In this document: positions 1 through 64,000 of the stretch, piece by piece
How the letters are laid out: each line of letters starts with the position of its first letter
How positions within the stretch are numbered: the stretch's first letter is position 1
Assembly: GCF_000348805.1 (NCBI RefSeq)
Contig: NC_020510.1
Location: 558,001-622,000 of the forward strand
From: Blattabacterium cuenoti BPAA
GTDB lineage: Bacteria > Bacteroidota > Bacteroidia > Flavobacteriales > Blattabacteriaceae
Length of the DNA: 64,000 nt
Reading direction: 5' to 3'
The notes under the pieces: model-generated
Databases searched by the model: none
What the model was told of the DNA's origin: nothing
Seen by the model: the letters and a program-made list of their open reading frames with translations, nothing else
Position numbers and translations under genes: made by a program

Positions 1-31
1 GATAAAAACTATACTAATATGAAAAATTATA

Positions 32-568
32 TTATTTAATAGGAAAAGTCCCACTAATGTTTTTTAATCTAATTTTTTTTAAATCTTCAGAAGCTTCTAT
101 TCCATTCGTTGCATGCAGTATAATTTCATTTGAGTGAGATATGATTGTTGTATATTTTTTATTAAAAATTTTTTTTTTTCTCCTATCCCAAAATATTTCC
201 TCAGTTTTCAAAAGATCTCCTTTATAATTCATAATTTTTATATTTCCTTTAATATGGTAAAATATTTTATAGATTGATTTTACCCAATCCGCACTAATAT
301 AAGTATATTGGTTCGTATTTTGATCATAAATAAATAAATTCAACCCATTCGGAAATAAAGTATAAAAAGCATATTCTTTAATAACGGGAGAATAAATGAA
401 AAATTTTAAGAAACCTTTTTCTTTATAGAAAAGATTTGTTTTAAAAAATATGTTTTTAGGCACCTCTTTTCTATTTTTTTTTATTATAATAGGTTTTCTA
501 TTCACAACACAAGAAAATAGAACAAAACATGATAAAAAAATATAATAATGAAATTTATTACTGATTAT
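32..568 (-). CDS. lptC: LPS export lipoprotein LptC-like protein, non-canonical start
   Basis: Likely the membrane-anchored periplasmic LptC that links the LptBFG ABC transporter to LptA for LPS transport. The body reads like flavobacterial LptC: a 'SPVIKEYAFYTLFPNGL' segment, then 'IYDQN', 'SADWVKSIY', 'KGNIKI', 'LLKTEEIFWDRRKKKIF' and the terminal 'LKNISGTFPIK'. The first conventional in-frame start (GTG at 505) would leave a protein without an export signal. The frame stays open upstream and encodes a lipoprotein signal with the lipobox 'VLFSC' just before that GTG. No ATG, GTG or TTG exists in the upstream part; candidates are ATA at 568-566 or ATC at 565-563, giving about 178 residues. 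The gene is divergent from tRNA-Phe. Family assignment is good; the exact start is inference. Confidence 0.75.
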   Translation of the reverse strand: MISNKFHYYIFLSCFVLFSCVVNRKPIIIKKNRKEVPKNIFFKTNLFYKEKGFLKFFIYSPVIKEYAFYTLFPNGLNLFIYDQNTNQYTYISADWVKSIYKIFYHIKGNIKIMNYKGDLLKTEEIFWDRRKKKIFNKKYTTIISHSNEIILHATNGIEASEDLKKIRLKNISGTFPIK

Positions 569-575
569 TTTATTG

Positions 576-583
576 TACTTTTG
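576..583 (+). promoter_or_regulatory. -7 promoter element for tRNA-Phe
   Basis: TACTTTTG is an exact match to the Bacteroidetes -7 consensus TAnnTTTG and lies 16 bases before the tRNA-Phe gene. No clear TTG -33 element is seen at the usual spacing, so this is a plausible but not proven promoter. Confidence 0.45.
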
Positions 584-598
584 TTTTTATATTTTTTG

Positions 599-671
599 GG
601 TATCTTAGCTCAGTAGGTAGAGCAAAGGACTGAAAATCCTTGTGTCCCCGGTTCGATTCCGGGAGATACCA
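599..671 (+). tRNA. tRNA-Phe (GAA)
   Basis: Full cloverleaf. The acceptor stem GGTATCT pairs with AGATACC and is followed by A73. The anticodon stem AAGGA/TCCTT encloses loop CTGAAAA with anticodon GAA at 632-634. The T arm has GGTTCGATTCC. CCA is not encoded. It sits alone between the divergent lptC and the 3' end of ompH. Confidence 0.97.
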
Positions 672-693
672 CTTATCATCGCATACTTGTTAC

Positions 694-1215
694 TTACTTC
701 TTAGTTATTAGTATTCCTAATTCTCTTTTCACGGCTTCAGTAATATCCTCTCCTTTATTTACTAGAACTCCTTTTCCAGGACTGCAATCATCAACTCTCA
801 TAATATTTTTATCTTTATCTATTACTTTATGAATGGCTTTCTCTATTTTTGCGTATATAGGATTTAATAGTTTATTTTGCATTTTCGTTAAATCATCTGC
901 CGCTGTTTTTTGATAGGCATGAGCTCTTGCCTGTAAAATTACTAGTTCTTTTTTAAGAATTGGATTTCTATTTTTTTGAAATTTTTCTACTTTTAGATGA
1001 AATTCTTTTGCTAATTTATCTAAAATATTTTCATGAATTTTACTAATTCTATTCAATTCTTTTTGAGCCGTAGAAAATTCTGGCATTTTTTCTATCAAAG
1101 CCATGCTATTAAGACAAACTATTTTATTATGATTATAACATTCCTTAGAATATAAAAAATGATCCCCGAATAAGAATAGAAATAATAGAAAATAAAAAAT
1201 AGTATTTTTTTTCAT
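694..1215 (-). CDS. OmpH/Skp family periplasmic chaperone
   Basis: A 173-residue secreted protein that should bind unfolded outer-membrane proteins in the periplasm and hand them to the BAM complex. Residues 1-24 form a classical signal peptide (MKKN, a hydrophobic core, then the 'YSKE' junction). The rest is a charged, helix-forming segment rich in K, E and Q ('MPEFSTAQKELNRISK') and fits the coiled-coil tentacles of Skp. Length agrees with the family (about 160-190). It lies 30 bases downstream of bamA on the same strand, the usual flavobacterial order uppS-bamA-ompH. Free-living flavobacteria often carry two ompH copies in tandem; only one is seen here. Confidence 0.88.
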   Translation of the reverse strand: MKKNTIFYFLLFLFLFGDHFLYSKECYNHNKIVCLNSMALIEKMPEFSTAQKELNRISKIHENILDKLAKEFHLKVEKFQKNRNPILKKELVILQARAHAYQKTAADDLTKMQNKLLNPIYAKIEKAIHKVIDKDKNIMRVDDCSPGKGVLVNKGEDITEAVKRELGILITKK

Positions 1216-1245
1216 ATGTTTTTTTATGTTTTTATTCGTATTAAA

Positions 1246-3753
1246 TTACAAATCTTTTCCTATTATAAAATGTGTTTTCCATTTTGATGTCCTTAACCCA
1301 TGATGAACAATATCATGATCTATAGGATATCCAAAATCTATCCCTAAAAAACCGATTGGAGGAAAAAACAAACGAAATCCAAATCCAAAAGATTTATTTA
1401 GAATTAATGGATTAAATTTTTGATAAGAATCACTAATATTTCCTCCTTCCATAAAACAAGTTGTCCAAACTTTTAAAGTTGATAAATTCTTAATTAAATA
1501 ACGAATCTCTAAAATAAGTTTATTATAAATTTTACCTCCATTGTTAAAAAGGAAATCTTTTGAAGAGTATCCTTTTAATGGAATATGATCAAGATCATAG
1601 AATTTTGATTCTAATAAATTACTATATCCTCCACCCATATAAAATTTTTGAAACGAAAATAATTCTTTTGAATCATTATATTGTCCTAAATAACCTAATT
1701 CTCCTCCTGTTTTCAATATCATATTATTCATAATTTTCCGATACCAAAAGAAAATAATTTTTAATTTAAAATATTCTATCCATTCCTTATGATTTTTAAT
1801 CATTACGGAATATGGAAGAGTAAATACACTATTCAATTCCATATTTGATCCTTGAAATGGAAAAATCATGTCCGGCTTCGTTGAAAATCTTTGTAATGAA
1901 ATTAAATAACTGAGGTTATTGATTTTCCGTTTTTGATCTAATTCAGAAGAATTTTCCTTTTTATAAATAAATGTTTCATAATCTATAGATGTTAAAATTT
2001 TAGAATACGGATCTAAAAAAACTAAAGACTTATTTAAATCAACAGAAATACCTATTTTTTTTAAAAATGACTTTTCTTCATGTGATATTTTAGTATCATT
2101 ATGTAATACTTGATATAAGAAATCTAAATCCTCTTTGTTTTCTATTTTTTTTGTAGAATATTTGCTTTTCAAAGTAAGAGAAGTAGGATGGTTTTTTTCT
2201 ATCCAAGGTTCTGTCAAAGAAAATCCATAAGATGTAAAATCTTTTCCTAATTGACTTTGAATAATTAATTTTTGTCCCTCTCCTTGAGGAATAGGATTCC
2301 TTAAATTACACTTAAGAATATTTCGAATAGAAAAATTTCCAAAATTTAACTTAAAATTTCCAATAATTTTTCTAAAATCTTTTCCTCCAAATCCTCCATG
2401 AAACTGAAATTCATTAGTATTTTTTTCTAAAACATGCCATTCTATGTCTATTAATCCATTTTTTTTGTTTGGTTTGATTTCATAATATATTTTTTCAAAA
2501 AGATTTAAATTCTCTAAATGTAATAAACTATATTTAATTTTATCAATAGAAAAAAGATCTCCCGGATATGTTTTTAATTCTCTTCTAATAACATGATCTT
2601 TAGTTATCGAATTCCCTAATATGACAACTTTGTTTATGTATACAGGTTGATTTTCTTTTATTTGAATTTCCAAATCTATTTTATTATCAAAAATTTTTTT
2701 TTCTATAAAAGTAATATCCACAAATAAATAGCCTAAATTTAAATAAGCATATAGAATACTATCAGGAAAAGAAGGATTTAAAATATTTCTTTTAATCCCA
2801 ATTTGATTATAAACCTCCCCCCTTTTATAAAAAAAAATTTGATTTAATAAATCTGTTTTTAACTTTTTATTTCCTAATATATGAACGTTTTCTAAATAAT
2901 ACTTTTTTCCTTCTATGATTTTTATTTTTATTCCATAATTTCCGGATTTTTTTTTCCATACAGAATCCAAATAGACTTGAACATCAATAAAACCCATGGA
3001 TTTATATTGATTCATAATATTTTTTAGATCGTTTCTTACATTTTCTTGAACAAAAAGAGGTTTTTTGATTATAGAAATCCATTCTTTTTGAGTTTTACTA
3101 CTCATTATGTTAAGTAATTCTTTATCTTGAATGGTTTGATTTCCATCAAATAATATTTCTTCTATTTCAATTTTTTTTCCTTTATCTATATCTAAACAGA
3201 GTACGTTTTTATTGTTATGATTCTTGTTGATTTTACTTTTTATATCAATTTCATGATATCCTTTTTTTATATAATGATCTTGGATCTCATTCTTGACAGT
3301 CTGAATCAGATCACCAGAAATTTTATCTCCAATTTTTATTTTTTTTATAGTAGAAAATTGATTTTTTTGAATTCCTTTTACTTTTATTTCATGAATTTCT
3401 TCTAAATCTTCCAATTCAAAAAATAAATCAATTTCATTTTTATACAGATTTTTTTTATAAATGGATATTTTTCTAAAAAGATTACTCTTCCACAATTTTC
3501 TTATAGCATGATCCGTTTTGATTCCATAATTATCAACTGATTCTCCAGGAGAAATTCCTGATAATTCAGAAATAAAACGACTATCATATTTTGTTTTTCC
3601 TATAACATGTATTTTTTTTACAATAAAAAAAATATTTTTATCCTTTGTAATAGAAGAAATTTCATTGTTAACAGGAAATGAGTACACTTTTTGTAGTTGC
3701 ATTATTATTATCAATAAATAAAAAATGATGCTTATAAAGATGTTTTTTTTCAT
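1246..3753 (-). CDS. bamA: Outer membrane protein assembly factor BamA
   Basis: Central Omp85 component of the BAM complex, which inserts beta-barrel proteins into the outer membrane. The 835-residue length is normal for Bacteroidetes. It begins with a signal peptide (hydrophobic residues 5-25, then 'YSFPVNNE'). Several POTRA domains follow (about residues 45-450), with segments such as 'VHVIGKTKYDSRFISELSG'-type starts, 'GNQTIQDKELL', 'GNKKLKTDLL' and 'GNSITKDHVIRREL'. The C-terminal 380 residues form the barrel, with the family signature region near 'PLKGYS' and a terminal strand ending 'HFIIGKDL'. It is downstream of uppS (12-base gap) and upstream of ompH, so these probably form one transcript. 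Confidence 0.95.
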   Translation of the reverse strand: MKKNIFISIIFYLLIIIMQLQKVYSFPVNNEISSITKDKNIFFIVKKIHVIGKTKYDSRFISELSGISPGESVDNYGIKTDHAIRKLWKSNLFRKISIYKKNLYKNEIDLFFELEDLEEIHEIKVKGIQKNQFSTIKKIKIGDKISGDLIQTVKNEIQDHYIKKGYHEIDIKSKINKNHNNKNVLCLDIDKGKKIEIEEILFDGNQTIQDKELLNIMSSKTQKEWISIIKKPLFVQENVRNDLKNIMNQYKSMGFIDVQVYLDSVWKKKSGNYGIKIKIIEGKKYYLENVHILGNKKLKTDLLNQIFFYKRGEVYNQIGIKRNILNPSFPDSILYAYLNLGYLFVDITFIEKKIFDNKIDLEIQIKENQPVYINKVVILGNSITKDHVIRRELKTYPGDLFSIDKIKYSLLHLENLNLFEKIYYEIKPNKKNGLIDIEWHVLEKNTNEFQFHGGFGGKDFRKIIGNFKLNFGNFSIRNILKCNLRNPIPQGEGQKLIIQSQLGKDFTSYGFSLTEPWIEKNHPTSLTLKSKYSTKKIENKEDLDFLYQVLHNDTKISHEEKSFLKKIGISVDLNKSLVFLDPYSKILTSIDYETFIYKKENSSELDQKRKINNLSYLISLQRFSTKPDMIFPFQGSNMELNSVFTLPYSVMIKNHKEWIEYFKLKIIFFWYRKIMNNMILKTGGELGYLGQYNDSKELFSFQKFYMGGGYSNLLESKFYDLDHIPLKGYSSKDFLFNNGGKIYNKLILEIRYLIKNLSTLKVWTTCFMEGGNISDSYQKFNPLILNKSFGFGFRLFFPPIGFLGIDFGYPIDHDIVHHGLRTSKWKTHFIIGKDL

Positions 3754-3765
3754 GAATGCAAAAAA

Positions 3766-4515
3766 TTATTTTACGTTTCCAAAACGACGTTTTCTTTTTT
3801 GATAATTTATTATAGCTTCGAAAAAATCTGATTTTCTAAAATCAGGCCATAAAATATTTGTAAAATATAACTCTGCATAAGCAGATTGCCAAAGTAAAAA
3901 ATTACTAATACGTTGTTCTCCACTTGTTCTGATAATTAAATCTACATCTGGAAAATCTTTAGTATACAAATGATTTTGAAAAAAAGAACAATCTATATCT
4001 TGTAATGAAAACAAACCATTGCATACTTTTTCAGCAATATTTTTTGTTGCTCTTACAATCTCTTCTCTCGAACTATAACTTAACGCTAAAATTAGCGTAA
4101 CAGATGTATTATGTTTTGTTTTTTTCATGAAAAAAAGTAATTCTTTTTGAATTTTTTCAGAAAATCTTTCGATTTTTCCTATCGTCATAATTTTCACATT
4201 TTTTTCATGAATCTCTTCTAAAGAAATTTTCAAATTAGTATGAAACAAACGCATTAAATTATCTATTTCCTGTTTAGGTCTATTCCAATTTTCTAAAGAA
4301 AAGACATATAAAGTTATATAAGGAATTCCTAATTCCTTACATCCATTTATTACATCTTTTACAGATTGTATTGCTTTTTCATGACCAAATGTTCTTAATT
4401 TTCCTCTCTTTTCAGCCCAACGACCATTTCCATCCATAATAATAGCTACATGATTAGGTATATTATTATAATTTATTTTCTCTAATAATTTTTTCATACA
4501 AAAATAAGAAAACAT
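3766..4515 (-). CDS. uppS: Isoprenyl transferase (undecaprenyl diphosphate synthase)
   Basis: Cis-prenyltransferase that extends farnesyl-PP with isopentenyl-PP to undecaprenyl-PP, the lipid carrier for peptidoglycan. The signature 'IIMDGNGRWAEKRG' with the catalytic Asp is near residues 25-38. 'LYVFSLENWNRP' and the C-terminal 'DLIIRTSGEQRISNFLLWQS' and 'WPDF' motifs are intact. The 249-residue length is normal. An alternative start at Met7 (4497) gives an N-terminus closer to homologues and is equally possible. It lies between nadK and bamA. In many free-living flavobacteria a type IX secretion gene (porG) sits between nadK and uppS; here only 31 bases remain. Confidence 0.95.
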   Translation of the reverse strand: MFSYFCMKKLLEKINYNNIPNHVAIIMDGNGRWAEKRGKLRTFGHEKAIQSVKDVINGCKELGIPYITLYVFSLENWNRPKQEIDNLMRLFHTNLKISLEEIHEKNVKIMTIGKIERFSEKIQKELLFFMKKTKHNTSVTLILALSYSSREEIVRATKNIAEKVCNGLFSLQDIDCSFFQNHLYTKDFPDVDLIIRTSGEQRISNFLLWQSAYAELYFTNILWPDFRKSDFFEAIINYQKRKRRFGNVK

Positions 4516-4546
4516 CTTTTACAAAGATAGAATAGATTTTTCACAT

Positions 4547-5437
4547 TCAATTTCGTTGGTCTATTCCCCATAAAAGTTTTTCTCTCAATGTTTTATAATA
4601 TGTATTCTTTCCTTCTTGAAGGAGATATATATAAAAAGGAGCTTTTTGTATGTATAATTCATTTTCTTGATTTAAAGAAGTTAGTCTTGTATCCATAGAT
4701 AAAGAATAAGATTTTACACGACTATGTATTTTTAAATAAACTTTTTGATGATCCGATATGATTAATGGACGTGAAAACAAATTATGTGGAGATATAGGTG
4801 TCAAAACAAAATTTTTATTTTCAGGACCAATAATAGGACCTCCACAACTTAGAGAATATCCAGTAGATCCAGTTGGAGTAGAAATAATCAATCCATCTGC
4901 CCAATAAGAAGTTAAAAATTCATTATCTATATAAGCATCTATAGTGATCATAGATACCATTTCTTTTCTAAGAATAACGATTTCGTTTAATGCGAAATTA
5001 AAAAATTTATTATGATGACCCATTATAGAGGTTTCTAACGATAATAAACTTCTTGGCATTATATGAAGTTTTTTATTAAAAATTTGATCTATTTTTTTGA
5101 CAAAAACCTCTTTATTAAAAGTCGCTAAAAAACCTAAATTACCCGTATTAACCCCAACTATAGGAATCCCAGAATCCCTAATTAATGTAATAGCGGATAA
5201 AATGGTTCCATCTCCTCCAAAAGTAAACATTAAACTAAAATCTTGAGTTATTAATTCTTTATAATGAGAAAAAACAGGAAAATCTAAATTTTTGAATTCT
5301 TCAAAGGAAGACAATATATGAAAAAATGATTTTTCAATATGGATTTCTATGGAATGACTAGATGCATAGCCCATGAACTGATTAAAATATGGTATATTTT
5401 TTTTGCAAAGTTTTTGTCCATATACGGCTATTTTCAT
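4547..5437 (-). CDS. nadK: NAD kinase
   Basis: ATP-dependent NAD kinase that makes NADP+ in the cytoplasm. The 296-residue protein contains the 'FGGDGTIL' motif (about residue 75), 'VGVNTGNLGFLA' (about 95-106), the family motif 'STPTGSTGYSLSCGGPII' and 'SPHNLFSRPLII'. All NAD-kinase hallmark residues are intact and length matches Bacteroidetes homologues. It is the first gene of the leftward nadK-uppS-bamA-ompH series and diverges from the GHMP kinase gene across a 136-base intergenic region that should hold promoters for both sides. Confidence 0.95.
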   Translation of the reverse strand: MKIAVYGQKLCKKNIPYFNQFMGYASSHSIEIHIEKSFFHILSSFEEFKNLDFPVFSHYKELITQDFSLMFTFGGDGTILSAITLIRDSGIPIVGVNTGNLGFLATFNKEVFVKKIDQIFNKKLHIMPRSLLSLETSIMGHHNKFFNFALNEIVILRKEMVSMITIDAYIDNEFLTSYWADGLIISTPTGSTGYSLSCGGPIIGPENKNFVLTPISPHNLFSRPLIISDHQKVYLKIHSRVKSYSLSMDTRLTSLNQENELYIQKAPFYIYLLQEGKNTYYKTLREKLLWGIDQRN

Positions 5438-5573
5438 TTGAAATATTTTCTTAACAACAAATTGAAAGATTTACGAAATTAGTTGTTTTATTATGATGAT
5501 TATGTTTAATCAAGTAAAATAAATAGTTTTTATTATAAATTTGTGTTTCTGAGAAAATAAAAAAAAACATAAA

Positions 5574-6499
5574 ATGAAAGAATCTTTGTTTCCCGCAAAA
5601 GTATTGTTATTTGGAGAATATGGAATTTTGAAAAATTCAAGTGGACTTTCTATTCCTCATGAGATTTACAAAGGTACTTTAAAAATTTATTCTAATTTCA
5701 ATAAAAATATTTTACGTTCCAATTATGAAATTAAGAAATTTTATAATTTTTTATCTATTTTGGAAAAAAAAAACAAATTTCAACAAAACTAAATTTAAAG
5801 AAATTAAATCAAGATATCCAAAATGGAATATTTTTTCATTCAAATATTCCTCAAGGATATGGAGTGGGAAGCTCTGGAGCATTAGTCGCTGCTATTTATG
5901 ATAAATACACAAAAAATAAATTAAAAGGATGTTTGAAAACAAATCTTATAATATTAAAAAAAATATTCAGCCAAATGGAATCTTTTTTTCATGGTAAAAG
6001 TTCTGGAATAGATCCTTTGATTTGTTATTTAAACCAACCTTTACTCATTCGATCCGAAACCGATATTTCTATAATCGGTATACCAAAAAAACATCAAGGA
6101 AAAGGAGCTGTTTTTTTATTAAATTCTGGAATTCCTAGTAAAACTGATTCTATGATTCAATTTTTTTTTAGAAAATTGAAACAGGATAATTTCAAAAAAA
6201 TTTTATTTTTAGAATTTATAAAATATAATGAAAAATGTATTGAATCTTTTTTAAAAGAAGATTTTAAAATTTTGTTAGAAAATGTTAAATTTTTATCTAT
6301 TTGGGTTTTGAATCATTTTCGTCCCATGATTTCTAAAAACTTTTTGAAAATATGGGAGGATGGAATATTTAATAATATTTATTATTTAAAATTATGTGGT
6401 TCTGGAGGAGGAGGTTTCCTTTTAGGTTTTACACCAAATTATGACTTATCCAGAAAAGAATTGAAAAAATACACCATGGAAGTCCTTTTTCGTTTTTAA
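5574..6499 (+). pseudogene. GHMP kinase (mevalonate-kinase-like), frameshifted at a poly(A) tract
   Basis: Two reading frames form one GHMP kinase. The first (5574-5792) carries the N-terminal motif 'PAKVLLFGEYGILKNSSGL'. The second carries the ATP-binding motif 'IPQGYGVGSSGALVAA' and the C-terminal 'LKLCGSGGGGFLLGF'. The frames join inside a run of ten A at 5764-5773. Eleven A would give a continuous 308-residue protein in which the second frame reads 'QISTKLNLKKLNQDIQNGI' right after the run. Free-living flavobacteria carry this kinase next to the same pseudouridine synthase and aroQ, where it is taken as mevalonate kinase. It is either inactivated or rescued by polymerase slippage at the A-run. 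No other damage is visible, which favours a recent change, rescue, or a sequencing error. Confidence 0.8.
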
Positions 6500-6511
6500 T
6501 TCATTTTTTTT

Positions 6512-7228
6512 ATGCATCATAAAATTAGATTAAATCATTACTTGTCCAATGCAGGAATTTCTTCCAGAAGAAAAGCGGATAAACTTATTCAATCTGGAGC
6601 AATAGAAGTCAATGGAAAACCGGTTTTCAAATTAGGAACTGTAATTCATACAGATGATATTGTTAAATTTCATGGATCAAAAATTAAATCTAAAAATAAA
6701 ATTTATATACTACTCAATAAACCTAAAGGTTTTATTACTACTACAAAAGATCAATTTAACAGAAAAACAGTCATGAATTTAATTCCCTGTCTATCTGAAT
6801 ATAGAATTTTTCCTGTAGGAAGATTAGATTTTTATACTACAGGAGTTTTACTTCTAACAAATGACGGGTATATAGCTGAAAAATTGACTCATCCTAAATA
6901 TCATATAAAAAAAATATATCATGTATCATTAAATAAAAAAATTAAAAGTGAAGATTTAGATCAAATAAGAAAAGAGAAAATTTATCTAAAAGAAGGAAAA
7001 GTAAAAGTTTGTTTTGTAAAAAACAAAAAAAACGCTAAAAATCAAATAGAAATCGGATTATCCATAGGATGGAATCGAGTCATTAAACGAATATTTAAAA
7101 AACTAAATTATAAAGTTATTCGATTAGATCGAATTAATTTTGGTGGACTTTCCAAAAAAAATCTTAAAATAGGAAATTGGTGTTTTTTAAATAAAGAAGA
7201 AATAGAAAATATTGTTACTAAATCATAA
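6512..7228 (+). CDS. Pseudouridine synthase, RsuA/RluB/RluF family
   Basis: rRNA pseudouridine synthase of 238 residues. Residues 1-60 are an S4 RNA-binding domain ('IRLNHYLSNAGISSRRKAD', then 'AIEVNGKPV'). The catalytic domain follows with 'LLNKPKGFITTTKD' and the signature 'FPVGRLDFYTTGVLLLTNDG', whose Asp (about residue 109) is the catalytic nucleophile. The exact rRNA position cannot be read from the sequence. The gene starts 12 bases after the GHMP kinase and ends just before aroQ, so the three are probably co-transcribed. Confidence 0.9.
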   Translation: MHHKIRLNHYLSNAGISSRRKADKLIQSGAIEVNGKPVFKLGTVIHTDDIVKFHGSKIKSKNKIYILLNKPKGFITTTKDQFNRKTVMNLIPCLSEYRIFPVGRLDFYTTGVLLLTNDGYIAEKLTHPKYHIKKIYHVSLNKKIKSEDLDQIRKEKIYLKEGKVKVCFVKNKKNAKNQIEIGLSIGWNRVIKRIFKKLNYKVIRLDRINFGGLSKKNLKIGNWCFLNKEEIENIVTKS

Positions 7229-7235
7229 TTTTTTC

Positions 7236-7658
7236 ATGAAAAAAATAATTATTATTAATGGTCCTAATTTAAATCTTTTAGGAACTAGGGAACCTGAATT
7301 ATACGGAAATGAAAATTTTTTAGATTATATCAAAAAATTAAGAAAAAAACTGTCTTCTAATATAGAAATAATTTATTATCAAAATAATAGTGAGGGAAAA
7401 ATTATAGATATCCTACATTCTGTAGGATTCAAATCGGATGGAATTGTTCTAAACGCAGGAGCTTATACTCACACTTCTATAGGCATTGCTGATGCCATCA
7501 AATCTATTTCTTCTCCTGTTATAGAAGTTCATATCTCTAATATTTATTCCAGAGAATCTTTTAGAAAAAAATCGTTTCTTTCTCCTGTTTGTCACGGAAC
7601 AATTTTTGGTTTTGGATTAAAATCTTATGAATTAGGAATAATGAGTTTTTTTTTATAA
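7236..7658 (+). CDS. aroQ: 3-dehydroquinate dehydratase, type II
   Basis: Third step of the shikimate pathway: 3-dehydroquinate to 3-dehydroshikimate. From ATG 7236 the protein has 140 residues and begins 'MKKIIIINGPNLNLLGTREP', the type II signature with the Asn and Arg of the active-site lid. The catalytic Tyr lies in 'PELYG', and 'LNAGAYTHTS', 'EVHISNIYSRESFR' and 'GFGLKSYELGI' are conserved. An earlier in-frame ATG at 7212 would add eight residues and overlap the upstream gene; the family N-terminus favours 7236. Its presence implies that aromatic amino-acid or chorismate supply is retained, in line with menD in this window. Confidence 0.95.
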   Translation: MKKIIIINGPNLNLLGTREPELYGNENFLDYIKKLRKKLSSNIEIIYYQNNSEGKIIDILHSVGFKSDGIVLNAGAYTHTSIGIADAIKSISSPVIEVHISNIYSRESFRKKSFLSPVCHGTIFGFGLKSYELGIMSFFL

Positions 7659-7733
7659 AGAAGGCCACTAATAAAAAAAACATATTTATTATTCAGGAAA
7701 AGAATCAATCAAAAACTAATTGATAAACTACTT

Positions 7734-8528
7734 TTAAATTTTACATAAAAAATTTTCATGATTAAAATCAAATTTAGAAAGCCACTTTCCTAATATTTCT
7801 ATAAATATTTTTGGATGTTCCATCATAGGAACATGTCCACATTTATCTATCCAATGTAATTCTGAATGAGGTAATAATCTGTGAAATTCTTTTGCTACTT
7901 CTGGGGGGGTTACATTATCTTGTTTACCCCAAATTAAACAAATAGGTTGATGAATCATAGATAAATCTTTGGACATATTATATTTCATAGCGCTTTTTGC
8001 AATATATAAAGTTTTAATTCCTTTTTTTTTATCATTTACAATATGAAAAACTTCATCTACTAATTCTTTAGTCGCTATATTAGGATTATAAAATACTTCT
8101 TGTGATTTTTTTCTGATATATTCATAATTTTCTCTTTTAGGAAAAGCATCTCCAAAAGCTTTTTCAAATAATCCAGAACTTCCTGTTAAAACCAAAGAAT
8201 GAACTAAATCTATTTTTTTTTTTGCTATGATTAAAGCAATGTGTCCTCCAATAGAATTTCCTATTAAAGTAGCTTTTTTAACTCCTATTTCTATTAAAAA
8301 TTGGATTACATGCTGAGAAATGTTAAAAATATTAGTCAAAAACAATGGCATATTATAAAAAGGTAATGAAGGAATGATAACTTGATAACCTTTTTTTGGA
8401 AAAAAATCCAAAATAGCTTTGAAATTACTTAATCCTCCCATTAATCCATGAAGCAAAATCAAAGGATGACCTTCCCCTTTTTTTATATGAGGAAATTTGT
8501 TTTTATTATTATCAATAATATGAAACAT
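7734..8528 (-). CDS. Alpha/beta-fold hydrolase
   Basis: A 264-residue soluble hydrolase. The oxyanion region is 'LILLHGLMGGLSNF' (residues 24-37), the nucleophile elbow is 'LIGNSIGGHIAL' with Ser near 93, the acid is the Asp in 'IWGKQDNVTPP', and the His lies in 'DKCGHVPMMEHP'. The triad is therefore complete. The substrate cannot be told. A MenH-like role in menaquinone synthesis is conceivable because menD is present, but the family is too broad to decide. It sits upstream of a conserved rnc-fabF-acpP block transcribed in the same direction and converges with aroQ. Confidence 0.85.
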   Translation of the reverse strand: MFHIIDNNKNKFPHIKKGEGHPLILLHGLMGGLSNFKAILDFFPKKGYQVIIPSLPFYNMPLFLTNIFNISQHVIQFLIEIGVKKATLIGNSIGGHIALIIAKKKIDLVHSLVLTGSSGLFEKAFGDAFPKRENYEYIRKKSQEVFYNPNIATKELVDEVFHIVNDKKKGIKTLYIAKSAMKYNMSKDLSMIHQPICLIWGKQDNVTPPEVAKEFHRLLPHSELHWIDKCGHVPMMEHPKIFIEILGKWLSKFDFNHENFLCKI

Positions 8529-8581
8529 AATATCATAACGATTTTATTTTTTTTATTTTGTGTCTGTTTTAAAGTCTTTTT

Positions 8582-9310
8582 TTACATTCGTTTTTGAACA
8601 ATAAAGTAAGCTTCTTTAGCTGCCATTTCTTCTGATTTTTTTTTTGAAGAACCTATTCCTTTAGTTTGAATTCCACATTCTGATATTGTAAATTCAGATA
8701 AATAAATAATTTTATTTTGATTTTGATCTTCTCTAAAAGTTTTAAAATTTATAAAAAATTTATTTTTTTGAGACCATTCTAGAATCCATACTTTATAACT
8801 GAAAATTTCATTTTGTAACTTTTCAATATTCACATGAGGATGTAATATTTTTTTATGTACAAAATTTTCACATTCTTGATATCCTCCTTCCAAATAAATA
8901 AAGCCTATTAAAGCTTCAAGTGTATTTCCAAGTATATTTTCAGATATCATAATAGATTTATCGAAAAAAATATCTGAAATAGTTAATTTTTTAGAAATTT
9001 CATTTAAATTTCTTCTACATACGATTTTGGATCGTATTTGAGTTAACTCTCCTTCTTTTTTTTCAGGAAATTTTTTACACAAAAAATGTGATATTATAGA
9101 ATTTAATACAGCATCTCCTAAAAATTCTAATCTTTGAAAATTAAGAGAATAATTTTGATTGAAATTCTTTTTTTTTGTATAAAAACTATATATGAATACT
9201 TCTTTTAAAAATTTTGTATTTTTTGGACAAAATCCTAATATTTTTATTAAAATACCAACTAAGATAGAAGAGTCATTTTGTTCAAAAAAAGTCCTATTTT
9301 CAGATAACAT
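8582..9310 (-). CDS. rnc: Ribonuclease III
   Basis: Double-strand-specific endoribonuclease for rRNA and mRNA processing. The 242-residue protein has the RNase III signature 'RLEFLGDAVLNSIIS' (about residues 62-76) with the catalytic Glu and Asp, a second acidic motif 'NTLEALIGFIYLEGG' (about 128-142) and a C-terminal double-stranded RNA-binding domain ending 'GSSKKKSEEMAAKEAYFIV'. It is directly adjacent to fabF (stop and start touch) and follows the order acpP-fabF-rnc that is standard in Bacteroidetes, so the three form an operon. Confidence 0.95.
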   Translation of the reverse strand: MLSENRTFFEQNDSSILVGILIKILGFCPKNTKFLKEVFIYSFYTKKKNFNQNYSLNFQRLEFLGDAVLNSIISHFLCKKFPEKKEGELTQIRSKIVCRRNLNEISKKLTISDIFFDKSIMISENILGNTLEALIGFIYLEGGYQECENFVHKKILHPHVNIEKLQNEIFSYKVWILEWSQKNKFFINFKTFREDQNQNKIIYLSEFTISECGIQTKGIGSSKKKSEEMAAKEAYFIVQKRM

Positions 9311-10564
9311 TTATTTTTTAAATAAAATACAAACATTATGTCCTCCAAAGCCAAACGTATTGCATATACTAATTTTTACCTCTTTTTTTATTGCTTGATT
9401 TGGAGTTAAATTAATTTTCGGATCTATATTTTTATCTATATGAAATAAATTGATAGTTGGAGGAATAATTCCTTTTGTTAAAGGAAGAATAGAAGCTATT
9501 GCTTCTATTGCTCCAGCTGCACCTAATAAATGTCCTGTCATAGATTTTGTAGAATTAATATTGATATTATGTATATTTTCATGAAATACTTCTTGAATCG
9601 CTTTTATTTCTGCAATATCTCCTAATCTAGTAGATGTCCCATGAGAATTAATATGATCAACTTCTTTACATTGAATACCTGCATCTTGAATAGCTGATTT
9701 CATAGCAAAAATAATACCTATTCCTTCTGGATGAGGAGCTGTCATGTGATAAGCATCTCCAGATAGACCTACTCCTCCTATTTCCGCATATATATTGGCT
9801 CCTCTTTCTTGAGCATGTTGATATTCTTCAAGAATAAGACATCCTGCTCCTTCTCCTAATACAAAACCATCTCTGTTTTCATCAAAAGGACGTGATGCTG
9901 TTTTATAATCTTCATTTCTGGTAGATAATGCATGTAATGCATTAAAACCTCCTATTCCACTTTGTGTAATTGCAGCTTCAGATCCTCCAGTAACGATGAT
10001 ATCCGCTTTTCCTAAACAAATAAGATGATAAGCATCTACAATTGCATTAGAGGATGAAGCACAAGAAGATACCGTTGCATAATTTGGACCATGAAGACCA
10101 TAATTCATAGAAATTAACCCAGCAGTAATATCTATAAGCATTTTTGGTATGAAAAATGGACTGAATTTAGGATATTTTCCTCCATATACATAATCAGAAA
10201 TAGATTCTTCTAAATTTAAAAGCCCTCCAATTCCAGATCCCCAAATCACTCCTATTCTTTCTCTTTTTTCTTTTGAAAAATTGATTCCACTATTTTTGAT
10301 CGCTTCTTCAGAAGCGACTATCCCATATTGTGCACAAGGATCTAATTTCCGTCTTTCTTTTTTATTAAAAAAAACACTTGAATCATAATTTTTTAATTCA
10401 CAAGCAAATTTAGTTTTATATTTCTTAGTATCGAAATAAGTAATGGGGGCACACCCATTTTTTCCGAGAACAAGAGATTTCCAATATTCCTCTACAGTAT
10501 TTCCTATAGGAGTAATAGATCCGATACCAGTTACCACTACTTTTTTTTTAATTAATTCCTCCAT
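9311..10564 (-). CDS. fabF: 3-oxoacyl-ACP synthase II (FabF)
   Basis: Beta-ketoacyl-ACP synthase that elongates acyl-ACP by condensation with malonyl-ACP in type II fatty-acid synthesis. The 417-residue length is typical. The active-site Cys168 sits in 'TVSSCASSSNAIV', and the two catalytic His lie in 'INSHGTSTRLGD' (about 308) and 'TKSMTGHLLGAAGA' (about 345). The glycine-rich end 'NTFGFGGHNVCILFKK' is complete. It lies 34 bases downstream of acpP, its carrier-protein partner, and abuts rnc. Confidence 0.97.
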   Translation of the reverse strand: MEELIKKKVVVTGIGSITPIGNTVEEYWKSLVLGKNGCAPITYFDTKKYKTKFACELKNYDSSVFFNKKERRKLDPCAQYGIVASEEAIKNSGINFSKEKRERIGVIWGSGIGGLLNLEESISDYVYGGKYPKFSPFFIPKMLIDITAGLISMNYGLHGPNYATVSSCASSSNAIVDAYHLICLGKADIIVTGGSEAAITQSGIGGFNALHALSTRNEDYKTASRPFDENRDGFVLGEGAGCLILEEYQHAQERGANIYAEIGGVGLSGDAYHMTAPHPEGIGIIFAMKSAIQDAGIQCKEVDHINSHGTSTRLGDIAEIKAIQEVFHENIHNININSTKSMTGHLLGAAGAIEAIASILPLTKGIIPPTINLFHIDKNIDPKINLTPNQAIKKEVKISICNTFGFGGHNVCILFKK

Positions 10565-10598
10565 ATTTTATCCATTCATACATAAAATATCTGTATAA

Positions 10599-10862
10599 TC
10601 AGTTTTTTTTATTCTGCATTTTTTTTTCTATCAAAATATTTTCTATAGCCTGTACGGCTTCCCCTACTGTTGTGATTTTTTCAGCTTTTTCATCTGAAAT
10701 ACTAATATTAAACTCTTTTTCAAACTCCATAATGAGTTCTACTATATCTAAGGAATCTGCTCCTAAATCATTGGTAAAACTTGCCGTAGGAGTGATTTCA
10801 CTTTCTTCTACGTTTAATTTTTCTACAATAAGAGCATTGACTTTAGATGCGATATCAGACAT
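10599..10862 (-). CDS. acpP: Acyl carrier protein
   Basis: An 87-residue acidic carrier protein for fatty-acid synthesis. The phosphopantetheine site is Ser37 in '[17 protein letters not shown]', the universal AcpP motif. It should be loaded by an ACP synthase encoded elsewhere and works with FabF, FabG and FabZ, all present in this window. It is the first gene of acpP-fabF-rnc and diverges from pckA. A good -7 element lies 23 bases upstream. Its base composition is less AT-rich than most neighbours, as expected for a highly expressed conserved gene. Confidence 0.97.
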
Positions 10863-10885
10863 AGATTCATAATTTTTTTATGGTA

Positions 10886-10893
10886 CAAAATTA
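10886..10893 (-). promoter_or_regulatory. -7 promoter element for acpP operon
   Basis: Read on the minus strand this is TAATTTTG, an exact match to the Bacteroidetes -7 consensus TAnnTTTG, 23 bases before the acpP start. No convincing -33 TTG is visible. Confidence 0.45.
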
Positions 10894-10910
10894 GTAAACT
10901 TTTGTAAATC

Positions 10911-10933
10911 ATGCATAAATTTGCTTTATGCAT
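10911..10933. promoter_or_regulatory. Perfect 9-bp inverted repeat between acpP and pckA
   Basis: ATGCATAAA (10911-10919) and TTTATGCAT (10925-10933) form a perfect inverted repeat with a five-base centre, TTTGC. It covers the putative -7 element of pckA and lies 17 bases upstream of the pckA ATG. The position suggests an operator or an mRNA 5' hairpin; it is not followed by a T-run and so is not a terminator. Confidence 0.5.
10916..10923 (+). promoter_or_regulatory. -7 promoter element for pckA
   Basis: TAAATTTG matches the Bacteroidetes -7 consensus TAnnTTTG exactly and lies 26 bases before the pckA ATG, inside the inverted repeat at 10911-10933. A TTTG at 10901-10904 is too close (11 bases) to be a normal -33 element. 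Confidence 0.4.
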
Positions 10934-10949
10934 AAATAGTACATGACAT

Positions 10950-12539
10950 ATGATCTCTTTTTCTATAGAAAATTATGGAATTTTGAATTCTTCATACAAT
11001 TGGCAATTGACGCCTGATGAATTACAAAAAATCATTATCCGAAAAAAAATGGGAGTTGAAACAAAATCAGGAGTTTTAGCTATAAATACAGGTTCTTTCA
11101 CTGGAAGATCTCCCGAAGATAGATTTATTGTAAAAGATAAAATAACAGAACAAAAAGTTTGGTGGGATGAAAAATTTAATCAATCTTTTGATTCAGAAAA
11201 ATTTGATTGTTTATATCAAAAAATAACCCGATACTTATCGGGAAAAACTTTATATATCCGAGATGGATATCTTTGTTCCGATAAACGTTATCAATTAAAT
11301 GTTCGTTCTATTAGTGAATATCCATGGTCTGATTTATTTATTCATAATTTATTTTTAAGATTTCAAGAATTGAAAAGAATTTTACCAGATTGGTTATTAT
11401 TCTGTGCTCCAGGATTTCAGGCTAACCCCATAAAAGATGGAACACGAAATAAAAATTTTTCTATTTTAAATTTTTCTAAAAAAATCATTCTGATTGGAGG
11501 ATCCGGATATACAGGAGAAATTAAAAAATCTATATTTTCTGTTCTAAATTTTATACTTCCTATGTATAAAAATGTTTTTCCTATGCATTGTGCCGCAAAT
11601 ATAGGAAAGCAAAAAAAAGATACAGCTCTTTTTTTTGGATTATCTGGAACAGGAAAAACTACTATTTCTAATGATATTAATAGAAATTTGATTGGAGATG
11701 ATGAACATGGATGGACTTATGATAATATTATCTTCAATTTTGAAGGAGGATGTTATGCTAAAATATTGGGTATTTCTAGAAAAAATGAACCAATGATTTA
11801 TCATGCTATAAAAAAAGGAGCCATGTTGGAAAATGTCTTTCTCAAAACAAAAACTAGAGAAGTAGATTTTTTAAATGATTCCATTACTCAAAATATAAGA
11901 ATAAGCTATCCCATTTATTTTATAGAAAATATTGAAAAAAAACTATTATCTTCTAATATAAAGAATATTTTTTTTCTAACATATGATGCTTTTGGAGTAT
12001 TACCACCTATAGCTAAACTGAATAGAGCTCAATCTTCTTATTATTTTTTATTAGGATATACATCTAAAGTAGCTGGTACTGAATTAAATATTCAAGAACC
12101 AAAATCTACTTTTTCTTTTTGTTTTGGAGCACCATTTATGCCTTTACATCCCGTTCAGTATACAAAAATGTTCATGAAAAAATTAGAGAATACTAAAATA
12201 AATGTTTGGATGATCAACACCGGATTAATATCGGGAGGGGAGTCATATGGATCATCTAGAATTAAATTAAATGATACACGTAAAATCGTTCAAAATGTTT
12301 TAAATGGTTTTTTATTAGAAGTTCCTTACGAAAAATATCCTATTTTTAATTTTCAAATTCCGAAATATTGTCCAGGAGTCTCTTCTACTATTTTGAATCC
12401 AAAAAATTCATGGGAAAATGAAAAAATGTATCAAAATCAAGTCAGAACACTCGCAAAAAAATTTATTCAACATTTTGATAGATACAGACAAGATATAGAT
12501 AAAAGTATTATCTCATATGGAGAACCTGTTTTAGAATAA
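10950..12539 (+). CDS. pckA: Phosphoenolpyruvate carboxykinase (ATP)
   Basis: Interconverts oxaloacetate and phosphoenolpyruvate with ATP, linking the TCA cycle to gluconeogenesis or working as an anaplerotic step. The 529-residue protein has the N-terminal 'NTGSFTGRSPEDRFIV' motif, the PEPCK P-loop 'FFGLSGTGKTT' (about 228-238) and the metal/nucleotide motif 'LIGDDEHGW' (about 248-256), which identifies the ATP-dependent class. Length matches the family. It is transcribed alone, divergently from acpP, with a palindrome over its likely promoter, and converges with ribE with no room for a terminator. Confidence 0.96.
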   Translation: MISFSIENYGILNSSYNWQLTPDELQKIIIRKKMGVETKSGVLAINTGSFTGRSPEDRFIVKDKITEQKVWWDEKFNQSFDSEKFDCLYQKITRYLSGKTLYIRDGYLCSDKRYQLNVRSISEYPWSDLFIHNLFLRFQELKRILPDWLLFCAPGFQANPIKDGTRNKNFSILNFSKKIILIGGSGYTGEIKKSIFSVLNFILPMYKNVFPMHCAANIGKQKKDTALFFGLSGTGKTTISNDINRNLIGDDEHGWTYDNIIFNFEGGCYAKILGISRKNEPMIYHAIKKGAMLENVFLKTKTREVDFLNDSITQNIRISYPIYFIENIEKKLLSSNIKNIFFLTYDAFGVLPPIAKLNRAQSSYYFLLGYTSKVAGTELNIQEPKSTFSFCFGAPFMPLHPVQYTKMFMKKLENTKINVWMINTGLISGGESYGSSRIKLNDTRKIVQNVLNGFLLEVPYEKYPIFNFQIPKYCPGVSSTILNPKNSWENEKMYQNQVRTLAKKFIQHFDRYRQDIDKSIISYGEPVLE

Positions 12540-12554
12540 AATAAGTCTATTTAT

Positions 12555-13169
12555 TTAGAATGTTTTTCTATTATTTTTCCAATATCGTTGGATAGATTGG
12601 TGAATGTATTTTCCTAAAATATCAAATTCTACATTTACCATATCACCAATTTTCATTTGATGAAAATTGGTGGTTTCATAAGTATAAGGAAGAATAGATA
12701 CGTTAAAAATATATTGATTGCATGTTATTATAGTAAGACTTACTCCATTAATGGCAATAGAACCTTTTTTTACAATTCTATGATTCAATTTTATTTTAGA
12801 TTTAAAAAAAAAGAGCCAGCTTCCATTTCTATTTTCTATTTTAATAATCCTAGCAATTGTATCTACATGTCCTTGAACTATATGTCCATTTAACCTTTCA
12901 TGCAACATCATCCCTCTTTCTAAATTGACTTCATCTTGAATTTTTAAAAAATTTAAATTAGTACATAATAAAGTTTCTTCAGAAGCTATGACTGAATAAG
13001 TTTTTTTATTAATATTCATAATACTTAAGCATATTCCATTATGACAAATACTTTGATTGATTTGAATTTTTTTATTTAAAAATGGATTATTGAAAGTGAT
13101 ACAAAGATTGTTTTTCTCACGATTTAATTGATGTACTTTTGCAGTACATTCTACAATTCCAGTAAACAT
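12555..13169 (-). CDS. ribE: Riboflavin synthase alpha chain
   Basis: Dismutation of two 6,7-dimethyl-8-ribityllumazine molecules to riboflavin. The 204-residue protein begins 'MFTGIVECTAKV' as in the family and has two tandem lumazine-binding barrels. Hallmarks include 'ERGMMLHERLNGHIVQGHVD' at the junction and 'GVSLTI' in the second repeat, matching 'GICLSI' in the first. The N-terminal Cys region 'VIASEETLLCTN' is kept. With ribF at 16.1 kb it shows that riboflavin-to-FAD synthesis is retained. Gene symbol usage varies (ribC in some species). Confidence 0.93.
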   Translation of the reverse strand: MFTGIVECTAKVHQLNREKNNLCITFNNPFLNKKIQINQSICHNGICLSIMNINKKTYSVIASEETLLCTNLNFLKIQDEVNLERGMMLHERLNGHIVQGHVDTIARIIKIENRNGSWLFFFKSKIKLNHRIVKKGSIAINGVSLTIITCNQYIFNVSILPYTYETTNFHQMKIGDMVNVEFDILGKYIHQSIQRYWKNNRKTF

Positions 13170-13217
13170 AATAATTTATAATAATTGTTATCAAATTAAT
13201 TAAATATTCTATTTTGT

Positions 13218-14252
13218 ATGAATTATAGAAAAAAAAAAATTAAAGTTGGTTTTACCACGGGCGATATTAACGGAATAGGAATCGAAATTTTTTTGAAAGT
13301 ATGTTGCAAAAAAAAAATTTTAGATTTTTTCACTCCAATATTATTTGGATCACAAAAATTATGTTTTTATTATAAAAAAATTTTAAATATGGAAATCAAT
13401 AATATACGAGAAATTAAAAATTTTAAAGAGGTTGTTGATTATAAAATCAATGTATTTAACATATGGAAAGAAGACATTAAATTCGAATCTATAAAAATCA
13501 ATCATCCTGAATCGGGAAAATATCCCATTTTATCTTTAAAAAAAGCTGTAAAAGCTTTAAAAGAAGGGAAAATAGATGTACTTGTAACAGCTCCAGTTAA
13601 TAAAAAATCTATGAATTCCAAAAATTTTTCATTTTTCGGTCATACTGAATATCTACAAAATGTTCTAGAAGGAGAATCCTTAATGTTTATGATTCATGAC
13701 ATTTTAAAAATCGCCTTAGTAACCAATCATTTACCTTTAAAAAAGGTAAGTTCAGAATTGAATATAAAAAAAATAATAAAATCAATTAAAATTTTACATC
13801 AATCTCTTATCATTGATTTTTCTATAGAAAAACCCAAAATTGCGGTTTTGGGATGTAATCCTCATTCAAGTGATAATGGATTAATAGGGAATGAAGAAAA
13901 CACAAAAATTAAACCAGCTATTGATAACTTATTTCAAAAACAAGGATGGTTAATTTTTGGACCTTATCCTTCAGATAGTTTTTTTGGAAATCAAAACTAT
14001 AGAAATTTTGATGCTGTTCTAGCTATGTATCACGATCAAGGTTTAATTCCTTTTAAAACCCTAACTTTTAATCAAGGAGTCAATTTTACAGCTGGACTTT
14101 CCCATATACGAACATCTCCTGATCATGGAGTAGCCTATGATATAGCTAAAAAAGGAATTGCCAATGAAAATTCCTTTGAAGAAGCGATTTTTAATGCTAT
14201 AAAAATATTCAAAAATAGAAAAGAATATATGAAATTCAGTTTATCAAGATTA

Positions 14253-14258
<6 letters not shown>
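13218..14258 (+). CDS. pdxA: 4-hydroxythreonine-4-phosphate dehydrogenase
   Basis: NAD-dependent enzyme of pyridoxal 5'-phosphate synthesis. The 346-residue protein has 'VGFTTGDINGIGIEI' at the start, 'VTAPVNKKSMN' (about 128-138), 'FFGHTEYL' with a metal-binding His, 'CNPHSSDNG', 'DAVLAMYHDQGLIPFK' and 'TSPDHGVAYDIA', which supply the other metal His residues. The coding start includes an 11-A run (codons 4-8), which is in frame but prone to slippage. The 3' end overlaps the convergent atpC by six bases. pdxH (43.1 kb) is a second vitamin B6 gene in the window. Confidence 0.95.
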
Positions 14259-16030
<1,772 letters not shown>

Positions 16031-16073
16031 TTATATTTGCAATTGTAAATGTAAGAGAAAAAAAGACAAAATT

Positions 16074-17015
16074 TTGAAAATTTATTCATTGATTGATGAA
16101 TTTTCTTCTTTCGATCCATGTGTATTTACACTTGGAGTTTTTGATGGCGTTCATATAGGACATCAAGAAATTATTAAAAATTTAATTTTTAGATCTAGAA
16201 AAAAATATTGTTCCGTTCTGCTCACTTTTCATCCACATCCAAAAGAAATATTAAATTCTGATAAAAAATTTTTTTATTTAAATACTCTTTCTGAAAAAAT
16301 ATATAATTTAAAAAAAACAGGAATAGAACACTTGATTATTCATCCTTTTACTATCAATTTTTCAAGATTAAGAACAAAAGATTTTTTAAAAAAAATATTA
16401 CATCCTAAATATAAAATTAGAAAAATCATTACTGGATACGATTCTCGTATCGGAACAAATAGAGATAATTCTTACGAAGAATTAAAAAAACTATCTCATA
16501 GTTATGGAATAAAAGTTTATAAAGTAAGCCCTTACAAACTAAAAAAAAAAATAGTGAGTTCCACTCACATACGTAAATCTCTTTTATTAGGAAATATACA
16601 ATGGGCAAATCAAGCTTTGGGATATTTTTATACATTGTCTGGAAATGTCATAGAAGGAAAAGGTATAGGAAGAATGATTAATTTTCCCACTGCAAATCTA
16701 CAAGTAGACTCCAAAAAATTGATTCCCAAAAAGGGTGTTTATGCTGTAAAAATTAATTACTTAAATAACATGTATTCAGGAATGTTAAATATAGGAATAA
16801 ATCCCACTCTAGAGAAAAAAAATAGAAAAATAAAGATAGAAGTGCATATATTCGATTTTTTTGAAAATCTATATGGAAAAAAAATAGATATTTTAATGAT
16901 TCGTATAATCCGTGAAGAAAAAAAATTTAATTCTATCCAAGAATTGAAAAAACAAATATATATAGATAAAATGAATGTACAGAAATTTTTTTATCATGAA
17001 AAAAAAAATAGATAG
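16074..17015 (+). CDS. ribF: Bifunctional riboflavin kinase / FAD synthetase
   Basis: Converts riboflavin to FMN and FAD. The N-terminal nucleotidyltransferase domain has 'TLGVFDGVHIGHQEIIKN' with the HxGH-type site and 'LTFHPHPKEIL'. The C-terminal kinase domain has 'VIEGKGIGRMINFPTANLQV' (about residues 198-217). Total length of 313 is normal. The start is TTG at 16074, chosen because no ATG is in frame ahead of the conserved 'DPCVFTLGVFDG'. The end overlaps the next gene by 20 bases, indicating an operon. It complements ribE in the flavin pathway. Confidence 0.94.
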   Translation: MKIYSLIDEFSSFDPCVFTLGVFDGVHIGHQEIIKNLIFRSRKKYCSVLLTFHPHPKEILNSDKKFFYLNTLSEKIYNLKKTGIEHLIIHPFTINFSRLRTKDFLKKILHPKYKIRKIITGYDSRIGTNRDNSYEELKKLSHSYGIKVYKVSPYKLKKKIVSSTHIRKSLLLGNIQWANQALGYFYTLSGNVIEGKGIGRMINFPTANLQVDSKKLIPKKGVYAVKINYLNNMYSGMLNIGINPTLEKKNRKIKIEVHIFDFFENLYGKKIDILMIRIIREEKKFNSIQELKKQIYIDKMNVQKFFYHEKKNR

Positions 17016-19653
17016 AATTATTAAGGATATATTTAAAAACTTAAATCATAAGATTATTTTCATCTCAAAAACTTCTACTGTTATAGAATATATTCAAAAT
17101 AAATACAGTTCAAAATTTAGTTCTGAAACTAAATTTTTTACGATAGAAAAATTTTTTGAAACTATTTCTGGACTAAAAATTTTAGATCATCATTCAATAC
17201 TGCTTTACTTTTTTTCTTTTTTAAAAAAAGATGATTTTATAGAAAAAAAATTTCACGATTTTTTTAATTGGGGACCTAAAATATTAAATGATTTTCAGAA
17301 TATAGATTTTAATATGGTTAATGTTGAACATTTTTTTTCTTCTATTATTTCTACAGAAAAAATAAATAAATGGAATCTTGATTTTTTGAAACAAGAAAAA
17401 TTTTTTTTTTGGGAAAAAATTCATGAGTATTATTATATTTTACAATCTCAACTCTTCAAAAAAGGAATTGCTTATCATGGAATGCTTTTCAAAACAGCAA
17501 TCTCTTGTTTAGATTCTTTCTTGTCTAAAAATTTAGATACAAAAATTGTATTATTTCTCGTTCAGAATATTGCATTTTTGAATCAATGTGAAAAAATTTT
17601 TACTAAAAAAATTATTCAACAAGGATTAGTTTATGATTTATGTGGAAAAAATATTTCAATTTTCACTTTAGAATCTTTGAATCAAAGAAGGCTTTTAAAT
17701 TCAAGAACATGTTCACAATATGAGAATTTAAAAATTATTGGTGTTTCAAAAGAAATAGAACAAGTGAAAACTGTAAAAAATATCATATGCAAATTGATCA
17801 AAAAAAATCAAAAACCTAATAAAATACTTCTAATTCCAGGAGATCAAAATTTGACGATTCCATTAGCATATTCTATAAAAAAATTAGGAATTAATATATT
17901 TTTTAATATAGATTGTTCATTAAATAATATTCCTATTTATTATACTTTTTATTTCATATTCCAATTACTGTTAAAAAAAAAGAAATTCAAAAAATTTCCT
18001 AGAAAAGATGTGATCAAAGTATTATCCGACGGATATATACAAAAATTTTTTTTAAAAAAAAATTCAATCTTAAAAAAATTAAGTATCGAAAATGATTCTG
18101 ATTTTCTTTTCGAAGACGAAATAAAAAAATATTTATACAGAAATGACTTGTGGATTATTTTTAAAATTCAAACTAATGATATCAAAATGATTCTTATAAG
18201 TCTTATTAGTTTTATTAGAAAATTAAAAAAATTGCTATTAACGAATAGAAGAAAACATTTTTTGGAATTGATTTTTATTTCTAAACTAGAAATTTATATA
18301 CAAAAATTCAGAATCATAGTTAGAAAAACTAAAAATTTATCTTTAGAAATTAATGATGTATTTAACATATATGAAGAGTTTGCTCATACAGAAAATATAC
18401 GATATATACGTAAACATAGAAGAAGAGGATTATATGTAACAGGTTTTATAGATGTTTTTTTAGAAAATTTTGATGTTGTGATCATTACATCCTTTAATGA
18501 AGGAGTGATTCCCCCGAATTATAATAATAAAAACAGTTCTTTTATTCCATTTGATATGGAAAAAAAATTACAGATCAATAATACTCATGAAATTTTTTAT
18601 TTTCATCATTTAACAAGAATTATTCAATTTTCAAAACAAACATATTTAATATATAAAGATCAACCAGATGAAATTAATTCTGGAGAAAAAAGTCGTTTTA
18701 TTCATAGAATAGAAATAAATTCTAAAATTTCAACCGAAAAAATAAAAAAACCATTTTTTCCTCTAAATTCGAAAAGACTTCCTATTGTAATTGATAAAAC
18801 CAAATCTATAATTCGGTGTTTGCATGAATTAGTCAATAAAGGATTATCCCCTTCTTCTATTCATTTATATAATTATAATCCTCTTCTATTCTATTATAAG
18901 AAAATCCTTAAGTTAAGAGATCCAGAAAAAATATCTTACAAAAAAAAAATAGGAAAAATTATCCATAAAATATTAAAAATTTTGTATGAGCCTATAAAAG
19001 AAAATTTTATGACAATTGATTGTATCCATGAAATGAAAAAAGATTGTGAATCTATTGTAAAAAAAGTTCTTTTAGAAAAAGAAAAAATCATTGAAGGAAA
19101 TAACATGTTTTTTTATTGTATTATAAAAAATTATGTAAAAAAATTCATTTCATGGGATGAAAAATTTGTTAGACGCGGACATAAAATTTTTATAAAGGAA
19201 ATAGAAAGAAAAGTGTCTTCGATATTAAATATCGGATCAAAAAAAATAAAATTACATGGTATTATAGATCGTATAGATGAGTATGATGGAAAAACTCGTA
19301 TTCTTGATTACAAGATAGGATTTTCAAAAATTAAAGAAATTAATGTTTCTTTAAAAAATATTGAAAATATTTTTTATGATACAAATTATGTAAATACCAT
19401 GCAATTGCTGGTTTATGTTTACTTATGGTTTCAATCTTCCATATTGAAAGGAAGTAAAAAAGAATCTCCTATTATAGGAATTATTTCTCCCGAAATGAAT
19501 GGAGATATATTACAAATTCCCATAAATATTTTTCGTATTCTAAAAACAAACATCACATATGAAAATTATAAAATAAACGTTCTTCCATTTCTGATTAAAA
19601 GAATTTCTGATATACTCGATCCTAGTATTCCAATTATAGAAAAAATTTATTGA
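16996..19653 (+). CDS. AddB/RecB-type PD-(D/E)XK nuclease family protein
   Basis: An 885-residue protein whose C-terminal third looks like the RecB/AddB nuclease domain: 'GLSPSSIHLYNYNPLLFYYK', then 'GKIIHKILKILY', and the catalytic pattern 'GIIDRIDEYDGKTRILDYKI' with Asp and the D-x-K pair near residue 770. The middle resembles a degenerate UvrD-like helicase region ('VVIITSFNEGVIPPNYNN', 'FIPFDME'). In free-living flavobacteria this kind of protein pairs with a UvrD/AddA-like helicase-nuclease next door; here the neighbours are ribF and the convergent leuB, so any partner lies elsewhere. Start ATG 16996 was chosen over 16975 because it opens with 'MKKKIDRII'. The amino-acid composition is extremely Lys/Ile/Phe-rich, showing fast drift. 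Confidence 0.7.
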   Translation: MKKKIDRIIKDIFKNLNHKIIFISKTSTVIEYIQNKYSSKFSSETKFFTIEKFFETISGLKILDHHSILLYFFSFLKKDDFIEKKFHDFFNWGPKILNDFQNIDFNMVNVEHFFSSIISTEKINKWNLDFLKQEKFFFWEKIHEYYYILQSQLFKKGIAYHGMLFKTAISCLDSFLSKNLDTKIVLFLVQNIAFLNQCEKIFTKKIIQQGLVYDLCGKNISIFTLESLNQRRLLNSRTCSQYENLKIIGVSKEIEQVKTVKNIICKLIKKNQKPNKILLIPGDQNLTIPLAYSIKKLGINIFFNIDCSLNNIPIYYTFYFIFQLLLKKKKFKKFPRKDVIKVLSDGYIQKFFLKKNSILKKLSIENDSDFLFEDEIKKYLYRNDLWIIFKIQTNDIKMILISLISFIRKLKKLLLTNRRKHFLELIFISKLEIYIQKFRIIVRKTKNLSLEINDVFNIYEEFAHTENIRYIRKHRRRGLYVTGFIDVFLENFDVVIITSFNEGVIPPNYNNKNSSFIPFDMEKKLQINNTHEIFYFHHLTRIIQFSKQTYLIYKDQPDEINSGEKSRFIHRIEINSKISTEKIKKPFFPLNSKRLPIVIDKTKSIIRCLHELVNKGLSPSSIHLYNYNPLLFYYKKILKLRDPEKISYKKKIGKIIHKILKILYEPIKENFMTIDCIHEMKKDCESIVKKVLLEKEKIIEGNNMFFYCIIKNYVKKFISWDEKFVRRGHKIFIKEIERKVSSILNIGSKKIKLHGIIDRIDEYDGKTRILDYKIGFSKIKEINVSLKNIENIFYDTNYVNTMQLLVYVYLWFQSSILKGSKKESPIIGIISPEMNGDILQIPINIFRILKTNITYENYKINVLPFLIKRISDILDPSIPIIEKIY

Positions 19654-20705
19654 TTTATAATATAATTTTTTATATAATTTCCTACTTCTTCAGTAGTAGA
19701 AGATAATTCTGAATTAATAATATCTGGGGTACAGATTTTTTTTTCAATAGAATTTTTCACCGCTTCATCTAAAAGATTTTTTTCTTTATACATTCCAAAA
19801 TATTCTAACATCATAGAACCTGAAAGAATACATCCTAAAGGATTTGCAATATTTTTTCCTTTCGCTTGAGGATAAGATCCATGAATAGGTTCAAACATGG
19901 ATTTATAATTCCCTATAGAAGCCGAAGGAAGTAATCCTAAAGACCCTGTTAAAACGCTTGATTCGTCCGAAAGAATATCTCCAAACATATTGTCCGTTAA
20001 AATGATATCAAATCTTTTAGGATTCATAATAATTTGCATAGATGCATTGTCTATATATAAAAAATCTAGATCAATATCTGGATAATCTAACGATATTTTT
20101 TGAATCACTTCTCTCCACAATCTAGAAGTTTCTAATACATTAGCTTTATCCACTAATGTTACTTTTTTTTTACGAAGAAGAGCCGCTTTAAAAGCTTTTT
20201 CCCCAATTTTCTCAATTTCTGCTTTAGAATAAATACAATAATCATAAGCTTTTTCTCCATTTTTACAACGACCTTTTTTTCCAAAATAAATTCCTCCCGT
20301 TAATTCACGATATATAACAAAATCAATTTCATTTAATAATTCCTTTTTTATAGGAGATATATCTAATTTAGGAAAGACGAATATAGGACGAATATTGCAA
20401 TATAAATTCATTTTTTTTCTGAGTTTCAACAATCCATCTTCAGGTCTCATTCCTATTGGATTCTGATCATATTTTGGATCTCCTATACAACCAAATAAAA
20501 CAGCATCTGATTTTAAACAATTATTTATAGTTTCTTCTGGCATAGGATTTCCAAATTTTTCTATAGCTTTAGATCCAGCTAAAGCATTTTTATAATGAAA
20601 ATCGTGACCATATTTTATGGCTATAGAATTTAAAACTTTTATGGTTTGTTTTATCACTTCAGGACCTATTCCATCTCCTTTTATTACAGAAATATTTTTT
20701 ATCAT
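19647..20705 (-). CDS. leuB: 3-isopropylmalate dehydrogenase
   Basis: NAD-dependent oxidative decarboxylation of 3-isopropylmalate to 2-ketoisocaproate in leucine synthesis. Starts 'MIKNISVIKGDGIGPEVIKQ' at ATG 20705, one base after the leuD stop; an earlier ATG at 20732 would overlap leuD and add nine residues not expected in the family. 'YRELTGGIYFGKKG' carries the conserved Tyr. The metal and substrate region 'DNMFGDILSDESSVLTGSLGL'-like segment and 'FEPIHGSYPQAKGKNIANP' are present. It is the last gene of leuA-leuC-leuD-leuB. The 3' end overlaps the convergent nuclease gene by seven bases. Confidence 0.94.
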   Translation of the reverse strand: MIKNISVIKGDGIGPEVIKQTIKVLNSIAIKYGHDFHYKNALAGSKAIEKFGNPMPEETINNCLKSDAVLFGCIGDPKYDQNPIGMRPEDGLLKLRKKMNLYCNIRPIFVFPKLDISPIKKELLNEIDFVIYRELTGGIYFGKKGRCKNGEKAYDYCIYSKAEIEKIGEKAFKAALLRKKKVTLVDKANVLETSRLWREVIQKISLDYPDIDLDFLYIDNASMQIIMNPKRFDIILTDNMFGDILSDESSVLTGSLGLLPSASIGNYKSMFEPIHGSYPQAKGKNIANPLGCILSGSMMLEYFGMYKEKNLLDEAVKNSIEKKICTPDIINSELSSTTEEVGNYIKNYIINQ

Positions 20706-20706
20706 A

Positions 20707-21300
20707 TTAAAAAAATATTCTATTTTTTTCAAAATTTTTTACATCATTTTTAATAGAAATCAAAAAATCTATATCATCATAACCATTTATAAAACAATTT
20801 TTTTTATACGGATGAATATAAAATTTTTCAAATTTTCCTGTTTTTAACATTGTTACTTTTTGATTAATTAAATCAACTTTTATTTTAGTTTTTGGATTAT
20901 TTTCAACTGCATGAAATAATTCTTTTAAGAAAGATTTTGATACTTCTATCGTTAATAATCCATTATTTAATGCATTTTCTTTAAAAATATCAGCAAAAAA
21001 ACTAGATATTATCACCCTAAATCCATAATCAAAAAGCCCCCATACAGCATGTTCCCTACTGGAACCACATCCAAAATTTCTTCCTGATAAAAGAATTTTT
21101 CCATGAAAATTAGAATCATTTAATATAAAATTTTTATTTAAGGACCCATCTTCTTGATAACGCCAATCCATAAAAATATTTTTTACACATTCTTCACGTC
21201 TAATCTCTTTCAAGAAACGAGCAGGTATAATTTGATCCGTATCAACATCTTCTATAGATAATGGAACAGCCTGACTAATTAACATCGTAAATTTTTTCAT
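20707..21300 (-). CDS. leuD: 3-isopropylmalate dehydratase small subunit
   Basis: Small (swivel-domain) subunit of isopropylmalate isomerase. The 197-residue protein has 'PLSIEDVDTDQIIPARFLKE' and the substrate-recognition motif 'SGRNFGCGSSREHAVWGL' (about residues 71-88), both diagnostic of LeuD. It overlaps leuC by 26 bases, so translation is coupled. A later ATG (Met5 at 21288) is an alternative start and would reduce the overlap. Confidence 0.95.
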   Translation of the reverse strand: MKKFTMLISQAVPLSIEDVDTDQIIPARFLKEIRREECVKNIFMDWRYQEDGSLNKNFILNDSNFHGKILLSGRNFGCGSSREHAVWGLFDYGFRVIISSFFADIFKENALNNGLLTIEVSKSFLKELFHAVENNPKTKIKVDLINQKVTMLKTGKFEKFYIHPYKKNCFINGYDDIDFLISIKNDVKNFEKNRIFF

Positions 21301-22693
21301 GAATATATTTATTAATATCTACAATTTTACCTTCAATAGCTATAATAGCTGCAGTCAAAGGACTAGTAAGTAAAGTACGAGACCCTGGCCCTTGTCTTCC
21401 TTCAAAATTTCTATTAGATGTGGAAATACAATATTCTCCTGAAGGAATCTTATCTTCATTCATTCCTAAACAAGCAGAACATCCTGGCTGACGAAAGTCA
21501 AATCCAGAGTCTTTAAAAATCTTATCTAATCCTTCTTTTTTAGCTTGTCTGATTACTTGATTTGATCCAGGAACAATCATCACTCGTACATGAGTTGCTT
21601 TTTTTTTCCCTTTTATTATAGAAGCCACTAATCTTAAATCTTCTATTCTAGAATTAGTACAACTTCCTATAAAAATGTAATTTATCGTTTTTCCTATCAA
21701 AGATTCACCTAATGAAAAATCCATATAAGACAAAGACTTACTGTCTATATTTAATTTTGGAATTTTTTCAGATATTTTGATCGCCATTCCAGGATTTGTC
21801 CCATATGTTATCATTGGTTCAATATCTTCAGCATTCAATACATGTTCCTGATCAAATATTGTATTGTCATCGGACTTTAAAGATTTCCAATACTCCATAA
21901 TTTTTTTCTTTTTTATTTCTTTTAACGTTTGGAACTTTTTACATTTTTTGACATAATCAAAAGTAATTTGATCTGGAGCGATTAGTCCACCTTTTGCTCC
22001 CATTTCAATGCTCATATTACAAATAGTCATTCTTCCTTCCATACTCATTTTTTTAATAGCGGCCCCCGTATATTCTATAAAATATCCGACTCCAGCATCC
22101 ACTCCTAATTTTGATATGATATATAAAATCACATCTTTTGGTGTCACTCCTTTTCTTAAATTTCCATTCAATTGGATTTTCATTTGTTTAGGCTTAGATA
22201 ACAATAAACATTGACTAGCCATAACCATAGTAATTTGACTGGTTCCAATTCCAAAAGCAATGCATCCAAAAGCTCCATGAGTAGAAGTGTGACTGTCTCC
22301 ACAAACTACAGTCATACCAGGTAAAGTATGACCTAATTCAGGACCAATTACATGAACTATTCCATTATTTTTATCTCCTAATCCATATAATGTAATTCCA
22401 AATTGATTACAATTATCTGTTAATAAGTTAATTTGTTTTCTAGATGAAAAATCTGAAATTGGTAAATGCTGATTAATTGTAGGAACATTATGATCTGCCG
22501 TTGCTATGATTTGATTTGGTCTAAAAATAAATAATTTTCTTTTTTTTAACTCTAAAAAAGCTTGAGGACTCGTCACTTCATGTATATAATGTATATCTAT
22601 ATAAAGAACATATATTTCATTTTCTAATTTTTTAATAATATGAGAATCCCATACTTTATCAAATAATGATTTTTTAACATTGTTATAGGACAT
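21275..22693 (-). CDS. leuC: 3-isopropylmalate dehydratase large subunit
   Basis: Aconitase-family large subunit that holds the [4Fe-4S] cluster and interconverts 2- and 3-isopropylmalate with LeuD. Conserved stretches include 'TADHNVPT', '[20 protein letters not shown]', '[14 protein letters not shown]' with the first cluster Cys, and '[15 protein letters not shown]' with the other two. Start at 22693 ('[16 protein letters not shown]') is preferred because it fits the family N-terminus; an ATG at 22708 adds five residues. It overlaps both leuA and leuD. Confidence 0.95.
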
Positions 22694-23903
22694 TGATTCT
22701 TCTATCATTTGTATGATGATTATTCAACACTTTATTATTTTTTTTGTGATTCAAATTCGCTTTTTCTAATATTGTTTTCAATTCCATATCAGTAATTTCT
22801 TTCTTTTCATCTGCATATTTTAAGAAAATAGAATAAACCAAATCTAAAGAATTTTTTTTCAAAAAATGCCCCAATTTTTTATACCGATAAGCTAAAGCGG
22901 CTCTTCCACTTCTAGCTGTAAGAATTATTGAAGATTGATCTATTCCAACGTCTTCTGGATTTATACTTTCATAAGTTTCTCTTTTTTTAATGATTCCATC
23001 TTGATGGATTCCAGAAGAATGAGAAAAAGCGTTCATTCCTACTATAGCTTTATTAGCTTGTACTTTCATTCCCGTACATTTTGATACCAAATGACTCATA
23101 GAAGAAATCAATTTTGTATTAATATGAGTAAATAAATTTAAATGATTATTTTGTTTAATAATCATAACAATTTCTTCTAGAGAAGTATTTCCTGCTCTTT
23201 CTCCAATTCCATTAATAGTACACTCTACTTGTTCTGCTCCATTCATAAGACCAGCTAATGAATTAGCTGTAGCCAATCCTAAATCATTATGACAATGAGT
23301 TGATAATATAATTTTATGAATTCCTTTTACATTTTCCTTTAAAAAACGTATTTTATACCCATATTCTTCTGGTAAACAATATCCTGTAGTATCAGGAATA
23401 TTAATCACTGTTGCTCCATATTTGATCACATTTTCACAAATTTTTGCTAAAAATTCATTTTCTGTACGTCCTGCATCTTCAGCATAAAATTCTACATCTT
23501 CTACATATTTTTTTGCATATTTAACAGCATGTATAGCTCTTTCTATAATTTTTTCCGGAGTGCTATTAAATTTATAACGAATATGATAATGTGAAGTTCC
23601 TATTCCAGTGTGAATTCTAGGAAGTTTTGCATATTTTAATGCAATTCCCGCTATTTCTATATCTTTTTCTACGGCTCTAGATAGGGCACAAACTACTGTA
23701 TTTGAAACAGATTTACAAATTTCTTGAACAGATTGATAATCTCCTGGACTTGAAATAGGAAATCCAGCTTCGATTACATCTACTCCCAAAAATTCTAATT
23801 TTTTAGCAATTTTTACTTTTTCTATAGTATTTAATTTGCATCCTGGAACTTGTTCTCCATCTCGCAAAGTCGTATCAAAAATATGTATTCTATTTTTTTC
23901 CAT
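22683..23903 (-). CDS. leuA: 2-isopropylmalate synthase, short form
   Basis: First committed step of leucine synthesis: acetyl-CoA plus 2-ketoisovalerate to 2-isopropylmalate. The 406-residue protein has '[17 protein letters not shown]' (about 9-25), the metal-binding '[19 protein letters not shown]' (about 200-218) and 'GINAF'-type segment '[16 protein letters not shown]'. It ends soon after the accessory subdomain and lacks the roughly 130-residue C-terminal domain that mediates leucine feedback inhibition in E. coli LeuA (about 523 residues). This could be the ancestral short form or a reduction. It heads the leucine operon, with a promoter candidate 30 bases upstream. Confidence 0.93.
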
Positions 23904-23932
23904 ATCATTGGATAATTTTCATCAAAACTATT

Positions 23933-23940
23933 TTTTTCAA
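23933..23940 (-). promoter_or_regulatory. -7 promoter element for the leucine operon
   Basis: Minus-strand TAGTTTTG matches TAnnTTTG and lies about 30 bases upstream of the leuA ATG. No clear -33 TTG is found at the expected distance, and no leader peptide rich in leucine codons was seen between it and leuA. Confidence 0.35.
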
Positions 23941-24042
23941 AAAGAAAATAGAAATAAATTATTATAATACTTACAATATCTAATTAATAAAATTATTTTA
24001 TATCTTTCTATTATTCAAAGAATATATCATTATAAAATTACA

Positions 24043-25596
24043 ATGTCTAATTATAAATCAGATCATCTTTTTTTATTAATTCGAACTTTATCAAAATCTG
24101 AAAAAAGAAATTTTATACTTTATGCAAATCGAATAAAAAGAAACAAATGCACTAAGTTCATGAAACTATTCGAAATTATGAGAAAAATGAATGTTTATAA
24201 CGAAAAAAAAATATTCAAAAAAGCCCCTATCAAAAAAGAACAATTATCTAATATAAAAGCCCATTTATATAAACAAATATTGATTAGTCTGAAAAAACTA
24301 CAAAATCCTGTAGAAAACCATGATATAAAAATCCGTGAGTATTTAGATTTTTCTAAAATTTTGTACAATAAAGGCTTATATATACAAAGTCTAAAATTAT
24401 TAAAGAAAGCAAAAATAATTGCTAAATCTTATGAATCTAATACTATTCTTTTAGAATTAGTAGAATTTGAAAAAATGATAGAATCTCAACATATAACTAG
24501 AAGTCTTTATTCTAGATATGTAGAATTATCTGAAGAATCAAAAGAATTAATTGAAAGAATTCAATGCAATAATGCATTATCTAGTCTATCTTTAGAATTA
24601 TATGGTTTATATTTAAAAGTAGGATATGTCAGAAACGAAAAAGATAAAATATTTATAGAAACATATTTTCGTACAAATCTACCAAAATTCGATATTAATA
24701 AACTTAGTTTTTACGAAAAACTATTTTTATATCAAGCTCAAGTGTGGTATCATTACATCCGACAAGATTTCATCATGTGCTATAGATCATCTTCTAAATG
24801 GGTTGAATTGTTTCAAAATCATAAAAACGCGAAAAAAATAGCTCCTGTAAGTTATTTAAAAGGATACCATTACTTGTTAGATACTTTATTTTATTTGAAT
24901 CATTATTCAAAATTTATTCATGTGTTTCAACAATTTGAAAAAGAAGTCCAGAATGGAGAGATACTGATAAATGGAAATACTAAGATATTAATCTTTATGT
25001 ATACATATACTAACCGTATCAACAAACATTATATGGAAGGAAGGTTTTCGGAAGGAGTTAAAAAAGTAATTCCATTATTATTTATAGAACTTAACAAAAT
25101 ATCTAATCGTTTGGATTCTCATTATATTATGATTCTTTATTATAAAATTGCTTGTTTATATTTTGGTAGTGGAGATAATAAGAATACCATTCTATATTTA
25201 TCAAAAATTATGGAAAATAAAAAAAAAAACTTACGACAAGATTTACAATGTTTTTCCAGACTTTTATATTTAATTGCGTGTTACGAAAGTGGATTAGATG
25301 AAAATATGGATCGAAAAATTCGATCTACATATAAATTTTTTATTCAAATGGATGATTGGTATGTTGTGCAAAAAAAAATTATTCATTTTTTTCAAAATTT
25401 GGGAAATGTATACCCACATCAAATTAAAAATCATTTTAAAAAATTAAGAGATCAATTAGTTAAATATTATGAACACCCTTATGAAAAAAGAACTTTTCTG
25501 TATTTAGATATTATTTCTTGGCTAAATTCAAAAATAGAAAACAAATCTGTAGAATTAATTATCAAGGAAAGATTTATAAAGAACAATCAAAAATAA
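24043..25596 (+). CDS. Conserved flavobacterial protein of unknown function, TPR-like helical
   Basis: I do not know the function. The 517-residue protein has no signal peptide or membrane segment and looks almost entirely helical. It opens 'LFLLIRTLSKSEKRNFILYA', a start I associate with a family of uncharacterised proteins in free-living flavobacteria. Regularly spaced aromatic and Leu/Ala positions ('YIQSLKLLKKAKIIAKSYES', 'HYIMILYYKIACLYFGSGDN', 'LYLIACYESGLDENM') suggest tetratricopeptide-like repeats. It is flanked by the divergent leuA and the convergent small membrane protein gene. Intact length in so reduced a genome implies purifying selection. Confidence 0.7.
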   Translation: MSNYKSDHLFLLIRTLSKSEKRNFILYANRIKRNKCTKFMKLFEIMRKMNVYNEKKIFKKAPIKKEQLSNIKAHLYKQILISLKKLQNPVENHDIKIREYLDFSKILYNKGLYIQSLKLLKKAKIIAKSYESNTILLELVEFEKMIESQHITRSLYSRYVELSEESKELIERIQCNNALSSLSLELYGLYLKVGYVRNEKDKIFIETYFRTNLPKFDINKLSFYEKLFLYQAQVWYHYIRQDFIMCYRSSSKWVELFQNHKNAKKIAPVSYLKGYHYLLDTLFYLNHYSKFIHVFQQFEKEVQNGEILINGNTKILIFMYTYTNRINKHYMEGRFSEGVKKVIPLLFIELNKISNRLDSHYIMILYYKIACLYFGSGDNKNTILYLSKIMENKKKNLRQDLQCFSRLLYLIACYESGLDENMDRKIRSTYKFFIQMDDWYVVQKKIIHFFQNLGNVYPHQIKNHFKKLRDQLVKYYEHPYEKRTFLYLDIISWLNSKIENKSVELIIKERFIKNNQK

Positions 25597-25615
25597 TTGA
25601 AATCAAAAAAATTAT

Positions 25616-25981
25616 TTAATTCAGTAAAAATATGACTCTAAAAAAAAGAATCATAAAATATGAAAAAATAAAATGAATAAAGGATTTCAATAATAAAGAG
25701 AAATTAGACACCCCATAACAATCAATGATTGAATAAAAAAAAACAAAAATACTAAAAAATAATTTCATTGTGCTACATAATATATAAATATATGGAGTGT
25801 TTTTAGATTTTTTTCTTGTAAATAAAGAAAAAATAGAAAACAAACTGTTTACAGGAAACAAAAAAACATATATTTTTAATACAAAAGGAAGATCTGTTTT
25901 AAAAAAAATCGTACTGGAAATAATGTGAGCTAAACTAAAACAAAAAATCAATAAATTGTATATTGCAATTTTTTTTATCAT
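25616..25981 (-). CDS. Small polytopic membrane protein, unknown function
   Basis: From ATG 25981 this encodes 121 residues with four hydrophobic stretches (about 5-20, 28-48, 66-88, 97-118), separated by short basic loops such as 'FTRKKSKNTP'. No catalytic motif is visible. The four-helix pattern and 'IYILCSTMKLFFSIFVF' vaguely recall small AtpI-like or DUF6168-type proteins found near flavobacterial ATP synthase genes, but this is only a resemblance. An upstream ATG at 26020 would overlap the start of divergent tyrS, so 25981 is preferred. Low-complexity F/I/S composition makes homology calls weak. Confidence 0.55.
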   Translation of the reverse strand: MIKKIAIYNLLIFCFSLAHIISSTIFFKTDLPFVLKIYVFLFPVNSLFSIFSLFTRKKSKNTPYIYILCSTMKLFFSIFVFFYSIIDCYGVSNFSLLLKSFIHFIFSYFMILFFRVIFLLN

Positions 25982-26014
25982 AATTAAATAATTTAAAATT
26001 ACTATTATTTTTCT

Positions 26015-27289
26015 ATGCAAAATATTATTGATGAACTCTCATGGAGAGGTTTAATTAAAAACAAAGTTCCTGGTATAGAAAATCAATTAAAAAAACCTAC
26101 TACCATGTATATAGGTTTTGATCCTACATCTGATTCTTTGCACTTGGGGAGTCTTTTACCTATTATTATGTTAATTCATTTTCAAAGAAAGGGACACAAA
26201 TCTTTAGTATTAATTGGTGGAGCGACTGGTTTTATAGGAGATCCTTCTGAAAAGGAAGATCAAAGAATCTTTTTAAGTAAAAAAAATTTGGAAAAAAATA
26301 CAGAATCTATAAAAAACCAAATATTAAAACTTTTAAAATTTTATTCAGAAAAAATAGAATTATTAAATAATTTTGATTGGATTCGAAATATTTATTTTAT
26401 AGATTTTATTCGTGAAATAGGAAAATATTTTACTGTAAATCACATGATATCTAAAGATTCTGTAAAAAAAAGAATTCAGAATAAGAAAAACGGAATATCT
26501 TTTACTGAATTTTCTTATTCTCTTATACAAGGATATGATTTTTTGTATTTAAACCAAATTAAAAATTGCCAATTGCAAGTTGGGGGATCTGATCAATGGG
26601 GAAATATTACGACAGGGATAGAATTAATTCGAAAAAAAACAGGAAAAAAAGCATATGGAATTACTTTTCCTTTAATCATTCAACCTAATGGAATTAAATT
26701 TGGAAAAAGCGAAAAAGGAGAAAATATATGGTTAGATGAAAAAAAAACATCTCCATACAAATTTTATCAGTTTTGGATGAATCTATCTGATTTTGAAATT
26801 GAAAAATATATCAAAATATATACTTTTTTATCTAAAGAAAAGATTGAAAATTTAATTTTAAAACATAAAAAACATCCAAATAAAAGATTCTTGCAAAGAA
26901 AACTAGCTAATGAAATCACTGAATGGGTTCATGGAAATAAAATTTCTAAAAAAATAATAGAAATCACAAATATATTATTTGAAAAAAAAAATGAACCTTT
27001 TCAATTTTTGGATGAGAAAACTTTCATCTCTATATATAATCATATTCCACATATGTTTATATCTTGTAAGGAATTTGAAAAAGGAATTTTTTTATTAGAT
27101 CTTCTAAAAAAAAGTGGATTTTTTTCTTCTAAAAGTGAAGCAAATCGTGCTTTAAAAGCAAATTCAATTCACTTAAATCAAATTCTTGTAAAAGAAAATT
27201 TTTTGATCAAAAAAGAAAACATAATAGGAGGAAAATATATTTTGTTTCAATTTGGAAAAAAAGAATTTTTTATTTTAAAAGTTGAATAA
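26015..27289 (+). CDS. tyrS: Tyrosyl-tRNA synthetase
   Basis: Charges tRNA-Tyr. The 424-residue class I synthetase has the HIGH-type motif in 'GFDPTSDSLHLGSLLPI' (about 31-47), the tyrosine pocket 'VGGSDQWGNITTGIELI', the KMSKS-type loop 'KFGKSEKGENIWLD' and a C-terminal S4 RNA-binding domain ('LLKKSGFFSSKSEANRALK'). Length and domain order are normal. It stops two bases before the end of convergent era. Confidence 0.96.
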   Translation: MQNIIDELSWRGLIKNKVPGIENQLKKPTTMYIGFDPTSDSLHLGSLLPIIMLIHFQRKGHKSLVLIGGATGFIGDPSEKEDQRIFLSKKNLEKNTESIKNQILKLLKFYSEKIELLNNFDWIRNIYFIDFIREIGKYFTVNHMISKDSVKKRIQNKKNGISFTEFSYSLIQGYDFLYLNQIKNCQLQVGGSDQWGNITTGIELIRKKTGKKAYGITFPLIIQPNGIKFGKSEKGENIWLDEKKTSPYKFYQFWMNLSDFEIEKYIKIYTFLSKEKIENLILKHKKHPNKRFLQRKLANEITEWVHGNKISKKIIEITNILFEKKNEPFQFLDEKTFISIYNHIPHMFISCKEFEKGIFLLDLLKKSGFFSSKSEANRALKANSIHLNQILVKENFLIKKENIIGGKYILFQFGKKEFFILKVE

Positions 27290-27291
27290 CT

Positions 27292-28185
27292 TTAATATCC
27301 AAAATTTTTTAATTTTTTGTAATCATACCGCCAATTTTTACACACTTCTACATTCAATTTTAATTGGACCTTTTTTTGAAAAAAAAATTCTATACTTTTT
27401 ATAGAAAAAAATTTCAATTTTTTAATAGCTTTTCCTTTTTCTCCTATTAATATTCCTTTTTGAGAATGTCGTTCTACATATATATATGAGAATATATATA
27501 TAAAAGTATTTTTATTTTTAAAAAGTGTTGTATGAATTTCTACGGAATAAGGAATTTCTTTTTTATATAAAAAAAATATTTTTTCTCTAATAATTTCATT
27601 AACAAAAAAACGTTCAGATCTATTACTTAAATAATCTTTGGGGTAATAAGGTGGATGTACAGACAATAAAGATATTATCTTATTCATTAATAGATCTTGA
27701 TTCATACTTTTTAATGCAGATATTGGTAATATTTCTGAATCAGGAACTGATTTATGCCAATGGTTAATGGTATAATATAATATATTTTTTCCGCATTCTG
27801 TTCCAATTTTATCTATTTTATTAATCAATATAATAATGGGAATATTCTTATTTTTTTTTTTAATAATGTGATTGAATATTGTAACGTCTTCCAATTTTCC
27901 TATTTCTGTAGTGAGCAAAATAATATCGGCATCTTCTAATGATTTTTCTACATATTGCATCATAATTTTTTGCATGGGATAAATAGGATCAATGACACCC
28001 GGAGTGTCCGAAAATATAATCTGAAAATCAGATTTATTGATAATACCTAATATTCTATGACGGGTAGTTTGTGGTTTTTTTGTAATGATAGAAAGTTTTT
28101 TTCCTACAAGGGAATTCATTAAGGTAGATTTTCCTACATTAGGAGATCCTATAATATTAACAAAACCCGATTTATGAATAATCAC
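27292..28185 (-). CDS. era: GTPase Era
   Basis: Ribosome-assembly GTPase that binds 16S rRNA. The 297-residue protein has G1 'GSPNVGKSTLMN' (about 13-24), G2/G3 'TTRHRILGII' and 'FSDTPGVI', G4 'LINKIDKI', and a C-terminal KH domain with the GxxG loop 'LIGEKGKAIKKLK'. Complete and of normal length. It lies 15 bases downstream of clpB on the same strand. Confidence 0.95.
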   Translation of the reverse strand: MIIHKSGFVNIIGSPNVGKSTLMNSLVGKKLSIITKKPQTTRHRILGIINKSDFQIIFSDTPGVIDPIYPMQKIMMQYVEKSLEDADIILLTTEIGKLEDVTIFNHIIKKKNKNIPIIILINKIDKIGTECGKNILYYTINHWHKSVPDSEILPISALKSMNQDLLMNKIISLLSVHPPYYPKDYLSNRSERFFVNEIIREKIFFLYKKEIPYSVEIHTTLFKNKNTFIYIFSYIYVERHSQKGILIGEKGKAIKKLKFFSIKSIEFFFQKKVQLKLNVEVCKNWRYDYKKLKNFGY

Positions 28186-28200
28186 TTATATTAGTATGAT

Positions 28201-30828
28201 TTAAATATTAATATTTTCAACTTTTTCTGATTGTCGAAAAACGATTCCTTGTTCCTTGAAAAAATCTATTAAAATTTTATGATTTTTTTTTATTTTTCCT
28301 TTTATGATTTCTTTGGAAAGATTATTTAAAATATCATGTTGAATCACTCTTTTTAAAGGTCTAGCTCCAAAATGAGGATCGTATCCTTTTTCCGATAAAT
28401 ATTCTATGGCTTCATTAGTCGATTCTATCGAAATATTTTTTTTATTATGTAGCAATTCTCCTAATTTTTTCATTTGTAGTTTAACAATATCTCTTATTTC
28501 TTTTCTAGAAAGAGGTTTAAACAAGATGATTTCATCTATCCGATTAATAAATTCAGGTCTTACAATATTTTTTAATAAATCTATTAAAGCTTTCTTTGTC
28601 GCTTCCATTCTATTATAAGAAATTTCTTGTCCCAAATTTTCCTGAATTATATCTGCTCCTATATTGGAAGTCATAATAATAATAGTATTTGTAAAATTTA
28701 CCGTTCTTCCTTTATTATCAGTTAATCTTCCATCATCCAAAATTTGCAAAAGAATGTTAAAAACATCTGAATGAGCTTTCTCAATTTCATCTAACAAAAT
28801 AACACTATAAGGACGTCTACGTATAGCTTCTGTTAGTTGTCCACTTTCATCATAACCAACATATCCAGGAGGAGCTCCTATGAATCTACTAACAGAATGA
28901 CGCTCTTGATATTCACTCATATCTATACGAATCATATTATTTTCATCATCAAACAAATATTCTGCTAAAGTTTTAGCTAATTCCGTTTTTCCTACTCCTG
29001 TACTACCCATAAAAAGAAAAGATCCTATAGGTTTTTTTTCATCTTGTAATCCAGCTCTAGAACGTCGTATAGCATCTGCCATAGATTGAATAGCTTCATT
29101 TTGTCCTATCACTCTTCTATGTAATTCTTTTTCCAAAAATAATAATTTTTTTCTTTCGCTTTGCAACATTTTAGTCACTGGAATTCCAGTCCATTTAGAT
29201 ACTACTTGAGCTATATTTTCTCTATAAACTTCTTCTTGTATCATTTTTTTTCCTTTATATTCTTGTTTCTTTAATTCATTTTCTAGCGCTTTGACTTCTT
29301 TTTCTTTTTCTTTGATTTTTCCATATCTTAATTCTGCTACTCTTCCATAATCCCCTGATCTTTCTGCTTGTTCTGCTTCAAATTTATAACTTTCTATTTT
29401 ATCTTTAGCTTTTTGGATCCCTTCAACTAAATCCTTTTCATTTTGCCACTGAGCTTGCAATTGCATTTTTTCTTTATTTAATTTATATAATTCTGTTTTT
29501 AAAGGAATTAATTGTTTTTCATCATTTTCTCTTTTTAAAGCTTCTATTTGTATTTCCATATGCATAATTTTTCTATGTAATACATCCAATTCTTCTGGTT
29601 TTGAATTTATTTCCATTCTTAATTTGGATGCCGCTTCATCTACAAGATCAATGGCTTTATCTGGTAAAAAACGTTCATTAATATAACGTTTAGACAATTC
29701 TACTGCAGCTATTATAGATTCATCTTTGATTCTGACTTTATGATGACTTTCATATTTTTCTTTAATTCCACGTAATATAGATATTGCATCAGAAATAGAA
29801 GGTTCATTTACGTATACTTGTTGAAATCTTCTTTCTAAAGCTTTATCTATTCTGAAATATTTTTGATATTCATTTAAAGTTGTAGCTCCTATAGCTCTAA
29901 GTTCTCCTCTAGCTAATGCTGGTTTTAAAATATTAGCGGCATCCATAGCCCCTTCACCTCCTCCTGCACCAACTAAAGTATGAATTTCATCAATAAATAA
30001 AATAATTTCTCCATCTGAAGATGTTACTTCTTTTACGACGGCTTTCAGTCTTTCTTCAAACTCTCCCTTATATTTAGCTCCTGCAATGATAGAAGCCATA
30101 TCTAAAGAAAATACTTGTTTATTTTTTAAATTATCTGGAATATCTCCACTAATAATACGATGAGCTAAACCTTCAGCAATAGCTGTTTTTCCTACTCCTG
30201 CTTCTCCTATCAAAATGGGATTGTTTTTTGTTCTTCTAGATAATATTTGTAGAACCCTACGGATTTCTTCATCACGTCCAATAACAGGATCTAATTTTCC
30301 TTTATAAGCCCATTCATTAAGATTTTTGGCATATTTATCCAAAGCATTATAAATATTTTCTGCTGTAGGAGAAATGACTTTTCCGTTTTTTTTTCTTATA
30401 TCTTCAATAATTTCTTTTATTTTTTTCTCCGTGATTCCTTGATCTTTCAATAATTGCGAAGTAAAATCAAAACTCATAAAAATTCCATAAAAAATATGTT
30501 CTATAGAGATAAATTTATCTGTTAATGTATGAGCATAATTTTCTGCAATACTCAACATTTTTGTTACATGTGAACTGAAATGTAAAGCCAAAGGGCCACT
30601 GCTAAGGATTTTTGGATAAGAAGAAATTATACGATCTAATCCGATAATTATTGATTGAGAATCAAGTTTTAATTTTTTTAAAAGAAAAGGAATTATATTT
30701 TCTTCAATTTCTAACATTGATTTTAAAATGTGTGCATTTTCTATAGATTGTTGACTATTTTTTAACGCAATATGTTGTGCTTTTTGTATTACCTCCTGTG
30801 ATTTGATCGTAAACTTATTATAATCCAT
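28201..30828 (-). CDS. clpB: ATP-dependent chaperone ClpB
   Basis: Hexameric disaggregase that works with DnaK. The 875-residue protein has an N-terminal Clp-N domain, AAA-1 with Walker A '[17 protein letters not shown]' (about 205-221) and Walker B '[15 protein letters not shown]', a coiled-coil M domain (about 400-540, with '[16 protein letters not shown]') and AAA-2 with '[20 protein letters not shown]' and '[11 protein letters not shown]'. The M domain separates it from ClpA/ClpC. No sigma-32 or CIRCE site was found upstream. It is the largest stress-response gene in the window. Confidence 0.96.
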
Positions 30829-30915
30829 ATAAAAATGAAATTTTTATAATATAAAACAATTTGTAATCAGATTCGTTATTAAAATAAATTATTTCAAAAT
30901 ATTTATTTTCGCACC

Positions 30916-32001
30916 ATGATAAAAAAAGAAGAAATTCAATCTATTTCAGAAAGAATTCATAGAATTTATGATATTCTAAAAATAGATCAGATTAAGAAAC
31001 ATATAAATGAAGAACAAGAAAAAATATCCAATCCTAATTTTTGGAAAGATTATAATAAAAAATCTAGAAATTTTATAAAAGAAATGCATGAAATGAAAAC
31101 ATGTATAAGAGATTTTACAGAATTAAAAAATGCTTTTGAAGAATTAGAAATAATATTTTCTATTTCCAAAGAACAAAATTTAGAAAAAGAATTTGAAATT
31201 CAATTATATAAAACAAAAAAATTACTCTCAAATATAGAATTCAAAAATATTTTTTCAAAAAAAGAAGATTCTTTTAATGCAATATTACAAATCTCTTCTG
31301 GAGCTGGAGGAACTGAAAGCTGTGATTGGACTTTCATGTTAATGAGAATGTATTCCATGTGGGCAGAAAAAAAAAATTTTTTGGTGAAAAAAATTCATTA
31401 TGTTTCTGGAGATGTTACTGGAATGAAATCTGTTACTTTAGAAATCAATGGTATTTATGCTTTTGGATATTTGAAAGGAGAAAATGGAGTACATAGATTA
31501 ATCAGAATCTCTCCATTTGATAGTAATTCAAAACGTCATACTTCTTTTTCTTCTGTATATGTTTATCCCATGATCAACGAAAATATTGATATAGATATTA
31601 AAATATCAGATATACAATGGGAAACTTTTCGTTCTAGTGGAGCAGGAGGTCAAAATGTAAATAAAGTAGAAACAGGAGTAAGATTACGTCATAATCCTAC
31701 AGGAATTACTATAGTAAATACAGAATCCAGATCTCAAATACAAAACCGACAAAAAGCTTTTCAAATATTAAAATCCAGATTATATGAAATGGAAATCATT
31801 AAAAAAAATGAAAAAAAAGAAATAATAGAATCCAAAAAAAAGAAAATAGAATGGGGATCTCAAATTCGAAATTATATTATGCATCCTTACAAATTAGTAA
31901 AAGATTTAAGAACAGGTTATGAAACTACGAAAATACAATCTGTAATGGACGGAGAAATAGACATTTTTTTAAAAAATTTTTTATATAAAATGAAAATATA
32001 G
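30916..32001 (+). CDS. prfB: Peptide chain release factor 2, no programmed frameshift
   Basis: Terminates translation at UGA and UAA. The 361-residue protein has the catalytic GGQ loop '[17 protein letters not shown]' (GGQ at 244-246) and the stop-codon-reading tripeptide SPF (199-201, in '[11 protein letters not shown]'), which marks RF2 rather than RF1. Most bacterial prfB genes need a +1 frameshift at an in-frame UGA near codon 25; here the frame reads straight through 'RIYDILKID' from an ATG with no UGA. Feedback autoregulation by frameshifting is therefore absent. It is divergent from clpB. Confidence 0.95.
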
Positions 32002-32033
32002 AAATACAAGTTAATTATTTATATTCAATTTCA

Positions 32034-33425
32034 ATGAAAATCCGTTATGTTGATCTTATAGATCAAACTTTTGATTTTCCCACTGAGGAATTTTCTATAA
32101 AAAATAATCTTTTAGAATTTCACGGAATTCCATTAATGGATCTTATTAAAAAATATGGAACTCCATTAAAATTTACATATTTACCAAAAATATCTCAAAA
32201 TATACGAAAAGCTAAAACATGGTTTGAAAAAGCTATTGATTCCAATCAATATAACAATAAATATACTTATTGTTATTGTACAAAAAGCTCTCATTTTTCC
32301 TTTGTCTTAGAAGAAGCTTTAAAAAACAATATTAGTATTGAAACTTCATATGCTTATGATATAGAAATTGTGAAAAGCCTTTATCGAAAAGGGAAAACTA
32401 CTAAAAATATTGAAATTATATGCAATGGATTTAAAACAAAAAATTATATTGAAAATATATCAGAACTTATTAATAACGGATTCTGTAATACCATACCAAT
32501 ATTAGACAATTCCGATGAATTAGAAAAACTAAGTTTAGTCATTCATTCTCCTTTTAAATTAGGAATACGTATTGCTTCTGAAGAAGAACCAAAATTTGAA
32601 TTTTATACTTCTAGGTTAGGAATTGGATATAAAGATATTATTGTTTTTTACTTAAACAAAATAAAAAATAATCCTCAAGTAAAATTAAAAATGTTACACT
32701 TTTTTATAAATACAGGAATCAAAGATACTGCTTATTATTGGAATGAACTTTTCAAGTGTTTGCATATTTATGCTAGATTGAAAAAAATTGCACCAGAATT
32801 AGAAATTTTAAATATAGGAGGAGGGTTTCCCATCAAAACATCCATGTCTTTTAAGTATGATTATGAATACATGACCAACGAAATTGTTTATCAAATAAAA
32901 AAATTTTGTCAAAAAGAAAATATTTCGGACCCCCATATTTATACAGAATTTGGAGCTTATACAGTAGGAGAAAGTGGAGGAATTTTATATAAAATTCTTA
33001 ATCAAAAACGTCAGAATGATAGAGAAAAATGGAATATGATAGATAGTTCTTTCATGACTACACTTCCTGATACTTGGGCAATCAGTCGTAGATTTATTAT
33101 GATGGCAATTAATCGTTGGAATGATTGTTATGAAAGAGTTTTTTTAGGAGGATTAACATGTGATAGTGATGATTATTATAATTCAGAACAACATATGAAT
33201 GCAATATATCTTCCTTGTTTTCATCAAAAAATTCCGCTTTATATTGGATTTTTCAATACTGGAGCTTATCAAGATACAATTAGTGGATATGGTGGAGTAC
33301 ATCATTGTTTAATCCCTCAACCAATTCATGTATTGATAGATCATGACAAAGAAAAAAATTTTGTATATAAAATATTTCGTCTATCACAAAGTCCAGAAGA
33401 AATTTTAAAAATATTGGGTTATTGA
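32034..33425 (+). CDS. speA: Arginine decarboxylase, fold type III PLP enzyme
   Basis: Likely converts arginine to agmatine and CO2. The 463-residue protein belongs to the alanine-racemase-fold PLP decarboxylases. The PLP Lys is probably K84 in 'CYCTKSSHF', the glycine loop is 'LEILNIGGGFPIK' and the C-terminal active-site Cys lies in 'GGLTCDSDDYYNSEQ'. Diaminopimelate decarboxylase is the main alternative, but the immediate overlap with an agmatinase gene and the Bacteroidetes form of the motifs favour SpeA. The stop overlaps the speB start by four bases. Confidence 0.85.
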   Translation: MKIRYVDLIDQTFDFPTEEFSIKNNLLEFHGIPLMDLIKKYGTPLKFTYLPKISQNIRKAKTWFEKAIDSNQYNNKYTYCYCTKSSHFSFVLEEALKNNISIETSYAYDIEIVKSLYRKGKTTKNIEIICNGFKTKNYIENISELINNGFCNTIPILDNSDELEKLSLVIHSPFKLGIRIASEEEPKFEFYTSRLGIGYKDIIVFYLNKIKNNPQVKLKMLHFFINTGIKDTAYYWNELFKCLHIYARLKKIAPELEILNIGGGFPIKTSMSFKYDYEYMTNEIVYQIKKFCQKENISDPHIYTEFGAYTVGESGGILYKILNQKRQNDREKWNMIDSSFMTTLPDTWAISRRFIMMAINRWNDCYERVFLGGLTCDSDDYYNSEQHMNAIYLPCFHQKIPLYIGFFNTGAYQDTISGYGGVHHCLIPQPIHVLIDHDKEKNFVYKIFRLSQSPEEILKILGY

Positions 33426-34300
33426 AATCAAATCAAAAAAAAACTTTTGCAGGTATTTCTAAAAAGTATACAACACTTGATAAATCTGAAACGGTACTTA
33501 TTCCAGTTCCATATGATTATACTCAAACATGGAAAAAGGGATCTAAAAAAGGGCCTAAAGCTTTTTTATCTGCAGCAGAACACATGGAATTATATGATAT
33601 TGAAACCAATTCAGAAGTATATAAAAAAGGAATTTTCCTTGTTCCTTCTATTATTAATTCTTCAATTTCTATAAAAAAAATGATTGAAAAAGTATATAAT
33701 ACTACAAAAAAATATCTTTCTAAAGAAAAATTCATTACCCTTATAGGAGGAGATCATTCAATATCAATAGGTAGTATTCGAGCTTTTGGAGAAAAATACA
33801 CGAATTTAAGTATTCTTCATATGGACGCACATACAGATTTGCGTCCTATATACAAAGGAAGTCCTTATAATCATGCTTGTTCTATGCATGAAGCCTCTCA
33901 AAAACATCCTTTAATACAAATAGGAATTCGTAGCATGGATATAGTAGAGAAAAAATATCTTCAAAAAGGAAACGTATTTTATATGCACGAGATTTATAAA
34001 AATGATTCATGGATGCATGATGCTGTTCATAAATTGTCTAAAAACGTATTCATTAGTATAGATATAGATGTTTTTGATCCTAGCATTGCTCCTTCTACAG
34101 GGACTCCAGAGCCAGGAGGTTTATTTTGGTATACAGCTTTAAAATTTTTTAAAAAAGTTTTTAAAAATAAAAATGTAATAGGATTTGATATAGTGGAACT
34201 TTTACCTAATCAAAAAGAATCTTCTACAGATTTTTTAGCAGCCAAACTTTATTATAAATTATTATCATATAAGTATACAGAAATGTCAATTCATTCATAA
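33422..34300 (+). CDS. speB: Agmatinase (ureohydrolase family)
   Basis: Binuclear manganese hydrolase that splits agmatine into putrescine and urea. The 292-residue protein has all three metal-binding blocks: 'LIGGDHSISIGS', 'ILHMDAHTDLRP' and 'ISIDIDVFDPSIAPSTGTPE', followed by 'PGGLFW', which fits agmatinase better than arginase. The start is TTG at 33422, inside the last codons of speA (TTGA overlap), so the two are translationally coupled. Substrate is inferred from context; arginase activity cannot be excluded from sequence alone. Confidence 0.9.
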   Translation: MKSNQKKTFAGISKKYTTLDKSETVLIPVPYDYTQTWKKGSKKGPKAFLSAAEHMELYDIETNSEVYKKGIFLVPSIINSSISIKKMIEKVYNTTKKYLSKEKFITLIGGDHSISIGSIRAFGEKYTNLSILHMDAHTDLRPIYKGSPYNHACSMHEASQKHPLIQIGIRSMDIVEKKYLQKGNVFYMHEIYKNDSWMHDAVHKLSKNVFISIDIDVFDPSIAPSTGTPEPGGLFWYTALKFFKKVFKNKNVIGFDIVELLPNQKESSTDFLAAKLYYKLLSYKYTEMSIHS

Positions 34301-34306
34301 AAGAAT

Positions 34307-35017
34307 ATGAATCAAAAAATTATTATAGCTATAGATGGATATTCTTCATCCGGAAAAAGTACTTTAGCAAAAGCTATTTCTAAAAAACTAAAATATAAAT
34401 ATATAGATAGTGGGGCAATGTATAGAAGCGTAGCTTTATTTGCTATTCGAAAAAAGATTTTTGATAGTGATTCGTGGAATATACGAAATTTTATTCCTCT
34501 TTTGAAAGAAATAAATTTAAAATTTAAATGGAATCAAAAATATAATAGAACAGATATTTTTTTAAATGAGGAAAATATTCAATCTAAGATTAGGTCAGAA
34601 CAAGTTGAATCTAAAGTCAGTTTCATCTCTCAATTTCCAGAAATTAGAGAAAAGTTAACTCTTATACAAAGACATCTTGGAGAAGAAAAAGGAATCGTTG
34701 TAGATGGAAGAGACGTAGGAAATTATGTATTTCCTAAATCAGAATTAAAAATATTTATGAAAGGATCTATAGAAATTCGTTCTTACAGAAGATATCAAGA
34801 TTTAAAAAATAGAGGAAAAAAAGTCTCTTATGAAGAAGTGAAAAAAAATCTAATTCATAGAGATATAATGGATACTTCACGAAATATTTCTCCACTCAAA
34901 AAATCTATAGATTCTATAGAAATAGATAACACTTTTTTAAGTATAGAAAAACAATTAAATCTCATCTTTCAATTAATAAAAAAAATAACCGATCATACAT
35001 ATGAAACTATTAAATGA
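34307..35017 (+). CDS. cmk: Cytidylate kinase
   Basis: Phosphorylates CMP and dCMP. The 236-residue P-loop kinase has 'AIDGYSSSGKSTLAKAISKK' (about 6-25) with Walker A, 'YIDSGAMYRSVALFA' for nucleotide binding and 'GIVVDGRDVGNYVFP' with the catalytic-domain Asp-Gly-Arg-Asp. Length is normal. It starts six bases after speB and overlaps fabG by 17 bases, within a tightly packed rightward operon. Confidence 0.95.
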   Translation: MNQKIIIAIDGYSSSGKSTLAKAISKKLKYKYIDSGAMYRSVALFAIRKKIFDSDSWNIRNFIPLLKEINLKFKWNQKYNRTDIFLNEENIQSKIRSEQVESKVSFISQFPEIREKLTLIQRHLGEEKGIVVDGRDVGNYVFPKSELKIFMKGSIEIRSYRRYQDLKNRGKKVSYEEVKKNLIHRDIMDTSRNISPLKKSIDSIEIDNTFLSIEKQLNLIFQLIKKITDHTYETIK

Positions 35018-35735
35018 AAAAATAGCTGTAGTTACAGGAGGTTCAGGAGATATAGGTCTATCTATAGTCAAAACTTTTGTACAACATGGAGCTCATGTTA
35101 TTTTTACATTTTGTTCCTCCATAAAGGAAGCAAAAAAAATAGAATTTGAATTTCAAGATGTAGTTGAAGCATATAAAATAGATATTTCAGATTTCAATTC
35201 ATCAGAAAATTTAGTGAAAAAAGTAATAAAAAAATATGGGAGGTTAGATATATTAGTGAACAATGCAGGAATTATAAAAGATAATTTTTTGCTTAAAATA
35301 TCCAAAAAAGATTGGGATGATGTTATTAAAACTAATCTATATTCTGTATTTAATTTAACGAAACATGCTATTCATCCTATGATGAAACAAAAGAAAGGAA
35401 GCATTATTAATATGAGTTCCGTTATAGGATTAACGGGGAACATTGGCCAATCTAATTATGCAGCATCTAAAGCAGGAATTATTGGATTCACAAAATCAAT
35501 AGCCAGAGAATTAGGAAAAAAAAATATTCGTTGTAATGCCATAGCACCTGGATATATAGTAACAAAAATGAATTCTCATTTTCAATCTAAAATCAAAGAG
35601 AATTGGATAAGAAACATTCCATTAAAAAGAGCAGGAACCCCTCAAGAGGTAGCGAACTCTACTTTGTTTCTTGCTTCGGATCTATCAAATTATATTACCG
35701 GTACTGTGTTAAATGTAAATGGAGGATTAATTTAA
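35001..35735 (+). CDS. fabG: 3-oxoacyl-ACP reductase FabG
   Basis: NADPH-dependent reductase of the fatty-acid cycle, acting on the 3-oxoacyl-ACP made by FabF. The 244-residue short-chain dehydrogenase has the Rossmann motif 'VTGGSGDIGLSIV' (about 11-23), 'LVNNAGIIKDNFLLK', the catalytic Ser in 'INMSSVIGLTGNIGQ', the Y-x-x-x-K pair in 'SNYAASKAGIIGF' (about 151-155) and a C-terminal 'ITGTVLNVNGG'. Complete. The start lies in the last 17 bases of cmk. Confidence 0.95.
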   Translation: MKLLNEKIAVVTGGSGDIGLSIVKTFVQHGAHVIFTFCSSIKEAKKIEFEFQDVVEAYKIDISDFNSSENLVKKVIKKYGRLDILVNNAGIIKDNFLLKISKKDWDDVIKTNLYSVFNLTKHAIHPMMKQKKGSIINMSSVIGLTGNIGQSNYAASKAGIIGFTKSIARELGKKNIRCNAIAPGYIVTKMNSHFQSKIKENWIRNIPLKRAGTPQEVANSTLFLASDLSNYITGTVLNVNGGLI

Positions 35736-35751
35736 ATAATCATAATAATTA

Positions 35752-37440
35752 ATGTATTCAAGTAAAAAAATTGTACAAAGTTTAGGAATTATTTTAAAAG
35801 CAAAATCTATATTTAATATCATCATTTCTCCAGGATCTAGAAATGCTCCAATTATTATACATTTTACTCAACATAAAGATTTTAAAACTTATAGTATTGT
35901 AGATGAAAGATGTGCAGGTTTTTTTGCTTTAGGAATAGCTCAACAAATAAGAAAACCTGTAGTCATTAGTTGTACTTCTGGTTCTGCAGTTGTTAATTAT
36001 TATCCTGCCATTACAGAGTCTTTTTATCAAAGTATCCCACTTATTTTAGTGACTGCAGATAGACCAAAAGAAATTATAGATATATTTGAAGGACAATCCA
36101 TTCATCAGGAAAATATTTTTCAAGAACATGTAGAAACTTCTGTTCAATTAACAGAAGATGAATCTGAATCAGGAATATGGTATAATGATCTATTGATGAA
36201 TGAATCAATCAACAAATGTATTTCTAAAAGTAAACCTATTCATATTAATATTCCATTTTCAGAGCCCCTTTATGATACTACAAATCATTTACAAGTAAAA
36301 CCTAAGATTATAAAAACCATACCTGTTAAAAATTATGTTGAAACATATGATTATAAAAAAGAACAGTATATATGGAAAAAATATGAAAAGAAAATGATCC
36401 TGTTAGGATTATATTATACAGGAAAAAATACGGAAAAAATTTTAAGAAAATTAAGCTTGGATCCTTCCATTGTCATTTTTACAGAAACAACGTCTCATGT
36501 CTATGGACAAAATTTTTTTTCAAGTATAGATCAACTTATTTTTAATATGAATCCTAGAGAATGGATGAATTTTAAACCTCATATTTTATTAACTATTGGT
36601 ATCAATATTATATCCAAAAGAATAAAATTTCTTTTAAGAAAATATCCTCCAATATATCATTGGCATATAGGAGAGCATTATGAGAATTATCCGGATACCT
36701 ATTATAAACTAACAACTTATTGGCCTATCAATCCAGAATTTTTTTTAAAAATTTTTCATAATTTTAATAATATATTTATTCCTTCTTCAAATTACAGGAA
36801 AAAATGGGAAAAATTGAAAAAAGAAAAAATAAAAAAACATAAATTTTTTTTCAAAAAAGAAAAAAGTTTTTCAGATTTAAACGTTTTATTCTCCGTATTC
36901 AAAGCCATACCCAATCATACTATTTTACAATTAGGAAATAGTATGATTATAAGATATTATCAACTTTTTGATGAAAAAAAATATTCTATTAAATCCTATT
37001 GTAATCGTGGGACTTCAGGAATAGATGGATGTGTTTCAACTGCTATAGGTTCTGCTACAATAAGAAAAAAAACTGTAACATTAATTGTTGGAGACATAAG
37101 TTTTTTTTATGATAGTAATGCTTTATGGAATAATTATATTCCAAAAAATTTTCGTATTATACTTATTAATAATGGAGGGGGAAATATTTTTAGATTCATT
37201 TCAGAAAAAAATCTTCCTGAAAGGATATTTCATTTTTTTGAAACAAAACATATTTTTTCTGCAAAAAAAATATGCGAAATGTATCATTGGAAATACGAAG
37301 AAGCATCCGATACGGATACTTTAAAAAATAGTTTATCATGTTTTTGGAAAAAAACAAATCAACCTTGTTTATTGGAAATAAATACTAAAAAATCTAATAA
37401 TGATCAAATTTTGAAAAAATATTTATCTTATTTATCCTGA
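35752..37440 (+). CDS. menD: SEPHCHC synthase MenD (menaquinone synthesis)
   Basis: ThDP-dependent enzyme that joins 2-oxoglutarate and isochorismate to form SEPHCHC, the second step of menaquinone synthesis. The 562-residue protein begins with the PYR domain ('IISPGSRNAPIIIHF', 'VDERCAGFFALGIAQ' with the catalytic Glu, 'SCTSGSAVVNYYPAITES'). It ends with the PP domain, where 'GDISFFYDSNALWN' and 'IILINNGGGNIF' form the ThDP/metal site. Length matches the family. It is the last gene of the speA-speB-cmk-fabG-menD run. It shows that the organism makes its own quinone, provided the other men genes exist. Confidence 0.95.
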   Translation: MYSSKKIVQSLGIILKAKSIFNIIISPGSRNAPIIIHFTQHKDFKTYSIVDERCAGFFALGIAQQIRKPVVISCTSGSAVVNYYPAITESFYQSIPLILVTADRPKEIIDIFEGQSIHQENIFQEHVETSVQLTEDESESGIWYNDLLMNESINKCISKSKPIHINIPFSEPLYDTTNHLQVKPKIIKTIPVKNYVETYDYKKEQYIWKKYEKKMILLGLYYTGKNTEKILRKLSLDPSIVIFTETTSHVYGQNFFSSIDQLIFNMNPREWMNFKPHILLTIGINIISKRIKFLLRKYPPIYHWHIGEHYENYPDTYYKLTTYWPINPEFFLKIFHNFNNIFIPSSNYRKKWEKLKKEKIKKHKFFFKKEKSFSDLNVLFSVFKAIPNHTILQLGNSMIIRYYQLFDEKKYSIKSYCNRGTSGIDGCVSTAIGSATIRKKTVTLIVGDISFFYDSNALWNNYIPKNFRIILINNGGGNIFRFISEKNLPERIFHFFETKHIFSAKKICEMYHWKYEEASDTDTLKNSLSCFWKKTNQPCLLEINTKKSNNDQILKKYLSYLS

Positions 37441-37442
37441 TT

Positions 37443-38015
37443 TTAATAAAAAAAACAAAAAACATCCCATAAGGCTTTAATTCTTGCAAAAATTTCTCTA
37501 AGTTGTATTTTTCTATCAAAAGTCAGGCTTTTAGCATTAAATCCAATCACATCTAGGCCCAAACAATTTCCAATAAAAATAGCTCTTTCATTATGAAATT
37601 TTTGAGATATAATCGTAAATTTTTTTTGATGAAAAATTTTATGAACTCTTACAATAGAATGCAAAGTGCTAATTCCATAAAAATCTTCATATATAAAATG
37701 AGAAGGAATTCCTTTTTTAATTAATTCCTTTTTCATCATTTTTGGTTCATTATAATTTTTCTCTCTGTTATCTCCACTTACAATGATATAACGTATTTTT
37801 TTATGATGAAAAAGAAAATAAGCTGCATCTATTCTATACTTAAAATAAGCGTTAATTCCTCCTCCATGCAAATATTTAGAAGTTCCTAAAACTACACCAA
37901 ATGTATTATATGGAATATAATTAATAGAATCATAACTTTTTCTTATTGACCAAAAACTTATTCCAAGATAACAGAATACAATAAATGAAATAATAAGGGA
38001 AAATATACGTTTTAT
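37443..38015 (-). CDS. SanA/YdcF-like (DUF218) membrane-anchored protein, non-canonical start
   Basis: DUF218-family protein; members are linked to envelope integrity, but biochemical activity is unclear. The first conventional start (TTG at 37871) begins inside the conserved core 'LGTSKYLHGGGINAYF'. The frame is open upstream to a stop at 38024-38022 and encodes a good N-terminal anchor ('IFSLIISFIVFCYLG') plus 'YNTFGVVLGTSKYL', exactly where the family has them. No ATG, GTG or TTG exists there; ATA at 38015-38013 ('KRIFSL' follows) is the best candidate, giving about 190 residues, the expected size. Core motifs 'IIVSGDNREKNYNEPKMM', 'STLHSIVR' and 'ISQKFHNERAIFI' are intact. Confidence 0.75.
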   Translation of the reverse strand: MKRIFSLIISFIVFCYLGISFWSIRKSYDSINYIPYNTFGVVLGTSKYLHGGGINAYFKYRIDAAYFLFHHKKIRYIIVSGDNREKNYNEPKMMKKELIKKGIPSHFIYEDFYGISTLHSIVRVHKIFHQKKFTIISQKFHNERAIFIGNCLGLDVIGFNAKSLTFDRKIQLREIFARIKALWDVFCFFY

Positions 38016-38039
38016 TTCTAATTAACACATTAACAAAAT

Positions 38040-41000
38040 CTAAAAAGTATCATCTTCTATGACCCATTCGCCTTTTTCTAAAAAAGAATCTATATGTTTG
38101 AATTTAATATTTTTAGTTTCTCCCGTAATTAAATGACGAATATTAATTCTATTGTTTCTTCCTAATTTTTTTCCATTTTTTTCTTTCATAACAAAATTGT
38201 TTGTAAAATGATTTTTATTTTTTGGAAAGCACAAAATATCTCCTATTAGAATAGTGGATTTAAGTAAAAAAGAAATAATTCTTTTATTTATATCATAAAC
38301 CCTTTCTTGAAACAAATTAAAAGCATTTTGTTTATAAACAATAAGAGGATCTTTTTGTTCAAAAACAGCATTTTGTACAGAATATCGCAACCCATCCATT
38401 TCACGTAGGTGTTCTTTCCATTTTTCATCCATAAAACATAATATAGTCTTTTTTTCAAATATGGATAATAAAGATTTTCCTTTTGTATCATGGAATTCTT
38501 TCAAATTTGATACGGAAACTATATTTTGATATCCATCTGTTAAAACAACCCGAATTTGATAAAATTCATGATTTTGATTTACCATATTAGAATTAGATAT
38601 AATAGGTTTTATATCATGATCAATCATTTTTTTCTTCTTTTTTTCATAACAATTAATAATTATATCATGAAGTTTGTTTACACAATCACGTTCTTTATAA
38701 GATAAGAATTCATCTTCTTGTATGGGAAATTTAATACCAAAAGTTTGAATAAATTCATACTCAAAATTTTTGAAATCATTGATAGACTGATTGATATTCA
38801 TCATGATATCTAATAAAATATAGACCATATTAGAAATATCTAAACTTAATTCATTTCCACATAATGCATTTTTTCGTTTTTTGTATATGAACTCTCTTTG
38901 TTGATTAATAACATCATCATAGTCTAATAAACGTTTTCGTATACTGAAGTTGTTCTCCTCTATTTTTTTTTGTGCTTTTTCAATAGATCTGGTTAACAAA
39001 GGATGTTGTATGATGTCTCCTTCTTTATGTCCAAATCGATCCATTAGTTTAGAAAGTCTTTCCGAATCAATAAATAAACGAATTAAATTGTCTTCTAAAG
39101 ACACATAAAACTGAGAACTACCTGGATCTCCTTGACGACCAGATCTTCCCCTTAATTGATTATCAACTCTTCTAGAATCATGTCTTTCCGTCCCTAAAAC
39201 GGATAATCCTCCATTTTTAATAACTTCTTTTGATAGTTTAATATCAGTACCACGACCGGCCATATTAGTTGCTATAGTAACAGAACTAGGAAATCCTGCT
39301 TTTGCTATGATTTCCGCCTCTTTTTCATGTAATTTTGCATTTAAAACATTATGTGGAATTTTCATAAAATTTAAAGCTCTACTTAAAAATTCTGAAATTT
39401 CAACAGAAGTCGTTCCAACGAGAACGGGCCGCTTTTCATTTTTAGATAAAAAAATAATTTTTTCTATAACAGCATTATACTTTTCTCGTTGAGTTTTAAA
39501 AACAAAATCTTGAAAATCTTTTCTTTGTATTTTCTTATGTGTCGGAATGACTACTACATCTAATTTATAAATATGCCAAAATTCTCCAGATTCTGTCTCT
39601 GCTGTACCTGTCATTCCAGATATTTTCCGATACATTCTAAAATAATTTTGTAAAGTTATTGTAGCAAGAGTCTGACTGGAAGATTCTATTTGAACATTTT
39701 CTTTTGCTTCTATAGCTTGATGTAAGCCATCAGAATAACGTCTTCCTTCCATTATACGACCAGTTTGTTCATCTACTATTTTTACTTTTCCCCCTAAAAC
39801 AACATAGTCCACATCTTTTTCAAATAAAGTAAAAGCTTTAAGTAATTGATTTATAGTATGAATTCTTTGTGATTTGAGAGAAAAATTTTTCAAAAGTTCC
39901 TCCTTTTTTTTTGTTTCTTTTTCTTTTGAAAAATTTTGTTTTTCTACTTCAGTCAATTCCAGATTCACATCTGGTAAAACAAAAAAGCCTATATCTTTCA
40001 CATTTTTTGATAGGAATTCAATTCCTTTATCTGTTAATTCTACCGTATTATTTTTTTCATCAATGACAAAATAAAGATCTTTATCCACTTTATAGATTTC
40101 TCTTCCATAATCTTGCAAATACTGACTTTCCGTTTTTTGTAGAATCAAACGAACATTATCTTCACTCAAAAATTTTATTAAAGATTTTTTTTTAGGTAAA
40201 CCACGATATGCTTGAAATAATTTAAATCCACCTAATTTTTTCTCTCCATTCTTGATTAAATTCTTTGCTTCATGTAAAAAATTTTTGACTATAACATTTT
40301 GTTGATTGACTAAAGTTTTTACTTTTTCTCTAAATAATTCAAATTCTTCTTTATTATCTTTTTTAGGATCAACAGGCCCAGATATAATCAAAGGAGTACG
40401 TGCTTCATCTATCAAGACAGAATCAATTTCATCTATAATAGCATAATTCAATTCTCTCTGAACTAACTCTTCTTTAGAACAAGCCATATTATCGCGTAAA
40501 TAATCAAACCCAAATTCATTGTTTGTTCCATAAGTAATATCTGCTTGATAAGCTTTTTTACGCATATATACATCAGAAGATGAGTAGTTATCAATACAAT
40601 CAACTTTTAATCCATGAAATTCCATTAAAGGAGCCATCCAACTTGTATCTCTTCTAGATAAATAATTATTTACTGTAACGATATGCACTCCTCTTCCAGA
40701 TAAAGCATTTAAATAAGCAGATAAAGTTGCTACAAAAGTTTTTCCTTCCCCCGTAGCCATTTCAGCAATTTTTCCCTGGTGTAAAACCACACCTCCCATA
40801 AGCTGAACATCATAATGAACCATATCCCAAATTATGCTTTTTCCATATGCATTCCATTCATTTTTCCAAATTGCTTGATTTCCGTTCAGATGAACATAAG
40901 ACTTTGTTTTTGACAATTCTTCATCAAAAGAAGTAGATGTCACAATTAGTTGTTTTTTTTCTTTTAAACGCTTAGCTGTTTCTTTAATGATAGCGTAAGC

Positions 41001-41336
41001 AGGAGGTAAAATATTTATTAATACTTTTTGCTCAATTTTGTAACATTCTTCTTTAATATTTTCTATATTTGAATAGATTTTTTCTAAAACATTAATAGAA
41101 CAAAATTTTTCTTGTATTTTACTCAGTAATCTTTTTTCTTTTTCATAAAACTTTCTTGTAGATTTTTGGATTAAATTTTTAAAATCTTGAGTTTTATTTC
41201 TTAATTCATCATCAGATAATAAAAATATTTTTTTTTCTTCTTTTTTGATTTCAACCAAAAATTTTCTAATCCCTTTTAGGTCTCTATCATTTTTATTTAC
41301 TAATAATTTATTTAAAACTTTTCTGATAAAACTCAT
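38040..41336 (-). CDS. secA: Preprotein translocase ATPase SecA
   Basis: Motor of the Sec pathway. The 1098-residue length is usual for Bacteroidetes, which carry an insertion compared with E. coli. Walker A is '[18 protein letters not shown]' (about 190-207), the DEAD-type box is '[20 protein letters not shown]', and '[11 protein letters not shown]' and '[20 protein letters not shown]' form the second helicase half with the Arg finger. The C-terminus ends '[10 protein letters not shown]' without a zinc-finger SecB-binding tail. It works on exported proteins such as BamA and OmpH. It is downstream of the DUF2795-like gene. Confidence 0.97.
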   Translation of the reverse strand: [1098 protein letters not shown]

Positions 41337-41388
41337 TCAACTAAAAAATATATTATATATATGATTTCATAACAAAAAAATAAGATAT

Positions 41389-41622
41389 TTAAAGTTCATA
41401 TTCATCTCTATTCCAATAAAAATCTTCGTCATCACGTGGATAATCCGCCCATATATCTTCTATAGAGTCAAAAACTTCTCCATCTCCATTTTCTAATTGT
41501 TGAAGATTTTCAACTACCTCTAAAGGAGCTCCAGTTCGAATAGCAAAATCAATCAATTCTTCCTTTGTTGCAGGCCAAGGGGCATCTTCTAAATGAGAAG
41601 CTAATTCTAAAGTCCAATACAT
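41389..41622 (-). CDS. DUF2795-family small acidic protein
   Basis: A 77-residue acidic protein ('MYWTLELASHLEDAPWPATK', then 'EELIDFAIRTGAPLEVVENL' and a tail rich in D, E, W and Y). This sequence type is very conserved across Bacteroidetes and is classed as DUF2795; its role is unknown. The start is secure because the family opens 'MYWTLELA'. It is unusually low in Lys and Ile compared with its neighbours, so selection has resisted the AT drift. It lies 52 bases upstream of secA on the same strand, which hints at shared transcription. Confidence 0.85.
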   Translation of the reverse strand: MYWTLELASHLEDAPWPATKEELIDFAIRTGAPLEVVENLQQLENGDGEVFDSIEDIWADYPRDDEDFYWNRDEYEL

Positions 41623-41671
41623 AATATTTTAATTATTAAAAGATCAAAAAATAATATTTTATTTTATATAT

Positions 41672-41689
41672 TTGATTTTCAAAAATCAA
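41672..41689. promoter_or_regulatory. 8-bp dyad in the secA/fmt divergent region
   Basis: TTGATTTT (41672-41679) and AAAATCAA (41682-41689) are perfect inverted copies around a two-base centre. The spacing is too short for a good RNA hairpin, so a protein-binding dyad is the more natural reading. It lies between the start of the DUF2795-like gene (minus) and fmt (plus). A TATATTTG that matches the -7 consensus overlaps its left edge (41667-41674, plus strand). In AT-rich DNA such dyads also arise by chance. Confidence 0.3.
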
Positions 41690-41749
41690 TGAACTTTTTC
41701 ATAAAAATCACAAGATAAAATTAGTGAATTTAAATTACAAATAAATTAT

Positions 41750-42709
41750 ATGAAAAAGTTTCCAAGAATTGTATTTATAGGTTCAACTCATTTTTCTCTT
41801 TATACATTAAAAAAATTATATACTAAACAGTACAACATTGTAGGAATAATCACAAGCCCTGATAACCCATTTTTTAAAAATGAAAAAGCATTTACTCCTG
41901 TAAAAATATACGCATTAGAAAATAATATTCCTTTTTTACAACCTGTAAATCTTTTAAATTCTTCTTTTTTAAAAAATATAAAAATATGGAATGCAGATAT
42001 ACAAATTGTTGTTTCTTTTCGAGTCCTCCCCAAAGAAGTATGGAATTTACCTAAAATGGGGGCTTTTAATTTACATGCATCTCTTTTACCTCAATATAGA
42101 GGAGCGGCTCCGATTAATTGGGTCATTATTAATGGAGAAAATAAAACGGGATTGACTACTTTTTTCATAGAAAAAAAAATAGATTCTGGAAAAATTCTTT
42201 TGCAAAAAGAAATTCAAATCAAAAAAGAAGAAACTGCAGGAGAATTGGAAAAAAAATTAACAAAAATTAGTGCTTCTATGGTTATTCAAACCTTAGAAAA
42301 TATTCTAAAAAATAAAATCAAACCTATTTCTCAAAATAATATTGATTCTTCTTTATTAAAATATGCTCCTAAAATATCCACTAAAGATTGTAGAATACAA
42401 TGGAAAAATCTTAATATAGAATCAATTTATAATAAAATAAGAGGATTAAGTCCTTATCCTACAGCATGGACATTGTTGTTTTTTAATAACACAAGATTTG
42501 TGAGATTTAAAATGTTTCTTGTTAAAAAAATACGAAAAACACATACTTTTCCAATTGGTTGGATACTGATTTCATCGCATGAAATGAAAATTTCCGTTAA
42601 AGAAGGTTTTATATCTATTATGGAAGGACAAATAGAAGGAAAAAAAAGAATGCATGTTAAAAATTTAATTAATGGATTGAAAATCAGAAAAAACCTTTTT
42701 GTTCGATAA
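41750..42709 (+). CDS. fmt: Methionyl-tRNA formyltransferase
   Basis: Formylates initiator Met-tRNA using 10-formyl-THF. The 319-residue protein has an N-terminal Rossmann domain with 'RIVFIGSTHFSLYTLKKL', the catalytic segment 'GAFNLHASLLPQYRGAAPIN' (about 104-123, with the N-H-D-type residues) and 'KIDSGKILLQKEI' (Asp). A C-terminal domain follows ('IRGLSPYPTAWTLL'). Length is normal. Presence indicates standard formyl-Met initiation despite genome reduction. Confidence 0.95.
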   Translation: MKKFPRIVFIGSTHFSLYTLKKLYTKQYNIVGIITSPDNPFFKNEKAFTPVKIYALENNIPFLQPVNLLNSSFLKNIKIWNADIQIVVSFRVLPKEVWNLPKMGAFNLHASLLPQYRGAAPINWVIINGENKTGLTTFFIEKKIDSGKILLQKEIQIKKEETAGELEKKLTKISASMVIQTLENILKNKIKPISQNNIDSSLLKYAPKISTKDCRIQWKNLNIESIYNKIRGLSPYPTAWTLLFFNNTRFVRFKMFLVKKIRKTHTFPIGWILISSHEMKISVKEGFISIMEGQIEGKKRMHVKNLINGLKIRKNLFVR

Positions 42710-42726
42710 AATTTTAGTTATTTATC

Positions 42727-42734
42727 TATATTTG
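42727..42734 (+). promoter_or_regulatory. -7 promoter element upstream of the HU gene
   Basis: TATATTTG is an exact TAnnTTTG match 57 bases upstream of the HU start. The nearest TTG (42699-42701) is 25 bases away, longer than ideal spacing. Confidence 0.3.
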
Positions 42735-42791
42735 CTTTTATTTTAGTTAGTAAGATTATTTTATAGTCAAATAAAATTAAATTTATCATTC

Positions 42792-43058
42792 ATGAACAAA
42801 ACAGAATTGGTTAATTCAATAGCTGAAAAAACTGGAATAACAAAAATAAAAGCTAAAAACGTTACAGATGCATTTATTGAAACAGTAATCGAATCTTTAA
42901 AAAAAGGAAATAAGGTTACTCTTGTCGGATTCGGTACCTTTTCTGTAGTAGAAAGACATCCTAGAAATGGAGTCAATCCTAGAACAGGAAAAAAAATACA
43001 TATTCCAGGAAAAAAAGTAGCTAAATTTAAAATAGGAGCAGAATTAACAAAATTGTGA
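42792..43058 (+). CDS. HU family DNA-binding protein
   Basis: An 88-residue histone-like protein that bends and compacts DNA. It has the HU/IHF pattern: helical N-terminus 'MNKTELVNSIAEKTGITKIK', 'VTLVGFGTFSVVERHPRNG' and the DNA-minor-groove arm 'NPRTGKKIHIPGKKVAKFK'. Complete, with the conserved Pro of the intercalating arm. A strong bidirectional terminator follows 21 bases after the stop. Confidence 0.95.
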   Translation: MNKTELVNSIAEKTGITKIKAKNVTDAFIETVIESLKKGNKVTLVGFGTFSVVERHPRNGVNPRTGKKIHIPGKKVAKFKIGAELTKL

Positions 43059-43079
43059 TTTCTAATTTCATTCTAATAA

Positions 43080-43118
43080 AAAAAGATAAAGTTTGTTGTT
43101 TCCAAACTTTATCTTTTT
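43080..43118. terminator. Bidirectional intrinsic terminator between HU gene and pdxH
   Basis: A 16-bp perfect stem (43080-43095 with 43103-43118) around a seven-base loop. The stem core AAGATAAAGTTTG pairs with CAAACTTTATCTT. It ends in T on the plus strand and, read on the minus strand, also leads into a T-run, so it can stop transcription from both convergent genes. It is the strongest terminator-like hairpin I found in the window. Confidence 0.8.
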
Positions 43119-43131
43119 CGTTGTTTTTCAT

Positions 43132-43791
43132 TTAGGGATAGAATCTATACAAAATCCATCTTCCTTCTTTTTCTAAAAAATAAACCAATCTATCATGGAG
43201 TCTGTTAGGTTGTCCTTGCCAAAATTCCATTTTATATGGTTTTACAATATACCCCCCCCAATCAAAAGGACGTTTTATCGTTTTTTTATCAAAAAAGTTT
43301 TTCCATTTATTATATTGTTTTAATAAATATTCTTTAGATGAAAGAATCATACTTTGTCTAGAAGCCCAACTTCCAATTTGATTTTCTCTAGGTCTATTAT
43401 GAAAATATTCATCTGATTTTTTCCTTGGAATTTTAGATGTTATTCCTTTAATAATGATTTGTCTTTCCATATTTTTCCAATAAAAAGAAATACATACTTT
43501 TGGTCTGTTTTGAATTGCTTTTCCTTTCAAACTATAATAATTTGTATAAAAAATAAATCCGTATTCCGAATATTCTTTTAATAAAACAATTCTAGTTTCT
43601 GGCCCTCCATCTTCTCCGATGGTAGAAATAGACATAGCATTAATTTCTTCATTATCTTTCCTTTCTTGATGAAAGGATTTTTCCTGTTGAAACCAATCAT
43701 CAAACAACTGAAAAGGTTTTTTTGGGACATTAGATTCTAATAATGAATTTCTTTCATAATTTTTTCTGAAATTACTCAAGTCAACAGTCAT
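43132..43791 (-). CDS. pdxH: Pyridoxamine 5'-phosphate oxidase
   Basis: FMN-dependent oxidation of pyridoxine- or pyridoxamine-5'-phosphate to pyridoxal 5'-phosphate, the last step of the DXP-dependent route to which PdxA belongs. The 219-residue protein has 'AMSISTIGEDGGPETRIVLL' and 'GFIFYTNYYSLKGKAIQ' for FMN binding, 'FYWKNMERQIIIKG', and the C-terminal 'MEFWQGQPNRLHDRL' signature. Complete. It converges with the HU gene across the shared terminator. Confidence 0.94.
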   Translation of the reverse strand: MTVDLSNFRKNYERNSLLESNVPKKPFQLFDDWFQQEKSFHQERKDNEEINAMSISTIGEDGGPETRIVLLKEYSEYGFIFYTNYYSLKGKAIQNRPKVCISFYWKNMERQIIIKGITSKIPRKKSDEYFHNRPRENQIGSWASRQSMILSSKEYLLKQYNKWKNFFDKKTIKRPFDWGGYIVKPYKMEFWQGQPNRLHDRLVYFLEKEGRWILYRFYP

Positions 43792-43866
43792 AATATTATA
43801 ATATTATTAATAAACAAAAATATACTAACTTTATTAATTGTTTTATATAACCTTTTGTTACATAAT

Positions 43867-43940
43867 GGCGTGATAGCTCAGCTGGTTAGAGCGTTGGATT
43901 CATAACCCAGAGGTCGGGGGTTCAAATCCCCCTCACGCTA
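43867..43940 (+). tRNA. tRNA-Met (CAT), probably elongator
   Basis: Acceptor GGCGTGA pairs with TCACGCT (G1-U72 wobble), followed by A73. D arm GCTC...GAGC and T arm GGGGGTTCAAATCCCCC are intact. Anticodon loop TTCATAA gives CAT. Residue 31 (A) faces C39, a mismatch at the top of the anticodon stem. It lacks initiator features such as an unpaired position 1 and three G-C pairs in the anticodon stem. Elongator Met is preferred over Ile(CAU), but the distinction is not certain. Confidence 0.85.
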
Positions 43941-43990
43941 CTATTACAACCAACAAAGAATGAATTGTTTTTCAAACAACACTACAGAAC

Positions 43991-45145
43991 ATGTATTTTT
44001 CTGTTTTGAGTTACTTTCTATTAAGAAAATTACATACTTTATATAAAATTATAAATATTAATAATTTATCGAATTCAATTAGTTTTGAAATTTCGAAAAA
44101 AAATCAATTAAAAATTATATGGGGATTAGATTCAAAAAATCTAATTTATACATATATAAAAATCAATGTTCAGAAATATACCAAAGAAAAAGTAACTCTC
44201 TCTATCAAATTTATGATCAATGTTTTAAGCACATTTTCAAATGAAGAACTTTCCTTAAAAAAGGAAAAAAATACACTTAATATTTATTCTAAACAGGGAG
44301 TTTATAAAATTCCTACTTATTATGATTATTCAAATCATAATAAAAATATTCTTACACTATGTAAGTCTTCTTTTGTTCGTAGAATATCTTTGTTTTCCAA
44401 ACTATTTTTAAGAATTTTAAACAAAACTTTATTTTTTACTACTAGAGATAAGGAATTGAATCCTATATTAAATGGAGTATTTTTTCAATTTTTTACCCAT
44501 GAAGCAAATTTTGTGGCTACGGATACTTATAAACTGATCAAATATACCATAAAGAATTTTAAAACAGATCAAAGGATCCAATTTACTATATCTAGAAAAT
44601 ATCTTAATATAGTTAGGGAAATTTTAAAAAATGAAAAAAGAAATAATATTATTATTGAATATTATGAAAAAAAAAATATAATTTTTTATTTTAGAGATCA
44701 TATTTTTTCATGTCAACTAATGAATGAAAACTATCCAGATTATCGTTCTGTAATTCCTCATAATAATAACCAATGTCATATCTCTTTGATTATTAATAAA
44801 TTTTTATTGTTAAATACGATTAAAAGAGTTTCTATTTTTTCTAAAAATAGAAATAATTTTATTGATTTTCATTTTAATCATAATAAATTAAAAATTTATG
44901 ATCAAAATACGATAGATGATCATAATTCTACTTCAGAAATACAGTGTCAAGTTTTTTCTAAAAATCTAAAAAATATGAAAATAGGTTTTAATTCTAAATT
45001 TTTAATTGAAATTTTATCTTCTTTAAATGAAGATTTTGTTTATTTTGAATTATATCATAATAAAATGGGGGTTTTAAGGCCTTTATATAAGAAAAAAAAA
45101 GAAGAATCTATTTTGATATTGATTATGTCTATAATAAAAGTATGA
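43991..45145 (+). CDS. dnaN: DNA polymerase III beta subunit (sliding clamp), divergent
   Basis: Clamp that tethers the replicative polymerase. The 384-residue protein has normal clamp length. Recognisable motifs are 'MYFSVLSYFLLRKLHTLYKI' at the start, 'LNPILNGVFFQFF', 'ANFVATDTYKLIKYT' (the family's FVATDxHKL block), 'QLMNENYPDYRSVIP' and a C-terminal hydrophobic end 'ESILILIMSIIKV'. In most clamps the final motif is (I/V)MP(M/V), which forms the peptide-binding pocket; here Pro is replaced by Ser. The protein is strongly shifted toward K, I, N and F. It follows tRNA-Met by 50 bases and overlaps pheT by four bases. Confidence 0.85.
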   Translation: MYFSVLSYFLLRKLHTLYKIININNLSNSISFEISKKNQLKIIWGLDSKNLIYTYIKINVQKYTKEKVTLSIKFMINVLSTFSNEELSLKKEKNTLNIYSKQGVYKIPTYYDYSNHNKNILTLCKSSFVRRISLFSKLFLRILNKTLFFTTRDKELNPILNGVFFQFFTHEANFVATDTYKLIKYTIKNFKTDQRIQFTISRKYLNIVREILKNEKRNNIIIEYYEKKNIIFYFRDHIFSCQLMNENYPDYRSVIPHNNNQCHISLIINKFLLLNTIKRVSIFSKNRNNFIDFHFNHNKLKIYDQNTIDDHNSTSEIQCQVFSKNLKNMKIGFNSKFLIEILSSLNEDFVYFELYHNKMGVLRPLYKKKKEESILILIMSIIKV

Positions 45146-47211
45146 AAATATCATTGAATTGGATTAAAAAATATGTATTTCCTCTTAATATGGACGATAA
45201 AAAAATCTCCAATATATTAACTGATATTGGATTCACAGTAAAAGGGTTTGTTCATAATGAAAACCAAGATTTTGTTTTAGATGTGGAAATAACACCTAAT
45301 CGTACATATGCTATGAGTCATTACGGAATCGCACGTGATTTGTATGCCGTATTAAAATTTCGTGGATATAAAGTTCATTTGGTGAAACCAGTAGTAGTAA
45401 TAAATGAAGGGGATCATTGCAATAATGAATCTCATCTTTCAATTCTTGTAAAAATACATGATACATGTATAAGGTATTCCGGAATATGTATTTCGAAAAT
45501 AAAAATAGAACCATCTCCATATTGGTTAATTTCTAGATTAAAATCTATAGGCGTAAAATCTATAAATAATATAATAGATATAATCCATTTTGTTATGTAT
45601 GAATTAGGACAACCCATCCATATTTTTGACATGGATCAAATAGAGGATAAAAAAATTATAATAAAAAATGCGGAAAAAAATACAAAATTTCAATCTTCAG
45701 ATAAAATTACAAGAAAACTTGATGAAGAAGATTTAGTTATTTATGACTCTGTTAAACCATTATCTATCGCTGGTATGATCAATCATATTACATCAAATAT
45801 ACATGTTAAAACCAAAAATATATTTATTGGAAGTGCCTGTTTTAATTCCATCATGATCCGGAATCTTAGAAAAAAACATTCTCTAAAAATAGAAACACAA
45901 CATTTTTTTGAAAGAGAGACAGATCCCAATCAGACTGTTTATGCTTTACAAAGAACCGTTTTTCTTATCAAGAACATCATAAAAAATAAGATAATGTGTT
46001 CTGACATCATAGATTGTTATCCTAATCCTATATCTATTTCAAAAATCAAACTTCGTTATAAAAAAATTATCAATATTATAGGAAAAAAAATATCGAAAAA
46101 AAAAATTAAAGAAATTTTATCATTGTTGGAAATGATGATTTATTCTGAAAATGATCAATATTTATTGATTCGTATTCCTTCCTACAGAACAGATGTTCAA
46201 AGAGAAATAGATGTAATTGAAGAAATATTCCGAATTTATGGAATTCATAAGATTCCAACATATAATCAAATAAAAATTTCTACATTTCCTAAATTTTTTT
46301 TGAAAACAGAACATGAAATTCAAAAAATACTTTTTGAACAATTAATTTGTTTTGGTTTTCAAGAAATTATTTCTTCTACTATGAGAAAAAATGAAGAAAA
46401 ATATTCTTCTTTACTAAATTCTTTTTTGAAAATACAAGAAATTAAGATTCTTAATCCTGTGAATCACAATTATCAATTGATGCGTTCTAGTCTGTTATTC
46501 AGCATGATAGATTGCATTGAATATAATCTTAAAAACAATAGAATAAAATCCGATATAAAATTTTTTGAATTAGGAAACATATATTATAAAATAAACAATA
46601 AATTTTTAGAAAAAACCTATCTCGGAATAGCAATTTATCAAAAAGAAAAAATAGAATCTAAAAATTATCCTTTTTTTTATTTAAAAGGAGTTATTGAACA
46701 AATTTTTCAAAAAAGTGGGATATTGAATTATACTCAAATACTTTCCAAACATCCATTATTAGAAAATGGAATTTCCATATTATACAATCATAAAAAATTA
46801 GTTGAACTAGGAAAGTTTAAAAATCATATTTTAAAAAAAAATGAAATATTTTATGCAGAAATTGATTGGAAATATTTAGTATCTATTATTCAGGAAAAAA
46901 AAATAATTTATATTCCATTTTCAAGATATCCTACTTCAAGGAGAGATTTATCTTTATTAGTAGACAAAACTATTTCATTCGAAAAAATCAATCAATTAAT
47001 CAAGAAAAAAGAAAATCATCTTATTAAAAAAATTAAAATATATGATTTATATGAGGGTAAAAATTTACCTATATCAAAAAAATCTTACACAGTAAGTTTC
47101 TTTTTTGAAAGTCAAAAAGAAACACTGACTGATAAAATTATTAATAATTCAATGAAAAAAATTGAACTTTTTTTAAAAAAAGAATTAAAAGCTAAGATAA
47201 GAGAAAAATAA
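45142..47211 (+). CDS. pheT: Phenylalanyl-tRNA synthetase beta subunit lacking the tRNA-binding OB domain
   Basis: Beta chain of the tetrameric PheRS. At 689 residues it is about 110-120 shorter than normal (about 800-810). The loss is at one place: after 'LTDIGFTVKGFVHNENQ' the sequence passes directly to 'DFVLDVEITPNRTYAMSHYG', skipping the OB-fold tRNA-binding domain that normally occupies about residues 40-150. The other domains are kept: the editing region B3/B4 ('IRYSGICISKIKIE', 'NNIIDIIHFVMYELGQPIH'), B5, the catalytic-like core, and the C-terminal anticodon-binding FDX-ACB domain ('SRYPTSRRDLSLLVD'). The gene overlaps dnaN by four bases. pheS is not in the window. Confidence 0.92.
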   Translation: MKISLNWIKKYVFPLNMDDKKISNILTDIGFTVKGFVHNENQDFVLDVEITPNRTYAMSHYGIARDLYAVLKFRGYKVHLVKPVVVINEGDHCNNESHLSILVKIHDTCIRYSGICISKIKIEPSPYWLISRLKSIGVKSINNIIDIIHFVMYELGQPIHIFDMDQIEDKKIIIKNAEKNTKFQSSDKITRKLDEEDLVIYDSVKPLSIAGMINHITSNIHVKTKNIFIGSACFNSIMIRNLRKKHSLKIETQHFFERETDPNQTVYALQRTVFLIKNIIKNKIMCSDIIDCYPNPISISKIKLRYKKIINIIGKKISKKKIKEILSLLEMMIYSENDQYLLIRIPSYRTDVQREIDVIEEIFRIYGIHKIPTYNQIKISTFPKFFLKTEHEIQKILFEQLICFGFQEIISSTMRKNEEKYSSLLNSFLKIQEIKILNPVNHNYQLMRSSLLFSMIDCIEYNLKNNRIKSDIKFFELGNIYYKINNKFLEKTYLGIAIYQKEKIESKNYPFFYLKGVIEQIFQKSGILNYTQILSKHPLLENGISILYNHKKLVELGKFKNHILKKNEIFYAEIDWKYLVSIIQEKKIIYIPFSRYPTSRRDLSLLVDKTISFEKINQLIKKKENHLIKKIKIYDLYEGKNLPISKKSYTVSFFFESQKETLTDKIINNSMKKIELFLKKELKAKIREK

Positions 47212-47213
47212 AA

Positions 47214-48656
47214 TTATATAAAATAAGACAATTTTTTTAAAATTTTCTCGAATCCAGTTTCTTCTTTGATAATTTTTGATATTTCTTTTATATGAATTCT
47301 TTTTTGTTCCATGCTATCTCTGTTTCTCATGGTTACTGTATTTGTTTTGATCGTATCGTAATCTACAGTAAAACAAAATGGAGTTCCTATAGCATCTTGT
47401 CTTCTATATAATTTTCCAATGGATTCTTTTTCATCGTAAACTAATCTATGACGAATTTTCATATCATGAAATATTCTTCTCGCGATTTCTTGTAATCCAT
47501 CTTTTCTAACCAATGGAAATATGGCGGCTTTAATTGGGGATAAAAAATAGGGAAGTTTTAATACTATACGTATTTTTCCATTTTTTAATTTTTCCTTTTT
47601 TAAGGAAGAAGAAAATATAGCTAAAAAAAGACGATCTAATCCTAAAGATGTTTCTATAACATAAGGAATATAATTTTTTTTCCATTCAAAAATTCGAATT
47701 TTTTTTTTCGAAAAAAATTCATGATTCTTTAAATCAAAATCTCTACGAGAATGAATTCCTTCTATTTCTTGAAATCCAAAAGGAAAATGAAATTTTATAT
47801 CTGATCCCGCACTTGCATAATGAGATAAATGATCATGATCACATAACTGATAATATGTTTTATCTCCTAAATTTAATTCTAAATGCCATTTTAATCGGGT
47901 CTTTTTCCAATACTCATACCATTTTATTTCTTCTTCTGGAAGAATAAAAAATTGCATTTCCATTTGTTCAAATTCCCGCATTCTAAATAAAAATCTTCTT
48001 GCAATAATTTCATTTCTAAATGATTTTCCTATTTGAGCAATTCCAAATGGAATTTTCATTCTACTAGATTTTACAATATTATGAAAATTTGAAAATACAC
48101 CTTGAGCTGTTTCAGGACGAAGATATAAATCTTTTTCATTTCTAATTTTGAACATCATATTGAAATTTCGAATTTCTGTCCAATTTTTTGTTTTAAAAAC
48201 GGGATCACAAATGCACAATTCATCAATTAAAACTTTTATATCTCCTAAATCCTTTTTTTCTAAAGATTGAGATAAACGAGATAATATTTCTTCTTTTTTT
48301 TTAGGATCATTTAAAAAATTTTTTTTTACATATTCTTGAATTAAAATTTCAGGACGATATCTTTTTTTAGAATCTTTATGATCAATTAACAATTCATGAA
48401 ATTTATCAATATGACCGGATGCATGCCAAACATCAGAATGCATAAGAATAGAAGAATCCACTCCTACTATATTTTCATGAAGTCGAGTCATAGATTTCCA
48501 CCAAAATTCTTTAATGTTATTTTTTAACTCCACTCCATGTGGTCCATAATCATAAATTGCATTTAATCCCCCATAAATTTCGCTAGAAGGAAAAATAAAC
48601 CCATAAACTTTTGCGTGAGAAATTAAAAAATCAAAAAAATAACTACATTTTTTCAT
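47214..48656 (-). CDS. glyS: Glycyl-tRNA synthetase (dimeric type)
   Basis: Class II synthetase of the alpha2 type. From ATG 48656 it has 480 residues and opens 'MKKCSYFFDFLISHAKVYGF', then 'SEIYGGLNAIYDYGPHGVEL', the GlyRS signature. Motif 2 is 'IGKSFRNEIIARRFLFRMRE', and 'FMMMFKI'-like segments and 'SLGLDRLFLAIF' (motif 3) follow, then an anticodon-binding domain. Upstream in-frame starts exist inside trxB but would give a tail not found in the family. Start lies six bases after trxB. Symbol glyS versus glyQS is a matter of convention. Confidence 0.94.
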   Translation of the reverse strand: MKKCSYFFDFLISHAKVYGFIFPSSEIYGGLNAIYDYGPHGVELKNNIKEFWWKSMTRLHENIVGVDSSILMHSDVWHASGHIDKFHELLIDHKDSKKRYRPEILIQEYVKKNFLNDPKKKEEILSRLSQSLEKKDLGDIKVLIDELCICDPVFKTKNWTEIRNFNMMFKIRNEKDLYLRPETAQGVFSNFHNIVKSSRMKIPFGIAQIGKSFRNEIIARRFLFRMREFEQMEMQFFILPEEEIKWYEYWKKTRLKWHLELNLGDKTYYQLCDHDHLSHYASAGSDIKFHFPFGFQEIEGIHSRRDFDLKNHEFFSKKKIRIFEWKKNYIPYVIETSLGLDRLFLAIFSSSLKKEKLKNGKIRIVLKLPYFLSPIKAAIFPLVRKDGLQEIARRIFHDMKIRHRLVYDEKESIGKLYRRQDAIGTPFCFTVDYDTIKTNTVTMRNRDSMEQKRIHIKEISKIIKEETGFEKILKKLSYFI

Positions 48657-48661
48657 ATTAT

Positions 48662-49612
48662 TTATTCTACACATAGATATAAATACTTTTCCAAATCTAA
48701 TGCCGCCATACATCCAGTTCCAGCAGATGTAATAGCTTGACGATAATCAGAATCTTGCACATCTCCTGCAGCAAATACTCCAGGTTTACTGGTGATGGTT
48801 TTTCCTTTTTGTACAATAATATATCCTTTTTCATCCAAATCTAATTCATTTTTAAAAATCTCTGTATTAGGAACATGACCAATTGCAATAAATAACCCAC
48901 TAATTAAAACAATTCTATTAGTTTTAGTTTTATGATTAAAAATTTTAATACCTTCCAAAAAATTATCTCCAATAATTTCTGTTACATTAGAACAAAATAA
49001 TATATTGATATTATTATTTTTTGAAATACGATTTTGCAAAATTTTGGATGCTTTAAAATTATTTCTTCTAACTATCAAATATACTATTTTACAAATTTTT
49101 GATAAAAAAATTGCTTCTTCTAAAGCGGTATCTCCACCTCCTATTACTGCTACATTTTTTTCTTTATGAAAAAAACCATCGCAAGTAGCACAAAAAGAAA
49201 TTCCTAATCCTATAAATTGTTTTTCTTTATAAATTCCTAAAAACTTAGAACGAGAACCTGTAGCTACAATTAGTCCTCTACTTTCTATACATTTTTCTGT
49301 AGAAAAAAAAATACGATGAATTCCTCCTTTTTTATTGGATAAAATCACATGATTCACAGATTGATTAATTATTTTTGTATTAAACCGTTCTGCTTGCTTT
49401 TTACACCTTATCATCAGATCGTTTCCACTAACTCCATCTGGGAATCCCAGATAATTATCCACACTAGTTGTTGTGGTCAATTGTCCTCCTGGTTGAAATC
49501 CCGTAAAAAGAATAGGGGCCATATCAGCCCTGGCCGCATATATAGCCGCAGAATAACCAGCAGGTCCAGATCCAATAATTACACAATTATGTATTTTTTT
49601 TTTAAATAACAT
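48662..49612 (-). CDS. trxB: Thioredoxin reductase
   Basis: NADPH- and FAD-dependent reductase of thioredoxin. The 316-residue protein has the FAD motif 'CVIIGSGPAGYSAAIYAARA' (about 10-29), the redox pair in 'SFCATCDGFF' (Cys141 and Cys144), the NADPH motif 'VAVIGGGDTALEEAIFLSK' and the C-terminal 'GVFAAGDVQDSDYRQAITSA'. Complete. It is six bases upstream of glyS on the same strand. Confidence 0.96.
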   Translation of the reverse strand: MLFKKKIHNCVIIGSGPAGYSAAIYAARADMAPILFTGFQPGGQLTTTTSVDNYLGFPDGVSGNDLMIRCKKQAERFNTKIINQSVNHVILSNKKGGIHRIFFSTEKCIESRGLIVATGSRSKFLGIYKEKQFIGLGISFCATCDGFFHKEKNVAVIGGGDTALEEAIFLSKICKIVYLIVRRNNFKASKILQNRISKNNNINILFCSNVTEIIGDNFLEGIKIFNHKTKTNRIVLISGLFIAIGHVPNTEIFKNELDLDEKGYIIVQKGKTITSKPGVFAAGDVQDSDYRQAITSAGTGCMAALDLEKYLYLCVE

Positions 49613-49670
49613 AAAATAATTTTATAAAAATATTTTTAATTTTTGTCATTTAATCATTTAATAACAAGTT

Positions 49671-50105
49671 ATGCATGATTTAAATTTTTTCGTAGAAAAA
49701 CATTTATTTTTGAAAAAAATGAAAAATAGAATTCATATATTTTGCGTAATCAGAAAAAAATTTTATCTCTTTACTCAAGAAGAAGTAATACGTCAATATA
49801 TAATTTTTTTATTAAAACAAATAAAAAATTATAAGAACTCCAACATATGGGTAGAATATCCTTTTAAAATAAATAAATTAAATAAAAGGATAGATATTCT
49901 TGTTCAATTTCAAAGAAAACCACATATTCTTATAGAATGTAAAAACCCAAAAATTCCTATTACACAAAAAACTTTTGATCAAATTTCCATATATAATAAA
50001 ACTATCAAAGCTCCATTTTTAATGATCAGTAATGGAATAAAAAACTTTATTTTTCAAGTTGATAAATACAAAAAAAATTTTTCATTTTTAAAACAGATTC
50101 CATAA
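49671..50105 (+). CDS. HsdR-N-like PD-(D/E)XK domain protein
   Basis: A 144-residue single-domain protein similar to the N-terminal domain of type I restriction R subunits. The catalytic pattern is visible as 'RIDILVQFQRKPHILIECKN' (D then E-x-K, about residues 85-105), preceded by 'EEVIRQYIIFLLKQ'. Small stand-alone versions are common in Bacteroidetes, usually beside holA, and are not part of a restriction-modification operon. Here no methylase or specificity gene is nearby. Function unknown; a housekeeping nuclease-like role is possible. It converges with gapA. Confidence 0.75.
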   Translation: MHDLNFFVEKHLFLKKMKNRIHIFCVIRKKFYLFTQEEVIRQYIIFLLKQIKNYKNSNIWVEYPFKINKLNKRIDILVQFQRKPHILIECKNPKIPITQKTFDQISIYNKTIKAPFLMISNGIKNFIFQVDKYKKNFSFLKQIP

Positions 50106-50123
50106 ATACACTAACATCATACA

Positions 50124-51140
50124 TCAAATTTTATATAACAAAGAATGCATATAATCAATAAGATCTAATAATTTTGTGGAATAACCAACTTCATTATCAT
50201 ACCAAGAAACTATTTTTAAAAAATTAGAATTTAACATAATACTAGAATTTGCGTCAAAAATAGAAATCCTTTCATCTCCTATAAAATCCGATGAAACAAC
50301 AGCATCTTCTGTATATCCTAATATATTTTTTAATGTAGTTTGAGAAGCCTGTTTCATGCAAAATTTAATTTTATCAAAATTTGTACTAGTTTTTAAATTA
50401 ACCGTAAAATCCAAAACAGAAACATCTGAAATAGGGACTCTGAAAGCCATTCCTGTTAATTTTCCGTTCAAACTTGGAATAATTTTTCCCACGGCATTAG
50501 CCGCACCTGTTGATGATGGTATTATATTAGACAACGAAGATCTACCTCCTCTCCAATCTCTATCGGAAACAGAATCAACAACTTTTTGAGTTGCAGTAGA
50601 AGCATGTATAGTTGTCATCAATCCTTCAGATATTCCAAAATTATCATTTAAAACTTTAACAATTGGAGAAAGACAATTTGTAGTACAAGAAGCATTAGAT
50701 ACAATATTTTGATCTTTTCTCATATTTTCATGATTAACTCCCATAACAAACATAGGAATATCATCTTTAGGTGGAGCTGATAAAATCACTTTTTTAGCAC
50801 CTGATTCTAAATGAGCATTAGCTAAATCTTTTGTTAAAAAAAGGCCAGTAGATTCCACAACATATTCTACATTCAAATTTTCCCAATTGAGTTTTTTAGG
50901 ATCTTTTTCATTAGTAACCTTAATCCGTTTTTCGTTCAATATAAGATAATCTGTATCTTCAATACGAATATTTCCTTTAAAAGAACCATGAACAGAATCA
51001 TATTTTAATATATAAGCCAAATATTCTATAGATACTAAATCATTTATAGATACTACTTGAATATTATTTCTATTTAAAGCAGATAATAAAACTAACTTTC
51101 CTATTCTTCCAATTCCATTAATTCCTATTTTGATAGACAT
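50124..51140 (-). CDS. gapA: Glyceraldehyde-3-phosphate dehydrogenase
   Basis: Central glycolytic and gluconeogenic enzyme. The 338-residue protein has '[18 protein letters not shown]' for NAD binding, the catalytic Cys152 in '[18 protein letters not shown]', '[20 protein letters not shown]' with the catalytic His, and '[15 protein letters not shown]' at the end. With pckA it supports a functioning gluconeogenic or glycolytic trunk. It lies 26 bases downstream of lepA, same strand. Confidence 0.96.
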
Positions 51141-51166
51141 ATTAAAAAAATTTTTTTTGTTGTAAA

Positions 51167-52963
51167 TTAATTTTTAACTTTCAAAAAATTCATAAAAGCA
51201 GATGATGGAATTTCAACTTTTCCTATTTGACGCATTTTTTTCTTTCCTTTTTTTTGTTTTTCCAAAAGCTTTCTTTTTCTAGAAATATCCCCTCCATAAC
51301 ATTTATCCGTGACATTTTTTCTGAAAGATTTGATGGTTTCTCTTGCTATAATTCTTCCAGATACAGAAACTTGAATAGGAATACTAAATTGATGTTTTGG
51401 AATTAATACAGATAATTCCTGACATATTTTTCTTGATAAAAACAAAGCTTTCGTTTTATGAACTAAAAGAGATAAAGGTTCTATTTTTTCATGATTAATC
51501 CATACAGTAATTTTTTTTAAATCCGAATTTTTATAACCAATAAAATTATAATCAAAAGAAGCATATCCATTAGAAATACTTTTTAATTTATCATAAAAAT
51601 CGAATACAATTTCCGATAAAGGCATTTCAAACATAATTTTGATTCTTTTTGAAGTCATATAATTATGATTTCCAATCATAATTCCTCGTTTTTCAATACA
51701 TAATGACATTACATTTCCTATATAGATATCTTTAGTGAAAATAGAAACTAAAACATATGGTTCTTCTATCCTTTTCAATTTTTCCGTTTCTGGAAAATCT
51801 GAAGGATTATTAATCATTAAAAACTTTTGATTATTGTTCACATAAACTCTATAAGAAACATTAGGAATAGTAAGTATTACAGAAATATCATATTCACGTT
51901 CTAAACGATCTTTCACAATTTCCATATGAAGAAAACCTAAAAATCCACAATGAAACCCAAATCCTAATGCTGGAGAAGACTCAGGACTAAAAGAAAGTGC
52001 AGCATCATTTAATTGCAATTTTTCTATAGAAGAACGTAAATCTTCATATTTATCAGAATCAACAGGATAAATACTAGCGAAAACCATAGGTTTAAATTCT
52101 TTAAATTTTTGTATTGCTTTTGTAGCTGGTTTTTGAGCATCTGTTATGGTATCTCCTACTTTTACTTCACTCGCATTTTTTATACCAGAGACAACATATC
52201 CAACATCTCCTGTATTAATTTTATTTTTTGAAATATGTTTTAATTTCAAAGTTCCTATCTCATAGGCAGAATAAATTTTTCCTGTAGACATAAATCGTAA
52301 TTTTTGTCCTTTTCGTATACAACCATTTTTTATCCTAAATAATATTTCAATTCCTCTAAATGGATTGTATAAAGAATCAAAAATAATCGCTTGTAAAGGA
52401 GCTTTTGGATCTCCTTTTGGATAAGGAATACGTGTTACTATTTTATTTAAAACATGATTAATTCCTAATCCATTTTTTGCACTAATAGGAATAATATCTT
52501 CCATTTTACATCCCACTAATTCCATAATTTCTTTCATTACATCTTCAGAAATAGAGTCATACAAATCGATTTTGTTTAAAACTGGAATAATGATTAGGTG
52601 ATTCTTTAATGCCAAAGAAAGATGGGATATTGTTTGTGCTTGCACACTTTTCGTACAATCAACAACAAGTATAGCTCCTTCACAAGCAGAAATTGAACGC
52701 GATACTTCATATGAAAAATCAACATGTCCAGGTGTATCTATTAAATTTAGAATGTATATTTTATTGTTATATTTATATTCCATCTGAACAGCATGACTCT
52801 TGATAGTTATTCCACGTTCTCTTTCTAGATCCATGTCATCCAATAACTGACTCCGTTTTTTTTCTGAAACCGTTTTTGTAAATTCTAACAAACGATCAGC
52901 TAACGTACTTTTTCCGTGATCTATATGTGCGATAATACAAAAATTTCGAATATCATGAATCAT
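51167..52963 (-). CDS. lepA: Elongation factor 4 (LepA)
   Basis: Ribosome-associated translational GTPase. The 598-residue protein has G1 '[18 protein letters not shown]' (about 11-28), '[14 protein letters not shown]' (switch region), G3 '[17 protein letters not shown]', G4 'PVLNKIDL' and the LepA-specific C-terminal domain ('[20 protein letters not shown]'). Length is exactly that of the family. A tRNA-Arg gene lies 27 bases upstream on the same strand and is probably co-transcribed. Confidence 0.96.
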
Positions 52964-52990
52964 GATTGATTGAATTTAAAAATCATAAAA

Positions 52991-53063
52991 TAACCTTGAA
53001 GGGAATCGAACCCATACCATAGGAATCGGAATCCTATATTCTATCCTATTAAACTACAAGGTT
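52991..53063 (-). tRNA. tRNA-Arg (CCG)
   Basis: On the minus strand the acceptor AACCTTG pairs with CAAGGTT and is followed by A73. Anticodon stem TAGGA/TCCTA holds loop TTCCGAT, anticodon CCG, which reads CGG. T arm GGGTTCGATTCCC is intact. CGG is expected to be very rare in such AT-rich DNA, so keeping a dedicated tRNA is notable. It sits between lepA and pth. Confidence 0.95.
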
Positions 53064-53127
53064 ATATTATTATAATATAATGCTTACTAATAATAATATA
53101 TAATAAATATTTTAAAGTATGACACAG

Positions 53128-53706
53128 TCAGTTGAACAGATTCATCGTTTTTTGAAGTCCGTTTGTTACAAATGAAAATATTATCTTTATGCCTATATCT
53201 AATTTTGAAAATAAATCATCTATTTCTTCATCTTTCCAGTTTTCTAATACATAAGAATCTATTTTTTGATCAAAATGATTTTTCTTAATTCCAAAACGAA
53301 GACGTGCATAATGAGTTGTTCCTATTTCTATTTCTATATTTTTTAATCCATTATGTCCTCCACTCCCTCCTTTTTCTCTTAAACGAAAACTACCAAAGTT
53401 TAAATAAATATCATCAGATATTATCAAAATATTTTTTAATATAATTTTTTCTTTTATCATCCAATACTTAACAGCTTCTCCACTACGATTCATATAAGTA
53501 GAAGGTTTTAAAAAAAAAAGTAATTTATCATTATAGATAAATTCAGAAATAAAACCTAGTTTTTTTTTAGAAAAAGAAAAACGATATTTTTTTGATATTT
53601 GGTCCAAAATCATAAATCCTAAATTATGTCTAGTTTTTCTGTATAAATATCCTGGATTTCCTAATCCAATTATCAAAAATTTTTCTATAGGAGATAAATA
53701 ATTCAT
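53128..53706 (-). CDS. pth: Peptidyl-tRNA hydrolase
   Basis: Releases peptides from dropped-off peptidyl-tRNA. The 192-residue protein has 'LIIGLGNPGYLYRKTRHNLG' (about 12-31) with the catalytic His, 'FLKPSTYMNRSGEAV' and 'RLREKGGSGGHNGLKNIE', all family signatures. Complete. It overlaps the end of sucD by four bases, so the genes are translationally coupled although functionally unrelated. Confidence 0.95.
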   Translation of the reverse strand: MNYLSPIEKFLIIGLGNPGYLYRKTRHNLGFMILDQISKKYRFSFSKKKLGFISEFIYNDKLLFFLKPSTYMNRSGEAVKYWMIKEKIILKNILIISDDIYLNFGSFRLREKGGSGGHNGLKNIEIEIGTTHYARLRFGIKKNHFDQKIDSYVLENWKDEEIDDLFSKLDIGIKIIFSFVTNGLQKTMNLFN

Positions 53707-54584
53707 CTTGAATGAAGAATTTCATATACAGTTTTTCCTATATTAGCCGGAGATTTTACAATATGTATTCCACTTTTTTCCATTATTTTTATTTTTTCCT
53801 GTGCTGTTTCTATTTTTTTTTCTATAATTGCTCCAGCATGTCCCATTGTTCTTCCTTTTGGGGCTGTTTGTCCAGCTATAAAACCTATCACTGGTTTTTT
53901 ATTTTTTAATTTTTTTATCCATTTAGCCGCTTCAATTTCTAATTGTCCCCCTATTTCTCCAATCATAACAATACATTCTGTTTCTGAATCGGATAAAAAT
54001 AGTTTCATAATTTCCTTTATATTCATTCCAATAATAGAATCTCCTCCTATACCAATAGCAGTGGAAATTCCATAACCCAATTTCACAATTTGATCTGCTG
54101 CTTCATAAGTTAAAGTTCCTGATCTAGAAATTATCCCTATATTTCCTTTTTTTTTAAAAACTGAATTAGGCATTATTCCTACTTTAGCCTCTTCTGGAGT
54201 AATAATTCCAGGACAATTTGGGCCTATTAAACGAGATTTTCTTCCTTTTAAAAAATGCTTTATTCGAATCATATCTGATACAGGTATTCCTTCTGTGATA
54301 CAGACAATAATTTGTATATTCATGTAAATAGATTCTAAAATAGCATCAGAAGCAAAAGAAGAAGGAACAAAAATTATGCTAACATTTCCTCCTGTCTGAT
54401 TCACTGCTTCTTCAATTGTATTAAAAATAGGAATACCTAAATATATTTTTCCCCCTTTTCCTGGTGTTACCCCTCCTGCTATAGGAGTACCATAATTTAT
54501 CATTTGTTCAGTATGAAATAAACCTTCTTTTCCAGTTAATCCTTGTACAAGGACTTTAATGTTTCTATCTATTAAAATACTCAT
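53703..54584 (-). CDS. sucD: Succinyl-CoA ligase alpha subunit
   Basis: Alpha subunit of the TCA-cycle enzyme that forms succinate and ATP or GTP from succinyl-CoA. The 293-residue protein has the CoA-binding 'VQGLTGKEGLFHTEQMINYG', 'IGPNCPGIITPEEAKVGIMP' and the active-site His in 'GRTMGHAGAIIE' (phosphohistidine). Complete. sucC is not adjacent, as in many Bacteroidetes. It lies between efp and pth. Confidence 0.95.
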   Translation of the reverse strand: MSILIDRNIKVLVQGLTGKEGLFHTEQMINYGTPIAGGVTPGKGGKIYLGIPIFNTIEEAVNQTGGNVSIIFVPSSFASDAILESIYMNIQIIVCITEGIPVSDMIRIKHFLKGRKSRLIGPNCPGIITPEEAKVGIMPNSVFKKKGNIGIISRSGTLTYEAADQIVKLGYGISTAIGIGGDSIIGMNIKEIMKLFLSDSETECIVMIGEIGGQLEIEAAKWIKKLKNKKPVIGFIAGQTAPKGRTMGHAGAIIEKKIETAQEKIKIMEKSGIHIVKSPANIGKTVYEILHSR

Positions 54585-54622
54585 AATTCTTAAATTAATT
54601 TTAATACCAAATAATTTGAATT

Positions 54623-55192
54623 TTATTTTCTCATTCTTTCTATATAAGATCTATTTTTTGTATTTATTTTCAATAACTCTCCTATTTTGATAAAAGAAGG
54701 AACCGATAGTCTTGTTCCTGTTTCTAAAACAACAATTTTATTGGTATTATTAATCGTGTCGCCTTTTTTTACAGATTCTGTCTGAACCACTTTTAAAATA
54801 ACTGTGGAAGGCATTTTTAAAAATAAAAAAATTTTTTCTTTTTCACTTTTTACATGAAAAAAAATAGGTATTTTCATTCCTTCTTTTAAAAATTCTATAT
54901 TTATGTTTTTTATTAATCTTTCCTCTATTTGTATTTGATCATAAGTACTATCATTCATGAAATGAAATATATCTTTTTCTTTATATAAATATCTATATGA
55001 ATAAAATTCTATCTTAACCTTTTTTAATTTACATTTTGATGAGAATTTATTTTCTAAAACATGACCTGTTAGTATATTTTTCAATTTTGTCCTAACAAAG
55101 GCATATCCCTTTCCTGGTTTTACATGAAGAAAATCAATAATTTTGAATATTTCTTTGTTCCATTGTATATATAAACCTTTTCTGATTTTCAT
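54623..55192 (-). CDS. efp: Elongation factor P
   Basis: Relieves ribosome stalling at polyproline. The 189-residue protein has three beta-barrel domains. The tip of domain I reads 'FLHVKPGKGYAFVRTKLKN', with the Lys after PG the usual modified position, and the C-terminal signature is 'VVLETGTRLSVPSFIKIGEL'. Complete. It lies 20 bases downstream of fabZ; free-living flavobacteria have lpxA in this spot. Confidence 0.94.
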   Translation of the reverse strand: MKIRKGLYIQWNKEIFKIIDFLHVKPGKGYAFVRTKLKNILTGHVLENKFSSKCKLKKVKIEFYSYRYLYKEKDIFHFMNDSTYDQIQIEERLIKNINIEFLKEGMKIPIFFHVKSEKEKIFLFLKMPSTVILKVVQTESVKKGDTINNTNKIVVLETGTRLSVPSFIKIGELLKINTKNRSYIERMRK

Positions 55193-55212
55193 TTGATTTT
55201 AAATTAAAAATT

Positions 55213-55785
55213 TCAGAATTTTTCGTAATTTTTTACTATTTTTGCTACAACTTCTGCTTCTACTACAAGTTTGTTATTCACATAACCTTTTCCTTTCATG
55301 TGAACAATTCCTCTTTTCATAGATTCCAATAAATCAACTTGAAAAATAATTATATCTCCAGGAACTATTTTTTGTTTAAATTTTACTTTGTCTATCTTTA
55401 AAAAATAGGTAGAATATAATTCAGGATGACTTAGTTTGTTTAATACAAGAATTCCTCCAACTTGTGCTAGAGCTTCTATTTGTAATACCCCCGGCATAAT
55501 TGGTTCTCTTGGAAAATGTCCTATGAAAAAAAATTCATTCATGGTTACATTTTTAACTCCTACAATACTATTTTCTGTTAAATCTATAATTTTATCTACT
55601 AATAGAAATGGAGGTTTATGAGGCAAAATTTTCATAATGCTTTTTATGTCCAAAATAGGTTTCTTTTTTAAATCAAATTCAGGAATATCATTTTTTTTAA
55701 ATGTTTGAATTTTATTCATTAACTCCTTTAAAAATTGCATAATAATATAATTATCTGGATTATAAAAAATGAATTGAGATTCCAT
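55213..55785 (-). CDS. fabZ: 3-hydroxyacyl-ACP dehydratase FabZ, remnant of an LpxC-FabZ fusion
   Basis: Hot-dog-fold dehydratase of the fatty-acid cycle. The catalytic region 'ILPHKPPFLLVDKIIDLTEN' and 'FFIGHFPREPIMPGVLQIEA' carry the His and Glu of FabZ. The 190-residue protein has a roughly 50-residue N-terminal extension including 'IPEFDLKKKPILDIKSIM'. That is the linker that in Bacteroidetes joins LpxC (UDP-acyl-GlcNAc deacetylase) to FabZ in one polypeptide of about 460 residues. No LpxC domain is present upstream. Start could be 55785 or Met16 at 55740. The FabZ part is intact and should support AcpP, FabF and FabG. Confidence 0.9.
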   Translation of the reverse strand: MESQFIFYNPDNYIIMQFLKELMNKIQTFKKNDIPEFDLKKKPILDIKSIMKILPHKPPFLLVDKIIDLTENSIVGVKNVTMNEFFFIGHFPREPIMPGVLQIEALAQVGGILVLNKLSHPELYSTYFLKIDKVKFKQKIVPGDIIIFQVDLLESMKRGIVHMKGKGYVNNKLVVEAEVVAKIVKNYEKF

Positions 55786-55905
55786 TCAAATTAGAACCCC
55801 ATCTAAAAGAAAATGTTTCTAAATTTCATTCAAAACTTGATTGTTTCCCAACAAAATATTTTTATACCAAAAAGAAAACATGGAATCTTTAAAAATTTCT
55901 TTTTT

Positions 55906-56112
55906 TCACAAAGAATACAAAAAATTTTTGAATTTTAAATTTTTTTGTAAAACGAATTTATATGTTTCAAAATAGCATATTTCTGCATAAGAATATTTTC
56001 TTTTTTCGCTATGTTCTATCATTTCTATATCTTCTAACCTATTCTTTGAATCGCTTAGTCTTACAAAAAATTTAGAAGAATCATCCATAAATAATAAAAT
56101 AGAAATTTCCAT
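55906..56112 (-). pseudogene. Small ORF, probably remnant of an eroded gene
   Basis: A 68-codon open frame with no recognised family. After its TGA stop the same frame continues with protein-like sequence ('FKDSMFSFWYKNILLGNNQ') until a second stop 63 bases on, which suggests a longer gene interrupted by a stop. It lies where free-living flavobacteria keep lpxD and the LpxC part of the lpxC-fabZ fusion, but I cannot match it to either. Codon use is like the rest of the genome. It may also be a chance ORF. Confidence 0.3.
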
Positions 56113-56172
56113 ATTATCTAATTTTACGAATTATTATATAAATCCATACCTATTAGATGATAGAACAGCTAA

Positions 56173-56212
56173 AATATGCTTTCCTTTTTTAAAAAAAGGA
56201 ATAATATGCTTT
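56173..56212. repeat. Palindrome flanked by 10-bp direct repeats
   Basis: Two copies of AATATGCTTT (56173-56182 and 56203-56212) flank a palindrome TTCCTTTTTT/AAAAAAGGAA around 56181-56201. The palindrome could act as a weak bidirectional terminator. It is in the only gene-free stretch longer than 300 bases (56113-56484). Confidence 0.4.
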
Positions 56213-56240
56213 TATACAAAGTTTTTCTTTTTTATTATAT

Positions 56241-56345
56241 CTTCTATCCAATCAATCTGTTCTAATTGGAACTAGGGATAAAGTAATAGATAGGAACTCT
56301 CTTGTTAAGAGAGAAAATCAAATCCTTATAAAAGGAATTTTTTTT
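56241..56345 (+). ncRNA. Candidate structured small RNA with terminator
   Basis: On the plus strand three hairpins follow in order: TCCAAT/ATTGGA (56247-56252 with 56265-56270), a perfect seven-bp stem CTCTCTT/AAGAGAG (56297-56303 with 56307-56313) and TCCTT/AAGGA followed by eight T (56323-56345). Alternative pairing TATCC (56245-56249) with GGATA (56276-56280) is possible. No ORF fits this stretch. It does not show tmRNA, RNase P or SRP RNA hallmark sequences. It could be a free small RNA or a leader/attenuator for the genes at 56485. Confidence 0.35.
56323..56345 (+). terminator. Intrinsic terminator-like hairpin with T8 tract
   Basis: Five-bp stem TCCTT/AAGGA with loop ATAA and an eight-T run directly after. 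The stem is short but the T tract is clear. It lies 140 bases upstream of the next plus-strand gene. Confidence 0.5.
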
Positions 56346-56484
56346 CGTTAGGCTTTTGCTTTTCAAGCATATCTAATTAATATTAGAACAAAATTTCTTT
56401 TAAATTAGAAATCATAAAAAAATACTATAAAAATAAAAACTTTATGTAATTTCTATTTCAGAATATGTTTTTTATTATTATATC

Positions 56485-56655
56485 ATGAGTTTTTCAAAAC
56501 GTATAATTTTATTTTTCACAGGTTTTACTATTGGAATTTTGATCTTACTTTTTTTTTCCTATCAAAAAAGATTCCTGAATCTAAAGAAGAAAAAAATAGG
56601 AAAAAAAAAAGACGAGAAATATTTTTATAATATTCAAAAAACAAATATTTTGTAA
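56485..56655 (+). CDS. Small single-pass membrane protein upstream of rpmH
   Basis: A 56-residue protein: 'MSFSKRIILFFTGFTIGILI' begins a single hydrophobic helix (about residues 7-25), followed by a very basic tail ('KKKKIGKKKDEKYF'). Function unknown. The N-terminus resembles a short flavobacterial protein family that begins with a K-R-I-x-L-Y/F-x-x-G pattern and has one membrane helix. It ends three bases before rpmH, so it is co-transcribed and possibly co-translated. Its tight link to rpmH and clean membrane helix argue that it is real. Confidence 0.6.
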   Translation: MSFSKRIILFFTGFTIGILILLFFSYQKRFLNLKKKKIGKKKDEKYFYNIQKTNIL

Positions 56656-56658
56656 AAT

Positions 56659-56808
56659 ATGAAAAGAACTTATCAGCCTTCGAATAGAAAAAAAGTTAAT
56701 GTTCATGGATTCATGAAACGAATGAAGACAAAAACAGGTAGAATCATTATATCTAGAAGAAGAAAAAAAGGAAGAAAAAGACTCGCTGTCTCCAATTTCA
56801 AGAAATAA
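56659..56808 (+). CDS. rpmH: 50S ribosomal protein L34
   Basis: A 49-residue, highly basic ribosomal protein. It starts '[20 protein letters not shown]' and continues '[20 protein letters not shown]' with 'RLAVSNFKK' at the end, which is the L34 pattern throughout. Start and stop are secure. It follows the small membrane protein by three bases. Its stop is six bases from the end of the convergent M14 peptidase gene. Confidence 0.97.
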
Positions 56809-56814
56809 AATTAA

Positions 56815-57990
56815 TTACAAAATTTTAAAATTTTCTATATCCCCAATTTTAGGAAAACTTTCCCCTTTTTTTCCATAAAATTTCTTGCCTTTGACAATAA
56901 ATTCTTCATAGGCAAAAAAATAGGATAAGTCTCCTATATCTACTATTTTAGTAAAAATAGAAATATTTTTTTTCATTAAATCCAATTTTTCAAAATTTAT
57001 TAATCCTATGTCTACAAAAAATTCATTTTTATTTTTCTGTATTTGAACCTTTCTATATATTTTATCTAATAAAATGTTTTTGTTTTCTGGAATATTAAAA
57101 TAAGATTTATAATCTTTTTCAAGATCTACTCCTGTAGAAAAAGAAATAAAATAAAAAGCCGAAAGAATAGATAATACACTATATTTTCTAATGATTTTTT
57201 TTTGAAAGTCTTTAGGATAATTTCCTGATTCAATTAGAACACAAGGATAACCTAATTTTTGTAATCGATCTCCAGTTGCTGTAGGGTACAATTCATCAGA
57301 AAATCTTCCTATTGATCCAATATCAGGTAAAATTTTATAAATTTCATTTGCAATAAAATTTATAATTCCCATAGATTTTTTTCTACTTATAGAATAGATA
57401 TTTTTTTCTATGGATATAGAAGGAGATAAAAAAGACAAAATAGCGGGGTTAAAACTTTTATGTCCAACATTATAAATGCTTCTTTGATCATGTAAATTAA
57501 ATAAAATATTAGGATTATTTTTTTCTATTTCCTGAAATAAAATTTGCATTTCTGGAGATTGTAAACGAATAGCATCTCTATTTAAGTCTATATTTATGGC
57601 GTTTCTTCTTTGAAAAATTTCAGCCCCGTCAGGATTTAGCATAGGAATAAATAAAATAGTTAAATTTTTTTTTAAAAATTGAACTAAATCACAATTTTTT
57701 TTTATTAAAAAAAAATGAAAAAGGTCAAACATAGATTTAGTGCCAGTTGTTTCATTTCCATGCATTTGAGACCATATCAATATTTTCTTTTTTCCTATCC
57801 CCCATTTTATTTTGAAAATGATTCTTTTTTCTATGGACAATCCTATAGGAATAATAGAGCATATATCTTTATATTTATTCATAATTTTTAATAAGTCAGA
57901 ATATTTGAAAATTTTTGAATCTCCAATCCTACTATCTTTAAAAAAAGATTCATAACTCTGAGATATAGATAGAATATCGAAAAGCAACAT
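56815..57990 (-). CDS. M14 family zinc carboxypeptidase
   Basis: A 391-residue metallopeptidase-like protein. The zinc motif HxxE appears in 'IWSQMHGNETTGTKSMFDL' (about 75-93). 'IPMLNPDGAEIFQRRNAINI' and 'DLNRD' carry the substrate-binding Asn-Arg, a third zinc His lies in 'LFNLHDQRSIYN', and the catalytic Glu is in 'YPCVLIESGNYPKDF'. No signal peptide is evident, so it may be cytoplasmic. Substrate is unknown; peptide or murein fragments are possible. Active-site residues are complete. Confidence 0.85.
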   Translation of the reverse strand: MLLFDILSISQSYESFFKDSRIGDSKIFKYSDLLKIMNKYKDICSIIPIGLSIEKRIIFKIKWGIGKKKILIWSQMHGNETTGTKSMFDLFHFFLIKKNCDLVQFLKKNLTILFIPMLNPDGAEIFQRRNAINIDLNRDAIRLQSPEMQILFQEIEKNNPNILFNLHDQRSIYNVGHKSFNPAILSFLSPSISIEKNIYSISRKKSMGIINFIANEIYKILPDIGSIGRFSDELYPTATGDRLQKLGYPCVLIESGNYPKDFQKKIIRKYSVLSILSAFYFISFSTGVDLEKDYKSYFNIPENKNILLDKIYRKVQIQKNKNEFFVDIGLINFEKLDLMKKNISIFTKIVDIGDLSYFFAYEEFIVKGKKFYGKKGESFPKIGDIENFKIL

Positions 57991-58174
57991 AAAAACTTTA
58001 ATTTTATTTTTTTTAAAAAAATTCTACTATTTATATATGATGAATAAAAAAATTGTTGTTATCTTTCAAAAATATAAAATTAAAAAAAATTCATACATCT
58101 GAAATGAAAAATACTGTAAAAAAAATAACAGAATGAATCATATAAAAAAATAAAACGAATTTTTAATATTTATT

Positions 58175-58984
58175 ATGAAAAATTATTTTAAAATAAATTA
58201 TATCGAATCAATTTTATTAATAGTGGGATTTCTTGTTTTAAATTTTTTCAATATAGTTCTTAGAAAATTATTGATTTTTATTAATTTACCTGAAAGCATG
58301 ATATTTTCAATATCATATACTCTTCCTTTTATTTTTTTATTTTTTTTCATATCTCTTCAAGCCCAAAAAAAAAATTTAACCATAGATTTATCCACAAAAT
58401 TCTCTCCATGGTATATTTATTTTGTTATTTTTTGCATGATGTTTTGTATGATCATTATCAATGAATATATTTCTTCATTAGTTCCAAGAGAAGGCCCAAT
58501 ACTAGGAAATATGTATAAAGAAATTGAAGAATTTCTACAAGAAGAAGTTAAAAATCCAATTCCTTTTTTTTCTACTACAATATTATTAGCACCTATATGT
58601 GAGGAAGTTCTTTTTAGAGGAATCATTTTAAATGGAATGTTAAAAAATAAAATACATCCTATTAAAGCTATTTTATTTTCTTCATTTTTATTCGGATTAA
58701 CTCATATGAATCCATGGCAATTAGTAGGAGGAATGATTATTGGAAGTTTTATCGGTTTCATTTATTTTATAACTTCTTCTATTATAGACTGTATATTATT
58801 ACATGTTTTTAATAATGCTTTCGCTATATTCACCATGTTTTTCTTTATAAAAAATGAGGATCCTTTTTTATCAAAAAAAGAGGTAAATATGAATATAGGA
58901 TTCATCTTAATAATAGCTTTTATTATAATAATTAGTGGAAGTATTTTTCTTTTAAAAAAAAAGAAGGAAAAGATCCAAAAATAA
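58175..58984 (+). CDS. CPBP family intramembrane metalloprotease (CAAX-type)
   Basis: A 269-residue polytopic membrane protein. Diagnostic motifs are EExxxR in 'APICEEVLFRGIILNG', FxxxH in 'LFGLTHMNPWQ' and HxxxN in 'LLHVFNNAF', which make up the glutamate/histidine active site of Abi/CPBP proteases. About six to eight hydrophobic segments span the protein, and it ends with a helix and basic tail ('FLLKKKKEKIQK'). Substrate unknown. Retaining this protease in so reduced a genome suggests an essential membrane-protein processing role. Confidence 0.88.
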   Translation: MKNYFKINYIESILLIVGFLVLNFFNIVLRKLLIFINLPESMIFSISYTLPFIFLFFFISLQAQKKNLTIDLSTKFSPWYIYFVIFCMMFCMIIINEYISSLVPREGPILGNMYKEIEEFLQEEVKNPIPFFSTTILLAPICEEVLFRGIILNGMLKNKIHPIKAILFSSFLFGLTHMNPWQLVGGMIIGSFIGFIYFITSSIIDCILLHVFNNAFAIFTMFFFIKNEDPFLSKKEVNMNIGFILIIAFIIIISGSIFLLKKKKEKIQK

Positions 58985-59057
58985 AATTCAATTTTTAAAA
59001 AAAATACTGACTATATACAACAATAAATCATAAAATTTCTTAAAACAACTTTTCATA

Positions 59058-59981
59058 ATGAAAAAACCTTCATTAACTATTTTGGGATGTCATTCTTCCA
59101 TACCTACAAATAAGTTTCATCCTACAGCTCAAATATTAGAAATGAAAGGTTTTTCCTTTCTTATTGATTGTGGTGAGGGTACACAAGTTCAATTAAAAAA
59201 AGCAAAAATAAAATTTAATAAAATCATGCACATATTCATATCTCATTTGCATGGAGATCATTTTTTTGGATTGATTGGATTGTTATCTACCTTTCATTTA
59301 TTAGGTAGAGAAAAATCAATAAGTATTTATGCTCCAAAAGGATTAAAAGAAATCATAGATGTTCATTTTAAATGGTCTTATACTAAACTTAAATATTGCA
59401 TCGATTATATAGAATTATCATCTAAAAAATTGGAAAGAATCATGAAAAATGAAAAAATAGAAGTTTTTTCCATTCCATTGAAACATAGGATTTATACAAA
59501 TGGGTTTCTTTTTAGAGAAAAACCTAATAATAAAAGAAAATTAAACATGGAAGAAATTCAAAAAATACCTGATATTAAAATAGTAGATTATCAAAATTTA
59601 AAATTAGGAAAAGATTTTAAAACTCATGATGGAATAATCATTCCTAATTGGAAATTAACATTTGATCCACCCAAAATATTATCTTACGCTTTTTGTTCAG
59701 ATACTTCCTTTTACTTGCCTATCATTGAACATATAAAATATGTAGATTTATTATATCACGAATCTACCTTTCTAAAAAAAGAAGAAAATAGAGCAATAAA
59801 CACAGGACATTCTACAGCCAATCAGGCTGCATATATAGCTAAAAAAGCTCAAGTAAAAAAATTATTGTTAGGGCACTATTCAAACAGATTTCCTAATCTT
59901 AAAGAATTTGAAAAAGAAGCAAAAAAAATATTCTTGAATGTAGAAGCATCTGAACCTCTCAAAACATATTATTTAGAATAA
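59058..59981 (+). CDS. rnz: Ribonuclease Z
   Basis: Metallo-beta-lactamase-fold endonuclease that trims tRNA 3' ends, needed here because the tRNAs do not encode CCA. The 307-residue protein has 'FLIDCGEGTQVQLKKA', the metal motif 'FISHLHGDHFFGLIGLLSTF' (about 62-81), 'YAFCSDTSFYLP', 'LYHESTFL' and 'TGHSTANQAA', followed by 'LLGHYSNRF'. All zinc ligands are present. It overlaps the convergent permease gene by 13 bases. Confidence 0.95.
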   Translation: MKKPSLTILGCHSSIPTNKFHPTAQILEMKGFSFLIDCGEGTQVQLKKAKIKFNKIMHIFISHLHGDHFFGLIGLLSTFHLLGREKSISIYAPKGLKEIIDVHFKWSYTKLKYCIDYIELSSKKLERIMKNEKIEVFSIPLKHRIYTNGFLFREKPNNKRKLNMEEIQKIPDIKIVDYQNLKLGKDFKTHDGIIIPNWKLTFDPPKILSYAFCSDTSFYLPIIEHIKYVDLLYHESTFLKKEENRAINTGHSTANQAAYIAKKAQVKKLLLGHYSNRFPNLKEFEKEAKKIFLNVEASEPLKTYYLE

Positions 59982-61174
59982 AAAATCATATTCCTAATTC
60001 TTCTTAAAGAAAAAAAAGAGATAATAGATCCTATTATTAAAATCATACATATAACCATACAAGAATCTTTTAGTGTAATTTTAACAGGAAAAGGTATTTT
60101 TTTTGCTATTTTAAATATTTTATATTTTTCTTGTATAAAAGATAAAATATAAGAAAAAAAGAAACCAATTAAACAACCAAAAGTAGTAATCATTAATCCC
60201 ATATAGAAAAATATCATCTTAATTCTGTACAAAGAAAAACCCATACTCCATAATACAAAAAGTTCTTTAATTTTATCTAATTGTAAAATAAAAATAGCAC
60301 TAAATAAATTAAATCCAGTAATCAAAGTCATTAATATGAATAAAAAATATATAAATATTTTCTCTGTATTCAAAACTTTATAGAAAACTCCTTCTTTTTC
60401 TACACGTGTTATTATATTAAATTTTGAACCCAATTTTTTTACCAAAAGATGTTTCATCTTATACATATTCACATTTTCATGAATTTTTATTTCTAATGTA
60501 TGAAAAACTTTTTTTTTCATAGTGTTTTGAAGATCATACAAATCACAAAACAAATATTTTCTATCCATTTTAGGACTAAAATGAAAAAATCCTCTTACAG
60601 AAACTTTTTTTTTCATAAAAAATGAACCCAAAGTGTTTGTTTTATTTTGATTGGGATCAATAATGAACATTTGTAAAGGCATATTCATATTTATTACATG
60701 AGATAACATTGGAAAATATGAACCCAAAGAATACCATCCTACATATATATTTAAAGAATCAAATCTATTGTTTTTTAAATTTATTTTTTTAAATTTTTTC
60801 ATTACTTTTTCATATTCTATATCCACTCCTTTTAAAGGAATGAAATATTCATGGTTATTATAGTGAAAAAAAACTTTTTTTTCCATAGTCTTAGAAACCG
60901 CTATAATTCCTCGTATAGATTTTATTATTTTTATTACATTATCATCAATAAAAAAATCTTTTTCATTGGAGTAGGAAATCGTAATATCAGGATAATGAAT
61001 TTGATAAAATTTTTTATTTAAATTTTCTAATCCAGAAAAAACAAATAAAATAGTAGATAAAGAAAATGTAGAGACTCCAATAGATAAAATGGATAAAAAA
61101 ACAATAATATTAACAAGATTCGTTTTTTTTTTATAAAAAAAATAACGTATAGATATATAAAAAGAAGGATTCAA
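59969..61174 (-). CDS. FtsX/LolC-type ABC transporter permease
   Basis: A 401-residue membrane protein of the MacB/LolC/FtsX class: one N-terminal helix ('LVNIIVFLSILSIGVSTFSL', about 19-38), a large periplasmic domain (about 45-270) and three C-terminal helices ('FIYFLFILMTLITGFNLF', then about 320-345 and 370-390). Flavobacterial homologues next to rbfA are usually annotated as LolC/LolE-like lipoprotein-releasing permeases. Its ATPase partner is not in the window. Retention with BamA and lipoproteins supports an outer-membrane lipoprotein sorting role. Confidence 0.8.
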   Translation of the reverse strand: MNPSFYISIRYFFYKKKTNLVNIIVFLSILSIGVSTFSLSTILFVFSGLENLNKKFYQIHYPDITISYSNEKDFFIDDNVIKIIKSIRGIIAVSKTMEKKVFFHYNNHEYFIPLKGVDIEYEKVMKKFKKINLKNNRFDSLNIYVGWYSLGSYFPMLSHVINMNMPLQMFIIDPNQNKTNTLGSFFMKKKVSVRGFFHFSPKMDRKYLFCDLYDLQNTMKKKVFHTLEIKIHENVNMYKMKHLLVKKLGSKFNIITRVEKEGVFYKVLNTEKIFIYFLFILMTLITGFNLFSAIFILQLDKIKELFVLWSMGFSLYRIKMIFFYMGLMITTFGCLIGFFFSYILSFIQEKYKIFKIAKKIPFPVKITLKDSCMVICMILIIGSIISFFSLRRIRNMIFYSK

Positions 61175-61194
61175 AAAACTATTAAATTTTATTA

Positions 61195-61503
61195 TTATAC
61201 AGCTGAAAAAAAATCCAATTTTGGAATTTTTTTCACACGATACCTAAGTCTATAAGAAAGAATTTTTCTATAAAATCTAGATTTAAAACGGATAGATTTT
61301 AATATATTTTTATCCAAAAAAGGATAAATGCTAATATATACTTTTATTAAATTCATGTCAGGAGTAATATATATTTTAATCAAAGTCACTAAAAATTTAT
61401 TTTTTTTTTGACTATAAAAAATTTCCTTATTAAGAATTTCTGCTATTTCTACAAAAAATATTGAATATAATTTTTTGTTTCTAATCAAGCTTATTTCTTT
61501 CAT
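61195..61503 (-). CDS. rbfA: Ribosome-binding factor A
   Basis: Binds immature 30S subunits. The 102-residue KH-like protein has the family pattern: N-terminal helix ending 'EIAEILNKEIFYSQ', 'LVTLIKIYITPDMNLIKVYI' with the V-x-I-T-P-D type core, and 'LSYRLRYRVKKIPKLDF' at the end. Slightly shorter than average but complete. It precedes the FtsX-type permease gene on the same strand, a conserved Bacteroidetes pairing. Confidence 0.88.
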   Translation of the reverse strand: MKEISLIRNKKLYSIFFVEIAEILNKEIFYSQKKNKFLVTLIKIYITPDMNLIKVYISIYPFLDKNILKSIRFKSRFYRKILSYRLRYRVKKIPKLDFFSAV

Positions 61504-61586
61504 AATTTAGTCAGTTGAATTAAAAACCGATTTTATTTTTTTACAAATCAAATAAAAGTAGTACATGAAAAAAAATTAACAAAAAA

Positions 61587-61618
61587 TTTGTAATAGGGAA
61601 AATAATGTTGTAAACTTG
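61587..61618 (+). promoter_or_regulatory. Promoter for tRNA (CAT)
   Basis: TTTG at 61587-61590 is followed after 20 bases by TAAACTTG at 61611-61618, close to the Bacteroidetes consensus TTTG-N19-TAnnTTTG (one mismatch). The tRNA begins 21 bases downstream. It is the best two-part promoter I found. Confidence 0.5.
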
Positions 61619-61638
61619 CAAAGTTTCCATTTTTTTCC

Positions 61639-61712
61639 GGTCCCATAGCTCAGTAGGTTAGAGCACCTGACTCATAATCAGGGAGTCGCTGGTTCAAATC
61701 CAGCTGGGACCA
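61639..61712 (+). tRNA. tRNA with CAT anticodon, probably tRNA-Ile (lysidine type)
   Basis: Acceptor GGTCCCA pairs perfectly with TGGGACC, followed by A73. Anticodon stem CCTGA/TCAGG holds loop CTCATAA. T arm GCTGGTTCAAATCCAGC. The T arm, and the C4-G69 and C5-G68 pairs, resemble E. coli ileX, whose C34 is changed to lysidine by TilS to read AUA. Elongator tRNA-Met remains possible. AUA should be common in such AT-rich genes, so one such tRNA would be essential. Confidence 0.8.
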
Positions 61713-61723
61713 TTTTATTTTTG

Positions 61724-61798
61724 TAACCGGGGAGGGATTCGAACCCACAACTTACAGTTTAGGAAACTGTTGTTCTATCCTATTTGAACTACCCAGTC
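61724..61798 (-). tRNA. tRNA-Arg (CCT), overlapping the end of rpmA
   Basis: On the minus strand acceptor GACTGGG pairs with CCCGGTT (two G-U pairs), then A73. D stem GTTC/GAAC, anticodon stem ACAGT/ACTGT with loop TTCCTAA give anticodon CCT, reading AGG. The T stem has one U-U mismatch (positions 50-64). The first ten nucleotides (61798-61789) are also the last codons and stop of rpmA. Downstream, 11 bases away and on the opposite strand, is the CAT tRNA. Confidence 0.93.
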
Positions 61799-62052
61799 TT
61801 AGTATCTATAATAGAAACAATTGATTTATTTTTTTTTCCTTTTTTAAAGGAAACATAACCATTTTTTAGAGCATATAAAGTATAATCTCTTCCTATTCCT
61901 ACATTTCTTCCAGGATGATATTTTGTTCCTCGTTGACGAACTATGATATTACCAGAATTCACGTATTGGTTTCCATATATTTTAATTCCCAATCTTCTTC
62001 CTATTGAATCTCTTCCATTTCTAGAACTTCCAGAACCTTTTTTATGAGCCAT
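61789..62052 (-). CDS. rpmA: 50S ribosomal protein L27
   Basis: An 87-residue basic protein near the peptidyl-transferase centre. It starts '[20 protein letters not shown]', the L27 signature with no cleavable N-terminal extension, and continues '[20 protein letters not shown]' and '[20 protein letters not shown]'. The stop TAG (61791-61789) lies inside the downstream tRNA-Arg gene: bases 8-10 of the tRNA. It follows rplU by one base, the universal rplU-rpmA order. Confidence 0.96.
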
Positions 62053-62053
62053 A

Positions 62054-62377
62054 TTATTGTTTTTTTTCTAAAAAAGAAATTATTTTTATTTTTGAAAATA
62101 AAGGTCTAAATCCATTTTTAACTTTATATCCTTTTCTTCTTTTTTTCTTAAAAATAAAAATTTTGTTCCCTTTTACATGTTTTAAAATTTCTATTTTAAC
62201 GCTAATTTCTTCTAAAAAAGGATTTCCTAAAAAAAGTTTTCCTTCTTTATAAAACAAAAAAATTTGATTTAATAATATTTTTTTTCCTACATTTTCAGAA
62301 ATATAAGGAACATAAATATACTTATTTTCAACAAGTTTAAATTGTTTATCTTTTATATTAGCAATAGCATATGTCAT
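62054..62377 (-). CDS. rplU: 50S ribosomal protein L21
   Basis: A 107-residue ribosomal protein that precedes rpmA. It has the L21 pattern: '[20 protein letters not shown]', '[19 protein letters not shown]', '[20 protein letters not shown]' and '[20 protein letters not shown]'. Composition is strongly K- and I-rich but length and motifs are intact. It lies 21 bases downstream of sufS on the same strand. Confidence 0.94.
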
Positions 62378-62398
62378 AAATCAAATAATTTTAATACC

Positions 62399-63634
62399 TT
62401 ACTTTAATAATATTTTTTTTGTTTTTAAAAGACTTTCAATCAAATAATCTATTTCTTTAAAAGTATTATATACAGAAAAACTGATACGAATCATACCTGA
62501 AACTTTAAAAAAATTCATAAGAGGTTGTGCACATAAATGTCCTGTTCTAACCGCAATCCCCAAACGATCTAAAATGCTACCAACATCAAAACAATGTAAC
62601 TCATATAAATTAAAGGAAATAATACCAGATTTTTTAGAAAAATCCCTATCATCTCCATACAATTGGATCCCATCTATTGAACTTAAACGTTTTACAGCAT
62701 ACATCAAAAGTTTCTTCTTGTAATCTTGAATCTTTGATATTCCTATTTTTTTTACAAAATCTATGGCATATCCCCACACAATAATTCCTTCTATATTCGG
62801 AGTTCCTGCCTCAAATTTAAACGGTAAATCTGAGTAAGTTGTTTTATCAAAACTCACATTTTTAATCATTTCTCCTCCAAATTGATAAGGATATAATTTT
62901 TCTAATATTTTCTTTTTTCCATATAATATACCAATTCCAGTAGGTCCATACATTTTATGAGCAGAAAAAACATAAAAATCAACATTTAAATTTTGTACAT
63001 CTAAGTCTAAATTAGAAGGAACTTGAGCTCCATCAATCAAAACTAAAGCTCCATATTCATGAGCTTTTTTAATAATATCTTGAACAGGATTAATTATTCC
63101 TAAAACATTAGATATATGACTAATAGATACTATTTTTGTTTTTTCTGAAATTAAAAATTCAAAATCTGTTAATTTTAAAAAACCATTTTCATAAATGGAT
63201 ATTATTTTTAAAATAGCACCTTTCTTTTTACAAAGAACCTGCCATGGAACAATATTTGAGTGATGTTCAATACAAGAAATAATAATTTCATCTCCTTCTT
63301 TTATAAAAGTATCTATACTAGAAGCAACCAAGTTAATAGATTCTGTAGTTCCTTTTGTAAATATAATTTCCGATGAATGTTTGGCGTGAATAAATTTTTG
63401 AATTTTTTTTCTAACATTCTCAACATATAGAGTTGCTTTATGACTAAGATAATGCAACCCTCTATGAACATTAGAATTCATAGTAGAGTAATAATCTTGG
63501 GAGGCTTGAATTACATTCAAGGGTTTTTGGGTTGTTGCCGCATTATCCATATAAATTAAAGGATTCGAATATATTTTTTCTTTTAAAATAGGAAATTGAT
63601 TTCTTATTTTTTGTATTTCTGTTTCTGAAAACAT
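62399..63634 (-). CDS. sufS: Cysteine desulfurase SufS
   Basis: PLP enzyme that supplies sulfur from cysteine for Fe-S cluster assembly. The 411-residue protein has 'YMDNAATTQKPLNVI' (about 28-42), 'NSNVHRGLHYLS', 'EHHSNIVPWQ', the PLP Lys227 in 'YVFSAHKMYGPTGIGILYG' and the sulfur-accepting Cys in 'AVRTGHLCAQPLM'. All are intact. It is seven bases downstream of sufD, the usual suf operon order; LeuC and other Fe-S enzymes depend on it. Confidence 0.96.
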   Translation of the reverse strand: MFSETEIQKIRNQFPILKEKIYSNPLIYMDNAATTQKPLNVIQASQDYYSTMNSNVHRGLHYLSHKATLYVENVRKKIQKFIHAKHSSEIIFTKGTTESINLVASSIDTFIKEGDEIIISCIEHHSNIVPWQVLCKKKGAILKIISIYENGFLKLTDFEFLISEKTKIVSISHISNVLGIINPVQDIIKKAHEYGALVLIDGAQVPSNLDLDVQNLNVDFYVFSAHKMYGPTGIGILYGKKKILEKLYPYQFGGEMIKNVSFDKTTYSDLPFKFEAGTPNIEGIIVWGYAIDFVKKIGISKIQDYKKKLLMYAVKRLSSIDGIQLYGDDRDFSKKSGIISFNLYELHCFDVGSILDRLGIAVRTGHLCAQPLMNFFKVSGMIRISFSVYNTFKEIDYLIESLLKTKKILLK

Positions 63635-63641
63635 ATATTTT

Positions 63642-64000
63642 TTATAAATGTTTATCTAATTTTTTCTTCATTTTTTTATGTATCAATTTTTTCAATTCAA
63701 AAATATGAATAGAAATCAACATATCCTCTAGAAAAGAGAATAATAATAACATTTTAGCTTTTTTTTCAGAAATTCCTCTTGATTGAAGATAAAATAACTC
63801 AGATTCTTGTATGTTACCTACGGTACAACCATGCGAACACTTTACAGACTCAGAATAAATTTCTAATTGAGGTTTGGCATATATACACGCTTCATTAGAA
63901 AGAAGAATATTATGATTTTTTTGGAAAGCATTTATTTCTTTTATTAATTCATTAATAATGATTTTTCCATTAAAAATTCCTTTAGATTTTTCACATAAAA
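63642..64000 (-). CDS. sufD: Fe-S cluster assembly protein SufD (3' part, cut by window edge)
   Basis: The C-terminal about 119 residues of SufD; the 5' part lies beyond the window. The minus-strand frame reads 'AKPQLEIYSESVKCSHGCTV' followed by 'GNIQESELFYLQSRGISEKK', which is the conserved C-terminal block of SufB/SufD proteins with the 'KCSHG' motif, then a helical, Lys-rich tail to the TAA at 63644-63642. It is a scaffold with SufB and SufC. SufD rather than SufB is chosen because of the immediate downstream sufS. Confidence 0.9.
   Translation of the reverse strand, partial: LCEKSKGIFNGKIIINELIKEINAFQKNHNILLSNEACIYAKPQLEIYSESVKCSHGCTVGNIQESELFYLQSRGISEKKAKMLLLFSFLEDMLISIHIFELKKLIHKKMKKKLDKHL

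Follow-up and report, generated by a model that had tools for sequence, protein, structure and literature searches.

The Blattabacterium phenylalanine--tRNA ligase beta subunit lacks the B2 OB domain and has a degraded editing pocket

Is the pheT gene of Blattabacterium cuenoti BPAA really missing the tRNA-binding OB domain (B2), and what kind of phenylalanyl-tRNA synthetase (PheRS) would such a gene specify? The gene lies in the window analyzed here, a 64,000-nucleotide stretch of the genome (NC_020510.1, positions 558,001 to 622,000). The first-pass annotation proposed that a precise in-frame deletion had removed the EMAP-II-like B2 from an essential enzyme, and the loss was borne out. The pheT open reading frame (45142–47211, + strand; 689 residues) reads from GFVHNENQ directly into DFVLDVEITPNR. 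The protein matches the whole-protein profile TIGR00472 (pheT_bact, NCBIfam) with 475 bits against a curated cut-off of 402.65, and the alignment begins only at profile position 157 of 798. Pfam detected no tRNA_bind OB domain in the window PheT; this domain is typical of bacterial PheT but not universal. The B3_4, B5, CLM, and FDX-ACB domains all scored above their Pfam cut-offs. In order along the + strand, the chain consists of the amino-terminal half of B1 (residues 1–35, 45142–45246, placed by alignment, with strand 32–38 running into the junction), the junction of the B2 deletion (about residues 36–43, 45247–45270, the modeled turn of the B1 hairpin), the carboxy-terminal half of B1 (residues 43–85, 45268–45396, placed by alignment and AlphaFold2), the B3/4 editing domain (residues 109–279, 45466–45978; PF03483, 170 bits), B5 (residues 302–367, 46045–46242; PF03484), the catalytic-like module B6/B7 (CLM; residues 391–569, 46312–46848; PF17759), and the B8 FDX-ACB anticodon-binding domain (residues 594–687, 46921–47202; PF03147). 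The beta subunits of standard bacterial (alpha-beta)2 PheRS (Escherichia coli 3pco, Thermus 1pys/2iy5, and Pseudomonas 4p71) have the same domain order B1, B3/4, B5, B6/7, B8, and the best PDB sequence and fold matches of the window PheT are subunits of this kind. The window PheT differs from them in lacking B2 and in the replacement of the pocket residues Glu334 and Gly318/319. The partner PheS is complete, with its class II catalytic core and amino-terminal coiled-coil domain, and is the only true pheS match in the genome. The neighboring genes are no part of the finding. Upstream, a dnaN-like gene (43991–45145, + strand; TIGR00663, 125 bits, slightly below the cut-off of 137.65) overlaps pheT by 4 bases, and downstream lies a glycine--tRNA ligase gene (47214–48713, − strand; NF003211, 560 bits).

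The interval between the conserved residues G30 and N53 measures 24 residues in the window PheT versus 141–150 residues in 95 free-living Bacteroidota PheTs. About 120 residues are therefore missing relative to free-living relatives, slightly more than the 110 or so first estimated, and B1 runs continuously across the gap. A search for PF01588 found no match anywhere in the 632,490-bp genome (one contig), and the same search was positive in 14 of 14 control genomes. These data indicate that, at the sensitivity of this search, B2 has not been relocated to a separate OB gene. PheT was located in each of the 68 family genomes. B2 is absent from every one of the 49 same-genus genomes, whose open frames span 685–722 residues, and from eight genomes belonging to five further genera. 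The recurrence of the loss across the genus and in other genera excludes a misassembly. The only feature that would suggest an artefact, be it misassembly, frameshift, or pseudogene, is the unusual length of PheT. The gene is a single, stop-free copy, the same open-frame deletion recurs in proteins that share 47–90% identity with the window PheT among the other same-genus genomes, and the chance of an artefact is negligible. The deletion is not peculiar to the BPAA genome; it extends across the entire genus and through most of the family. Outside the family, PF01588 is present in 157 of 196 genomes of the order. A PheT search of twelve order genomes without PF01588 returned B2-less members of the same family and incomplete assemblies from outside it, where pheT was either absent or truncated at the end of a contig.

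An AlphaFold2 model of the window PheT was built on an alignment with 46 full-length relatives. B1 is modeled confidently, with a block pLDDT of 85–95 that drops to 67–81 around the junction (85–90 at residues 1–30 and 67 at residues 31–40). Strands 32–38 and 44–49 form the B1 hairpin, and the residues left at the junction close it. The placement of domains relative to one another is unreliable in the models (pTM 0.57, rmsd about 29 Å to solved PheT), and our conclusions are confined to structure within domains. B2 is an insert in the turn of the B1 hairpin, and the model explains how a clean in-frame excision can take out all of B2 with B1 still closed.

The first-pass annotation stated that the editing and FDX-ACB domains stay. 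This holds for FDX-ACB and for the B3/4 fold, but not for the editing pocket, where conserved residues including Glu334 and Gly318 are replaced. The pocket was mapped by alignment to the E. coli and Thermus PheTs. Ile148-His149 (45583–45588, + strand, as for all pocket positions) replaces the pair Thr249-Asn250 (Thermus numbering), Asn214-His215 (45781–45786) replaces Gly318-Gly319 (E. coli numbering), which are invariant in the 95 free-living PheTs, Gly230 (45829–45831) replaces Glu334, and Ile250-Glu251-Thr252 (45889–45897) is found at Thr354-Asp355-Ala356 (E. coli numbering). Two pocket residues are kept: His160 (45619–45621), which corresponds to His261 in Thermus and His265 in E. coli, and Gly211, the equivalent of Gly315. 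The Glu334 position is Gly in 35/35 Blattabacterium sequences compared to Glu in 95/95 free-living sequences; for Gly318, retention is 0/35 and 95/95, respectively. Glu334 and Gly315 recognize the Tyr hydroxyl in Thermus PheRS (PMC3275996). The G318W substitution in E. coli lowers editing more than 70-fold and leaves growth unaffected in ordinary conditions (PMC4066437). The ratio of divergence within Blattabacterium to that within free-living order mates is 1.00 for B3/4 (95% interval 0.86–1.14) and 0.54–0.67 for the other domains (permutation p = 1e-4). No domain other than B3/4 is as variable inside Blattabacterium as inside the free-living group, and the B3/4 ratio, the highest of all, marks the editing domain as the part of PheT under the most relaxed constraint. 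Decay is wider than editing, because many alignment columns that free-living bacteria conserve are also lost from CLM and FDX-ACB. Some weak editing may persist, given the retained His160 and Gly211.

We conclude, with a probability of about 75%, that this protein is the genuine and only PheRS beta subunit of Blattabacterium, that it is ancestrally B2-less, and that the enzyme, as predicted from its sequence, aminoacylates tRNA yet is dead in editing. Charging of tRNA-Phe most likely persists through the catalytic core and coiled coil of PheS together with B8. Proofreading has most likely been lost from a B3/4 pocket that is without Glu334, Gly318/319, and other residues. The maintenance of B1, PheS, and B8, and the higher conservation of B1 and B8 among Blattabacterium sequences than among free-living members of the order, would also suit a compensated enzyme whose tRNA affinity and editing stay normal through changes in B1, PheS, or tRNA-Phe or through a host-supplied OB protein. 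This is unlikely, because every Blattabacterium carries replacements at pocket residues that editing is known to require, the PF01588 search revealed no OB relative in the genome, and no sign of host import was found.

Other aminoacyl-tRNA synthetases of the same genome are altered in their editing regions. ThrRS (L200:1465–2739, about 193198–194409 on contig C1 of its own genome, − strand) is a 424-residue protein with only the catalytic and anticodon-binding domains, and the whole amino-terminal TGS and SAD editing region is gone. This truncation is present in 6/6 sampled Blattabacterium genomes, and ThrRS is intact in free-living controls from the order. The sole SAD editing domain in the genome sits in an 893-residue frame with AlaRS motifs. 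In LeuRS (L196:611–3385, about 521110–523884 on C1, + strand), the CP1 editing motifs read FTSHPEM and GHEEKS compared to FTTRPDT and AHDQRD in Thermus LeuRS, and LeuRS is predicted to be unable to edit. The TTRPET motif of ValRS and the HxxxH and CxxxH motifs of AlaRS are retained. A search for Tyr_Deacylase (PF02580) gave no match in the genome, so a DTD-type deacylase was not found; this family has matches in 8 of 14 control genomes. Partial loss of aminoacyl-tRNA quality control is known in Mycoplasma and other host-restricted bacteria (PMC10057733, PMC11020763), and the PheRS, ThrRS, and LeuRS of this genome show the same pattern. B2 loss looks like one more sign of symbionts abandoning accuracy checks in protein synthesis. 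Host-restricted life and small population size would relax selection on editing, and the parallel decay of ThrRS and LeuRS would fit such a relaxation. With editing unselected in a drift-prone lineage, a B2 deletion would cost little, which is the causal link we infer.

B2 was lost more than once. It is retained in two genera of the family, represented by G218 (1.3 Mb; PF01588 4e-15) and the Uzinura-size G231 (263,431 bp; PF01588 4e-10). A PheT tree calculated with the B2 columns left out places a B2-less Walczuchella-size genome (309,299 bp) in a well supported clade with these two B2-bearing genomes, and an RpoB tree gives the same well supported placement. Constraining the RpoB tree to hold all B2-less rows together was rejected with or without the Sulcia-like rows (AU p about 1e-170 and 1.5e-8). 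The two trees and the rejected constraint establish that B2 was lost independently at least twice in the family. Nine Sulcia-like genomes (L051–L059) carry a segment of 67–75 residues at the B2 position of PheT. Neither hhalign, hmmsearch, nor Pfam detected similarity between this segment and B2, and its status as a proven B2 remnant is unsupported; a decayed remnant and a new sequence both fit. For this reason the count is stated as at least two. Up to five losses would be needed if the segment derives from B2 by decay and if Sulcia truly sits inside the second clade, a number that we do not claim since the placement is on long branches. G218 (L048, about 1.3 Mb) keeps all nine compared editing-pocket residues along with B2, and it may represent an early stage of genome reduction.

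The state of B2 does not track the state of the pocket one-to-one in these sequences. The Walczuchella-size genome has lost B2, yet it retains most pocket residues, including Glu334, Gly318, Thr354, Ala356, and the pocket His. The Uzinura-size genome has retained B2, yet Gly318-Gly319 is deleted. These two genomes are incompatible with B2 and the pocket always being lost together. Their decoupling is what would be expected from general streamlining, in which the deletion bias of small genomes removes a dispensable B2 and the pocket decays separately with no tie to the loss of editing. B2 disappeared from one and the same hairpin on no fewer than two independent occasions, which suggests an easily deleted site, and MetRS likewise lacks its OB domain; both points agree with this explanation. 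A 2006 report by Roy and Ibba reportedly describes B2 of PheRS as dispensable and as a contributor to editing, and this contribution argues against a separate fate for the two features. The strongest relative relaxation in Blattabacterium PheT also falls precisely on the editing domain. General streamlining with no causal link must be taken seriously as an alternative, although we hold it to be somewhat improbable. We prefer the reading in which relaxed selection on editing comes into play, and since B2 is reported to aid editing, we propose that it became deletable once that selection was relaxed. A broader reading is a family series in which B2 was lost repeatedly at the same hairpin (at least twice, perhaps five times) and the pocket decayed at lineage-specific times, leading from a PheRS that is complete and competent in editing to one that is B2-less and editing-dead, with measurable Tyr at Phe codons in Blattabacterium proteins. 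We consider the odds on this full series to be even.

Parts of this picture are already known. Many CPR bacteria have a PheRS beta without B2 (PMC5370408); they differ from Blattabacterium in phylum and lifestyle and are likened to it here on the absence of B2 alone. Editing-defective PheRS is found in Mycoplasma mobile and other host-restricted bacteria, with biochemical proof for Mycoplasma only (PMC4066437, PMC10057733). In those bacteria, which have reduced genomes, editing has disappeared or is predicted to have done so, as is predicted for Blattabacterium, but in Blattabacterium the pocket loss is accompanied by the complete loss of the OB domain. Mitochondrial PheRS is a far smaller monomer that consists of the catalytic module and B8 (PMC3275996). 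It has no B2, does not edit, and still charges tRNA-Phe; Blattabacterium shares the first property and probably the other two. The mitochondrial enzyme is also without B1 and B3–B7, whereas Blattabacterium keeps a two-subunit enzyme with the B3/4 fold. In Mycoplasma pneumoniae, PheT is split, with B2 kept and the chain cut after the B1-B2-B1 part (PMC12494982). The B1/B2 part likewise tolerates restructuring in that reduced genome, but the Blattabacterium chain is continuous and B2 is absent. The suggestion that the deletion tells us about the minimum PheRS loses force in view of the earlier description of B2 as dispensable, the B2-less CPR enzymes, and the much smaller mitochondrial enzyme. 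Our literature search found no paper joining phenylalanyl-tRNA synthetase with Blattabacterium. B2-less PheT in CPR bacteria and editing-dead PheRS in Mycoplasma are thus known, and the family-wide map of repeated loss plus pocket decay is new. The related genomes cover four states, namely both features intact, B2 present with an incomplete pocket, B2 absent with most of the pocket preserved, and loss of both, and they constitute a natural test of the role of the OB domain in bacterial PheRS. Loss of editing, if real, predicts mistranslation in the cockroach symbionts, with Tyr inserted at Phe codons and with errors at Leu and Thr codons through LeuRS and ThrRS.

The MetRS of this genome (L036:1018–2754, − strand) is without its carboxy-terminal tRNA_bind OB domain. 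Since MetRS and PheT both lack the domain, PF01588 is wholly absent from the genome. The MetRS loss does not appear to be a special symbiont feature, because several free-living members of the order have a single PF01588 match, which lies in a frame of about 800 residues, the size of PheT.
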